A stretch of DNA of 39,743 nt from the NCBI GenBank assembly GCA_030647125.1, contig JAUSKC010000016.1:1-39743 (forward strand). Direction: 5' to 3'. Position numbers and translations under genes: made by a program. Position 1 is the first letter of the stretch, and each line of letters opens with the position of its first letter. A model generated the notes under the pieces. It was given only the letters and a program-made list of their open reading frames with translations, was not told where the DNA came from and ran no database searches. Origin of the DNA: Nanobdellota archaeon (GTDB lineage Archaea; Nanobdellota; Nanobdellia; Pacearchaeales; GW2011-AR1). Shown here piece by piece: positions 1-39,743 of this stretch.

Positions 1-199
1 GGGCGTTTACAGTAACCACCTCTGCTCGCGCGTTATTTGCTGTGTAATTTCCAGCGTATAATCCCATTGCGCCTGCAGCGAGAGTTGCGTAAAGCGCAGC
101 TTTAGCTACATATTTATTATCTGTTAATTTTTTTAGAAAACCTTCGCTATTCTTGCTGACATGTGTATCACTTACATAATCTGTAATTTCTTTAGACAT
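1..199 (-). CDS. N-terminal part of a secreted or anchored protein (runs off the window)
   Basis: An open frame on the minus strand starts with ATG at 199 and continues past base 1, giving 66 complete codons. The first 25 or so residues are polar (starting MSKEITDYVSD), then GFLKKL leads into a hydrophobic Ala-rich stretch (about residues 33-49, with AALYATLAAGAMGLYAG) ending near NARAEVV, which looks like a signal peptide with a possible cleavage site after ARA. The layout resembles the export signal of the beta-helix protein at 1728, so it may be another secreted repeat protein, but the mature domain lies outside the window. A TATA-like TATTTATAAA sits 22 bases before the start. Export is inference; the function is unknown. 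Confidence 0.7.
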   Translation of the reverse strand, partial: MSKEITDYVSDTHVSKNSEGFLKKLTDNKYVAKAALYATLAAGAMGLYAGNYTANNARAEVVTVNA

Positions 200-220
200 G
201 TAATTTTTTATGCCCTAAGG

Positions 221-230
221 TTTATAAATA
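221..230 (-). promoter_or_regulatory. TATA box of the partial secreted gene
   Basis: Read on the minus strand this is TATTTATAAA, close to the archaeal box A consensus, about 22 bases upstream of the ATG at 199. That spacing suits a leaderless or very short-leader transcript. Confidence 0.55.
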
Positions 231-356
231 TTTCTATTTATTAGTAACTTTTTAGGAGTTATGAAAGGATTTCACGATTGTTAATTTTAAAGCAAAAAGA
301 ATAAATTAACCTTTCTAAATTGCATTAAAATTTTAATTATTATGAAAAAGTTTAAA

Positions 357-372
357 TAAGTGAACTCACTTA
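357..372. promoter_or_regulatory. Perfect inverted repeat, probable autoregulatory operator of the first toxin-antitoxin pair
   Basis: TAAGTGA and TCACTTA are exact reverse complements separated by AC. The repeat overlaps the end of the TATA-like GTTTAAATA (350-358) and stops seven bases before the ATG at 380. A dimeric ribbon-helix-helix antitoxin bound here would block initiation, the usual arrangement for such modules. Binding is inferred; the symmetry is seen directly. Confidence 0.65.
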
Positions 373-379
373 ATCTCTT

Positions 380-610
380 ATGACAAATATAACCCTTTCA
401 ATTGATGACGAAGTTTACAAAAAAATGCGAAAGTATTCGGAGGTTAAATGGAGCGAGTTTGTTAGAAAATGTGTGCAAAAAAGAATTGAAGAGTTTGAAA
501 GCATAGAGAAAAGTCCAAATAAAGATAGTATCTTTACCATGTTTGCATCTGAGAATGTTTTAAAGAAAGATTGGGATAATGAATTAGATAGGCGGTGGGA
601 TAATGTTTAA
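380..610 (+). CDS. Ribbon-helix-helix antitoxin, partner of MazF-like toxin
   Basis: A 76-residue protein. Its N-terminal 40 residues have the beta-strand then two-helix pattern of MetJ/Arc (RHH) antitoxins: ITLSIDDEVYKKM, then WSEFVRKCVQKRIEEFE. This part would dimerise and bind DNA. The Trp/Asp-rich C-terminus (KDWDNELDRRWDNV) would wrap around the toxin. It overlaps the downstream MazF-like gene by 8 bases, so the two are translated together. The same WSE-[FV]-x-RK signature appears in the antitoxin at 27276-27494, so the two share a scaffold although their toxins belong to different families. Autoregulation through the repeat at 357-372 is likely. Confidence 0.8.
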   Translation: MTNITLSIDDEVYKKMRKYSEVKWSEFVRKCVQKRIEEFESIEKSPNKDSIFTMFASENVLKKDWDNELDRRWDNV

Positions 611-935
611 TCAGAGAGATATAGTTTTAATTCCTTTTCCTTATTCAGATTTGACTGGTTCTAAAAAAAGACCTGCGCTTATAATTTCAAATAAAAAACT
701 GAATAAAACTCAAGATAGAATTTGCTGTCTTGTTACAACAAATACTCATAAAGAGGATTTAGAAATTAAAGACAATTTTTTTGAAAAGGGAGATTTGCCA
801 TTCAAGAGTTTTGTAAGGCCCCATAGGATATTTACAATAAATGAAAAGATTATAGTAAAAAAGCTTTGCACTGTTAGCAATAGTTTTCATGAAAAGTTGA
901 TTGATAGCATAAATGAATATTTAAAAAAAGATTAG
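603..935 (+). CDS. mazF: MazF/PemK-family endoribonuclease toxin
   Basis: A 110-residue protein of usual MazF length. The N-terminus has the family pattern QRDIVLIPFPYSDLTGSKKR followed by PALIISN, where the strand, the conserved Arg-Pro and the following beta strand form the RNA-binding core; LVTTN and the hydrophobic C-terminal helix also fit. MazF enzymes cut single-stranded RNA at short sequences and are silenced by their antitoxin. It overlaps the RHH antitoxin gene by 8 bases and has no promoter of its own. The family call is confident; activity and cleavage specificity are not visible from sequence. Confidence 0.85.
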   Translation: MFNQRDIVLIPFPYSDLTGSKKRPALIISNKKLNKTQDRICCLVTTNTHKEDLEIKDNFFEKGDLPFKSFVRPHRIFTINEKIIVKKLCTVSNSFHEKLIDSINEYLKKD

Positions 936-1033
936 TTAACTGTTGAATGGAGATTAAAGAGTTGCATAAGATAAAATGGAAACAAAAAGGATAAATTAGC
1001 GGTTTTCCCTTTACCCCTTTTTTATGTTTAAAA

Positions 1034-1378
1034 CTAATTCAATCCCAAGCTAATCTTTATAGCTAAATCTACTTTATTCATAATTTCATTGTTAAGGATC
1101 CCTAATCTTCTTATTATCCTTCCTTTATCAATAGTTCTTATTTGATTTGTTAGTATAGTAGAGTCTTTTTTTAATTTTGAGTCTTGTTTTGAAATTATAA
1201 CACTTGTTAAATATTTTTTGTTTGGAATCTTTGAGGTTATAGGAACAACAATTGTTGTAGGACTATAATTGTTAAATATATTATTTTGAATTATTATAAC
1301 TGGGCGGATTCTACCCTGTTCAGCTCCTTTTGTTGGTTCTAAATTAGCTAAGAATAAATCCCCTCTTTTAATTATCAT
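1034..1378 (-). CDS. mazF: Second MazF/PemK-family toxin
   Basis: 114 residues starting with MIIKRGDLFLANLEPTKGAE, then GRIRPVIIIQN and TIVVPITSK, the core of the canonical MazF fold (Gly-Asp-[IL]-[FW] start, RPV-I strand, VPIT strand). It differs clearly from the toxin at 603: it keeps the GAEQGRIRPV loop of typical chromosomal MazF proteins, where the other has the shorter DLTGSKKRPA form. It lies downstream of, and overlaps by 11 bases, the antitoxin at 1368-1607. The two MazF genes end towards each other across about 100 bases. Confidence 0.87.
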   Translation of the reverse strand: MIIKRGDLFLANLEPTKGAEQGRIRPVIIIQNNIFNNYSPTTIVVPITSKIPNKKYLTSVIISKQDSKLKKDSTILTNQIRTIDKGRIIRRLGILNNEIMNKVDLAIKISLGLN

Positions 1379-1607
1379 CCCATTCCCAATCTAGGCTAAA
1401 GTCGGTTGGCTCCCATTCTTTTGTTATTCTTAAATTTTCTTCGGCCATTTCTATAGCCTCTTCTTTTAATAATTCATCTCTTCTTGTTTTGTTGTTATCA
1501 ACTATATCAATAAGCTTGACAATTACATCTTCATAGGTTTCTTTGTTACTTTTCATCTTTTCTAATCTTTTTTTTGCGTCTTCACTTATTTGAATTGTTG
1601 TTACCAT
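1368..1607 (-). CDS. Antitoxin of the second MazF pair
   Basis: 79 residues. The N-terminus MVTTIQISEDAKKRLEKMK resembles small archaeal antitoxins that begin with one DNA-binding beta strand and two helices (VapB/RHH-like), followed by a helical, acidic C-terminus (ETYEDVIVKLIDIVDNN, then EWEPTDFSLDWEWDDN) that would bind the toxin. It starts just downstream of a perfect 8-bp inverted repeat at 1610-1630 and overlaps the toxin by 11 bases. The antitoxin role comes from position, size and charge; the exact family is less certain. Confidence 0.75.
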   Translation of the reverse strand: MVTTIQISEDAKKRLEKMKSNKETYEDVIVKLIDIVDNNKTRRDELLKEEAIEMAEENLRITKEWEPTDFSLDWEWDDN

Positions 1608-1609
1608 CT

Positions 1610-1630
1610 AACTATAGAATTACTATAGTT
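1610..1630. promoter_or_regulatory. Perfect inverted repeat overlapping the promoter of the second MazF module
   Basis: AACTATAG and CTATAGTT are exact reverse complements separated by AATTA. On the minus strand the outer arm merges with the TATA-like CTTATAAAC (about 1627-1637), and the other arm ends three bases before the ATG at 1607. A repressor bound here would cover both the TATA box and the start site. Autoregulation by the antitoxin is inferred. Confidence 0.65.
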
Positions 1631-1699
1631 TATAAGTTTTGCTTGATTTTTTACCATCTTAAAATTAAGAAATATTTCATTTTGTTACTACCGCAAGGT

Positions 1700-1708
1700 T
1701 TATATAAA
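1700..1708 (+). promoter_or_regulatory. TATA box of the beta-helix gene
   Basis: TTATATAAA at 1700-1708 lies 20-28 bases before the ATG at 1728, the spacing expected for a leaderless archaeal transcript. The same intergenic stretch holds the divergent promoter of the MazF module. Confidence 0.6.
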
Positions 1709-1727
1709 TTGGGAAATTATGTAAATA

Positions 1728-3140
1728 ATGGGTAAGACAATAGAAGGTTTTCTAAAAGGAACGAGGAGATTTTTGACAGCGGGCGCCATGCTTGCTTACT
1801 CTTTGATGCCTTCGGAGACGTACGCGGATATTCATTTGACTCCGGGCGGAAGCCAAAATATTGCGCAAGCGGTTGCACAAGCGCAGCCAGGCGAAGCGAT
1901 TTATTTGAGCGATGGAACTTATAAAGCATCTGATGGAAATTTAAATGTTTCTTATTCTGGAAAGGACTTGACGATAACTGCTGAACAAGGAGCAAAGCCG
2001 GTTTGGGATTTGGAAAGCCAAGGGCGAGCTTTAATTTTCACAGGAGGACATACAAAAAATAATATAATAAAAGGAATAACTTTTAGAAATGGATTGGCGA
2101 CTTATGATGAGAGTTTGCATAATTATGACGGAACTCTTGGCGGCGGAACAATGATTTTTATTGGCGACTCCTCGAGAATAGAAGATTGTGATTTTGAAAA
2201 TAGTAACGCTGCGTTCAGCCCCTTTGGTATGAATTATGCGGATGGCGGAGCAATTGATGCAATTGCTGGAAGCAATATAGAAATTTTAAAATCAAGATTT
2301 ACAAATAACAAGACAAGCCATATTGGCGGAGCGGTTCATGTTGGTGCGGATCTTAATGTAAGAGTTGGAGATGGAGAAGATGATTGGGTGACTAAATTTA
2401 TCCCTTCAAGAGCTTTAATTTTAAATTGTAATTTTTATGATAACTTTTCTCCGGCGTGTCAAGGTGGGGGAGGTCCGGCATTTAATGGGAATAGCAAAGG
2501 AGTAGTGATGAATTGTTTAAGTAGAAATAATAGAGTAAATTATTATAGTTCTGGAGGTCTTGGTGGGGGAATAGAAGTAGTTAATTCTGGAGTTTTGATT
2601 GCTAATAATACTATTTATAATAATGATACTACAAATTATAATTCTAGCAATAATCCTTTAGGAGTTGGCGGAGGAATAAATTTAGGAGGGTATCCGTACC
2701 CTAAAATAATTAATTGTGTAGTTTTGGGTAATATTGCAAAACCTGGATCAAAAGAAATATCTTTTTTACAAGCAAAAAAGGATGATAATTTGGAAGCAAG
2801 TAATTCTTATTTGGGAGAAGTTCCAGATACTTTTAATTATTTTACTGGAAAAGATACAATTCAAATCGGACAAAATCCTGGTTTCGTTTCACCTAATCCG
2901 CAAAATGCAGAAGATTTTTCTTTGAGGGCAGACAGCTCTTGCGTCGATGCTGGAACTGATTTGACCCCTTACTTAAATGAATACTTTACTGCAGAAGAGT
3001 TAGCTGATCCAAAAATAATTTATTATTTAACTCATGATTTTGCAGGAAATCCAAGAGTTTTTGGAAGTAAGCCCGATATAGGCGCTTTTGAGTTTTACAG
3101 AAATGCTGCTAGTGATAGTTGGATGAATAAAGGGTTGTGA
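1728..3140 (+). CDS. Secreted right-handed beta-helix protein with C-terminal anchor-type domain
   Basis: 470 residues. An export signal (about residues 1-34) has a basic segment with a twin Arg (GTRRFLTAGA), a hydrophobic core and a likely cut after TYA; the Arg pair is not in a canonical Tat context. Next comes PGGSQNIAQAVAQAQPGEAI, the usual opening of pectate-lyase-like beta-helices, then Gly/Asn-rich rungs such as GGGTMIFIGDSSRIEDCDF and SGVLIANNTIYNN. The last 70 residues (SCVDAGTDLT, then DIGAFEF near the end) match the 'choice-of-anchor Q' tail seen on many secreted beta-helix proteins. It probably binds or cleaves polysaccharide outside the cell; no catalytic residues can be assigned. 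Its stop codon abuts the stop of hepT on the other strand with no gap. Confidence 0.8.
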   Translation: MGKTIEGFLKGTRRFLTAGAMLAYSLMPSETYADIHLTPGGSQNIAQAVAQAQPGEAIYLSDGTYKASDGNLNVSYSGKDLTITAEQGAKPVWDLESQGRALIFTGGHTKNNIIKGITFRNGLATYDESLHNYDGTLGGGTMIFIGDSSRIEDCDFENSNAAFSPFGMNYADGGAIDAIAGSNIEILKSRFTNNKTSHIGGAVHVGADLNVRVGDGEDDWVTKFIPSRALILNCNFYDNFSPACQGGGGPAFNGNSKGVVMNCLSRNNRVNYYSSGGLGGGIEVVNSGVLIANNTIYNNDTTNYNSSNNPLGVGGGINLGGYPYPKIINCVVLGNIAKPGSKEISFLQAKKDDNLEASNSYLGEVPDTFNYFTGKDTIQIGQNPGFVSPNPQNAEDFSLRADSSCVDAGTDLTPYLNEYFTAEELADPKIIYYLTHDFAGNPRVFGSKPDIGAFEFYRNAASDSWMNKGL

Positions 3141-3488
3141 TTATTTATCTAAATCTTCTTTTATATTTTGCATTTGCTTTTCTAAGATTGGAATATCTCT
3201 TTTTATTATTTCCCAGAGGAGAGTTATATCAATTCCAAAATAGTGATGAATCATCTTGTCTCTTGTTCCGACAATTTCCTTCCATTTGACTTCTTGATGC
3301 ATATCTTTTGTTTTGTTTGAGATATTTTTGCTTGCTTCTCCTATAATTTCTATTTCTCTTACAATAGCATTTTGCTTTAATCTGTTTGAAGATAGTTCTT
3401 CTTTAGAAAGATTAACAGAAAATTCTTTTATTGCATTTGTGCTATCTAATATATGTTTAACAAAAATTATATCCTCTTTTTCTGTCAT
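3141..3488 (-). CDS. hepT: HepT-family ribonuclease toxin (DUF86)
   Basis: A 115-residue all-helical protein with the HepT active-site motif R-x4-H-x-Y: R76, then HHYF at 81-84 within RDKMIHHYF. Other family signs are the helix with IEIIGEASKNIS and the KWKEIVGTRDKMIHHYF segment. HepT proteins are HEPN RNases whose active-site tyrosine is AMPylated by the partner MNT protein, which switches them off. The gene follows and overlaps (by 4 bases) the nucleotidyltransferase at 3485-3946, the usual order for this module. Confidence 0.88.
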   Translation of the reverse strand: MTEKEDIIFVKHILDSTNAIKEFSVNLSKEELSSNRLKQNAIVREIEIIGEASKNISNKTKDMHQEVKWKEIVGTRDKMIHHYFGIDITLLWEIIKRDIPILEKQMQNIKEDLDK

Positions 3489-3946
3489 ATTATTCTAATT
3501 TCTTGTTTTAATATCCTATCCCTTAAATAAGGGCTTATTCCTTTATAAGTCACCAAATCAACTTTTTTATTTAATTTTTCCGAGAGTTCAATTTGCAGTC
3601 CAGCAAATCCAAAACCCATTCCCTTTGGCAGTTCTATGAGTATATCAATATCACTGTTCTTTTTCTGCTCTCCTCGGGCGTAGCTTCCGAAAATTCCTGC
3701 CTTTTTTACTTTATTTTTCTTTAATATTCTTATTATTTTTGGCTTTATTTTGTCCAAAAATGACTCTCTTTTTTTGTTTTGGATAAGATTTTTATCAGCT
3801 TCCTGCTCTTTTTGAAAAAGTCTTTCTTTTGGGAGATTTAATCCCAAATATTTTCTTTTCTTAGATACTTTTTTCCCATTTCTTACAGAAATAACCCTGT
3901 AAAAATATTTCTTTCCATTTCTTTCTTTAATCTCAGTATATACCAT
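3485..3946 (-). CDS. mntA: MNT-type nucleotidyltransferase antitoxin with an extra N-terminal domain
   Basis: 153 residues, longer than the roughly 100 of a minimal MNT protein. The C-terminal half is a minimal Pol-beta nucleotidyltransferase: GS at 87-88 in GIFGSYARGE, ten residues, then D99-x-D101 in SDIDILIEL, and the third carboxylate D130 in KKVDLVTY. It would AMPylate and neutralise the HepT toxin encoded next to it. The first 40 residues (MVYTEIKERNGKKYFYRV, then KKVSKKRKYLG) are not part of that fold and resemble the N-terminus of the stalk protein at 17236. The ATG at 3946 lies directly behind the inverted repeat 3951-3966. Confidence 0.85.
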   Translation of the reverse strand: MVYTEIKERNGKKYFYRVISVRNGKKVSKKRKYLGLNLPKERLFQKEQEADKNLIQNKKRESFLDKIKPKIIRILKKNKVKKAGIFGSYARGEQKKNSDIDILIELPKGMGFGFAGLQIELSEKLNKKVDLVTYKGISPYLRDRILKQEIRII

Positions 3947-3950
3947 AAAG

Positions 3951-3966
3951 ATTGTACGGCTACAAT
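3951..3966. promoter_or_regulatory. Perfect inverted repeat, probable operator of the MNT-HepT module
   Basis: ATTGTA and TACAAT are exact reverse complements around CGGC. The repeat sits between the ATG at 3946 and a minus-strand TATA box, ATTTATAAATA, at about 3966-3976. The arrangement matches the operators at the other three toxin-antitoxin loci in the window. Confidence 0.6.
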
Positions 3967-4006
3967 ATTTATAAATCTTTTTATGTAGACGTACACTTTA
4001 AGTTAG

Positions 4007-4081
4007 ATGGGTCTTTTGGAAGATATTGGAGCTTTTGAGTTTTATAGAAATGATGCGGGTGATTGGGAAGGGTATGAATAA
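4007..4081 (+). pseudogene. Remnant tail of a second beta-helix ('anchor Q') gene
   Basis: The frame ATG to TAA encodes 24 residues, MGLLEDIGAFEFYRNDAG then DWEGYE, which align with the last 25 residues of the beta-helix protein (GSKPDIGAFEFYRNAASD, then SWMNKGL). Nothing before it continues the family, so this is the cut-off 3' end of a paralogue, not a gene. The copies differ at several bases, so this is not a fresh target-site duplication. The MNT-HepT cassette lies exactly between the two tails, which suggests it replaced most of a tandem paralogue. Confidence 0.7.
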
Positions 4082-4144
4082 AATTTTCATCTATTTATAA
4101 TCTTTAGTAATAATGTAACTCTATAATAATAACAAGTAGTAAGA

Positions 4145-4153
4145 TTTTTAAAC
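4145..4153 (+). promoter_or_regulatory. TATA box of the radical SAM/Nudix operon
   Basis: TTTTTAAAC lies 20-28 bases before the ATG at 4173. No other convincing promoter was seen before 9472, because the following genes overlap or lie within 11 bases of each other. No inverted repeat accompanies this promoter, unlike those of the toxin-antitoxin loci. Confidence 0.5.
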
Positions 4154-4172
4154 TTGGAAAGGATATGGACTT

Positions 4173-5507
4173 ATGACACTTCAACATACTGGGGAATACT
4201 TAGTGGGTGGAGAAATATTGAGTTTTACTCAACAAAGAATAGTATCCCCTTTGCAAAAAGATGAAGAAAAAAGAATAAAAAATCTTTCAAAAAAAGAACG
4301 CGCACTTCGTTTTAATGGATTTGTGATAACTGATAAACAGGGAGAGATAATCTTTGAAGATAGAAAAAGATATGCACAGCATTTTTTTCCATTATCTGTT
4401 ATAGATTATGTAAGGGCAATGTATAATTTTGAGAGACATAAAAGACCAATTCCAATTCTTTCTGTAGATAGCCATGATGTATTGCAGTGTGATTTTAAGT
4501 GCCAGGACTGTTTGTCTGCTCATGGAACAAATTTTCCTGTAAAGCAATTTTCAAAGGGCAATTTTAAGATGGACTTGAAAACATATAAACAGATGTTAAA
4601 AGCAATTGCAGACTATTCTGAAAAAAGGGGTTTTAAGGGAGTAAGATTTGAACAATCTGGAGAGGGTAATCCAGATTATTATAAGCACAGACAGGAGATT
4701 TTAAGATATGCTCGAGAATTAGAGATGCAAAGTGTTTATGTTAGTACTGGAAGTAAAATAGATGACTCTTTAAGAAATAGTTTAGTGGAAAATGCTTCAT
4801 TTATACGAATCAGTTTTCCGGGAATTGGAGAAGCATATAAGCATTATTCTGGGCAAAGTGAATTTACATTTACAGATGCGTTGGATGGAGTGAGTAGAAT
4901 TGTAAAAGAAAGAGATAAGCAAGGAAGAAAAAAAGATTTAATGATTGGCGCAAGAGTGGCACTACGTGCAGAACATAGTGATAATTATTTTAGTTTTGCT
5001 AATAAATTAAAGGATATTGGAATTGATTCTTTACAGATTGTAAAAATACTTGTACCAGAAGGTAAGAAACCTTCAGATTTTCCATTAAACTCTGGTGATG
5101 CTTATGATTTGGAAAAAACTGAAACTTTAGATGATGTTAATTTTAATGTGAGCATACCTCATGGATTAGATTCCATGGTATACTCAAGAGAAATAGAAAA
5201 TCGAGCCGAATTCCCAACCCAATGTTTTAGCGCAAGATTTCAACCAGTTTTAGCTGGAAGAAGTTTATTTGTGTGTACTATCAGTGATATAATGTATTCT
5301 CACAATTTAAGACTTGGCACTTTTGCAAATGAAGGGGGAGAATTAGAAAGATTTTTATCTTCTGAAAACATAGAGAGAGTTACAACAGGAATTCCTGCCC
5401 AATGTAAGAGCTGTTCAAATATTTATGACAACATGCTATTATTTTCACTGCAAAAGTTATTTAGAACAAATCCTCAAAAATTAAATTTTTATGAGATTAT
5501 AAAATGA
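4173..5507 (+). CDS. Radical SAM enzyme with C-terminal auxiliary-cluster cysteines
   Basis: 444 residues and the first gene of a seven-gene operon. C106-x3-C110-x2-C113 (in QCDFKCQDC) is the 4Fe-4S motif that binds S-adenosylmethionine and makes the 5'-deoxyadenosyl radical. About 100 residues precede it, and the barrel continues with GVRFEQSGEGNPDYY (the position of the GGEP-type motif) and YVSTGSK. The C-terminus carries C351-x16-C368 and C411-x2-C414, a Twitch/SPASM-like set that could hold a second cluster. The tail CKSCSNIYDNML is nearly repeated in the third protein of the operon (CLDCACIYENDML). The substrate is unknown. It overlaps the next gene by ATGA. Confidence 0.85.
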   Translation: MTLQHTGEYLVGGEILSFTQQRIVSPLQKDEEKRIKNLSKKERALRFNGFVITDKQGEIIFEDRKRYAQHFFPLSVIDYVRAMYNFERHKRPIPILSVDSHDVLQCDFKCQDCLSAHGTNFPVKQFSKGNFKMDLKTYKQMLKAIADYSEKRGFKGVRFEQSGEGNPDYYKHRQEILRYARELEMQSVYVSTGSKIDDSLRNSLVENASFIRISFPGIGEAYKHYSGQSEFTFTDALDGVSRIVKERDKQGRKKDLMIGARVALRAEHSDNYFSFANKLKDIGIDSLQIVKILVPEGKKPSDFPLNSGDAYDLEKTETLDDVNFNVSIPHGLDSMVYSREIENRAEFPTQCFSARFQPVLAGRSLFVCTISDIMYSHNLRLGTFANEGGELERFLSSENIERVTTGIPAQCKSCSNIYDNMLLFSLQKLFRTNPQKLNFYEIIK

Positions 5508-6292
5508 AAGAATATAAGTTCAATATAAGCATTACTGAAAAGTGCAATCTACGTTGCCCTCATTGTTATACCAGAAACAAAAAGGGTTCTTTAACCACTG
5601 GAGAAGTAGATACTATAATTGGTAATTTAGAAGATGGACTGACTAGGGTAAAAATAGAGGGGGGAGAACCTTATTCTGAAAGAGAACTTTTCTATTATAC
5701 TATTCAACAATTTAGAAGGAGATTTCCAAAAGCTGAAATAAGAGCAAATTCAAACGGGGTGGCTTTTTACAAAGATAGAAATACAATTATACAAGAGGCT
5801 GACAAACTTTATTCTTTAGGAGTTAAAAAATTGAGGATATCTTTAGATAAATTTCATGAAGATGGTGGAGCAGATCTTGAAAAAGTAGCTTCCATAAAAG
5901 ATATTTTGGAAGAGATAAATCACCCATTAGATGTAAAATATATGTCTTTAACGCAAGCCTTGGCGATAGGAACAGCAGAAGATTTACCTGAAGAACAAAA
6001 GGAAAGAAGAAATTGTATGAATCACCCAGGATGTTTAGATAATCCTTATTTTTTTACAGACATAAAAGGGAATTTATACACTTGTTGCTGGAGACTAATT
6101 CCCCCCATCGGAAATTTACTTCAATCAAGACTCGGAGATCTGTATGATAATATAAATGAAATGCAAAGAAAATTACTTTCTGGAGATGTGAGATTTTTAG
6201 CAACAGATTCTCATTTATTAAAAGTGGTTGAAGATTTAGGAGAATGTATACTTTGTAAGGAGGTCTTTAAAGATTGTCAAGAAAATGAATAG
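5504..6292 (+). CDS. Radical SAM/SPASM-like enzyme
   Basis: 262 residues. C14-x3-C18-x2-C21 in EKCNLRCPHC is a textbook radical SAM motif close to the N-terminus, followed by GGEP at 53-56 (SAM amino-group contact) and LRISLDKFHED at 110-120. The C-terminus carries C171, C177, C194, C195 and C248-x2-C251-x6-C258, which fit a SPASM-type auxiliary cluster domain. Such enzymes often modify peptides or other large substrates. The start overlaps the stop of the preceding gene (ATGA) and its end overlaps the third gene by 8 bases. It is compact for a SPASM protein. Substrate unknown. Confidence 0.85.
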   Translation: MKEYKFNISITEKCNLRCPHCYTRNKKGSLTTGEVDTIIGNLEDGLTRVKIEGGEPYSERELFYYTIQQFRRRFPKAEIRANSNGVAFYKDRNTIIQEADKLYSLGVKKLRISLDKFHEDGGADLEKVASIKDILEEINHPLDVKYMSLTQALAIGTAEDLPEEQKERRNCMNHPGCLDNPYFFTDIKGNLYTCCWRLIPPIGNLLQSRLGDLYDNINEMQRKLLSGDVRFLATDSHLLKVVEDLGECILCKEVFKDCQENE

Positions 6293-7226
6293 AAAACTCT
6301 TTTTTAAAACTCCTGAAGACAAGCTTAGAGTCTTTCAAAAACCAAGATTAATAATGTTTTCAGAAGGATCTGAAGTAGAAAGCTGGGCTAATACTCAACC
6401 CCTTTATTTTTACCCATTTAGTTGGCTAGATTATTTGGGTAAGGAAGGAATTAGAGAATTATACATTCAGGATGTTTCTTTAGGACTCGCTGAAAAAGAG
6501 ATTAATGCTCTAGAGGGTGGAAAAGTTCATTTTGAACATCCCAATGAGCTATTAATTAAACTTGCAAAAGAAAGAGGGCATAAGGTTTCTGTAATTTGCA
6601 ATATTGAAGACTTATTGCCCGAACAGATTGAGGGGCTATCAATTTCAGATTTTGTCAGAATAAGAGTTAATAAAAATTGTGATAATTTGTGTTCATTGTC
6701 TGGCTTGCCAAATGAGCATGTTCTATCTTGTATTAAAGCATATGTAGGAGAAGGCTGTAATTATGGGGCTCTTGCATTGCAAGCCAGAGAAATAGGATTT
6801 GATTTTTTTCATATTGCTAAGAGACTTGAAAATGGGCATGATTTACTTCAATTATCAGAAGAAGAAAAACAAAAAATAAGGGATTTGCAAAAACTTGAAA
6901 CTGAACAATTTAGAGTGGTAATTCCTTCATCATTAGAAGAAAGATTTGCAAAGAGATTTGTAATCACTCCAAGTTTAGGTAATGTCTCTTCATGTGATTT
7001 TTCAAAATATAGGTTAGTTTTAAATGGAGATAATCTTTATCCTTGTTATACTGAGCATATTTTAGCTTTACAGGGATTTAGAAAAGAAGATACTGTAAAG
7101 AATCCCAATCATTGTTTAGATTGTGCTTGTATTTATGAGAACGATATGTTGCATGATATAAAAACTACAATGAGAAGATATAAAAATCCTAGTTTTGCTT
7201 TAAAATATATAGAAAATGGAAAATAA
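6285..7226 (+). CDS. Radical-SAM-like paralogue lacking the SAM-cluster cysteines
   Basis: 313 residues. It keeps the C-terminal auxiliary-cluster pattern of the first gene, C237-x16-C254 and C277-x2-C280, and the same tail (IYENDML against IYDNML), but no CxxxCxxC occurs in the N-terminal 230 residues; the only nearby cysteines are C132 and C136 in NKNCDNLCSLSG, which lack the third. The region before the first auxiliary Cys (FRVVIPSSLEE) aligns with FNVSIPHGLDS of the first protein. I infer a paralogue that lost radical chemistry and serves as a partner, scaffold or substrate-binding subunit. It overlaps both neighbours (8 and 11 bases). Confidence 0.7.
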   Translation: MNRKLFFKTPEDKLRVFQKPRLIMFSEGSEVESWANTQPLYFYPFSWLDYLGKEGIRELYIQDVSLGLAEKEINALEGGKVHFEHPNELLIKLAKERGHKVSVICNIEDLLPEQIEGLSISDFVRIRVNKNCDNLCSLSGLPNEHVLSCIKAYVGEGCNYGALALQAREIGFDFFHIAKRLENGHDLLQLSEEEKQKIRDLQKLETEQFRVVIPSSLEERFAKRFVITPSLGNVSSCDFSKYRLVLNGDNLYPCYTEHILALQGFRKEDTVKNPNHCLDCACIYENDMLHDIKTTMRRYKNPSFALKYIENGK

Positions 7227-7671
7227 TAAATTTGGACTTGGAGTAATAGTGTGCATTTTTAATAGAGACTTCTCTAAGATATTTCTTCTAAAAAGAAACA
7301 AAGCAAAAAGAGACCTAAACAAAGCTGATTGGGGAAATCCCGGGGGAAGAGTGGAATGGGGGGAAAAATTAGCTGAAGCTTGTGTAAGGGAAGTAAAAGA
7401 AGAAAGTGGAATTAATTTAGATCCAAAACAACTAAAACTTTTGAATATTAAAGAAATAACGGAAAATCCAATTGCTCCAACAGTTCATTTTTTACAGTTT
7501 ATCTATGCTACAAAGATAGATCAGATTGAAGAAATAATTTTAAATGAAGAATCAGAAGAATATGGGTGGTTTAATTTAAAAGAGTTACCAGGTAAAACTC
7601 TTGATCCAAAAGAGGACTTAATTAAACTAAGCATTGCTGCGAAAAAGAAGTTCTCGGAAGATGAAAACTGA
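7216..7671 (+). CDS. Nudix hydrolase A of the radical SAM operon
   Basis: 151 residues forming one Nudix fold. The Nudix box spans residues 44-66: G44, E50, R58-E59, E62-E63, G65, matching GX5EX7REUXEEXGU in full, so it should bind Mg2+ and hydrolyse a nucleoside-diphosphate-linked compound. It starts FGLGVIVCIFNRDFSKI and ends with YGWFNLKELPGKTLDPKEDL; both stretches are mirrored in the second Nudix protein of the operon at 9020. The substrate cannot be read from sequence. It overlaps the gene before it by 11 bases and the one after by 11. Confidence 0.88.
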   Translation: MENNKFGLGVIVCIFNRDFSKIFLLKRNKAKRDLNKADWGNPGGRVEWGEKLAEACVREVKEESGINLDPKQLKLLNIKEITENPIAPTVHFLQFIYATKIDQIEEIILNEESEEYGWFNLKELPGKTLDPKEDLIKLSIAAKKKFSEDEN

Positions 7672-8461
7672 AGATTTAAAAAAAACAAATAATCCTGATT
7701 TTGTTCATTCTCCTTTTAGATATCCTAGTAATCAAATCTATGCTCTTGATACGCTTTTATCGCTTATTCCAGAACATCAATTTTACATTGAGCCTTTTTG
7801 TGGCGGCGGTTCAACATTTTTTGGGAAGGCAAAAGCTGAAGATACTTGGTTAAATGATATAGATAGAGAGCTAATAGAAACTTATATGGCTATAAGAGAT
7901 CAACCAGAAGAACTTGTTGCTGCTTTAACTAGGGAAGAAGTTTCTGAAAAAAGATATAATCATTTTAAAACGGGATTTACGCTAAGAAATGGTTTTGAGA
8001 CAGCGGTGAGATGGTTTTATTTAAACAGAACTTCTCGTTTAGAAACAATGAGTATGCTTTGGGAGCATGATGACAAAATAACCCCTATACCTGAAAATTG
8101 GAGTAGTATGATTCTCGAATGTTCTAAAAAATTGCAGGGTGTAAGATTAACTCATGGAGATTTTGAGAAAGTGCTAAACGAAGCTCCAGAAGAATCATTT
8201 TTATTTATAACTCCACCTTATTCGATACATCACTCTTCAGCTCAGAATAGACTACATAAATATCCTTTTGAAAGAGAAGCCCATTTTAGGCTTGCAAATG
8301 CATTAAAATTAAAAGATGGGAGAGTAAAATTTCTAGTGGCTTACAATGAAAACGAAGAGTTAAGGGAAATGTACTCATGGGGGGAGCATATAACCATTAC
8401 TAGTTTACCAAACAAGTCCCCTCAAAAAGAAGAGATCATTATTATGAACTATAAAATTTAG
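7661..8461 (+). CDS. D12-class adenine-N6 DNA methyltransferase-like protein with altered catalytic motif
   Basis: 266 residues from ATG 7661; a longer TTG start at 7634 would run further into the Nudix gene and is less likely. Residues FRYPSNQ (19-25), FYIEPFCGGGSTFF (41-54, SAM-binding motif I), LNDID (64-68), FYLNRTS (119-125) and the closing EEIIIMNY match Dam/D12 methylases in order. Two key sites differ: the DPPY catalytic motif is TPPY (184-187), and the usual GGK after RYP is SNQ. The enzyme may therefore be inactive on DNA or act on another amine. No restriction gene is adjacent, and it is embedded in the radical SAM operon. Confidence 0.8.
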   Translation: MKTEDLKKTNNPDFVHSPFRYPSNQIYALDTLLSLIPEHQFYIEPFCGGGSTFFGKAKAEDTWLNDIDRELIETYMAIRDQPEELVAALTREEVSEKRYNHFKTGFTLRNGFETAVRWFYLNRTSRLETMSMLWEHDDKITPIPENWSSMILECSKKLQGVRLTHGDFEKVLNEAPEESFLFITPPYSIHHSSAQNRLHKYPFEREAHFRLANALKLKDGRVKFLVAYNENEELREMYSWGEHITITSLPNKSPQKEEIIIMNYKI

Positions 8462-8472
8462 ATTAAATTAAA

Positions 8473-9027
8473 ATGATAAAACAAAATATCTTTATGATTG
8501 GTGGAGCAAAGGGAGTTGGAAAAACAAGATTAACATTAGATGTATCTTCTGATTTAAGATTAGCTAGAATAGAAACTGGGAAAGTTGTATTTGATTACAT
8601 TTTTCAGGGATTGCCTTTAGAGGGGTTAACTGATTATATCACTGAAGAAATACTTTCCCAAGATAGAAATTTAATTTTAGATACTCATTATGCTAGATAT
8701 TCTGATAAAGAAGAGCCCAATAAACAATTTAGAAGAGGGCTTGAACCAGAAGATTTAGAGAGATTATTAAAAAAATTTAATATTTTCCCCTGTCTTGTTG
8801 AAGTTCCTCTTTGCGAACTTGAGCAAAGGAGAAGAAATGATCCAAAGAAGAGAGTAACTAACCCACTTTATATTATGCAAGAAGTTGAATTTAATCGCCG
8901 AGGTTACGAGCTTTATCTTCAAGAGGTTAATAAACAGCCATTTGTTTTAATTAATGATTTATATACAAGTGCTAGAAATAATTTGGGTAGATGGATAACT
9001 GAAAATAAGGGGGTTCAAAATGGATGA
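8473..9027 (+). CDS. P-loop nucleotide/nucleoside kinase-like protein
   Basis: 184 residues. Walker A is GAKGVGKT (11-18), ten residues from the start, as in adenylate-kinase-like and AAA_33 kinases. A Walker-B-like NLILD follows at 66-70, and a basic lid-like segment, LEQRRRNDPKKRV, at 116-128 fits phosphoryl-transfer enzymes rather than a motor ATPase. It could phosphorylate a nucleotide or a modified nucleoside; the acceptor is not predictable. The gap from the methylase-like gene is 11 bases, and the gene overlaps the second Nudix gene by 8 bases. Confidence 0.75.
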   Translation: MIKQNIFMIGGAKGVGKTRLTLDVSSDLRLARIETGKVVFDYIFQGLPLEGLTDYITEEILSQDRNLILDTHYARYSDKEEPNKQFRRGLEPEDLERLLKKFNIFPCLVEVPLCELEQRRRNDPKKRVTNPLYIMQEVEFNRRGYELYLQEVNKQPFVLINDLYTSARNNLGRWITENKGVQNG

Positions 9028-9472
9028 AAAAAGATTTGGTTTAGGTACTGTTCTTTATGTGTTTAGTCAAGATTTGTCTAGAGTCTTGCTTCTGAAATTA
9101 AATGAGCATAAAAGAGTTAAGTTCGGAGCAGATTGGGGAAATGTCGGAGGAAAAATAAATCTTGGAGAAACTTCACTTGAGAATTGCATAAGAGAATCAG
9201 AAGAAGAGATTGGAATAAGATTTAAACCAAAGGACTTACAATTATTATATGTAAAAGAGATACCAAATTTCTTTAATAAGATTCATGCAGTACAATTTGT
9301 ATACGGAACTGCTTTGGATGAACAAACACCGATAATTTTAGGGAAGGAGCTAGAATCTTATCGATGGTTTGATTTATCTGATTTACCTGAGAAAACATTA
9401 GATACAAAAGAAGATTTTTATCATGCTCAAAGTCAGCTCAGAGGTTTATTTAACACTTCAGTAAGATGGTAA
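9020..9472 (+). CDS. Nudix hydrolase B of the radical SAM operon
   Basis: 150 residues, clearly a paralogue of the Nudix protein at 7216: FGLG, ADWGNVGGK, LLYVKEI and LPEKTLDTKEDF align without gaps over most of the length. The Nudix box is at 44-66 (G44, E50, R58-E59, E62-E63, G65); one hydrophobic position is Ser (RES instead of REV). All metal-binding residues are kept. Two sister Nudix enzymes in one operon suggest either two related substrates or a heterodimer. It is the last gene; about 100 AT-rich bases with T-runs separate it from the convergent minus-strand genes. Confidence 0.87.
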   Translation: MDEKRFGLGTVLYVFSQDLSRVLLLKLNEHKRVKFGADWGNVGGKINLGETSLENCIRESEEEIGIRFKPKDLQLLYVKEIPNFFNKIHAVQFVYGTALDEQTPIILGKELESYRWFDLSDLPEKTLDTKEDFYHAQSQLRGLFNTSVRW

Positions 9473-9579
9473 ACTTCAAATTATGATTAACTTTTTATTA
9501 TCATTTATTAATAAAGCAATCTAATTTAGTTTTATTTTCCAAACTCTGTAACCTTTAGAAGAATCTAATATAGGTTTTT

Positions 9580-10524
9580 TTAGATATTCTTAAGTCTAAC
9601 AGCTTCATTAATCATCTTTTCTCCTGTTTTGCCCCAAGGACAATATTCTAGAAATTCTTCTGGAGAGATGAATTTTCTTTTTGGGATTTTGTTATGGGCA
9701 GGATCTATTGTTTGTGGTTTTATCTTAACAATATTTGCAATATATCTTAACTGATAAAAAGTTGATTTGACTCTATTTTTGATTTGTTCTATCTTATTAT
9801 ATCCAATAGGTTTTATGTTTTTAATTTCAATGTCTGCTTCTTCATCAACTTCCCTCATTAGTGTCTGTTCAAAACTTTCGCCTTTTTCAGGAGTTCCACC
9901 AGGAAGTGTCCAATTTCCGGTAACATTTATTATACATATTTTATCTAAGTTGTCAAAGCAAATTCCATAAATTTGTTTAACATTTTTTAATTTTGAAAAA
10001 TCCTTATTATTATACCAAGTTAAATAGCTTGCTTCTTCATTATTAATAAATATTGTTTTACATTCATTAGAAGTATAATCATCAATTCTCGTCCATGGGT
10101 GATCTATCTTTTGTTCTGCCCCTAATTTAAGTATTGATTTTAGTTCTCTTTTATTTCCTTCCCAATCAATTAAATTAACAAAGGAATCTAAAGATCTCCA
10201 TTGATAATCAATTACCTCAATATTATCTAATTTAACTTTCTCTAAATCAATAAATGCCATAAAATATAATTCTTCATGTATCTTATTTTGCCATTTATAT
10301 CTACAACCCCATTTTAGATTATAAATTTCTTTAACTTCTAATCCTGTTTCTTCTAATACTTCTCGTTTGACAGCTTCTTCATAAGATTCTTTATTTTCAA
10401 CGCTTCCAGTAGTTGTAAACCAATGCGACTTTCCATGTATCTCTAGTTTGTCTCCTTTTGTTTTAAGAATTAGAAATTCTTTTTGCTTTTTATTATAGAT
10501 AAAGGCGAGTATCTTTTTATTCAT
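9580..10524 (-). CDS. Tandem Nudix protein (two Nudix domains fused)
   Basis: 314 residues with two Nudix domains. Box 1 at 40-62 is complete (G40, E46, R54-E55, E58-E59, G61). Box 2 at 210-232 keeps G210, E216, R224-E225 and E228-E229 but has Asp instead of the final Gly (EEAD instead of EExG). The second domain contains GNWTLPGGTPEKGES, as in MutT-like enzymes. One domain may be catalytic and the other regulatory or specific for another substrate. It overlaps the GNAT gene by 4 bases and is the last gene of a minus-strand run. It is not a close copy of the two Nudix proteins in the plus-strand operon. Confidence 0.85.
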   Translation of the reverse strand: MNKKILAFIYNKKQKEFLILKTKGDKLEIHGKSHWFTTTGSVENKESYEEAVKREVLEETGLEVKEIYNLKWGCRYKWQNKIHEELYFMAFIDLEKVKLDNIEVIDYQWRSLDSFVNLIDWEGNKRELKSILKLGAEQKIDHPWTRIDDYTSNECKTIFINNEEASYLTWYNNKDFSKLKNVKQIYGICFDNLDKICIINVTGNWTLPGGTPEKGESFEQTLMREVDEEADIEIKNIKPIGYNKIEQIKNRVKSTFYQLRYIANIVKIKPQTIDPAHNKIPKRKFISPEEFLEYCPWGKTGEKMINEAVRLKNI

Positions 10525-11063
10525 CTTCTATACTCTTTTTTTAATAAACCATAAAGGATTTCATCTTTGACTTTGCCGTCTGCCTTGCAAACTCGCGCTT
10601 GTCTTTTATAACCCTCTTTTTCAAACCCGTATTTTTCAAGTAATCTTCCGGACGACGGATTTCCTGCAAAAACTCCTGCCTCAAGACGACTTAATTTTAA
10701 TCTTTTAAATGCAAAATTAATTAGTGCATTTAGCATTTCAGAACCGTAACCTTTGTTGTGATATTTTTCTCCAATCCAGTAACCAATTTCTGCGGAATGT
10801 CCATTTACATGATGCAAACCCCCTCCACCAATTATTCTTCTTTCTTCTTTAATTTCAATTCCAAAAGTATAATCCTCTTTCTTTTTCTTCTTCCACTTTT
10901 CTTGATTATGTTTTATCCAAGAACGGGCATCTTTCAAAGTATAAGGGTATGGAACAACAAGCAACCATCTTGAAATATTCAAGTTATTTCCATTTTCAAC
11001 TATGTCTTTCGCATCGGACATTCTTAATGGTCTTAGTATTAATCTTTTAGTTTCGAGTTTCAT
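10521..11063 (-). CDS. GNAT N-acetyltransferase, RimJ/RimL type
   Basis: 180 residues starting with MKLETKRLILRPLRMSDAKD, the standard opening of RimJ/RimL-like acetyltransferases. The acetyl-CoA pyrophosphate loop is seen in EKYHNKGYGSEML (Q/N-x-x-G-x-G/A type), followed by the C-terminal signature GNPSSGRLLEKYGFEKEG. These enzymes acetylate the N-terminus of ribosomal or other proteins, or small amines; specificity cannot be assigned. It overlaps the genes on both sides by 4 bases, so it shares an operon with the HIT and tandem Nudix proteins. Confidence 0.87.
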   Translation of the reverse strand: MKLETKRLILRPLRMSDAKDIVENGNNLNISRWLLVVPYPYTLKDARSWIKHNQEKWKKKKKEDYTFGIEIKEERRIIGGGGLHHVNGHSAEIGYWIGEKYHNKGYGSEMLNALINFAFKRLKLSRLEAGVFAGNPSSGRLLEKYGFEKEGYKRQARVCKADGKVKDEILYGLLKKEYRR

Positions 11064-11515
11064 TTTTTAATTTTTTTTGCTAGTTTCTTTAATTTTTCGT
11101 CATCTGCTCTTTTGTAATCATGGCTTGAGATGTAACCTTCATATTTCTCGAAATATTTGTCAACATTAGATTTTAGTTCTTTCCATTCTTTCATGTTTGC
11201 TGTTCCATGCATGGGAAAAAGTTTGACATGAACGTGGTCTACTCCAAAACCTTCAAAGATCATTCCAGTTCTTCCAACATCTTCAACTTTTGTATCTATT
11301 AACTTTGCGACTTTTTTACTTGCTATAACTAATTCACTTAAAACTTTGTCTGATAAATCAAAAGCGTAACTTGAATAATGTTTCTTTGGTATAACTACAC
11401 TAAATCCTTCTGTATTTGGGAATATAGAAAGAAATGCTAAATGTTTTTCATCTTCCCATATTTTATGTGCTGGGGCTTCTCCATTTACAATTTTACAAAA
11501 AATGCAACTTTCCAT
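11060..11515 (-). CDS. HIT-family nucleotide hydrolase/transferase
   Basis: 151 residues. It has the N-terminal zinc pair C4-x2-C7 (SCIFCKIVNGEAPAHKI) and the histidine triad region DHVHVKLFP. The first two histidines, H94 and H96, are present; H96 corresponds to the catalytic His of Hint, whose phosphoramidate activity hydrolyses AMP-linked substrates. The third triad position is Lys98 instead of His. The C-terminus from about 105 is longer than in Hint1. Neighbouring Nudix and MazG genes fit a nucleotide clean-up role. The GNAT gene overlaps its stop by 4 bases. Confidence 0.87.
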   Translation of the reverse strand: MESCIFCKIVNGEAPAHKIWEDEKHLAFLSIFPNTEGFSVVIPKKHYSSYAFDLSDKVLSELVIASKKVAKLIDTKVEDVGRTGMIFEGFGVDHVHVKLFPMHGTANMKEWKELKSNVDKYFEKYEGYISSHDYKRADDEKLKKLAKKIKK

Positions 11516-11549
11516 AATTAAGTGTGAAAAATCATATTTTTAGAATTAT

Positions 11550-11834
11550 CTATTTGATATACTTTCTATATTTTTCTAAAACGTCTTCCATAACTTCGTT
11601 CAAATCTAAATTATATTCATTTGCTAATAAAATAAATGTAAATAATGCATCACCGAATTCATCATTTAAATCACTGACCTCTTTTCTTTGATAACCCTCT
11701 TTAACGTTCATGCATTTACTAATTTCACCTATTTCTTCAACAAGTCTTGCAAAAATTACAAACTTTGGCCATTTTTCAACACCTGCTTTTTCAAACCACT
11801 TATCAACTTTCTTCTGTGCTTCTTTTAAGTCCAT
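11550..11834 (-). CDS. MazG-like nucleotide pyrophosphohydrolase
   Basis: 94 residues, a single MazG-type four-helix unit. The Mg2+-binding pattern EExxE, about 20 residues, ExxD is seen as LVEEIGEISK (E33, E34, E37) and NDEFGDALF (E59, D62). Such enzymes hydrolyse NTPs or modified dNTPs to monophosphates. It lies 6 bases after the Cys-rich surface protein gene on the same strand and 34 bases before the HIT gene, so it could be transcribed with either. The short length matches dimeric or tetrameric MazG-like proteins of archaea. Confidence 0.85.
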   Translation of the reverse strand: MDLKEAQKKVDKWFEKAGVEKWPKFVIFARLVEEIGEISKCMNVKEGYQRKEVSDLNDEFGDALFTFILLANEYNLDLNEVMEDVLEKYRKYIK

Positions 11835-11840
11835 ATTATA

Positions 11841-13382
11841 TTATTTCTTTCTTAACAAAATCCCGTAAATTATAACAATAATTATAACTGCTATGGAGAA
11901 CGTGCTCCAATCGAAAACAGGAAGCAAGCTTATTGTTGAACATGCAATGGTTTTATCTGATCTTTGGCATGATGCGAGCGCTGCATTGGTTCCTGTTGCA
12001 TTGTAACTTACTGTTATATAACCATCCCCTGAATTACAATCCCCTGATTTTGCTTCAGACCATGAACATGTAGGAGGGGGGGAAGTGCATGATTCGTTTT
12101 GTGAAGTTCCTGATACAAGATCACTTATCAAAAGACATCCTTGGCCTGAACTCCATGAACAATGAAATTGAGTTGTGTAAGTGCATAAGCCGGAAGAAGT
12201 TATTTGTGTTTGATTAAATTTCTTATCTGAATTGCAAGAGGTATCATCAGCATAGTCGGCACATGTTGTAGGTGTAGCAGTAATTTCCTCGACCTTTAAA
12301 GATAAATCGTTGCTTGGATTTCCTATTTGACTTCCTGAAGAATTTTTAACGACAAAATAAATTCCATTATAAATGCCGTTGTTATCTCCTGAATGTTGTG
12401 GGTACTCTTTGAATTTTTGAATGTCTGTTGTGTTGATATCCCATTGAGCAATAAACATATTACCAACTTTTGTTATAGAAGTAGAAGTAATTGCAGAACT
12501 TCCTGTTCTTATAGCAATATTAGTTATTCCGCCGCCAGAATCACCTTTTTGGTAAATTTCAAATTTCAAATTGTTTTTGTTTAAATTATTTCCTACTATA
12601 ACTGTGTAAACATTTGAAGGAGAGCCGACGACAAATGTTGAAGTGCTTATTTGAGGATATGTAGATCCGCTTTTTTCAGCCCAGTAAATTGTGTATTCGT
12701 TTTTACAAGTTGATGAGCAACCTAATTCTTTTCCGTTATTAGCACCTAAATCACACTCTTCATCATCAGCGTTTCCTGATATTCCATCTGCTCCTGCAGG
12801 TTCTATTATTCCGTTTCCACAAACCGGACCTTGTGGTGGAGTTATTGTATGTTTGCAATAGATTTTGTAGCCGGTTGGGTAAGCCGCTTTTGGGCCGACG
12901 TGCGCGTTCGTTGCCGACGACAAAGATAAGTCTATGATAATTGGGTAACCGGCTGGAGCGGTTGATGAAGTGCTTGAAATGCATGACAAATCGCCGTAGC
13001 ATATGTTTGCTCCGTAAATGTTTGGCTGCCTGTCGGGAATTTCCGCGTGGCCATTTGTGAAAGAGTATCCATAGAAACTTCCGGGAGCAAATTCTCTTAT
13101 TATTATATTTGGATTGTTATCATCTCCATTACAGATATTTCCAATTCCATTTCCAGATGCAAAGTCGCAGCAGAATACGTAAGGAGCGGTTCCATTGTTA
13201 GGGAATTGTGATGAGACCTCGACGTGCGCGTTCGTTGAGGACGACAATCCGAAGACAATTTTCCCATTGGCTTGCGAGCATTGCGCGCGTGTTTTAATGC
13301 TGCACGAGTCCGCGCTTATGAAAGTTATTAGGACTACTAATAAAAGCAACGAACAAAAAATTACCAGACCTTTTTTTTCCAT
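11841..13382 (-). CDS. Cys-rich surface protein with signal peptide and C-terminal membrane anchor
   Basis: 513 residues. A signal peptide spans about 1-25 (hydrophobic LVIFCSLLLLVVLITFIS then ADSC), and a C-terminal membrane helix (STFSIAVIIIVIIYGILL followed by RKK) anchors it with the body outside the cell. Three similar units carry [TN]-x-H-[VA] followed by a Tyr/Phe-rich segment and Cys (TNAHVEVSSQFP, NGHAEIPDRQPN, TNAHVGPKAAYP). A CGNGIIEPAG, then DDEECDLG segment resembles the Cys-rich CGNG-x-EP-ECD repeats of extracellular proteins. The middle part is beta-rich. I do not recognise a specific function; adhesion or binding of sugars is a guess. Confidence 0.75.
   Translation of the reverse strand: MEKKGLVIFCSLLLLVVLITFISADSCSIKTRAQCSQANGKIVFGLSSSTNAHVEVSSQFPNNGTAPYVFCCDFASGNGIGNICNGDDNNPNIIIREFAPGSFYGYSFTNGHAEIPDRQPNIYGANICYGDLSCISSTSSTAPAGYPIIIDLSLSSATNAHVGPKAAYPTGYKIYCKHTITPPQGPVCGNGIIEPAGADGISGNADDEECDLGANNGKELGCSSTCKNEYTIYWAEKSGSTYPQISTSTFVVGSPSNVYTVIVGNNLNKNNLKFEIYQKGDSGGGITNIAIRTGSSAITSTSITKVGNMFIAQWDINTTDIQKFKEYPQHSGDNNGIYNGIYFVVKNSSGSQIGNPSNDLSLKVEEITATPTTCADYADDTSCNSDKKFNQTQITSSGLCTYTTQFHCSWSSGQGCLLISDLVSGTSQNESCTSPPPTCSWSEAKSGDCNSGDGYITVSYNATGTNAALASCQRSDKTIACSTISLLPVFDWSTFSIAVIIIVIIYGILLRKK
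12897..13237 (+). repeat. Two identical 17-base GC-rich words inside the Cys-rich surface gene
   Basis: GACGTGCGCGTTCGTTG occurs at 12897-12913 and again at 13221-13237, followed in both by a closely related GACGACAA. Each copy encodes, on the minus strand, the TNAHV core of two of the repeat units. DNA-level identity in an otherwise diverged repeat suggests gene conversion or conserved codon choice. The feature spans both copies and the sequence between them. Confidence 0.6.
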
Positions 13383-13402
13383 TCATAGAAACAGCAAACT
13401 TA

Positions 13403-13437
13403 ATTTTATAAACATTTCCTCGTAATCTTTATAAATT
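13403..13437. promoter_or_regulatory. Divergent promoter pair
   Basis: A minus-strand TATA box, GTTTATAAAAT (about 13403-13413), serves the surface gene starting at 13382, and a plus-strand one, CTTTATAAATT (about 13427-13437), serves the gene starting at 13457. Both are about 20-25 bases from their start codons, consistent with leaderless mRNAs. Confidence 0.55.
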
Positions 13438-13456
13438 CCTTTTTGCTCTTTTGTTC

Positions 13457-14371
13457 ATGAAAAGAAGGGATTATATGCTTTTGTTTGCTGTTATTTTTAT
13501 TTTGGTTCTTGCCGTCGTGACAATATATTTCAAATCAAATTTTACAGGGAATATTATAACTGGCGGCGCTGTTGATGAGTCCGGAAATGTTTCGGGTTCT
13601 TTGGAGTCCACTTCTAGTTTAAGCAATGAAGATGCTCAAGCAATTTTTGATGCAGAAAGAGCAGCCTTAGACACGCAAATATCTGAAAGAATAAAATTAG
13701 TTGCAGGGGAAGACCTTGATAATTCGACGAAAGAGTTTGTTTCAAAGTTTGTTTCACAAGGAGGAGTGCAGTTAAATCAGATAAATAATATTACAAAAGT
13801 TGATTTGAATGCTCTTCCAAAAGATGTGCAAATAGACAATGTCAAAGACGCAAACATTGCTATTTATGAAGTTAATTATTCCACTGCGAACTTTTCTGAA
13901 GGGCAGGTTTACATAGTTACTTATGCAGTCAGCAGTTTGAAAAAACTAGGTGATTTAATACTTGCACAAGATAAAAGAGAAATTCTTGTTTTCGGTTCTA
14001 GCGCTGAAATGTCTGGGGCTGGAGGATTTTTGTCAAGTGCTGTTGGAATAAAAAGCAGTGTAAGCAATGGTTATGTTATGGCTCGTGCAGGAAGCATAAC
14101 TGCTTTGTCGACGAACTTAAATGTGATTTCTGGAGTTGTTAATGATAGTGTTGAAATAATTGTTTATAAAAATGGGGAGCCAATAAGCTTTGGAAATAGT
14201 TTGGAGGTTTCTAGTGCAGGAGGCAAGATAGATTATGATGTTCAGTCCACAGGAACAATTAAATTTTTACCTGGAGATGTGATTTCAGCTTATGCAAAGA
14301 GTTCTTCCGACGCTGCTGAAACAAAGTGGAGTGATGTTGTTACTCTTGTTGAGATTACGGCTGACGAGTAA
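13457..14371 (+). CDS. N-terminally anchored extracellular protein with beta-rich C-terminus
   Basis: 304 residues from ATG 13457; a TTG six bases earlier is possible, but the ATG fits the TATA spacing. MKRRDYM is followed by a membrane helix (residues 8-24), then TGNIITGGAV at 30-39, an ITG-x-AV motif that recurs in other anchored proteins of this window. Residues 55-85 are helical and acidic. The last 100 residues (ITALSTNLNVISGVVNDSVE, then IVYKNGEPI and GDVISAYAKS) look like a beta-sandwich of the kind that ends bacterial and phage surface fibres. I do not recognise the family. The body is predicted to lie outside the membrane. Confidence 0.7.
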   Translation: MKRRDYMLLFAVIFILVLAVVTIYFKSNFTGNIITGGAVDESGNVSGSLESTSSLSNEDAQAIFDAERAALDTQISERIKLVAGEDLDNSTKEFVSKFVSQGGVQLNQINNITKVDLNALPKDVQIDNVKDANIAIYEVNYSTANFSEGQVYIVTYAVSSLKKLGDLILAQDKREILVFGSSAEMSGAGGFLSSAVGIKSSVSNGYVMARAGSITALSTNLNVISGVVNDSVEIIVYKNGEPISFGNSLEVSSAGGKIDYDVQSTGTIKFLPGDVISAYAKSSSDAAETKWSDVVTLVEITADE

Positions 14372-14433
14372 AAGTTTATTATAATTGTTGACAGAAAACT
14401 ATATAAGGTCTTTTCATATAATATTTTAGAGGT

Positions 14434-15648
14434 GTGGTGCCTCAGAAACCTCATTCTGGGAATTATAAGATGCTCGGAGAAACAATACCCCAAACATCTT
14501 TGGAATGTTATCTAGAACCTTCTCGTGCAATTTTTTCTGATTTGTTAGGATATAAACCAGAGCAAACTTCTTTGCAAAGTTTAAATGAAGAACAATGGAA
14601 AATGTTCTGTCAATCAATAGGATTTAATCAAAGTTCTTTTGGGATATTCCTGCCAAGAAATCAAACAGCAGTAATTCCTTTACATGTTAAAAAATCTGAA
14701 TTAAGTTTATTTCATGAGTATTTTGGACACGGATTATATTGCGAACAATCTTTACAAGGAAGAAGATTAGTTAGTTTGGAAAAAGAATTATTAGAACAAG
14801 AAAAACAAGAATTTTTGAGCAGAAAATTTACTCTTGAAGATGTTCAGAAATTCAGAAGAACAAACTTAATTTTTAAGGAATTAGAAGAGTTAAGAAGAAA
14901 AAATCTTGGAGCTTATGAATTGTTTGCAGTTTGGACTGAATATTTTCTTTCTAGAGAATTTGGTTTAAGAGATGGTTTTGAGAGAAAATATGAATTTCTG
15001 GAAAAAGAAAATAAGGAAGTTGTTGATTCAGTAATTAATTTCTCAAGGCAATATGGAGATTTAGCTACTTTTTATACGCAAGGATTAGCAAGAAAAATAA
15101 CTACTGAAAGAGTTAAGAAATTGTTGGAAGATATTTATGGCTTAGAAGCTGTTCAGAATTCAAGATTAATTTTGTTAACTGGAAGTAAAAAACCATTTTC
15201 AGATATAGATTTATTTGCTTCTTCAAATTATTTGCAATCAATAAAAAATAATTGGCTTGATTTGGTTGTTTTTAATAATGAAGATTTTGAAAGAAGAATT
15301 GGTTTATTTGAGATTCAGGTTACATCCCCAATCATGGTTGGAGAGTTTGTTGCAGGAAATAAAAGTTATTTGCAACAAAAAAGAAATCAACTACAAGAAC
15401 AACCAATAACAGAACAAGCAGTTCAATATAATCTTGCAAAAGCTGAAGAACAGAAATTTCTGGCTTCACAATTCCAAGAAAGTTCTGAAGAGGGGAAAAT
15501 TGGTTTATCTTATTCAGAAACTTATTTGGCAAATGCTTTAGCTTTAAAAGAAGGATTAAGATTATTTACAAAGGAAGAACTTATCTCCCATTCGCGTGGC
15601 GAAAAATTTATAGAGTTGAAAGGAGGTATAATAAAATGCAACAATTAG
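14434..15648 (+). CDS. Fusion of HExxxH metallopeptidase-like segment and nucleotidyltransferase
   Basis: 404 residues if started at GTG 14434; GTG 14437 or ATG 14470 are alternatives. The TATA box CTATATAAGG (about 14399-14408) favours the early start. SLFHEYFGHGLYCEQ contains H94-E95-x3-H99, the six-residue zinc-site variant known from dipeptidyl peptidase III (family M49, HELLGH); a helical stretch with E162 and E169 (YELFAVWTEYF) could supply the further ligand. Residues 246-310 carry LILLTGSKKPFSDIDLFA (G250-S251, D257, D259) and D276, a Pol-beta nucleotidyltransferase site with a short GS-to-D spacing. I know no named family with this pairing. Three small genes follow at once. Confidence 0.65.
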   Translation: MVPQKPHSGNYKMLGETIPQTSLECYLEPSRAIFSDLLGYKPEQTSLQSLNEEQWKMFCQSIGFNQSSFGIFLPRNQTAVIPLHVKKSELSLFHEYFGHGLYCEQSLQGRRLVSLEKELLEQEKQEFLSRKFTLEDVQKFRRTNLIFKELEELRRKNLGAYELFAVWTEYFLSREFGLRDGFERKYEFLEKENKEVVDSVINFSRQYGDLATFYTQGLARKITTERVKKLLEDIYGLEAVQNSRLILLTGSKKPFSDIDLFASSNYLQSIKNNWLDLVVFNNEDFERRIGLFEIQVTSPIMVGEFVAGNKSYLQQKRNQLQEQPITEQAVQYNLAKAEEQKFLASQFQESSEEGKIGLSYSETYLANALALKEGLRLFTKEELISHSRGEKFIELKGGIIKCNN

Positions 15649-16091
15649 AAAATTTAGCTTATCAATCTACGAGAGTTTTGCCTCAAAAGCAACAAATTTA
15701 TTTTGTTGTTGGGGATTTGGAAAGAATGAGTGCAAGTGTTTTGTATACTGGCGATTTGCCTTCCTTTTCAAATGGAGGGCTTGTTCCGTCCGGAGATAGT
15801 TATGGTGCCGGAGATACGCCTGCTGATAGGGTTAATCTTGGAGGACCAGTAAAATACCGGCCAGGAGAAGATTTTACTGTATTGGATCTTCCCAATTTAG
15901 GGGTTCAGCTTCATATGCATGAGAGGCCTGGTGGAAAAGCTTTGTTTAAAGACCATAAAGGCAATAAAATTGCTGAAATAAATAGTTATGATGCTGCTAT
16001 TGCTGCTTTATCTGACAAAGGAAGAGAAATATATGAAGAATTATGCAAAACTGTGCCTATTTCACAGAAGATAAAGTGGGGAATAAAATAA
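15636..16091 (+). CDS. Unknown 151-residue protein in the HExxxH-nucleotidyltransferase cassette
   Basis: It overlaps the preceding gene by 13 bases and has a strong ribosome site AGGAGGT (15621-15627), eight bases before its ATG, so high and coupled expression is likely. The protein starts with a short helical part, then Gly/Ser/Pro-rich SGDSYGAGDTPADRVNLGG, then a compact part with LPNLGVQLHMHERPGGKAL and DHKGNKIAEINSYDAAIAAL. No family was recognised and no membrane segment is present. Position suggests it works with the fusion protein, for example as substrate, immunity factor or toxin, but this is inference. Confidence 0.65.
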   Translation: MQQLENLAYQSTRVLPQKQQIYFVVGDLERMSASVLYTGDLPSFSNGGLVPSGDSYGAGDTPADRVNLGGPVKYRPGEDFTVLDLPNLGVQLHMHERPGGKALFKDHKGNKIAEINSYDAAIAALSDKGREIYEELCKTVPISQKIKWGIK

Positions 16092-16092
16092 G

Positions 16093-16428
16093 ATGGGAAC
16101 AAGATTAAATATCCCTGAACTAAGAGAATATCTTATTGATTTATATGAGAGGTTTCTCCAGGGGGAAGATATTCGGGCAACAGCGAGAAAAGTTTTCAAT
16201 GATTATAGAGGATCCAGCAGATTTATATCTGAAGATATGCAAAAAGCTATAGGTTTTTTAGAAGACATAGGATGGGATATTCCTCCACAAGTAAGCCGTA
16301 TAGATAAGCCTCTTAAAGAGATTGCTTTGGAAATGTTGAAAGCTCTTAAAGAAGAAGAAGAAAATCCTCCAAAAGAATGGTTTAGAGATGTTTACGAGAA
16401 AGATTTAAGAGAAAAAGAATTATTGTAA
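16093..16428 (+). CDS. Small helical protein, paralogue of the next gene
   Basis: 111 residues starting one base after the previous stop. It opens IPELREYLIDLYERFLQGED and contains a middle part with FISEDMQKAIGFLEDIGW and a C-terminal helix KEIALEMLKALKEEEE. The pattern LR-x2-LI-x-LYE-x-FL, RKV at about residue 33 and a final ALEMLKAL-type helix recur in the following gene, so the two arose by tandem duplication. The predicted fold is all-alpha, soluble and acidic. It could be an immunity or antitoxin-type protein, but no family was recognised. Confidence 0.65.
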   Translation: MGTRLNIPELREYLIDLYERFLQGEDIRATARKVFNDYRGSSRFISEDMQKAIGFLEDIGWDIPPQVSRIDKPLKEIALEMLKALKEEEENPPKEWFRDVYEKDLREKELL

Positions 16429-16444
16429 AAACTTTATTAGAAAA

Positions 16445-16771
16445 ATGGCAGAAAAAATAAATTTTAAAAATATGAGAAAGGAACTGATTCAACTTTATGA
16501 AGAATTCCTTAAAAATCCTTCTGATGAGTCCATACGGCGGAAAGTAATTAAATATGAATTGGATTTTGGAGGTTTATCTTTGTATAATGACTATTTAAAA
16601 TCACAGCCAGTGCCAAAGGATATAGAGAATGCCCTAAGTGGACTCTCTACAATTTATCAATATGGTTGGTGGAAGGATACTAATAAAGCCGATGCCCACG
16701 AGGTTTTTTCTAATGAAAATCTAATTACTCTAGCTAAAAGAATTTTAGAAGACCTTAAAAAATCAAAATAA
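16445..16771 (+). CDS. Small helical protein, paralogue of the previous gene
   Basis: 108 residues, ATG 16 bases after the preceding stop. MRKELIQLYEEFLKNPSDES aligns with LREYLIDLYERFLQGEDIRA of the neighbour, IRRKV with ATARKV, and LITLAKRILEDLKKSK with KEIALEMLKALKEE. The central part differs (DFGGLSLYNDYLKSQP), which suggests divergence of partner specificity after duplication. It is the last gene of the cassette; an AT-rich stretch with T-runs follows. Function unknown. Confidence 0.65.
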   Translation: MAEKINFKNMRKELIQLYEEFLKNPSDESIRRKVIKYELDFGGLSLYNDYLKSQPVPKDIENALSGLSTIYQYGWWKDTNKADAHEVFSNENLITLAKRILEDLKKSK

Positions 16772-16867
16772 CTTCTTGTTTTTATAATCTTTGTAAATCT
16801 TTTTGGAGTAGTTTTTATAACTAAAAGTTTTTAAACTAGGTTGATTAATAAATTTGAGGTGAACAAA

Positions 16868-17152
16868 ATGAGCGACAATCAAATGAGGATTAAAGTAGGT
16901 TATTCTGGTAAAGTGGTTTTTACTTTGGTGCTAGTTATTTTGGTTTTGGTTGCTGTTGTCGCTTATATATTCCTTATTGCGCCTTCTATTAATGGTTATA
17001 TTGTTAACAAACAAATTGAAGCGCAGCAAATTTTGGTTTCAACTATCATTCAACAAATTCAGGCCCAAGGTTATGTTCAAATTCCTGTGAGCAGCAATGA
17101 AAGTTTGGTTCTTGTGCCTTATCAATCTGGACAAGGATCTGGTTCTCCTTAA
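16868..17152 (+). CDS. Small one-pass membrane protein
   Basis: 94 residues from ATG 16868, chosen because GAGGTG lies seven bases before it; an in-frame TTG at 16841 lacks such a site. Residues 14-37 form one membrane helix (VVFTLVLVILVLVAVVAYIF). The short N-terminus is basic and likely inside, while the C-terminal 55 residues (NKQIEAQQILVSTIIQQIQA then QGYVQIPV) are probably outside and end in a Gly/Ser tail. It precedes the stalk protein gene on the same strand by about 80 bases. Function unknown. Confidence 0.65.
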   Translation: MSDNQMRIKVGYSGKVVFTLVLVILVLVAVVAYIFLIAPSINGYIVNKQIEAQQILVSTIIQQIQAQGYVQIPVSSNESLVLVPYQSGQGSGSP

Positions 17153-17235
17153 GTTTTTTATATTGTTATAGAAGATTTTAAAAATAGTAATTGTTATTTA
17201 CTTACAATATTAAAAGAGGTTAAGTAAAGAGTTGA

Positions 17236-19029
17236 ATGGTTTATAAGAAATTTATAAAAAAAGACGGACGAACTTATGGTCCTTATATTTATCACAGCCG
17301 TAGGGTAAATGGAAAAGTTGTTTCTGAATATCATGGTTCTGAAGGGAAGAAAAGTTATCTGAAAATATTTCTTGTTTTTGCTGCAATATTCTTAATTTTG
17401 GGATTTTTTTATTTTGGATTTAAGATTTTTAATTCACAAGGTCTTACAGGGTTGGTAACTTTGAATGCTCAAGGAACTTATTTCTCAAACCAAAGTTTGC
17501 AAAGCACGGTTGATTTTAGTTTAAAGAAAGGGGAGTTCTTGCCCGCAAGTTCAAAAATTGTTGTTCAATCGCCGTCGGGAACTACTTATACTTACACTTT
17601 AAGCGATGTTGTTTCTAATTCAGTTTTAAACGGAAGTTTTTATATTGAAGGAAATAGTTTATCTGGAGAAGGCGAAGGTTATGGAGTTCAAGGGGAGAAA
17701 ACAATTTATCTTCCAGTTGCTTTTATTTTAGATATTTATAATGTAACAAACGTTCAGGAAAGTTCTACAAGTGAAGAAAATACAAGTAACACAAATGAAA
17801 CTAGTTCATCTGAAAATTCAAATGTTTCACAATCTGAAACGCCTTCAGATAATTCAAGTTCGTCGACTTCTTCAAGTTCAGAAAGTCCTGCGGAGGTTTC
17901 AACTCCTCCTAGTTCTGAAAGTCCTACAACTGATAATTCAGTAACAACCACTCCGGAAACAACGACTTCAACTTCAGAGACAACTCCTTCAGAAACTACA
18001 ACTAGTACAGAAGCTTCAATTACTACAACTGACACATCTTCTGAAAAGAGTAAAGAAAAAGAAGAAAAAGTTAAAGAAGAAAGTAAAACAACCTCAACTC
18101 CAGAAACAACTACTGCTTCAGAAGCGACAAGCTCTGAATCGGCAGCTTCGGAAACAACTTCAGAGGCCCCAGTAACTGGAAATGTTGTTTCACAAGGAAA
18201 TTTTGTTTCGAACTTTTTTGGAGGAATATTTAATTTCTTCCGCGGTTTAATTATTTCAGGAAGAGCTGTTCAAGATAATGTTTTGAATGAGGAAGTTGAA
18301 GGAGTTATTGGCAGTGATGGGACTTGGAGTTATCAAATTTCTGACGGACAGACAGCGGACTTAAAATCAGGAAGTGTTTCTTATGATGGTTCTAGCGTTG
18401 ATGATAGTTATTTGTCTGTAAGTGTTAATGGAAAGGACGTTTTAGTTGAATCAAATTACACGATTGTTCAAAATGGGTATGGTGAAAATTATGTACAAGA
18501 CGAAACTGGTGAAGAATTAATTATTAATTTGACAGAACTTGATATTCCGTCGGAGAAAGGGGAGTTCAAGATAAGTTTGGTTTATGGCGACAACGAGATT
18601 GTTAACGGTTATCTGAATTTAAGCGAAGAGGGGGTTTCTGTGAGTACTACTAACGTTACTGAGATACAAAATCAAACTGAAGTTAATATTACAAATGCAA
18701 GTGTTTTCAAAAGCGAGATTGTTCTTACAGATGAAGAATTGAATGCCTTAAAAAATAAGTTTGGAGAGAATTTTACCCTTAATATTGCAAATGCCACGGC
18801 ACTTAATGGAAGAATTGTTTTAAGATACGAACTTGGAAATTACTGGGTTGAATTTTCTTATAAAGGAGATAGTTCTACTGATTTAAATGAAAGAGATTTG
18901 ACGCGCGACAGAATTAAATGGATGAAAGATTTGGCAGATTCAATTATTGAGGATGGTAAGGGTGATGAATCTGTAGAACTTGATAATTTAATTGGAGATG
19001 TTGCTGTTGAAAGCAATAGTTCATCATAA
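17236..19029 (+). CDS. Anchored surface protein with long Ser/Thr-rich stalk
   Basis: 597 residues. Residues 1-35 (MVYKKFIKKDGRTYGPYIYH, then RRVNGKVVSEYHG) form a basic cytoplasmic domain like the N-terminus of the MNT protein at 3485-3946. A membrane helix spans about 43-62, followed by LTGLVT and a small beta domain. Residues 175-312 are almost all Ser, Thr, Glu and Pro, a mucin-like stalk probably glycosylated, with a Lys/Glu patch near 270-284. Then APVTGNVVSQ, an amphipathic segment (NFFGGIFNFFRGLIISGRAV) and a beta-rich C-terminal half with several N-x-S/T sites follow. A display or S-layer-associated role is inferred. The composition creates a false antisense frame under the stalk. 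Confidence 0.75.
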   Translation: MVYKKFIKKDGRTYGPYIYHSRRVNGKVVSEYHGSEGKKSYLKIFLVFAAIFLILGFFYFGFKIFNSQGLTGLVTLNAQGTYFSNQSLQSTVDFSLKKGEFLPASSKIVVQSPSGTTYTYTLSDVVSNSVLNGSFYIEGNSLSGEGEGYGVQGEKTIYLPVAFILDIYNVTNVQESSTSEENTSNTNETSSSENSNVSQSETPSDNSSSSTSSSSESPAEVSTPPSSESPTTDNSVTTTPETTTSTSETTPSETTTSTEASITTTDTSSEKSKEKEEKVKEESKTTSTPETTTASEATSSESAASETTSEAPVTGNVVSQGNFVSNFFGGIFNFFRGLIISGRAVQDNVLNEEVEGVIGSDGTWSYQISDGQTADLKSGSVSYDGSSVDDSYLSVSVNGKDVLVESNYTIVQNGYGENYVQDETGEELIINLTELDIPSEKGEFKISLVYGDNEIVNGYLNLSEEGVSVSTTNVTEIQNQTEVNITNASVFKSEIVLTDEELNALKNKFGENFTLNIANATALNGRIVLRYELGNYWVEFSYKGDSSTDLNERDLTRDRIKWMKDLADSIIEDGKGDESVELDNLIGDVAVESNSSS

Positions 19030-19046
19030 TCTTTATATACTAATGT

Positions 19047-19082
19047 TAAGTGCTAATACTAAGTGCTAGTGTTATACACTAG
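19047..19082. promoter_or_regulatory. Compound operator: two direct repeats plus a perfect inverted repeat
   Basis: TAAGTGCTA occurs at 19047-19055 and 19060-19068, the second running into CTAGTGT-TAT-ACACTAG (19066-19082), an inverted repeat with seven-base arms. A TATA box, CTTTATATAC (19031-19040), lies just upstream, and the GTG start of the winged-helix gene is at 19101. The block thus covers the transcription start. It is the natural binding site for the winged-helix protein encoded next, with cooperative half-sites; this is inferred from position. Confidence 0.65.
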
Positions 19083-19100
19083 TGTAAAGTTGAGGTTTAT

Positions 19101-19337
19101 GTGGCAAAGCTTAAGAAAGTTATAGAAGAAGTTAAGAAAATTTTAAAGAAAGATAAACGCGGCTTGACTATTCAGGAACTTTCCGACGCTATTGGGGTTT
19201 CGAGGATAACTGTTTCTATGGCCTTGATGAATCTTGCCGGAGCTGGTTTAATTCAAGTCCGTTCAATTGGAAATTGTAAATTACATTATGCGTCGGTTTT
19301 ATTGCAAAAAACACGCCGGGCGGATGGTGGAAAATGA
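19101..19337 (+). CDS. Small winged-helix transcription regulator
   Basis: 78 residues starting at GTG, with GAGGT four bases upstream. Residues 18-60 form a helix-turn-helix: GLTIQELSDAIGVSRITVSM then ALMNLAGAGLI, with the recognition helix at SRITVSMAL and a wing at QVRSIGNCKLHY. The N-terminus is Lys-rich. No ligand domain is present, so it acts as a simple DNA-binding switch. Its stop overlaps the ATG of the 1133-residue Hint protein (ATGA), so it likely controls that operon, and itself, through the operator at 19047-19082. Confidence 0.8.
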   Translation: MAKLKKVIEEVKKILKKDKRGLTIQELSDAIGVSRITVSMALMNLAGAGLIQVRSIGNCKLHYASVLLQKTRRADGGK

Positions 19338-22300
19338 AAAAATTAGTTTTGTTTTTTATTTTGTTGCTGCTTTTACAAAACGTTTATGCTGGTATTGGTA
19401 GTTCATCTAATTTTAATACAAGTAATAAAGGGGATTCAGGAGGTGTAAATAATAACGCAACTTCTGCAAGTTTTACACAAAGATTCTTTTCAGGCGTTGG
19501 CGCGGTAGGTCAGTATATTGTTTCTACATTGAGCGGGCGGTTTGGTGTTTTGGGGGATACAGCAGTTTCGTTGGCCATAAATGTGACTTCGCCGTCGAAT
19601 AATTCAATTCTTGTAAGGGGAAATGAAAGTTTTACGGGTGAAGATGATTTGGGAATAATAAGCAATTTTCTAAATATCACTGCAAATGTTTATGATGTAA
19701 ACACTTTGTTGGGTTACGAGTCCGCTACTTGTTATTTTTATAATGAAGGAGTTTCAATAGGAAGCAGCAGCACTAATTCTTCTGGGGATTGTTTTATTCA
19801 ATACAATAAGAGTGCTGATAGTGTCGGGATAAGAAATTTCTTTGTTAATTTTTCTTCAACTTCGGGGAATACTAGTATTGAAAATTCAAGTGTAAATATT
19901 TCTTTGGAAAGATACGTGACGAGTTTGACTATGAGCAACTTACAGATCAATGGTAAATATTACAATGGAGATCAGGCCGTTTTGTTAATATCTGTAAGAA
20001 AAAGCAATGCAAGTGTGACAAGCCAACTTTATGATCCTATAAATATTTCTGCTGCAGCAATGAATAGTATTAATGCTATTAGGGGAATAAAATATTATCC
20101 TGGAAATAATATAACAAAATTAAGCACGGGACAGTATTCTACAAATGTTACATTAGTTTACGGTGCTGGTGCTGATTCTTTTGTAAAATGGCAAGTTAAT
20201 TTGAGCGATGACGGATTTGTAAATTATCTTGGAAGTGCGTTGCATTCTGATGAAGATATTTGTTCGGCGGACTTTGGCGCGTTTAGCGATTGGAGCGCGT
20301 GTTCGGGCGGAACGCAAACACGAACGAGGAATGATACTAGTGGTTGCAGCGAAGTTCAGACGCAAAGCTGTTCGTCTGGAGGAGATAGTTGTTTCCCTGC
20401 CGGAACGAAAATTACAATGGCTGACGGAAGTAAGAAAAATATTGAGGATGTTAAAATTGGAGAGTATGTTAAATCTTATGATTTGATTAATGATAAAATT
20501 GTTTATGCAAAAGTTCTTGAAATTGAGTCACCTATTAGAGAAGGATATTATGATGTCGGTGGGATTTTGAATGTTACAGACGAACATCCAATTTATGTAA
20601 TGAAAAAAGATGGGCGTAAGGGATGGGGTGCGGTTAATGTTACAAAAGCTAAAATCAATTTGCAAAAATCAACGTTAAGTGGGCAAGATTTATTTTCTGT
20701 TGAGAAAGGAGACAAACTGTTTAATGAAGATGGAAGCTGGGTGGAAATAAAATATTTGAATTATGTAAAAGGAGAAATCCAAACTTATAATTTGAAGCAA
20801 GTTGATAATTATAATGTTTTCTTTGCTGCTAGTGTTTTGGTGCACAACAAAGGAGAAACTGAAACTTGTAGCAACGAATGTTCTTCAGGAGCGACGCAAA
20901 CTACGTGTTTAACTGATAGTAATTTAGGTACGAGAACTTGCGGCAACTTTGATTCTGATACTTGTACTGAATGGGGTTCATGGTCTTCAAATTCATGCAG
21001 TGCCGGAAATGTTTGTTCAAATGCGCAGTGCGTTCAATCAACATGTACTGAGAATTGGAATTGCAATTCTTGGGGCTCTTGTGTAAATGGAATACAAACT
21101 CGGGCTTGTAATGATTTGAATAGTTGCGGAACTAGTAATAATAAACCTTTAGAAACGAAGCAGTGTAATATTGTTCCTTATGTTTCAATTGATGGAGGAG
21201 AGTGTTTCCCTAATTGGGATTGCGGCGATTGGGGAAGTTGCCGTGGCTTTTATGATCTTAATGATGTTTTGAAAAATGTTAATGCAGTTAATGGAACTCA
21301 AACGAAAACGTGTAGGGATTTAACAGGGTGTGCTTACAATGAAACCGAAGCTAGGACGTGTTCTTTAAGAGTTCCTATTGAAGCACGTTTGACTCAATGG
21401 TGTTATGATGATTATGTTGAGATTTATGAAGTTAGTTCAGGGGCGCTTGTAAGTAGAGTCAAACAATCTGAAATAGCCTTTACTAATTTGAGTAGAATTG
21501 ATATTACCTTTACGTCGTCGAATTTCACTGGAAGTTGCGCTTATTGTTTTAATGGAATAAAGGATTATGATGAGACGGGAGTCGATTGTGGTGGACAGTA
21601 TTGCGGCAGCTGCCTTTCGATTTACGGCGTTTTTGACTGGGCTTTCTGGGTTGTCGTCGGCTCTTGGTTCAGTTTTGGATTTTTCCTTATAATATTATGG
21701 AGAAGAGAAGACGAAGAGAGAAAGAAAGAAGGAAAGGAAAGCTTGCTTGAAAGTGTTGCCGAGGAAGTTGAAAGCGTGCAAATTAGTTCGGCAAGAGAAA
21801 AGGAAATTGAAGTGGAAATTGCAATTTTCTTCAGAAAGATTTTGGAAAGCAGAGTTTCCGTCGAGAAACCAGAAACAAAAGTCGGAGAAAAGGTTGTTTA
21901 TGTTGAGCCTGAAGTTCAAATTAAGAGAAGAAGAAATATCCTTTTGGAACAACTTAAGAGAAAACTTCATGAGTGGAAGAAAGAGGGCTATAGTGGAACT
22001 ACGGCTTTAGAAGAAAAAATAAGAAAATTGGAAAGTAAGAATAAAAGTTTCTTTAGCAGAGTAGTTTCTAGTTACAAAGAAAGGGCGGTTGAAGCGCAAA
22101 GGTCTGAAAGATTAGAAAAAGAAAAAGAGATGCGAGCAGAAAGAGAAGAGAAAAGAAATGAAAAAGAAGAAATGTTGAAGTATGAAAGATCAAGAGCTCG
22201 TTCTGAAAGAGAGTTACGTCTTGAAAGGGCTGAAAGTGAAAGAAAATGGAATGAACAAAAGTCGTCGATTAAAAAATGGTTTGGCGGTTTGTTTGTTTCA

Positions 22301-22735
22301 TCTAAGAAAGTTTCTCCGACGGAAAAGATCAAGAAAATTGTTGTTGAAAAAGAAAGACCTAAGATTAGAGTTGAAGAAAAACACAAAGTTAAAAGCGGAT
22401 TTTTTGCAAGATTATTTGCTAGATCATCTGAAAGAGAAAGATTGCATAAGAAATTGTTGATAGAAAAGAAAGTTCAAGAAAAGAATGTGCGCCATATTGA
22501 AAAAGTTAAATTAAAGGTTGAAAAGAAGAGAATAAAATCAGTTCAAAAAGAAAGAAAGAGAGTTGAAAAGGAAAGAAGAAAGGTTATAAAGAAAAAGATA
22601 AGCAAAGTTACGCGAGAGATAAGGAAGAGAAAGTTCCTTGACTTGATGAGAAAGTTGCGATTATGGAGGAAAGAAGGATATTACGGAACTGCGGTCTTGG
22701 AAGAAGAAGTTAAACGACTGAAGAGGCAGTTGTAA
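19334..22735 (+). CDS. Giant surface protein with Hint (intein-like) domain and cytoplasmic coiled-coil tail
   Basis: 1133 residues. A signal peptide (1-19, ends NVYA) is followed by beta domains with many N-x-S/T sites. A thrombospondin-like W-SAC-GG-QTRTR segment leads into a Hint domain (C353 to N505; CFPAGTKITMADG, then VTDEHPIYV, ending VLVHN). Next come Cys-rich units of the type WNCNSWGSCVNGIQTRAC and a C-x2-C-x-NGIKDYDETGVDCGG box. A membrane helix lies near 765-788, followed by about 345 residues rich in Lys, Arg and Glu (coiled coil). Two tail segments share L-x3-LRK/KRKL-x2-W-[KR]KEGY-x-GT-x2-LEE (about 869-902 and 1101-1133). Its ATG overlaps the regulator gene. The topology, sensor or adhesin outside and long cytoskeletal-like tail inside, is inferred. 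Confidence 0.8.
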   Translation: MKKLVLFFILLLLLQNVYAGIGSSSNFNTSNKGDSGGVNNNATSASFTQRFFSGVGAVGQYIVSTLSGRFGVLGDTAVSLAINVTSPSNNSILVRGNESFTGEDDLGIISNFLNITANVYDVNTLLGYESATCYFYNEGVSIGSSSTNSSGDCFIQYNKSADSVGIRNFFVNFSSTSGNTSIENSSVNISLERYVTSLTMSNLQINGKYYNGDQAVLLISVRKSNASVTSQLYDPINISAAAMNSINAIRGIKYYPGNNITKLSTGQYSTNVTLVYGAGADSFVKWQVNLSDDGFVNYLGSALHSDEDICSADFGAFSDWSACSGGTQTRTRNDTSGCSEVQTQSCSSGGDSCFPAGTKITMADGSKKNIEDVKIGEYVKSYDLINDKIVYAKVLEIESPIREGYYDVGGILNVTDEHPIYVMKKDGRKGWGAVNVTKAKINLQKSTLSGQDLFSVEKGDKLFNEDGSWVEIKYLNYVKGEIQTYNLKQVDNYNVFFAASVLVHNKGETETCSNECSSGATQTTCLTDSNLGTRTCGNFDSDTCTEWGSWSSNSCSAGNVCSNAQCVQSTCTENWNCNSWGSCVNGIQTRACNDLNSCGTSNNKPLETKQCNIVPYVSIDGGECFPNWDCGDWGSCRGFYDLNDVLKNVNAVNGTQTKTCRDLTGCAYNETEARTCSLRVPIEARLTQWCYDDYVEIYEVSSGALVSRVKQSEIAFTNLSRIDITFTSSNFTGSCAYCFNGIKDYDETGVDCGGQYCGSCLSIYGVFDWAFWVVVGSWFSFGFFLIILWRREDEERKKEGKESLLESVAEEVESVQISSAREKEIEVEIAIFFRKILESRVSVEKPETKVGEKVVYVEPEVQIKRRRNILLEQLKRKLHEWKKEGYSGTTALEEKIRKLESKNKSFFSRVVSSYKERAVEAQRSERLEKEKEMRAEREEKRNEKEEMLKYERSRARSERELRLERAESERKWNEQKSSIKKWFGGLFVSSKKVSPTEKIKKIVVEKERPKIRVEEKHKVKSGFFARLFARSSERERLHKKLLIEKKVQEKNVRHIEKVKLKVEKKRIKSVQKERKRVEKERRKVIKKKISKVTREIRKRKFLDLMRKLRLWRKEGYYGTAVLEEEVKRLKRQL
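20390..20848 (+). other. Hint/BIL (intein-like) protein domain, no endonuclease
   Basis: This segment encodes residues 353-505 of the giant surface protein. It begins with Cys (CFPAGTKITMADGSKKNIED), the splicing N-terminal nucleophile, has the block-B-like VTDEHPIYV, and ends FAASVLVHN, the His-Asn pair that cyclises to cut the C-terminal bond. The next residue is Lys, not Cys/Ser/Thr, so standard intein splicing is not expected. At about 153 residues there is no room for a homing endonuclease. Such domains (bacterial-intein-like, Hedgehog-like) cleave or rearrange secreted proteins. The fate here could be self-cleavage at Cys353, at Asn505, or both. Confidence 0.75.
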
Positions 22736-22742
22736 AAAGAAA

Positions 22743-22752
22743 CATATAAAAA
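22743..22752 (+). promoter_or_regulatory. TATA box of the coiled-coil gene
   Basis: CATATAAAAA is 14-23 bases before the ATG at 22766 and begins immediately after the stop of the giant surface gene, so the coiled-coil gene can be transcribed separately. The spacing is short, so a slightly later start codon (ATG 22769, or ATG 22781) is possible. Confidence 0.45.
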
Positions 22753-22765
22753 TAGTTTTAAGTTT

Positions 22766-25405
22766 ATGATGATAGGTAAAATGAAAAAGAGGAAAAAGAA
22801 AAGTTCTGGACATTCGGCGAATCATATAAAAGAAAAGAAAGTTAGAAAGGATTTTGGCAATTATGCTGAAAAGATTGATCGGCTGAAAGAACTTGAAAGA
22901 GAGTTGCATGTTTTGAATCCGACGCAGCAATATTCCACTGAAGTTAAAATTATAAAATCAAAACTTAAAGATCCAACGGCAATTGCTGAAATTCAAAGGC
23001 GAATTACCAATTTGAAGAAGAAAATGGCGAGGAAAATTAAAAGAAAATCTCCTTATAAAAAACTTGAAAGAAAAATTGAAAATTTGGATGATAGTTTACC
23101 CCGTATAAGTTCTAAGATAAGAAATATTCAAAAGGATTTGAGCGAAAAAGATGAAGATGCTCGTGAAGATCTTCAAAAAGAATTTGGGAGATTTAAAGAT
23201 AATTTAAGGAGGAATCTTCAAGAGACGGAAGAAGTGACGAAAGCGCACGCCGATTCAAAGATAAGCGCTCTTTTAGATGAAAGGTACAATGATTTTGTAA
23301 GTTCGCTTAAAGAAAATATAACTAAAAAAGAAAGAAAGAATGAGTCGGCTTACAAAGAAAAACTTAAACGGGATTTTCTGGATAAAGAAGAAGAGCTTGA
23401 GATTAAATACCGACGTAAAATTGAAGATCTTAAAAGTGCTTATGACAAGAAAGTTGAACTTCATTTGCAAGACGAAATTGAGTCTAGATTTAAAGAAAAG
23501 GTTGATCAAAAAGTTTTGAAAGACAAACTTGCGCTTGCAGCGCATTTTGCAGACAAAGAAAAAGAGCTTATGAATAAAGAAAGAGAGATACTTGAAGGAG
23601 AACTCCGTCATGAAAAAAGCAAACTTTACAATTCTTTGAAAAAAGATTTTAATTTGAGGCTACAACAAAAACTTGGAGAAATTGGAAACCGCGTCGATAA
23701 AGAAAAGAAAGAATTCCATAGAAATGTCTGGCACGAATTTAACAGAAAATTGCAAAAGGAGCTTGAAGCGAAAGAAAGAGGAATGAGGGAAAATTTACAT
23801 TCGGAGTTTGAAAAACAAAACAAAAAACATCTTGAAGAGCAAACCCAAAGAATAAGAGTTGAACTTAAAGATAATTTTGATAAGCAACTTTGGGAAAGGA
23901 AAAGACAGTATGAGAAACAATATTCATTGCGATTGAAGAAGCTTGAAAATTCTTTTGGCCAGAAATACAAACATCTTGACAGAGTTCATAATGAGTTCTT
24001 AAAAATTTCAGGCATGGAGAAGAATAAAATTGCGCATGATAAGAATGAAATTAAAAAGAAGGCGGATGAATTAAGAAAAACACAACATTTGAGGGGTTCT
24101 GAAAGTAATAAAATTAGGGCAGGGCTTGAAAATGAAAGAACGATCTTGGAAAGAAGGGAAAATGATTTTGTCAGCAAAGAAAATAATATAAAGAAAGAAT
24201 TTGAAAATAAAAAAAGAGTTATTGACGAAGAATTTAAGATTCTTAAAGAAAAAGAAGATGCTGAACTAGAACAAGAAAAGGCGAAGGCACGCGTCAGAAT
24301 TTCTGCAGAGTTTGACAGGAAAATGCGCGCGCGTATAGATGACGAGAGAAAGCGCATAAAAGAAAAATTGCATAAAGAATTCTTGGATAAGATGAAACTT
24401 TTTGTTGAACAGCAAAAATTGCTTTTCAGGAAAGATATGGTTGGAAGAAAAGAAGATAATGAAAAAAGAGTAAGAGAGTTGCAAAATGTTATTAGCAGAA
24501 AAGAAAAAGAAATTCATTTAATGAAGGAGAAAACACGCGAAGATATGGGGAAAATTACGCGCGAGAATAAGGCCTTGAATTCAAGTTTAATGAAAAAAGA
24601 GGCGGACTCTGAAATTCTTGGTAAAAGGAAAGCGGAGCTTGAAAGAAGTGTTGGGGCTCTAAATAGTGAGAGAAGAAGATTAATTGATGAAATTACTCAT
24701 GAGAAGAAAAATTTGAGAGAAATTAATTCAAAGAATCTGCAGCAAAAGCATGTCATTGCCCAGATTTCTGTAGACAAGACGAGGTTCAAGACGGCCTTGC
24801 TTAAAGAAAAAGAAAAAGAGTCGCGTGCTGTCTCTGAAATGCGCAGGAAAGTTGAAAAGGATTTAAGGGAGAAACGGGCTGAAGAGGGAATTAGGAAGGG
24901 GGAATATGAAAAGGAAAAAAAGAAGTTTGAAATGAGGTTGAAGGAAAGCGAAGAAGATAAAATAAAAAATATTGTTGAAACTACACACAGAAATCTTCAT
25001 AATGAACTCGAAAGAAAAGAGCGCGAGATAAAAATGAGATTGGATCATGAGTTTGCAAGAAAGTTAAGAGAAAATGCGCTTGAAAATCATCAAGTTCTTG
25101 AAAAACATGAAAGAGAGCTTGAGCGTGAAATTCAATCCAAACTGAATAAAGAATTTGAAAGGAAAGATGCACAAGTTCTGGAAAAAGAAAAAGTAAAGCT
25201 TAAATCAGAACTTAAAAGCAAACTTGGAAAAGAATTTGAAAAGAAATCAAAAGAAGAAATTAGAAAAGAGGTCTCTGAAAAGCAAAGAATTTTGGAGAAG
25301 AAAGAACGCGATGATATGGAGAAAAACAGAGAGCAACTTGAGAAAAAGAAAAAGGAAGTTAAAGAAGATTTGACTAAGAAAATTGAATCGGCTTTACGAC
25401 GCTGA
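22766..25405 (+). CDS. 879-residue coiled-coil protein
   Basis: Nearly the whole protein is Lys/Glu/Arg-rich heptad-like helix, with the first 30 residues Lys-rich and basic (KKRKKKSSGHSANHIKEKK). Segments such as LKELERELHVLNPTQQYSTE at about 37-56 interrupt the coil. There is no Walker motif, hinge or membrane segment, so it is not an SMC ATPase. Repeated units of the form E-F-x-[RK]-K-[LM]-x2-[EK]-x-[EL] (LHSEFEKQ, EFDRKMRAR, EFARKLREN, EFERKDAQ) recur about every 40-60 residues. It directly follows the giant surface gene, whose tail has the same composition, so the two may form a filament or scaffold at the inner membrane face. This link is inferred. Confidence 0.75.
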   Translation: MMIGKMKKRKKKSSGHSANHIKEKKVRKDFGNYAEKIDRLKELERELHVLNPTQQYSTEVKIIKSKLKDPTAIAEIQRRITNLKKKMARKIKRKSPYKKLERKIENLDDSLPRISSKIRNIQKDLSEKDEDAREDLQKEFGRFKDNLRRNLQETEEVTKAHADSKISALLDERYNDFVSSLKENITKKERKNESAYKEKLKRDFLDKEEELEIKYRRKIEDLKSAYDKKVELHLQDEIESRFKEKVDQKVLKDKLALAAHFADKEKELMNKEREILEGELRHEKSKLYNSLKKDFNLRLQQKLGEIGNRVDKEKKEFHRNVWHEFNRKLQKELEAKERGMRENLHSEFEKQNKKHLEEQTQRIRVELKDNFDKQLWERKRQYEKQYSLRLKKLENSFGQKYKHLDRVHNEFLKISGMEKNKIAHDKNEIKKKADELRKTQHLRGSESNKIRAGLENERTILERRENDFVSKENNIKKEFENKKRVIDEEFKILKEKEDAELEQEKAKARVRISAEFDRKMRARIDDERKRIKEKLHKEFLDKMKLFVEQQKLLFRKDMVGRKEDNEKRVRELQNVISRKEKEIHLMKEKTREDMGKITRENKALNSSLMKKEADSEILGKRKAELERSVGALNSERRRLIDEITHEKKNLREINSKNLQQKHVIAQISVDKTRFKTALLKEKEKESRAVSEMRRKVEKDLREKRAEEGIRKGEYEKEKKKFEMRLKESEEDKIKNIVETTHRNLHNELERKEREIKMRLDHEFARKLRENALENHQVLEKHERELEREIQSKLNKEFERKDAQVLEKEKVKLKSELKSKLGKEFEKKSKEEIRKEVSEKQRILEKKERDDMEKNREQLEKKKKEVKEDLTKKIESALRR

Positions 25406-25529
25406 AGAGTTTTTACATTATTTGTGATTCTTATTGTTAAGTTCCCACCCGAAAACATTAATAAAAAAGATAAAAACTATCTTAAAAAAAAGAGGTGATA
25501 AAATTCAATAGATTTAGAATATAAAATTA

Positions 25530-26144
25530 CTAAGAAATCTTTTCTATTATAAATTTGGTTTCTGCAGCTTCTGAAATTATTGAATAAAGTTGGAGTGTGC
25601 CTACACGCGCTTTGAAAACACCTTGTGATATGGGCATTTTTGCCTTTTCTGCAAATTTGTTTATAATATCGTGGATTTCCTCTTTTGAAAGTTCGATATT
25701 TATTTCTTTTTCACTATCTGAAGTATGAACTATTAGATTTTTGTCCGGCCCGTTGCATTCAATAATTTTAATCTCAGGATTTTTTATTAAAGAATTCAGC
25801 TTACTTAGGTCAAGGGTTATTTCTATCTTTTGCATTTTTGGTTTAAGGTATTTCAGTGATTCAGGAATTCTCAAGTCAGGGACTTTAAGTTTTCTAGGAA
25901 TTTGTGAGTGAAATGGTCTTATTGCTGGAATTTTTATTCTTGGTATTATAGAATTTTTCATTTCTGCTCTTTCTTTATCTATTTGGTCTATTTTATCGTC
26001 GATTTTTTGTTTTTCTGTTTCTTCTTCTTTTTGTGTCAGAACATTAAGGCGAACAATTGCACTGCCGCTGTAATTTCTCACCAATTCTTCAGTAAATTTT
26101 CTTAGAAATTCTTTTTTAAAATCTTCTGATATATTTTGTTTCAT
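25530..26144 (-). CDS. Protein with a domain resembling the N-terminal domain of secretion ATPases
   Basis: 204 residues. The N-terminal half is helical and ends in Lys/Pro-rich IIPRIKIPAIRPFHSQIPRK. The C-terminal 95 residues, LNSLIKNPEIKIIECNGPDK, then IHDIINKFAEKAKMPISQGV and a beta segment ending KFIIEKIS, resemble the N-terminal domain of TadA/CpaF/GspE-type secretion ATPases (pattern L-x2-NP-x-I-x2-I-x3-GPD, then a helix and strands ending at an I-x-[IR]-[KR] strand). No Walker motifs follow, so it would be a stand-alone adaptor. The similarity is judged by eye only. The gene overlaps the upstream minus-strand gene by 4 bases, so the two are one operon. Confidence 0.65.
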   Translation of the reverse strand: MKQNISEDFKKEFLRKFTEELVRNYSGSAIVRLNVLTQKEEETEKQKIDDKIDQIDKERAEMKNSIIPRIKIPAIRPFHSQIPRKLKVPDLRIPESLKYLKPKMQKIEITLDLSKLNSLIKNPEIKIIECNGPDKNLIVHTSDSEKEINIELSKEEIHDIINKFAEKAKMPISQGVFKARVGTLQLYSIISEAAETKFIIEKIS

Positions 26145-26776
26145 CTTTGAGATCTTGTGAATAGTTGTTTGTCGTAGGAATTTATGTCTGAAAAATTTTC
26201 GTATCCCTCGCTTTCATCTTGATCTTCTTCAGGAGTTGGAGGAGCTATTTCTTCTTGAAATTGCGTTTCGCTTTCAGCGGATTCCCGCATCATAATCCCC
26301 CTTTGCAGTTGATTGTTAAATGGTTGGGCTAAAGGTATTTGATTGCTAAATGGCTGGGGCATTTGTCTTTGAGGAGATTGATTAGGGGGGTTAGACATTT
26401 GAGGAATGTTTTGTTGAGGCATTACGTTTTCAGGTCTTTTTTCTGAGAAGAAACTTAGACCTCTTGCAATTATTTTATTTTGTTCCATTAATGTGTCTAT
26501 CTTTTTTATTAGTTCTTCCCGTTCAAATTTAGATTTGTCGTCGGAAAAGTCCTTTTCTGCGAGTGATTTTGCGGCACCTCCAAATAATTCAAGAAGTTTT
26601 TCTATATTATTTGATAGCCCATTTAATTTTATTGTCACGTCTGTCATAACTTTTTGGAGAGCAATTGTGTTTTCAGCGAGCGCGCGTATTGTTGAATCGT
26701 GAGAATTTGATATTTTAGGGGTTTTTTTATGCGGCGCGTGTTTTACAGATTTCTTTTTACCACTCTTCTTTTTCAT
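26141..26776 (-). CDS. Coiled-coil protein with Gln/Pro/Asn-rich linker
   Basis: 211 residues. A Lys-rich start (KKKSGKKKSVKHAPHKKTPK) is followed by helices at about 25-105 (STIRALAENTIALQKVMTDV, then LSNNIEKLLELFGG), a Gln/Pro/Asn-rich disordered stretch (about 115-160) and an acidic C-terminus. No known family was recognised. It is translated together with the secretion-ATPase-NTD-like gene (4-base overlap). The basic head and helical body resemble the coiled-coil protein at 22766, and the convergent arrangement places both next to the giant surface gene. A TATA box AAGAATTTATAAAAC lies about 20-30 bases before the ATG. Confidence 0.65.
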   Translation of the reverse strand: MKKKSGKKKSVKHAPHKKTPKISNSHDSTIRALAENTIALQKVMTDVTIKLNGLSNNIEKLLELFGGAAKSLAEKDFSDDKSKFEREELIKKIDTLMEQNKIIARGLSFFSEKRPENVMPQQNIPQMSNPPNQSPQRQMPQPFSNQIPLAQPFNNQLQRGIMMRESAESETQFQEEIAPPTPEEDQDESEGYENFSDINSYDKQLFTRSQR

Positions 26777-26859
26777 AATTTAGATAGGTGGTTTTGTTTT
26801 ATAAATTCTTCGAGAGTTGTCTTTGGAAATAAATATCTTGGAAATTTTTACTAGCGCAG

Positions 26860-27267
26860 CTAATTTATAATATTTAATATATCTCCTGTTGAGTAAACTT
26901 TAATTTTATCTTGATCTTTCAGTTTTTTATCATTACTCCAAATAGGGCAATTTAATTTTAATGCAAGAGCGAAAAAATCAATATCATCCGGATCTGGAGA
27001 AATTTCAAATGCCTGCCTAAGAAAATCTTTATACTTCTCTAACGGAAAAAATTTAACCGAGATAGCCAAATCAATCTTTGAAACTTTAAATTCCTCTTCT
27101 GAGATTTTTGTTTTTTTGATTATTTCATTTCTATATTTATCAATTTCTTCAAGTGAGAATTCAGGAGCAATTAAGTCCAGATTATCATTTAGCATAATTG
27201 CTTTTTTCGTTTCAGAATTTTTCCAGAAACAAGTCATTAAAATATTAGTATCAACGACTAACTTCAT
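26860..27267 (-). CDS. PIN-domain ribonuclease toxin (VapC-like)
   Basis: 135 residues. MKLVVDTNILMTCFW gives the first acidic residue D6 of the PIN site; E40/E41 in SLEEIDKY, D94-D97 in PDPDDIDFFALAL and D113 in IWSNDKKL supply the others. That is the normal set of Mg2+-binding residues in PIN nucleases, which cut tRNA or rRNA. The IWSNDKKLKDQDKIKVYST ending is typical of archaeal PIN toxins. It lies 8 bases after the antitoxin gene and has no promoter of its own. Confidence 0.85.
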   Translation of the reverse strand: MKLVVDTNILMTCFWKNSETKKAIMLNDNLDLIAPEFSLEEIDKYRNEIIKKTKISEEEFKVSKIDLAISVKFFPLEKYKDFLRQAFEISPDPDDIDFFALALKLNCPIWSNDKKLKDQDKIKVYSTGDILNIIN

Positions 27268-27275
27268 TCTAAATT

Positions 27276-27494
27276 TTAGATTAAGCCTCTTTTCTTTAAT
27301 GCTTCAAGTCGTCCGCTTCTTCCAGCTCTTTGAAGTCTGACAGCCCAATTAATATTTTCTTTTTCCTCTTCAGAAAGAGTTTCATTCAACTTTTTCTCAA
27401 TTGCTTTTCTCGCAACCTCGCTCCAATTAATTACTTTATTTCTATCCATTTTCTCTTTCAATTCACTTGACACAGATAAAGTTAGGTTTGGCAT
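27276..27494 (-). CDS. RHH antitoxin of the PIN toxin (VapB-like)
   Basis: 72 residues with an RHH N-terminus (MPNLTLSVSSELKEKMDRNK then INWSEVARKAIEKKLNE) and a C-terminal toxin-binding tail (NINWAVRLQRAGRSGRLEAL). The WSEVARKAI signature matches WSEFVRKCV of the first antitoxin in the window, although that one is paired with a MazF-type toxin. The start ATG follows a probable operator at 27502-27515. Confidence 0.82.
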   Translation of the reverse strand: MPNLTLSVSSELKEKMDRNKVINWSEVARKAIEKKLNETLSEEEKENINWAVRLQRAGRSGRLEALKKRGLI

Positions 27495-27501
27495 TTTCGT
27501 G

Positions 27502-27515
27502 TATTATGTGTAATA
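27502..27515. promoter_or_regulatory. Inverted repeat, probable VapB operator
   Basis: TATTA-TGTG-TAATA has perfect five-base arms and lies between the ATG at 27494 and a minus-strand TATA-like TTTAAATATC at about 27522-27531. The minus-strand reading also shows a near-direct repeat, CACATATTA then CACATAATA. The position matches the other antitoxin operators. Confidence 0.55.
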
Positions 27516-27601
27516 TGTGCAGATATTTAAATGTTTTGGTTTTATGTAAAAAACAGAATAAATTTGATTAAAATGTTTTAGGAAATTTAGAAATAGTTAA
27601 A

Positions 27602-29680
27602 TCAATTATTCTTGTTTTTTATATTCTCAAAGTGCCTGGGCTCTTTATCTGTTCCTGCTACGGAGCGCGTTTCAAGTTCATGCACGTACTCTGCAATATC
27701 TGCTGCAGCGTCGGCATTTACTGATATGCTGTCTATTCCATTTTGAACCAAGAATTCTGCCATGTCTTTTCTGCTTCCGGACTGGCCGCATATACTTGTT
27801 TCGACGTTATAACGTTTGCAGACTCTTATTACATAAGATAATTGATATAAGACTGCGGGATTCATTTCATTATATAAGTCTTGAACTCCTGGATTATTTC
27901 TGTCAATTGCAAGAATATATTGAGTTAAGTCGTTTGTCCCAAAAGAGATAAATTTTATTCCTTCTTCACATAGCTCTTTTATTATTTGAACTGCTGCAGG
28001 CGTTTCAATCATAACTCCAAGTTTTACATTTTTGAAATTTATTTGATTTAAGTATTCCTTTACTTTTCTAAGTTCTTCAACCATTATAAGCTGCGGCATC
28101 ATTACTCCGACGGTTTTTCCTTGATTAGCAATACGTTGAAGTGCTTTTAATTCAGCGAGCAATATTTGTGGTTTTTTTAATGAGTATCTTATCCCGTGAA
28201 GTCCAAGCATAGGGTTGCCTTCTTTTTCTTTTGGCGCGCCAAGCAAGTTTGAAAATTCATCAGATCTTATATCTGAAGTTCTTACCCAGATTTCATCGAA
28301 ATGTTTTGCAATTTGACTAACTCCTTGATAAATTATATTTTCGTATTCATTTATTGAATTATTTTTTAAGAAGTATTCTGGATGTTTTCCTGATTCTGCT
28401 ATTATTCCTTCAATTCTTGTTAAACCGACGGCAGTTGCTCCAGATTTTGCTGCTCTTTCTGCAAAAGTTGGCAAGTCGACAATTACTTTTATTTTTGTTT
28501 TAGTATGCGCTTGAATTGGTTTTATTTCTACTTTTTCGTTTTGGAGGTTTGTGTTAGTTGCTCCTTTGTAAATTTTTCCTGTATATCCATCTACAGTAAT
28601 TAATTCCCCTTCTTTTAGTATATTTGTTGCTTCTTCTGTTCCTACAATAGCTGGAATGCCCATTTCACGCGAGACAATTGCCGCATGGCTTGTCATACCG
28701 CCTTCGTCTGTTACAATTGCAGAAGATCTTTGCATTGAGACAACCATGTCTGGATTTGTCATTTTCGTTACCAAAACATTTCCAGGTTTTACATTCTCGA
28801 GGTCAGACATTTCTTTTATTATTATAACACGTCCGGATGCAATTCCAGGAGATGCAGGAGTTCCCTTTAAAATTTCTTCCCCAGAAATATTTCTTCCTTC
28901 GTTGGCATTTTGCCTTTTTGATAGAGTCGTTATTGGGCGAGTTTGAACAATATAAATTTCGTCGCTTTCTATTGCGAATTCAATGTCTTGGGGTTTGTTA
29001 TAATGTGCTTCCAGTTCCAAAGAAATATCTGCAAGGCGTTTTATTTCTCCTTCTTTTAGAACTTGTTGCTTTGCTCTTTCTTCGCGCAACTTGACTGTCA
29101 TTTCTGTTCCGCCGGAATCACGAGTTATTGCAATTTTCTTATTTGCAATTTTTTTGCTTTTTATTTCTATATTTGGAGAGACAACGTATTCGTCTGGAGT
29201 TATTTTTCCTGAAACAATTCCTTCTCCTAATCCCCAGACAGCTTCTATTATTATGTTGTTTGATTTTGATGTTGGATCTTTTGAGAATATTACGCCGGAC
29301 TTATCAGAGTTTATCATTTTTTGGACAACAACTGCAATTTTAGCGTCGACGTGAGCGAAGCCATTTTTATTTCGGTAGTAAGTTGCTCTTGATGTGAAGA
29401 GAGATGCGAATACCTTCTTTACATTTCTTATAAGTTCCCCTTTTCCTTTTACATTCAAGAATGAGTCCTGTTGTCCGGCGAATGATGCCTGCGCCAAGTC
29501 CTCTGTTGTTGCTGACGAACGGACTGCGACGAAAATCGGGTCGGTGCTTCTGAATAAGCCCATCGGTGGGCTTTGCTGCATGGACGTACGATCTGCGCTT
29601 AAATTTTCATACGAATCAGTTATTTCTTCTTCGAGTTCTTTTGGCATTTTTGAATCGGTTATGAAAGTTCTTATTTGCAA
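27602..29680 (-). CDS. ppsA: Phosphoenolpyruvate synthase, major C-terminal part
   Basis: 692 residues from the TTG at 29680. It holds most of the ATP-grasp domain (VAVRSSATTEDLAQASFAGQ at 51-70), the mobile domain with the phosphorylated His332 (GGMTSHAAIVSREMGIPAIV) and the PEP/pyruvate TIM barrel (FGTNDLTQYILAIDR, ending SICGQSGSRKDMAEFLVQNG, with the catalytic Cys). The reaction is ATP + pyruvate + water to PEP + AMP + phosphate, the entry to gluconeogenesis. The first 70 residues of the enzyme lie in the frame upstream (29690-30217), separated by a single in-frame TAA. No ribosome site precedes the TTG. Nothing else in the gene has decayed. Confidence 0.85.
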   Translation of the reverse strand: MQIRTFITDSKMPKELEEEITDSYENLSADRTSMQQSPPMGLFRSTDPIFVAVRSSATTEDLAQASFAGQQDSFLNVKGKGELIRNVKKVFASLFTSRATYYRNKNGFAHVDAKIAVVVQKMINSDKSGVIFSKDPTSKSNNIIIEAVWGLGEGIVSGKITPDEYVVSPNIEIKSKKIANKKIAITRDSGGTEMTVKLREERAKQQVLKEGEIKRLADISLELEAHYNKPQDIEFAIESDEIYIVQTRPITTLSKRQNANEGRNISGEEILKGTPASPGIASGRVIIIKEMSDLENVKPGNVLVTKMTNPDMVVSMQRSSAIVTDEGGMTSHAAIVSREMGIPAIVGTEEATNILKEGELITVDGYTGKIYKGATNTNLQNEKVEIKPIQAHTKTKIKVIVDLPTFAERAAKSGATAVGLTRIEGIIAESGKHPEYFLKNNSINEYENIIYQGVSQIAKHFDEIWVRTSDIRSDEFSNLLGAPKEKEGNPMLGLHGIRYSLKKPQILLAELKALQRIANQGKTVGVMMPQLIMVEELRKVKEYLNQINFKNVKLGVMIETPAAVQIIKELCEEGIKFISFGTNDLTQYILAIDRNNPGVQDLYNEMNPAVLYQLSYVIRVCKRYNVETSICGQSGSRKDMAEFLVQNGIDSISVNADAAADIAEYVHELETRSVAGTDKEPRHFENIKNKNN

Positions 29681-29686
29681 AGTTAT

Positions 29687-29689
29687 TTA
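29687..29689 (-). other. In-frame TAA splitting ppsA
   Basis: On the minus strand the codons run GAG CTC GAT TAA ATA ACT TTG CAA ATA AGA: the same frame continues on both sides. The protein either side (EDTKELD, stop, ITLQIRTFITDSKMPKELEE) is exactly collinear with intact PEP synthases, with the stop replacing one residue. One base change from AAA, CAA or GAA would explain it. Confidence 0.8.
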
Positions 29690-30217
29690 ATCGAGCTCTT
29701 TTGTATCTTCATAATTTATTCTGTCAAGAAGTTCCTCAATTTTTTCTTTTATCCCTGCTTTTTCAATAAAATATTCATAAGCTTGAGCTGTTATAACAAA
29801 TCCAGGAGGCACTGGAACTTTTAAGTTGAAGATTTCTGCCAAATTTGCGCCCTTTCCTCCAGCGACGCTTCCAGAGTCCTTATCTAGTTCGGAAAACCAT
29901 TTTACAAAGTCGGGTTTTTTATTAAGGGCTTTGAAGTTTTCAGGGATGGCTTTTCTGCTTGATTCATTAGAAGTATTTTTTGTGTTGAATCTTTCTTTTG
30001 GCTCTTTTAAACTTTCAAGATAGTCATTTAGATTGTCTTTATCGCTGTATTCTTCAACTTGGGCTTGCTTTTTTTGCTCATGGAATTCATCTTCAAGAGT
30101 TTTCCCTATTTTTTTCAGCTCTTTTTGATGAGCAATTGCTTCGTTAATCCTATCTTCTTTTTCCTTTTCATTAATCTCTTTTGCCTTTAGCGCGTCTTTA
30201 AGTATAGAGCCGAACAT
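29687..30217 (-). CDS. ppsA: Phosphoenolpyruvate synthase, N-terminal part with extra N-terminal helix region
   Basis: 176 residues from ATG 30217, with AGAGG about eight bases upstream and a TATA-like ATTTATAAC at about 30255. Residues 1-104 are helical, highly charged (KEINEKEKEDRINEAIAHQK) and not part of normal PEP synthase, which starts at about residue 105: KWFSELDKDSGSVAGGKGAN, then LAEIF and PVPPGFVITAQAYEYF, the ATP-binding start of the enzyme. The frame then stops at TAA 29687-29689, in the linker before VAVRSSAT. Alone it cannot be active. It might work together with the downstream piece if both are made, or the enzyme is lost in this genome, or this is a base error. Confidence 0.8.
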   Translation of the reverse strand: MFGSILKDALKAKEINEKEKEDRINEAIAHQKELKKIGKTLEDEFHEQKKQAQVEEYSDKDNLNDYLESLKEPKERFNTKNTSNESSRKAIPENFKALNKKPDFVKWFSELDKDSGSVAGGKGANLAEIFNLKVPVPPGFVITAQAYEYFIEKAGIKEKIEELLDRINYEDTKELD

Positions 30218-30314
30218 TTTATTTCCTCTTTTAATTTTATGATTTTGGAAAGTTATAAATCTTTCTTGATGACGAAAACAAACAAACTATTTTAAAGTTT
30301 TTTATCTTAGAGTA

Positions 30315-30635
30315 TTATGCAGTATAACTTGCATAAATCTGAAGTTCTTCTTCTCTTTCCGTTTTTGAATATTCTATTAAAAGGTATAGGTCCCTTTCAC
30401 CAACTTTTTCAGTTATCTCCCTAGTTTTGAATTTTGCTTCTGAAGTGTCAACATGATATTTATCTATAAAATATTTGAATAGTTCTGCGTTATTGATTCC
30501 AATTTCTGTAGGATTTCCTTGCATTTCTATTCTGGCGCTCCCGTTTTGTCTAATTATTTGAAATGGAGGAGGGCATGTTGCTATCTGGTTCAATACTCTT
30601 TCAATTGTTTTCTTGTCCAGCCGTTTTCTTTCCAT
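30315..30635 (-). CDS. Small protein of unknown function
   Basis: 106 residues, starting MERKRLDKKTIERVLNQIAT and including FQIIRQNGSARIEMQ, AELFKYFIDKYHVDTSEAKF and EKVGERDLYLLIEYSKTERE. A mixed alpha/beta fold without membrane segments is likely. A minus-strand TATA-like ATCTTTAAAAATC (about 30651-30663) sits some 16-28 bases before the ATG, so it is transcribed on its own. I do not recognise the family. It is divergent from the ArsR operon. Confidence 0.6.
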   Translation of the reverse strand: MERKRLDKKTIERVLNQIATCPPPFQIIRQNGSARIEMQGNPTEIGINNAELFKYFIDKYHVDTSEAKFKTREITEKVGERDLYLLIEYSKTEREEELQIYASYTA

Positions 30636-30796
30636 ATTTGGTTATTTTTTCTTTGATTTTTAAAGATTTATGTTTTTTGTGATAATTAGTTTTAAAAAGA
30701 TATTCTATTCTCGAGCTGTAAATTTAAAGGGAGCTAATCAATATTCCTAATTTTAGCGGGAGAACCTTAACCTAAAGCTAAATTCATAAGATTTAT

Positions 30797-30816
30797 ATAT
30801 TAGAATATTCTAATAT
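30797..30816. promoter_or_regulatory. Perfect 20-bp palindrome, operator of the ArsR operon
   Basis: ATATTAGAAT is followed directly by its exact reverse complement. It overlaps the end of the TATA box (TTTATATAT, 30792-30800) and ends four bases before the ATG at 30821, so a bound dimer would cover the transcription start. ArsR repressors bind such sites next to their own genes and release them when a metal or metalloid binds. Further upstream, TTTAGC (30752-30757) and GCTAAA (30777-30782) could form a weak hairpin of unclear meaning. Confidence 0.75.
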
Positions 30817-30820
30817 TTAC

Positions 30821-31147
30821 ATGAAAGAAGTATATAAGCTTCATGCAGAAATGTGTAAAGTCTTTTCTAATTCAATTAGATTAGAGATTCTAAACCTTTT
30901 AAGAGATAAAGAGATGTCTGTAACAGAACTTATTACAAAAACCAAACTGACACAGGCTAATATTTCTCAACACTTATCTATCATGAAATCTAAAGGAATA
31001 GTCGTATCAAACAGAAACGGAAAGAATATTTATTACAAACTTTCAAATCCTAAAATCATTAAAGCATTTGATATTATTAGAGAGATTTTATCCGAGAGGT
31101 TAGAAATGGATAGAAAATTGTTATTTGTTCAAAGGAGAGAAAAATGA
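30821..31147 (+). CDS. ArsR-family repressor
   Basis: 108 residues with the ArsR winged helix: HAEMCKVFSNSIRLEILNLL, then MSVTELITKTKLTQANISQH (recognition helix around 43-52), LSIMKSKGIVVSNRNGKNIY and YKLSNPKI. Only one Cys (C12) is seen near the N-terminus, and there is no CxCxxC metal motif in the recognition helix region, so the inducer cannot be predicted and need not be a metal. It overlaps the methyltransferase gene by ATGA and is preceded by the 20-bp palindrome. Confidence 0.88.
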   Translation: MKEVYKLHAEMCKVFSNSIRLEILNLLRDKEMSVTELITKTKLTQANISQHLSIMKSKGIVVSNRNGKNIYYKLSNPKIIKAFDIIREILSERLEMDRKLLFVQRREK

Positions 31148-31716
31148 AACTCAAAGAGAGCGGTATGCCAGAAGAAAACATGTGGAAAGAATTTTTTAAA
31201 CCAGATAAAATTCTTAAGAAACTTGGTTTAAACACCGACGTAGAAAATGCAGCAGATTTGGGTTGCGGGTATGGAACTTTTTCAATCCCCGCTGCAAAAA
31301 TAGTCCGAGGAAAAGTTTTTGCAATTGATATAGAGTCAGAAATGGTTAAAGAAACAGAAAGAAAAGCAAGAGAAAATAACTTAAGCAATGTAGAAACTAT
31401 ACTTCGCGATTTTGTGTTAAAAGGTTCTGGTTTAAAAGATGAAAGTGTGAATTATGCTATGGTTTTCAATATTTTATATACTAATGGAAGACCTGAGAAA
31501 TTACTCAAAGAAGCTTACAGAATACTAAAACCTGGTGGGAAAGTTGGGATTATCCATTGGAATTACGATTCCGCAACACCAAGAGGACCACCAATGGAAA
31601 TTAGACCAAAACCAGAGCAATGCATTAAGTGGGCAGAATCTGTGGGATTTAAATTACAACAAAGATATGACTTGAAACCATATCATTATGGTATCGTAAT
31701 GGAGAAAAGAAAATGA
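31144..31716 (+). CDS. Class I SAM-dependent methyltransferase
   Basis: 190 residues. Motif I is ADLGCGYGTF (37-46), with VFAIDIESEMV (acidic motif II Asp) and ILKPGGKVGIIHWNYD (motif post-III). It lacks the C-terminal cysteines of ArsM arsenite methyltransferases, so that identity is not supported. Position between an ArsR repressor and DUF302 still points to detoxification. ATGA overlaps at both ends give a tightly coupled operon, and GGAGAG precedes its start. Confidence 0.82.
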   Translation: MKLKESGMPEENMWKEFFKPDKILKKLGLNTDVENAADLGCGYGTFSIPAAKIVRGKVFAIDIESEMVKETERKARENNLSNVETILRDFVLKGSGLKDESVNYAMVFNILYTNGRPEKLLKEAYRILKPGGKVGIIHWNYDSATPRGPPMEIRPKPEQCIKWAESVGFKLQQRYDLKPYHYGIVMEKRK

Positions 31717-31928
31717 GAGATAATAATAACTTAATCATTGGAATAGTAATTGCTGTAGCTGTGTTCTTACTTTTTGGAATGTTTGGTTTTGGAGGCATGA
31801 TGGGAAATTGGGGCTATGGTTTCGGAGGAATGTGGATATTTGGATTCTTATTCATGACTCTAATTTTAGTAGCTCTTGTTTTATTTATCTTATGGTTAGT
31901 TAAACAATTGCAAGAGGGTAAAGAATGA
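31713..31928 (+). CDS. Small two-helix membrane protein with Gly/Met-rich loop
   Basis: 71 residues. A first membrane helix at about 7-24 (IIGIVIAVAVFLLFGMFGF), a Gly/Met/Trp/Tyr-rich loop (GGMMGNWGYGFGGMW), then a second helix (IFGFLFMTLILVALVLFILW) and a short basic/acidic C-terminus KQLQEGKE. Methionines in the loop could bind soft metals such as copper; this is inferred only. It overlaps both neighbours by ATGA, so it belongs to the ArsR operon. Confidence 0.75.
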   Translation: MRDNNNLIIGIVIAVAVFLLFGMFGFGGMMGNWGYGFGGMWIFGFLFMTLILVALVLFILWLVKQLQEGKE

Positions 31929-32314
31929 AAATAGAAGATTTTGCATATATTGTTGAGACTGAAAAGAGTTTCGATGAAGCAGTTGTTTCAGTGCTAAAAG
32001 CAGTTGAACAGAAAGGCTGGGCTTTGTTTCAGATTTATGATATAAAAGAGAGATTAGCAGCAAAAGGATTTGAGCAGAAACCCTTAAAAATTATTGAGAT
32101 TTGTTCTGGAAAACATGCTAATCTATTCTTGAATAAGAATAAATTAATCTCTCTTTGTATGCCTTGCAAAATCAATGTTTTGGAAGAAGATGGAAAAGTA
32201 AAAATAATAGGAATGAACCCATTAATAATCTCTCAGTTCTTTCCAGAGATAAGCAAACAAGAAGCTGAAGAAGTAGAGAAAGATATTAAAGAAATTGTTG
32301 ATAATGCTAAGTAA
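31925..32314 (+). CDS. DUF302-family protein
   Basis: 129 residues matching the DUF302 pattern: SFDEAVVSVLKAVEQKGWAL, then KIIEICSGKHANLFLN and LISLCMPCKINVLEEDGKVK. C60, C78 and C81 lie in the usual core. DUF302 proteins are small alpha/beta proteins of unclear function, often next to metal or redox-stress genes. It is the fourth and last complete gene of the ArsR operon (ATGA overlap upstream). Confidence 0.82.
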   Translation: MKIEDFAYIVETEKSFDEAVVSVLKAVEQKGWALFQIYDIKERLAAKGFEQKPLKIIEICSGKHANLFLNKNKLISLCMPCKINVLEEDGKVKIIGMNPLIISQFFPEISKQEAEEVEKDIKEIVDNAK

Positions 32315-32324
32315 AAAGATGTAA

Positions 32325-32483
32325 AATATTCAAAAGTTAATTGATGAACTTGTAAGAGGATATACACAGAGTAAATATGATAAAGAATATCTGAAAGAGA
32401 GAATAAATGAAGTTAAAGATATTGTAAGGGTTACGATTGTTGTTGGCTCGCGCAAACAATATGAACTTTTTAATTTTGAATAA
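32325..32483 (+). pseudogene. Orphan reading frame without a start codon
   Basis: 52 sense codons end at TAA 32481-32483, giving a plausible protein (IQKLIDELVRGYTQSKYDKE, then INEVKDIVRVTIVVGSRKQY). No usual start codon occurs in it; the codons just before are ATG TAA, so a gene starting at ATG 32319 would stop after one residue. It directly follows DUF302 by four bases. A single base change would restore a 54-residue gene. It may be a broken gene or a fragment; no family was recognised. Confidence 0.35.
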
Positions 32484-32577
32484 TTGTTATTCATTAAATT
32501 TATAATAACTGGGAACAAAAGTCTCCCATAGTGTTTTATAGAAAGTTATTTAAGCTATTTATTATCTTTATATAAAA

Positions 32578-34227
32578 ATGAATAGCGAAGATTTTAAGGA
32601 AGTAGAAAATTCTTCGGGCCGTTCTAAGTGGATTCTATTTCTAATTGGGGCTATTGTTTTAGTAGTTCTTTTAGTAGGGGCTTATTTTATATTTCAAGGT
32701 TTTCCAAAATCTTCTAATTCAACTCTTTCCGGCAAAATGATTGCCAAATTTTCTGGGGAGTATGGTATAGAAGGAAATTTTCTGATAAATCCAAATATGG
32801 AAAAGGCATACGTGCAATTACGGACTCGGGAATACCCTTATACTGAAGTAATCGTAGATGACTGTAAGGTTTGTGATAAAGTGGACAAAATTACAAAATT
32901 GCGATTTAGTGAAGAAGGTAATTCTTGGATTGCAGTTGGAATCAAAAGTGGTGAAGAATACATAATATTTAATGACAAATTATATGGTCCATACTCTAAA
33001 GTTGATTATGAGTTTACAGAACCTCTTATTAGTAAAGATGGAAAAAATTTTGCCTATTCTGTGATAACTGAAGATTCTATATATGTATACTTGAATGGAG
33101 AAGAATATGCTGTTCATGATAAAAGAGAGGATCCCTATCCGCATGTTGGGGGGCTTACGTTTAGTCCAGATGGAAGCAGATTAGCTTATGAAGTGACATT
33201 TCCAAATAAAAAAGAAAGCTTTGCAGTAATAGATGGTAAAGAACAGGATACCGTCTTTTCAATAAGTTTCATCACATTTAGTCCGGATAGCAAGCATATT
33301 GCTTATTTTGAAGAGAAACAATTTAGCGGAAGAAATTCTTATGTAGTATTTGATGGTCAAAAGCAGAAGTCCTACTCTAAAATTGAGGATAATCTATTAG
33401 ATAATTTAGGAAATCCTATTTTCTTTAGTCCTGATAGTAGTAAACTTGTTTACATTGGAGTAGATATGGATCAAAATTTGGAAGAAACTTCATATTTAGT
33501 AATAAATGGTGAAGAAACACGAAGTTTTGAAAGGATTTCTTTGATTGAGTTTAGTAGCAATAATAAAATTGCATATGTTGCTCAAACTTCTCCAGCTGAA
33601 CTGGATATTGTGGAAGAAGGAGGTACTTGGAGAAGTACACAAGTAGGAAATACAAAGGAATCCTTGTATGTTGAAAATGAACTTATAGATGAAGTTGAGG
33701 TAATGAGTTTATTTGGGATAACCGAATTTGTTTTTGATGAAAGTGGTAAAAAATATGGATATGTGGTAGCTCCTAATAGACAAGAAAATTATGCTGTAAT
33801 TAATGGAAAAAAGGGTCCAATATACACTTATATCTCTAATATTAAATTTAGTCGGGATGGAACTAGATATGCTTATTATGCGATGAAAGATAATGAGGTA
33901 TATATTATTATAGATGGAGAAGAACATAAAGCTTATTATCCTACAAGACCTTTTGTTTTTAGTAGAGATAGTAATCATATCGCATACTGGGCTGGGACTT
34001 TTAATTCAAATGACATAGAGCAAGGTAAAATCGGGCAATCATATGTGGTTTTAGATGGAAATTCTAAAGAATCATATGATGATTTATTTCCTTTAATTAC
34101 TGAAGCATATGGAATGGGACACCCCTTATATACTCAGAATTTAAAATTCACAGATGATAATAAATATCTCAAATATAATGCTAGAATAGGAAATGAATTG
34201 TGGTTGATGGTTGAACCAATTAAATAA
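32578..34227 (+). CDS. Membrane-anchored beta-propeller protein
   Basis: 549 residues. A membrane helix lies at 18-40 (WILFLIGAIVLVVLLVGAYF), with a short cytoplasmic acidic N-terminus. The outside part carries repeated TolB/WD40-like blades with the signature FSPDG/S-x-[RK]-[LI]-[AV]-Y: FSPDGSRLAYEV, FSPDSKHIAYFE, FSPDSSKLVYIG, FSRDGTRYAYYA and FSRDSNHIAYWA; each is followed by a strand ending in (V)-[IVF]-x-[DNG]-G-[KE]. An extracellular six- to eight-bladed propeller is likely, probably for protein or sugar binding. No catalytic residues can be named. Confidence 0.78.
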   Translation: MNSEDFKEVENSSGRSKWILFLIGAIVLVVLLVGAYFIFQGFPKSSNSTLSGKMIAKFSGEYGIEGNFLINPNMEKAYVQLRTREYPYTEVIVDDCKVCDKVDKITKLRFSEEGNSWIAVGIKSGEEYIIFNDKLYGPYSKVDYEFTEPLISKDGKNFAYSVITEDSIYVYLNGEEYAVHDKREDPYPHVGGLTFSPDGSRLAYEVTFPNKKESFAVIDGKEQDTVFSISFITFSPDSKHIAYFEEKQFSGRNSYVVFDGQKQKSYSKIEDNLLDNLGNPIFFSPDSSKLVYIGVDMDQNLEETSYLVINGEETRSFERISLIEFSSNNKIAYVAQTSPAELDIVEEGGTWRSTQVGNTKESLYVENELIDEVEVMSLFGITEFVFDESGKKYGYVVAPNRQENYAVINGKKGPIYTYISNIKFSRDGTRYAYYAMKDNEVYIIIDGEEHKAYYPTRPFVFSRDSNHIAYWAGTFNSNDIEQGKIGQSYVVLDGNSKESYDDLFPLITEAYGMGHPLYTQNLKFTDDNKYLKYNARIGNELWLMVEPIK

Positions 34228-34330
34228 TCATTCTTTTCTAGAGATTATTATGGGAACAATATTTCACACATTATAAATAGTACTCTCAAACCAGGCTTAA
34301 ATTTATAAATGTTTAATATATTCTCTTGTT

Positions 34331-34891
34331 ATGGTAGCAGTTCTGATATGGGTGGTTCTTGCAGTAATCTTGGTAGTTGCAATTGCATTCATTTACTATT
34401 ATAATAGATTTAATTTGCTTGGGAATAGAATTGATAATTCTTTATCGCAGATAGATGTTCAGCTTAAACGTCGGTCGGATTTGATTCCGAATTTAATTGA
34501 GACGGTGAAAGGTTTCGCGAAACATGAAAAGGGCATTATGGCTGACGTGACAAAGGCGAGAAAGGCCTTGGTTGGCGCGAAAGATATTTCTTCAAAAGTT
34601 AAGGCAGGAGACGCATTGCAGAGTGTTTTAGGAAGATTGTTCGCTATCGCCGAAAATTATCCTAATTTGAAGGCAAACGAGAATTTCTTGGAGTTGCAAA
34701 GAGAATTATCAGCAACTGAAGATAGAGTTGCTTACGCGCGTCAGAATTATAACGACAGCATTCTTGATTACAATAATTTGTGCAAGACATTCCCAGGAAG
34801 CATGTTTGCAGGAATTTACGGAAAACAAGTTCGTGAGTATTTGCAAATTGCTGAGGGTGAAAAGAAAGTTGTGAAAGTTGATTTTGAGTAG
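34331..34891 (+). CDS. lemA: LemA-family protein
   Basis: 186 residues, the normal size. A membrane helix at about 4-24 is followed by YYNRFNLLGNRIDNSLSQID, VQLKRRSDLIPNLIETVKGF and NLKANENFLELQRELSATED, then RVAYARQNYNDSILDYNNLC, all hallmarks of LemA, a one-pass protein with a long helical outer or cytoplasmic part. It is linked with the HtpX protease encoded 0.7 kb downstream, as in many genomes. TATA-like ATTTATAAATG lies about 20-30 bases before its ATG. Confidence 0.9.
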   Translation: MVAVLIWVVLAVILVVAIAFIYYYNRFNLLGNRIDNSLSQIDVQLKRRSDLIPNLIETVKGFAKHEKGIMADVTKARKALVGAKDISSKVKAGDALQSVLGRLFAIAENYPNLKANENFLELQRELSATEDRVAYARQNYNDSILDYNNLCKTFPGSMFAGIYGKQVREYLQIAEGEKKVVKVDFE

Positions 34892-34927
34892 ATAAATTCT
34901 TATAAATGAGTTATTTTTTGGTTATTT

Positions 34928-35548
34928 ATGAATAGAGATTACAAAGCCGAAACTCTGGAAACTTACAATTCTATCTCACAAGTTTTTGATAGGAAATTTG
35001 AAGAGCATTTTTATGTGTATTGTTTGGATCTTGCCGATGATTTTTTGGCTTCTTTAAATGGAAGGAGAATTCTTGATTTGGGAAGCGGTTCCGGAATTGC
35101 ATCCGAATATTTTTTGAGAAAGGGATACTCTCCTTTGTGTTTTGATAATTCTGAAGGGATGTTAGAGTTATGCAATCAAAAAGGATTAGTAACTTGTAAG
35201 GGAGATATAGAAGAATTGGACTTACCCGAGCTTTTTGACGGTATTTGGGCTTATGCTTCTTTGTTACATATTCCAAAGAAAAATCTTATTTCTGTTATTG
35301 AACGAGTAAGGTCTCATTTAAATCCATTTGGAAAAGTTGCTATCTCTTTGAAAGAAGGCGAGGGAGAAGGTTTTGTGAAGACAAAAAATCATCCTGAAAG
35401 TGAACGCTATTTTGCTTATTATAAAGATGAGGAAGTAAGGGAATTATTTTCTGATTTTCATTTGCTTAGTTCGTCTAAAACTTCACGGGTTAAATCTGAT
35501 GGCGGGAGTGTTTTTTTAAATTATTTATTCGGTGTTAAGATTCATTAA
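34928..35548 (+). CDS. Class I SAM-dependent methyltransferase
   Basis: 206 residues. Motif I is RILDLGSGSGIAS (47-59), followed by PLCFDNSEGMLELC (acidic loop) and GIWAYASLLHIPKKNLISVI (the D-x-h-x-h-x3-h-x-H-h region of UbiE-like enzymes). It resembles Ubiquinone/Menaquinone-type or small-molecule methylases; the substrate is unknown. It sits between lemA and htpX but has its own TATA-like CTTATAAATG (about 34898-34907), so it may be an independent insert in a conserved pair. Confidence 0.85.
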   Translation: MNRDYKAETLETYNSISQVFDRKFEEHFYVYCLDLADDFLASLNGRRILDLGSGSGIASEYFLRKGYSPLCFDNSEGMLELCNQKGLVTCKGDIEELDLPELFDGIWAYASLLHIPKKNLISVIERVRSHLNPFGKVAISLKEGEGEGFVKTKNHPESERYFAYYKDEEVRELFSDFHLLSSSKTSRVKSDGGSVFLNYLFGVKIH

Positions 35549-35578
35549 TCTTAAATACTTATTTCTTTTTTCTTTAAT

Positions 35579-36466
35579 ATGAAAGGAAGAGTTCATGTTG
35601 ATTTCAGGGATGAGATTTCAAGGAATAAATGGAAGTCGGTGTTTTTGATAGCAACGATAGTAATTGTTTTTGCAGCATTAGGGTGGGTTGTTGCAATGGT
35701 TTACGATCCGTCGCTGTTTTTTATCATTATGAGCATTTCAATAGTTATTTCAATTCTTTACACTTTGTTTGGATATTATAATTCTGATAAAATTGCTGTG
35801 GCTTCGGTAAATGCTAAGCCCGCGTCGAGGCAAGTCCATAGACAATTTTACAGCTCTGTTGAAAGCTTGACTGTTGCTTCCGGGTTGCCTATGCCTCGGT
35901 TGTATGTGATGAACTCAGGAGAGATAAATGCGTTTGCTTCGGGCCGAGATCCGAAACATGCAGTTGTTTGCGTTACAACTGGCGCTTTGGAAAAACTTGA
36001 CAAGTATGAATTAGAAGGGGTTTTAGCGCATGAGATGTCTCATATTGCTGGCTATGATATAAGATTTACAACTTTGGCGGCTGTACTTGTAGGAATGGTT
36101 GCAATTTTTTCTGAAATATTCTTAAGAAGTTTGTGGATGAGTGGAGATAGAGAAGAAAAGAGTGGGGCAATTCTTATTGTGATAGGAGTTTTATTAGCAA
36201 TTTTGGCGCCGATTGCAGTTCAACTTGTTCAGCTTGCTATTTCGCGGAAGAGGGAGTATGCTGCCGACGCGTCGGCTGTTAAATTTACAAGATATCCTCA
36301 AGGATTAATTAAAGCGCTGAAGAAAATTAGAGATGATAGTTCAATTGTTAAAGTCAATCCGATAAAAAATAAAGTTGTTTCGTCTTTGCTTTTTGTTTCT
36401 CCGTCGGAATTATTAAGCACTCATCCTGCTATCAGCAAGAGAATTGATATTTTAGAAAGGATGTAA
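35579..36466 (+). CDS. htpX: HtpX-family M48 membrane zinc protease
   Basis: 295 residues, normal for HtpX. Membrane helices at about 20-40 and 45-66 precede the catalytic part; the zinc site is HEMSH (151-155) with the third ligand E226 in SRKREYAADASAV, and two more membrane helices lie at 163-185 and 196-220. HtpX clears misfolded membrane proteins, with the active site on the cytoplasmic face. A TATA-like CTTAAATACT precedes the ATG by about 20-29 bases. Confidence 0.92.
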   Translation: MKGRVHVDFRDEISRNKWKSVFLIATIVIVFAALGWVVAMVYDPSLFFIIMSISIVISILYTLFGYYNSDKIAVASVNAKPASRQVHRQFYSSVESLTVASGLPMPRLYVMNSGEINAFASGRDPKHAVVCVTTGALEKLDKYELEGVLAHEMSHIAGYDIRFTTLAAVLVGMVAIFSEIFLRSLWMSGDREEKSGAILIVIGVLLAILAPIAVQLVQLAISRKREYAADASAVKFTRYPQGLIKALKKIRDDSSIVKVNPIKNKVVSSLLFVSPSELLSTHPAISKRIDILERM

Positions 36467-36507
36467 TAACATACAAATCTTTTTAAAAAGTAAGCAAATT
36501 GTTTTTT

Positions 36508-36852
36508 ATGGTAAGAACTTGTGAAGTTTTTGTTACAGAAGATTTATCAAATCAAGATAGTCAATTTACTAGACAATATGGTGCGCTAGTTAGAGAATCT
36601 TTTAAATCACCATTCACTTCTTTTATTAACAAACCACGATTCACTTCTTTTACTAGCAGCAATATAGAAAGTTTGGCTGCAAATGTTTCTCAACTTTATG
36701 GGAATAATGATCTTGGTAAAATAACTACTTTATCTGCGCCTTATGTTGAGGAAGGTTGGGGATATTTTCCAGTATCAGAAAATGAATTTAGAGAATTTTA
36801 TAAAAAGTTACCTCCTATGAAATCAGAAATATTAGTGGGCCATAGGACTTAA
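36508..36852 (+). CDS. Unknown 114-residue protein
   Basis: Start chosen at ATG 36508; a TTG nine bases earlier is weaker. The protein begins MVRTCEVFVTEDLSNQDSQF and contains SPFTSFINKPRFTSFTSSN and YVEEGWGYFPVSENEFREFY, without membrane segments or recognised motifs. A T-A-rich promoter-like CTTTTTAAAAAG (about 36479-36490) lies upstream. It could be a small soluble regulator. Moderate certainty that it is a real gene. Confidence 0.5.
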   Translation: MVRTCEVFVTEDLSNQDSQFTRQYGALVRESFKSPFTSFINKPRFTSFTSSNIESLAANVSQLYGNNDLGKITTLSAPYVEEGWGYFPVSENEFREFYKKLPPMKSEILVGHRT

Positions 36853-36936
36853 AATTATTTTTATAATTTTTGTAAGTTAAAATCTTTTAAAAAATAAATT
36901 TTATCGTTGGGAAATTTATTTTTGTTCATATTTAAC

Positions 36937-37042
36937 CTAAGTGCACAATCGGCCGGTGAAACTAAAGAAAGGATCGAAAAATCACGATTTCCGATACTTA
37001 GCTCAAAGCAAGTTTTCGGAACGAGAAAAAATTGCGCGGAGC
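36937..37042. ncRNA. Candidate structured RNA: two adjacent stem-loops in a GC-rich island
   Basis: This stretch is clearly richer in G and C than the AT-rich gaps around it. Stem A pairs CTAAGT (36937-36942) with ACTTAG (36996-37001) and ATCGG (36948-36952) with CCGAT (36991-36995), leaving a five-base bulge. Stem B pairs GCTC (37001-37004) with GAGC (37039-37042), GCAA (37008-37011) with TTGC (37032-37035), and TTTTC (37013-37017) with GAAAA (37025-37029), closing the loop GGAACGA. The strand is unsure: the minus strand has a perfect box A (TTTATATA) at about 37046-37053, but its start would fall inside stem B; the plus strand has only weak promoter-like sequence. No C/D or H/ACA boxes were found. 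Confidence 0.4.
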
Positions 37043-37085
37043 AAGTATATAAAAATAAAAAAGATAAAAAAATTGATTGTTCAAT

Positions 37086-37211
37086 TTATTCTGAACTGAT
37101 TTCTGAAGACTCGCTTGTTTCCTCGCCACTATCGGCAGAGGAAGACTCATCAGAGTTATCTGCTTCTTCTTTGTTTTCAGAAGCTTCTTCTTTTTTCTTT
37201 TCTTCTTCCAT
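37086..37211 (-). CDS. Tiny acidic protein (41 residues)
   Basis: ATG at 37211 with GAGGT five bases upstream, stop TAA at 37086. The protein is almost only Glu, Ser, Asp, Lys and Ala: EEEKKKEEASENKEEADNSD, then SGEETSESSEISSE. It is surely disordered and strongly acidic. The ribosome site and TATA-like CTTTTAAAT farther upstream support a real gene. Acidic tails of this type often belong to nucleic-acid- or ribosome-binding partners; function unknown. A long plus-strand frame across it is its shadow. Confidence 0.6.
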   Translation of the reverse strand: MEEEKKKEEASENKEEADNSDESSSADSGEETSESSEISSE

Positions 37212-37335
37212 TTTTACCTCATTTTTAATTAAGGTGCTAAAAAATTTAGCATTTAAAAGTTTTTGTAACTCCTATAATTGAAACAAATTTTTGTCCTAAA
37301 AACCTTTAAAAACTATTTTTCTCATTCAACCTTAA

Positions 37336-37349
37336 GCCCCGTTAGTATA
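37336..37349 (+). repeat. Partial duplicate of the tRNA-Glu 5' end
   Basis: GCCCCGTTAGTATA is identical to the first 14 bases of the tRNA gene at 37410, 74 bases downstream. A TATA-like CTTTAAAAAC (about 37304-37313) lies about 25 bases before this copy, the place expected for a tRNA promoter, whereas the complete tRNA has only weak TATA-like sequence. After the 14 bases the sequences diverge, though a hairpin (AATCTC-TTT-GAGATT) follows. Confidence 0.75.
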
Positions 37350-37409
37350 AACTCAGAAAATCTCTTTGAGATTCTGGTAAAATACAATCGGTGCGAAAAA
37401 TAAAGGCAT

Positions 37410-37521
37410 GCCCCGTTAGTATAGAGGCCAAGTATACGGCCCTTTCAGCTCGTCGCACGAGATGATTCAAGTGAAGCGAGAAAGCACGGCCGGGACCCGA
37501 GTTCGAATCTCGGACGGGGCG
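37410..37521 (+). tRNA. tRNA-Glu (anticodon UUC) with intron
   Basis: Acceptor arms GCCCCGT (37410-37416) and ACGGGGC (37514-37520), discriminator G; D arm GTAT/ATAC; anticodon stem CGGCC (37437-37441) and GGCCG (37488-37492); anticodon TTC at 37444-37446; T arm CCGAG-TTCGAAT-CTCGG. The mature form has 73 bases without encoded CCA. An intron of 39 bases interrupts after position 37. The T-run CTCTTTTTTCC at about 37535-37545 is a likely terminator. The first base of the GTPase gene is 34 bases downstream. Confidence 0.93.
37448..37486 (+). other. tRNA-Glu intron (position 37/38)
   Basis: 39 bases between A37 and C38, the canonical archaeal site. TTTC of the anticodon loop can pair with GAAA near the 3' end of the intron, with three-base bulges on each side (AGC and CAC), a bulge-helix-bulge for the splicing endonuclease; the exact cut could shift by one or two bases. 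CTCGT-CGC-ACGAG forms an inner hairpin. Confidence 0.8.
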
Positions 37522-37555
37522 TTTATTTATTAAACTCTTTTTTCCTTGTGAAATT

Positions 37556-38404
37556 ATGAGAGTTCGTTATAGTTTTTCATCACGTAGGACAGGTCATATA
37601 GATAATATGAGAAAGCAAAGAGAGAAGTACCCAGCTTTGCTTAAAAAAGTCGTGACTGGTTCGGACATTATTCTGGAAGTTATTGATGCGCGGTTTATCG
37701 TAGAGAGCAGAAATGAAAGAGTTGAAGAGTGGGTTAAAGGTTTAGGGAAGAGATTGATTTATGTTTTTAATAAGGCCGACCTGGTTGATATGAAAAAGAT
37801 AAACAAAAGTGTTTTGAAAAACTTAAGACCGTACGTTTTTGTTTCAGCAACTGAAAGGCATGGAGGGAAGGATCTGAGAGAGAAAATTAAAATTGAGGCG
37901 AAAAAAGTGAGAGTTTTAACAGGAGAGAAGTTTGACAAGATTAACGTTGGTGTTATCGGTCAACCGAATTCCGGCAAGAGTTCTATAATCAATTTGCTTA
38001 TCGGTCGTTCATCGGCAGGCGTCGGTTCTCAAGCGGGCTTTACTAAAGGAATTCAAAAGTTAAGATTAAGCGAGGATGTTTTATTGTTTGATTCTCCTGG
38101 AGTTATTCCTGAAAATAAATATAGTCCAGATAAAATGGAATCCATAAGTTTGGATGCAATGATTGGCGCCCGCTCGCCTAATAAATTAAAAGATCCTGAA
38201 ATGGTTATTGCGCATTTATTTAGTTTGCATCCAAAGGTTTTGAAGAAATTTTATGGTGTTGGGAATGAAATAATTGATTCTGAAGAATTTATTGAAGCTG
38301 TTGGTAGAAAAATGAACTTTTTGAAAAAAGGTGGAGTTGTCGACGAGGATAAGATATCAAGAAAGATAATTCATGACTGGCAAGACGGGAAGATAAAGGT
38401 TTGA
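37556..38404 (+). CDS. Circularly permuted GTPase of the YlqF/YawG family
   Basis: 282 residues. G motifs occur in permuted order: G4 NKAD (72-75), SAT (97-99, G5), then G1 GQPNSGKSS (135-143), G2 Thr163 and G3 DSPG (179-182). The DAR motif (44-46, EVIDARF) before G4 is also typical. These GTPases assist assembly of the large ribosomal subunit. The C-terminal 90 residues form a helical domain without recognised RNA-binding motif. It directly follows tRNA-Glu, and its stop abuts the stop of the ZIP transporter gene. Confidence 0.9.
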   Translation: MRVRYSFSSRRTGHIDNMRKQREKYPALLKKVVTGSDIILEVIDARFIVESRNERVEEWVKGLGKRLIYVFNKADLVDMKKINKSVLKNLRPYVFVSATERHGGKDLREKIKIEAKKVRVLTGEKFDKINVGVIGQPNSGKSSIINLLIGRSSAGVGSQAGFTKGIQKLRLSEDVLLFDSPGVIPENKYSPDKMESISLDAMIGARSPNKLKDPEMVIAHLFSLHPKVLKKFYGVGNEIIDSEEFIEAVGRKMNFLKKGGVVDEDKISRKIIHDWQDGKIKV

Positions 38405-39154
38405 TTATTCTAACCACAATAACATTACCATTACTCCAACACCTATAGCAAAAGTAATTATTTGAAGGATAGCTTTCTTTAAACCAATGTCTTTGTGCAA
38501 TTCCGGGATTAAATCAGAGCCCGCTATGTAAATGAATCCTCCAACTGCTATTGGAACTAATATTGCTTCTAAATCTTTTATATAATTTGATGCCATTAAT
38601 GCGATTACAGCGCCGAGAATGGCTGTTAGCGCCGAGATGAAATTTACTAAAAGAGCTTTTGATTTTGAAAATCCACCATGAAGCAAGACACCAAAATCGC
38701 CAATTTCTTGAGGTATTTCATGCAAGGCCACCGCGATTGTCGTCGCAATTCCTATAGGGAAAGAAATTAAGTAAGAAATTCCTATTATTATCCCATCTAA
38801 GAAATTATGTATTCCGTCTCCGACAAGATTCATAATTGCAAAAGGGTGCACGTGTTCTTTTGTGATAGGCATGTGACAGTGCTGCCAGTGAACGACTTTT
38901 TCCAATATAAAAAATATTCCTATTCCTATTATTATTGATATTGAAGTCACTAATGTAAATCCATTTTCTTCCACTGCTTCGGGAAGAAGGTGAATGAATG
39001 CATCACCAAACAATGCTCCTGCGGAGAAGCTTATAGTATATATTAAAAATTTTTTTAGCTTTTCTGTTTTTATATTGATAGTAAATAATCCTATGAAAGA
39101 AATTAAACTTACAATAAAAACACTTACTATTGTGTAAAACCAGATTGTTAGCAT
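38405..39154 (-). CDS. ZIP-family metal transporter
   Basis: 249 residues with about eight membrane helices. The metal path is visible in GDGIHNFLDGIIIG (H116, N117, D120 on helix IV) and ALHEIPQEIGDFGVLLHGG (H145, E146, E150 on helix V); the loop before it is His-rich (WQHCHMPITKEHVHP). ZIP proteins bring Zn2+, Fe2+ or related ions into the cytoplasm. A minus-strand TATA box ATTTATAAACC is about 20-30 bases before the ATG at 39154. Length is normal for the short GufA/ZupT-like branch. Confidence 0.9.
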   Translation of the reverse strand: MLTIWFYTIVSVFIVSLISFIGLFTINIKTEKLKKFLIYTISFSAGALFGDAFIHLLPEAVEENGFTLVTSISIIIGIGIFFILEKVVHWQHCHMPITKEHVHPFAIMNLVGDGIHNFLDGIIIGISYLISFPIGIATTIAVALHEIPQEIGDFGVLLHGGFSKSKALLVNFISALTAILGAVIALMASNYIKDLEAILVPIAVGGFIYIAGSDLIPELHKDIGLKKAILQIITFAIGVGVMVMLLWLE

Positions 39155-39258
39155 TTGGGTTTTAGGATTAATTGGTTTATAAATTTTTACTTAGTTAGTA
39201 ATATACTATAAGATAGATAATTAGCAAAGTTTTTATAGTTTGGATTAATAAATAAATC

Positions 39259-39399
39259 ATGGCAGAAGTTATGATCAGAGTCAAGGGTTATGAATGCGAA
39301 CGTTGCACTCATCAATGGGCTCCCAGGCGAAAAGACAAACCAACAGTTTGTCCGACGTGCAAAAGTCCGTATTGGAATAAAAGGAAAAAGAAATCATGA
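39259..39399 (+). CDS. Small zinc-ribbon protein
   Basis: 46 residues: MAEVMIRVKGYECERCTHQW, APRRKDKPTVCPTCKSPYWN, ending KRKKKS. Two CxxC knuckles (C13-x2-C16 and C31-x2-C34) bind one zinc, and the ends are basic, so it likely binds DNA or RNA. Such single zinc ribbons are frequent in archaea and often lack an assigned role. TATA-like TTTTTATAG lies 20-30 bases before the ATG. Confidence 0.82.
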   Translation: MAEVMIRVKGYECERCTHQWAPRRKDKPTVCPTCKSPYWNKRKKKS

Positions 39400-39455
39400 A
39401 TATAAGTTATAATTCTTTTGATAAAATTTATAAACTTGTTTTGTTCTTTAGTTTT

Positions 39456-39743
39456 ATGAAGAAAATAGGTATTTTGTTTGTTGCTTTGTTTGCAGTTTTT
39501 TTAGTTGTTGGACTTTCTGCGCACTTTGTTTTGGCAGATGATGACTCTAACAGCGATTCTGGAAAATCTGAAGGAGAAAAATCAGGAAGCGGACAGAATG
39601 ATGATAACGATTCTGAAGATGAAGATTCTGACGATGATAATTCAAATTCTGGGAAATCGGGAAGCAATTCTGAAAAGGAAGATAGTGATGATAATGACAG
39701 TTCTGAGGAAAGCGAGGATAAAGATGATGATGAAGACGAGTTT
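39456..39743 (+). CDS. Secreted, extremely acidic protein (partial, runs off the window)
   Basis: 96 codons from ATG 39456 to the window end. A signal peptide (MKKIGILFVALFAVFLVVGL, then SAHFVLA) is followed by a low-complexity Asp/Ser/Glu/Asn/Gly tract (DDDSNSDSGKSEGEKSGSGQ and so on). A TATA-like ATTTATAAAC (about 39427-39436) precedes the start by about 20-29 bases. The tract probably binds Ca2+ or forms a disordered linker; the rest of the protein is not visible. Confidence 0.75.
   Translation, partial: MKKIGILFVALFAVFLVVGLSAHFVLADDDSNSDSGKSEGEKSGSGQNDDNDSEDEDSDDDNSNSGKSGSNSEKEDSDDNDSSEESEDKDDDEDEF

What the first reader, a model, noticed from the sequence alone, without database searches (positions are those of the whole stretch)
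4173..9472. Seven-gene radical SAM / Nudix / D12-methylase-like / kinase operon with no known counterpart
Two radical SAM enzymes, a cluster-less radical SAM relative, two sister Nudix hydrolases, an amine-methyltransferase-like protein and a P-loop kinase are packed with overlaps or an 11-base gap behind a single promoter. Seen directly: motifs and gene order. From family knowledge: radical SAM plus kinase plus nucleotide-handling enzymes occur together in nucleoside antibiotic synthesis and in phage DNA hypermodification. Inference: this operon makes or installs a modified nucleotide or base, with the Nudix enzymes trimming activated intermediates. A peptide-modifying system is possible but no precursor peptide gene is present. 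This is my main candidate for a new system.
Basis: partly seen in the sequence, partly recalled or inferred. Interest (0 to 1): 0.85.

Follow-up and report, generated by a model that had tools for sequence, protein, structure and literature searches.

The report
Seven-gene archaeal radical-SAM metabolite cassette
A tightly packed seven-gene unit in a tiny DPANN archaeon, found as one block in only one other genome sampled, combines radical enzymes, nucleotide-handling enzymes and a DNA-methylase relative that has lost its key DNA-methylating residues, so it probably makes an unusual nucleotide-type small molecule by a route not yet described.

Summary
Seven plus-strand genes (4173-9472), with junctions of -4, -8, -11, -11, +11 and -8 bases, follow one conserved TATA-like element. 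A second copy exists in a Lake Pavin Pacearchaeota MAG of another genus of the same family. Homology covers exactly window 4113-9497 (84-85% DNA identity), same order, unrelated flanks; dN/dS 0.06-0.23. Close copies occur in 2 of 181 family genomes; none was found in phage, plasmid or viral collections. It is a rare, discrete cassette, not a chance assembly. Main new results: (1) The D12 'methylase' E has lost the DPPY aspartate (T/A; D in 32 of 32 homologues) and motif X lysine (Q; K in 29 of 29) but keeps the SAM-binding motif, so it cannot be an ordinary adenine methylase. (2) Gene C is a paralogue of radical-SAM gene A that keeps the auxiliary-cluster cysteines but lacks CX3CX2C. (3) In the second genome A and C are both broken; B and D-G are intact. 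(4) F is distantly archaeal-adenylate-kinase-like. Best reading: synthesis of a modified nucleotide or nucleotide-linked small molecule. A nucleotide-activated sugar is a serious rival; base installation and RiPP readings are weaker. Chemistry is inferred; AlphaFold models failed (pLDDT 35).

The parts
4113..9497 (+). Conserved cassette: the exact extent of DNA homology with L002 9941-15070
   Evidence: blastn 85.1% and 84.7% in two pieces, interrupted only by a deletion in gene C of L002; flanks unrelated
4145..4155 (+). TATA-like promoter element (TTTTTAAACTT), 18-28 nt before the ATG of gene A
   Evidence: identical stretch AGATTTTTAAACTT at the same distance in L002
4173..5507 (+). Gene A: radical SAM protein, 444 aa, CX3CX2C (C106, C110, C113) plus twitch-like auxiliary-cluster cysteines C351, C368, C411, C414
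   Evidence: exactly seven cysteines, all conserved in L002; NCBIfam W_rSAM_matur 30.9 bits, viperin 27.7 bits, both far below cut-off
5504..6292 (+). Gene B: radical SAM protein, 262 aa, CNLRCPHC, MoaA-like N-terminal half, further cysteines at 171-258
   Evidence: Pfam PF04055 39.5 bits, moaA 55.9 bits, PDB MoaA 1tv7/2fb2 E 4e-5
6285..7226 (+). Gene C: radical-SAM-like paralogue of A without CX3CX2C; keeps auxiliary-cluster cysteines C237, C254, C277, C280
   Evidence: hhalign A vs C E 3e-5 over the C-terminal domain, BLASTP 6e-4, cysteines; no family hit
7216..7671 (+). Gene D: Nudix hydrolase with complete Nudix box GX5EX7REVKEESG
   Evidence: PF00293 71.4 bits; box
7661..8461 (+). Gene E: D12-class methyltransferase homologue; motif IV TPPY (APPY in L002), motif X SNQ (GNQ in L002), motif I EPFCGG retained
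   Evidence: PF02086 75.2 bits; motif comparison with up to 32 homologues
8473..9027 (+). Gene F: P-loop small-molecule kinase (GAKGVGKT, LDTH, QRRxxDxxxR), distantly archaeal-adenylate-kinase-like
   Evidence: no Pfam match above cut-off; relative in L035 (33% identity) best matches NF003122 archaeal adenylate kinase, 28.7 bits, below cut-off
9020..9472 (+). Gene G: second Nudix hydrolase, paralogue of D (about 43% identical), box GX5EX7RESEEEIG
   Evidence: PF00293 54.2 bits; alignment A3

Best explanation
The cassette is a self-contained biosynthetic operon that makes a modified nucleotide or nucleotide-linked small molecule. Shown: the genes form one conserved, selectively constrained unit; A and B carry the radical-SAM cysteine motif; C lacks that motif but keeps the cysteines for an auxiliary cluster; D and G have intact catalytic Nudix residues; E has lost the two residues that methylate adenine but keeps its SAM-binding motif. 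Inferred: F phosphorylates a nucleotide-type substrate or intermediate. A, working with its partner C (whose single auxiliary cluster could bind substrate or pass electrons), carries out a radical oxidation or C-H functionalisation, and B carries out a second radical step. E, recruited from a restriction-modification methylase, transfers a SAM-derived group to the small molecule or acts as a SAM- or substrate-binding subunit. D and G hydrolyse pyrophosphate-linked intermediates or detoxify side products.
For: Unit conservation with sharp edges and dN/dS 0.06-0.23. Two Nudix enzymes with intact boxes. F relative best matched by archaeal adenylate kinase. E is D12 by HMM but lacks D and K (with PMC3814359). 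A and C are paralogues with matching auxiliary-cluster cysteines, and both are disrupted together in L002, which is expected if they act as a pair. No precursor peptide in the conserved block.
Against: No enzyme has an assigned substrate. Nudix and P-loop kinase families also act on sugars, cofactors and lipids. The remote relatives of A that could be read sit mostly in surface-glycan loci. Only two genomes carry the unit and one copy is partly broken. Structure predictions of C and F failed.
Confidence: 0.42

Rival explanations
1. The cassette makes or modifies a nucleotide-activated sugar or other surface-glycan precursor, with the Nudix enzymes acting on NDP-sugars.
For: Several remote relatives of A that could be read in context lie in DPANN surface-polysaccharide loci with NDP-sugar epimerases, glycosyltransferases and flippases. 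In two of them the A-like rSAM gene is directly followed by a Nudix gene (L031 overlap, L025 29-base gap).
Against: Identity to those rSAM proteins is only about 20-30%; the cassette has no epimerase, glycosyltransferase or nucleotidyltransferase; sugar pathways do not explain the D12 or adenylate-kinase-like proteins.
Confidence: 0.24
2. DNA or RNA base hypermodification: E binds nucleic acid and presents a base to the radical enzymes, or transfers an unusual SAM-derived group.
For: E belongs to a base-methylating family. A DNA methyltransferase relative that transfers a carboxymethyl group is known (CmoX, PMC12783734), so altered active sites can mean altered chemistry on DNA.
Against: Motif IV D, motif X GGK and the conserved F/Y...G near the target site are all lost in E; no nucleic-acid-specific enzyme, glycosylase or polymerase in the cassette; no phage or viral homologue of A, C or F, nor of E closer than about 30% identity.
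Confidence: 0.13
3. Peptide (RiPP) maturation by the radical SAM enzymes on a precursor encoded elsewhere.
For: Twitch/SPASM radical SAM enzymes commonly act on peptides; NCBIfam peptide maturases appear among weak hits of B.
Against: No precursor or small conserved ORF in the conserved block; two Nudix enzymes and a nucleotide-kinase-like protein are not expected; the block recurs without a peptide gene.
Confidence: 0.08
4. A viperin-like antiviral nucleotide system: radical dehydration of a nucleotide, supported by a kinase.
For: Weak similarity of A and B to viperin profiles; viperins are found with kinases (PADLOC names); toxin-antitoxin genes lie nearby; rare, patchy distribution.
Against: Scores 20-34 bits against a curated cut-off of 180; B scores better to MoaA; A has an N-terminal extension and a twitch domain that do not fit; F does not match PADLOC models.
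Confidence: 0.07
5. Chance assembly or decaying genes with no joint function.
For: In L002, gene A has an in-frame TAG and gene C a 257-base deletion with frameshift.
Against: Seven genes conserved in order with unrelated flanks, dN/dS well below 1, including A after the stop codon (0.12).
Confidence: 0.04

Closest known systems
D12-class DNA adenine-N6 methyltransferases (Dam, DpnII, and the homologue at L066 6489-7346)
   Same: E matches the family over its whole length (75 bits), is 42% identical to the L066 protein, and keeps motif I EPFxGG
   Different: motif IV D changed to T/A, motif X GGK changed to SNQ/GNQ, conserved F/Y..G changed to R..E; no endonuclease partner; embedded in a radical SAM operon
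Twitch-domain radical SAM enzymes (BtrN, MoaA, SkfB)
   Same: A has CX3CX2C plus four C-terminal cysteines in the twitch order; B resembles MoaA in its N-terminal half
   Different: glycine-to-cysteine spacing is 5 rather than 4 in A and C; A has an N-terminal extension; C lacks the SAM-cluster motif altogether
Radical SAM / Nudix pairs of DPANN surface-glycan loci (L025, L031)
   Same: A-like rSAM gene directly followed by a Nudix gene
   Different: 20-30% identity; other partners (transketolase, NDP-sugar epimerase, HIT-like protein) instead of D12, AdkA-like kinase and C
Prokaryotic viperins (SAND) with kinases
   Same: radical SAM plus nucleotide-kinase-type gene
   Different: profile scores far below cut-off; extra twitch domain, second rSAM, Nudix pair and D12 protein
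Archaeal adenylate kinase (NF003122)
   Same: Walker A, DxH and QRRxxD...R features in F and its L035 relative (motif likeness to adenylate kinase from own knowledge; profile hit of the relative)
   Different: F itself scores below detection, and the L035 relative scores 28.7 bits against a cut-off of 155

Membership tests
Radical SAM superfamily (A, B) | CX3CX2C cluster motif | tested here: met
   C106/110/113 in A and C14/18/21 in B, conserved in L002
Radical SAM superfamily (A, B) | PF04055 above curated cut-off | tested here: inconclusive
   B 39.5 bits (met); A 16.8 bits against 29.5 (not met)
Radical SAM superfamily (C) | CX3CX2C cluster motif | tested here: not met
   no such motif in C; homologous to A, so a cluster-less paralogue
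Twitch-domain radical SAM enzymes | CX9-15GX4C, gap, CX2C (PMC6231123) | tested here: inconclusive
   A and C have CX10GX5C, gap, CX2C: right cysteine number and order, spacing off by one
D12 DNA adenine-N6 methyltransferase | D12 profile match | tested here: met
   PF02086 75.2 bits, cut-off 22
D12 DNA adenine-N6 methyltransferase | motif IV DPPY catalytic aspartate | tested here: not met
   TPPY and APPY; D in 32 of 32 homologues
D12 DNA adenine-N6 methyltransferase | motif X GGK lysine | tested here: not met
   SNQ and GNQ; K in 29 of 29 homologues
Type II restriction-modification | endonuclease gene next to the methylase | tested here: not met
   no endonuclease family match in the cassette
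Nudix hydrolases (D, G) | Nudix box with REUXEE glutamates and profile match | tested here: met
Archaeal adenylate kinase (F) | NF003122 above cut-off | tested here: not met
   no hit for F; relative in L035 28.7 bits against 155
Prokaryotic viperin | NF038283 above cut-off (180 bits) | tested here: not met
   A 27.7, B 26.6 bits
RiPP biosynthetic cluster | precursor peptide gene | tested here: not met
   no separate small ORF in the conserved block; precursor elsewhere in the genome not excluded
Any of these pathways | enzyme activity and product | not testable with these tools
   needs biochemistry and mass spectrometry

The most novel reading that the evidence does not exclude
A previously undescribed pathway in which a restriction-modification DNA methylase has been turned into a small-molecule SAM enzyme and works with a radical SAM enzyme whose partner is a paralogue stripped of its SAM cluster but keeping its auxiliary cluster, to make a new nucleotide-type metabolite carried as a rare cassette among DPANN archaea.
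Probability: 0.28. Interest if true: 0.85.

Novelty: new variant of a known kind. Interest (0 to 1): 0.58.

Why it matters
If right, it would be an instance of a D12 DNA methylase being recruited away from DNA methylation, give a natural system for asking what a radical SAM relative does when it keeps only its auxiliary cluster, and show that ultra-small DPANN genomes carry dedicated specialised-metabolite cassettes. All seven proteins are small and can be expressed together, so the question is directly testable.

Tried and rejected
AlphaFold models of C and F from two-sequence alignments were uninformative (pLDDT 35), so no fold search was run. Viral-contig scans with A, C, E, F and the Nudix pair found no relative; phage and plasmid tblastn with A and phage tblastn with C and F found nothing; phage hits of E are D12 methylases at about 27-30% identity. 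Pfam, NCBIfam, PHROGs and PADLOC gave no name for C or F. Rfam and tRNA scans were empty. Flanking direct or inverted repeats of 9 bases or more at the cassette ends were sought and not found. GC content gave no sign of foreign origin (31.9% against 33.4%). The idea that E is an active DNA methylase was rejected on its motifs. Literature searches found no described counterpart.

Full report
WHAT IS THERE. Junctions are A/B -4, B/C -8, C/D -11, D/E -11, E/F +11 and F/G -8 bases; E begins at ATG 7661. A TATA-like element (TTTTTAAACTT) just upstream of A is identical in the second copy. No separate small gene lies within the conserved block.

IT IS A REAL UNIT. A scan of 84,980 species genomes with A returned one relative, L002, from a Lake Pavin sediment Pacearchaeota MAG. 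The same genome appears as G381, in the same family as the window's genome but another genus. All seven genes are there in the same order. DNA homology runs from window 4113 to 9497 and stops sharply on both sides; the flanks share no DNA homology. Pairwise dN/dS (NG86) is A 0.14, B 0.06, D 0.15, E 0.12, F 0.12, G 0.13 and the surviving part of C 0.23. Gene C is in 2 of 181 family genomes and in no other of 371 phylum genomes sampled. For B the next-best family hit drops from 610 to 38 bits. The distribution fits a cassette that has moved, or survived while neighbours were rearranged; repeated loss cannot be excluded, and GC content gives no signal.

THE SECOND COPY IS PARTLY BROKEN. In L002 gene A has an in-frame TAG at codon 288 and gene C a 257-base deletion with a frameshift, while B, D, E, F and G are open. 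A remains constrained after the stop (dN/dS 0.12), so the stop is recent, or a sequencing or assembly error. That A and C are hit in the same genome fits a joint role, but it is one case.

GENE E. It matches the D12 profile over its length. Among up to 32 D12 homologues from the phylum, the motif IV aspartate is present in 32 of 32 and the motif X GGK in 29 of 29. E has T/A and SNQ/GNQ at these places, and has also lost the conserved F/Y and G of the LNRxx(F/Y)xG stretch, while the motif I EPFxGG and the ND(I/V)D aspartate are kept. In RlmJ, mutation of either equivalent residue abolishes activity, and the same paper reports loss of activity for equivalent mutants of EcoDam and EcoRV (PMC3814359). 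E is therefore not an ordinary adenine methylase. Its closest intact relative found (42% identical, DPPY) stands next to a gene that reads like a restriction endonuclease; that reading is by eye and was not confirmed by a profile. Recruitment of E from a restriction-modification system is an inference from this.

GENES A, B, C. A has exactly seven cysteines: three for the SAM cluster and four in the order of a twitch auxiliary cluster, with glycine-to-cysteine spacing of five where the published motif has four (PMC6231123). C is homologous to the C-terminal part of A (hhalign E 3e-5, probability 73%; BLASTP 6e-4) and keeps the four auxiliary cysteines but has no CX3CX2C. In PapB, electron return to the SAM cluster is intermolecular, probably through an auxiliary cluster (PMC10470005), which makes an electron-passing role for C conceivable; this is speculation. 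B resembles MoaA in its N-terminal half.

GENES D, F, G. D and G are Nudix paralogues with intact catalytic glutamates. F has Walker A, DTH and QRR..D...R features; its one clear relative (L035, 33% identity) best matches archaeal adenylate kinase, well below that model's cut-off, and lies next to an IucA/IucC-like gene.

CONTEXT OF A-LIKE PROTEINS. Several of the remote relatives of A (20-30% identity) that could be read in context are in DPANN surface-glycan loci, and in two of these (L025, L031) the rSAM gene is directly followed by a Nudix gene. This makes the nucleotide-sugar rival serious.

HOW IT MOST LIKELY WORKS. Shown: unit, motifs, loss of catalytic residues in E, C with only auxiliary-cluster cysteines. 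Inferred: a small nucleotide-type substrate is phosphorylated by F, altered by radical chemistry of A with C and by B, possibly given a SAM-derived group by E, with D and G hydrolysing pyrophosphate-linked intermediates. Confidence 0.42. The sugar rival gets 0.24, nucleic-acid hypermodification 0.13, RiPP 0.08, viperin-like antiviral 0.07.

NOVELTY. Literature searches found no described operon of this composition, within a library that lacks most subscription journals. The parts are known superfamilies; the combination, the remodelled D12 enzyme and the cluster-less radical SAM partner appear new. Rated as a new variant of a known kind (radical SAM biosynthetic operon).

Noticed in passing
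window 380-935, 1034-1607, 3141-3946: Three toxin-antitoxin-like gene pairs upstream of the operon: a MazF-like pair (45 bits to MazF), a HepT/MntA type VII pair (40 and 52 bits, below the cut-off of 60), and a possible third pair at 380-935 without a family match.
   Followed up: partly
[quoted passage not shown]
   Followed up: partly
window 9580-11834, minus strand: Convergent gene group next to the cassette: a protein with two Nudix domains, a GNAT acetyltransferase, a HIT-family protein and a MazG-like pyrophosphohydrolase, nucleotide-handling types apart from the GNAT.
   Followed up: partly
L035 9262-11017: An F-like kinase gene overlapping an IucA/IucC-like (siderophore synthetase type) gene in another DPANN genome.
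   Followed up: partly
L025 1656-3136 and L031 1358-2813: A-like radical SAM gene directly followed by a Nudix gene in surface-glycan type loci.
   Followed up: partly
L068 (G313 contig 6) 1550-3859: Three D12 methylase-like genes in tandem on one short contig.
   Followed up: no
L035 6742-9261: S-adenosylmethionine synthetase-like ORF of 839 aa that appears to contain an intein (read by eye).
   Followed up: no
window 19334-22735: Large secreted-type protein with a Hint/intein-like stretch (CFPAGTKITMADGS...VHN) (read by eye).
   Followed up: no
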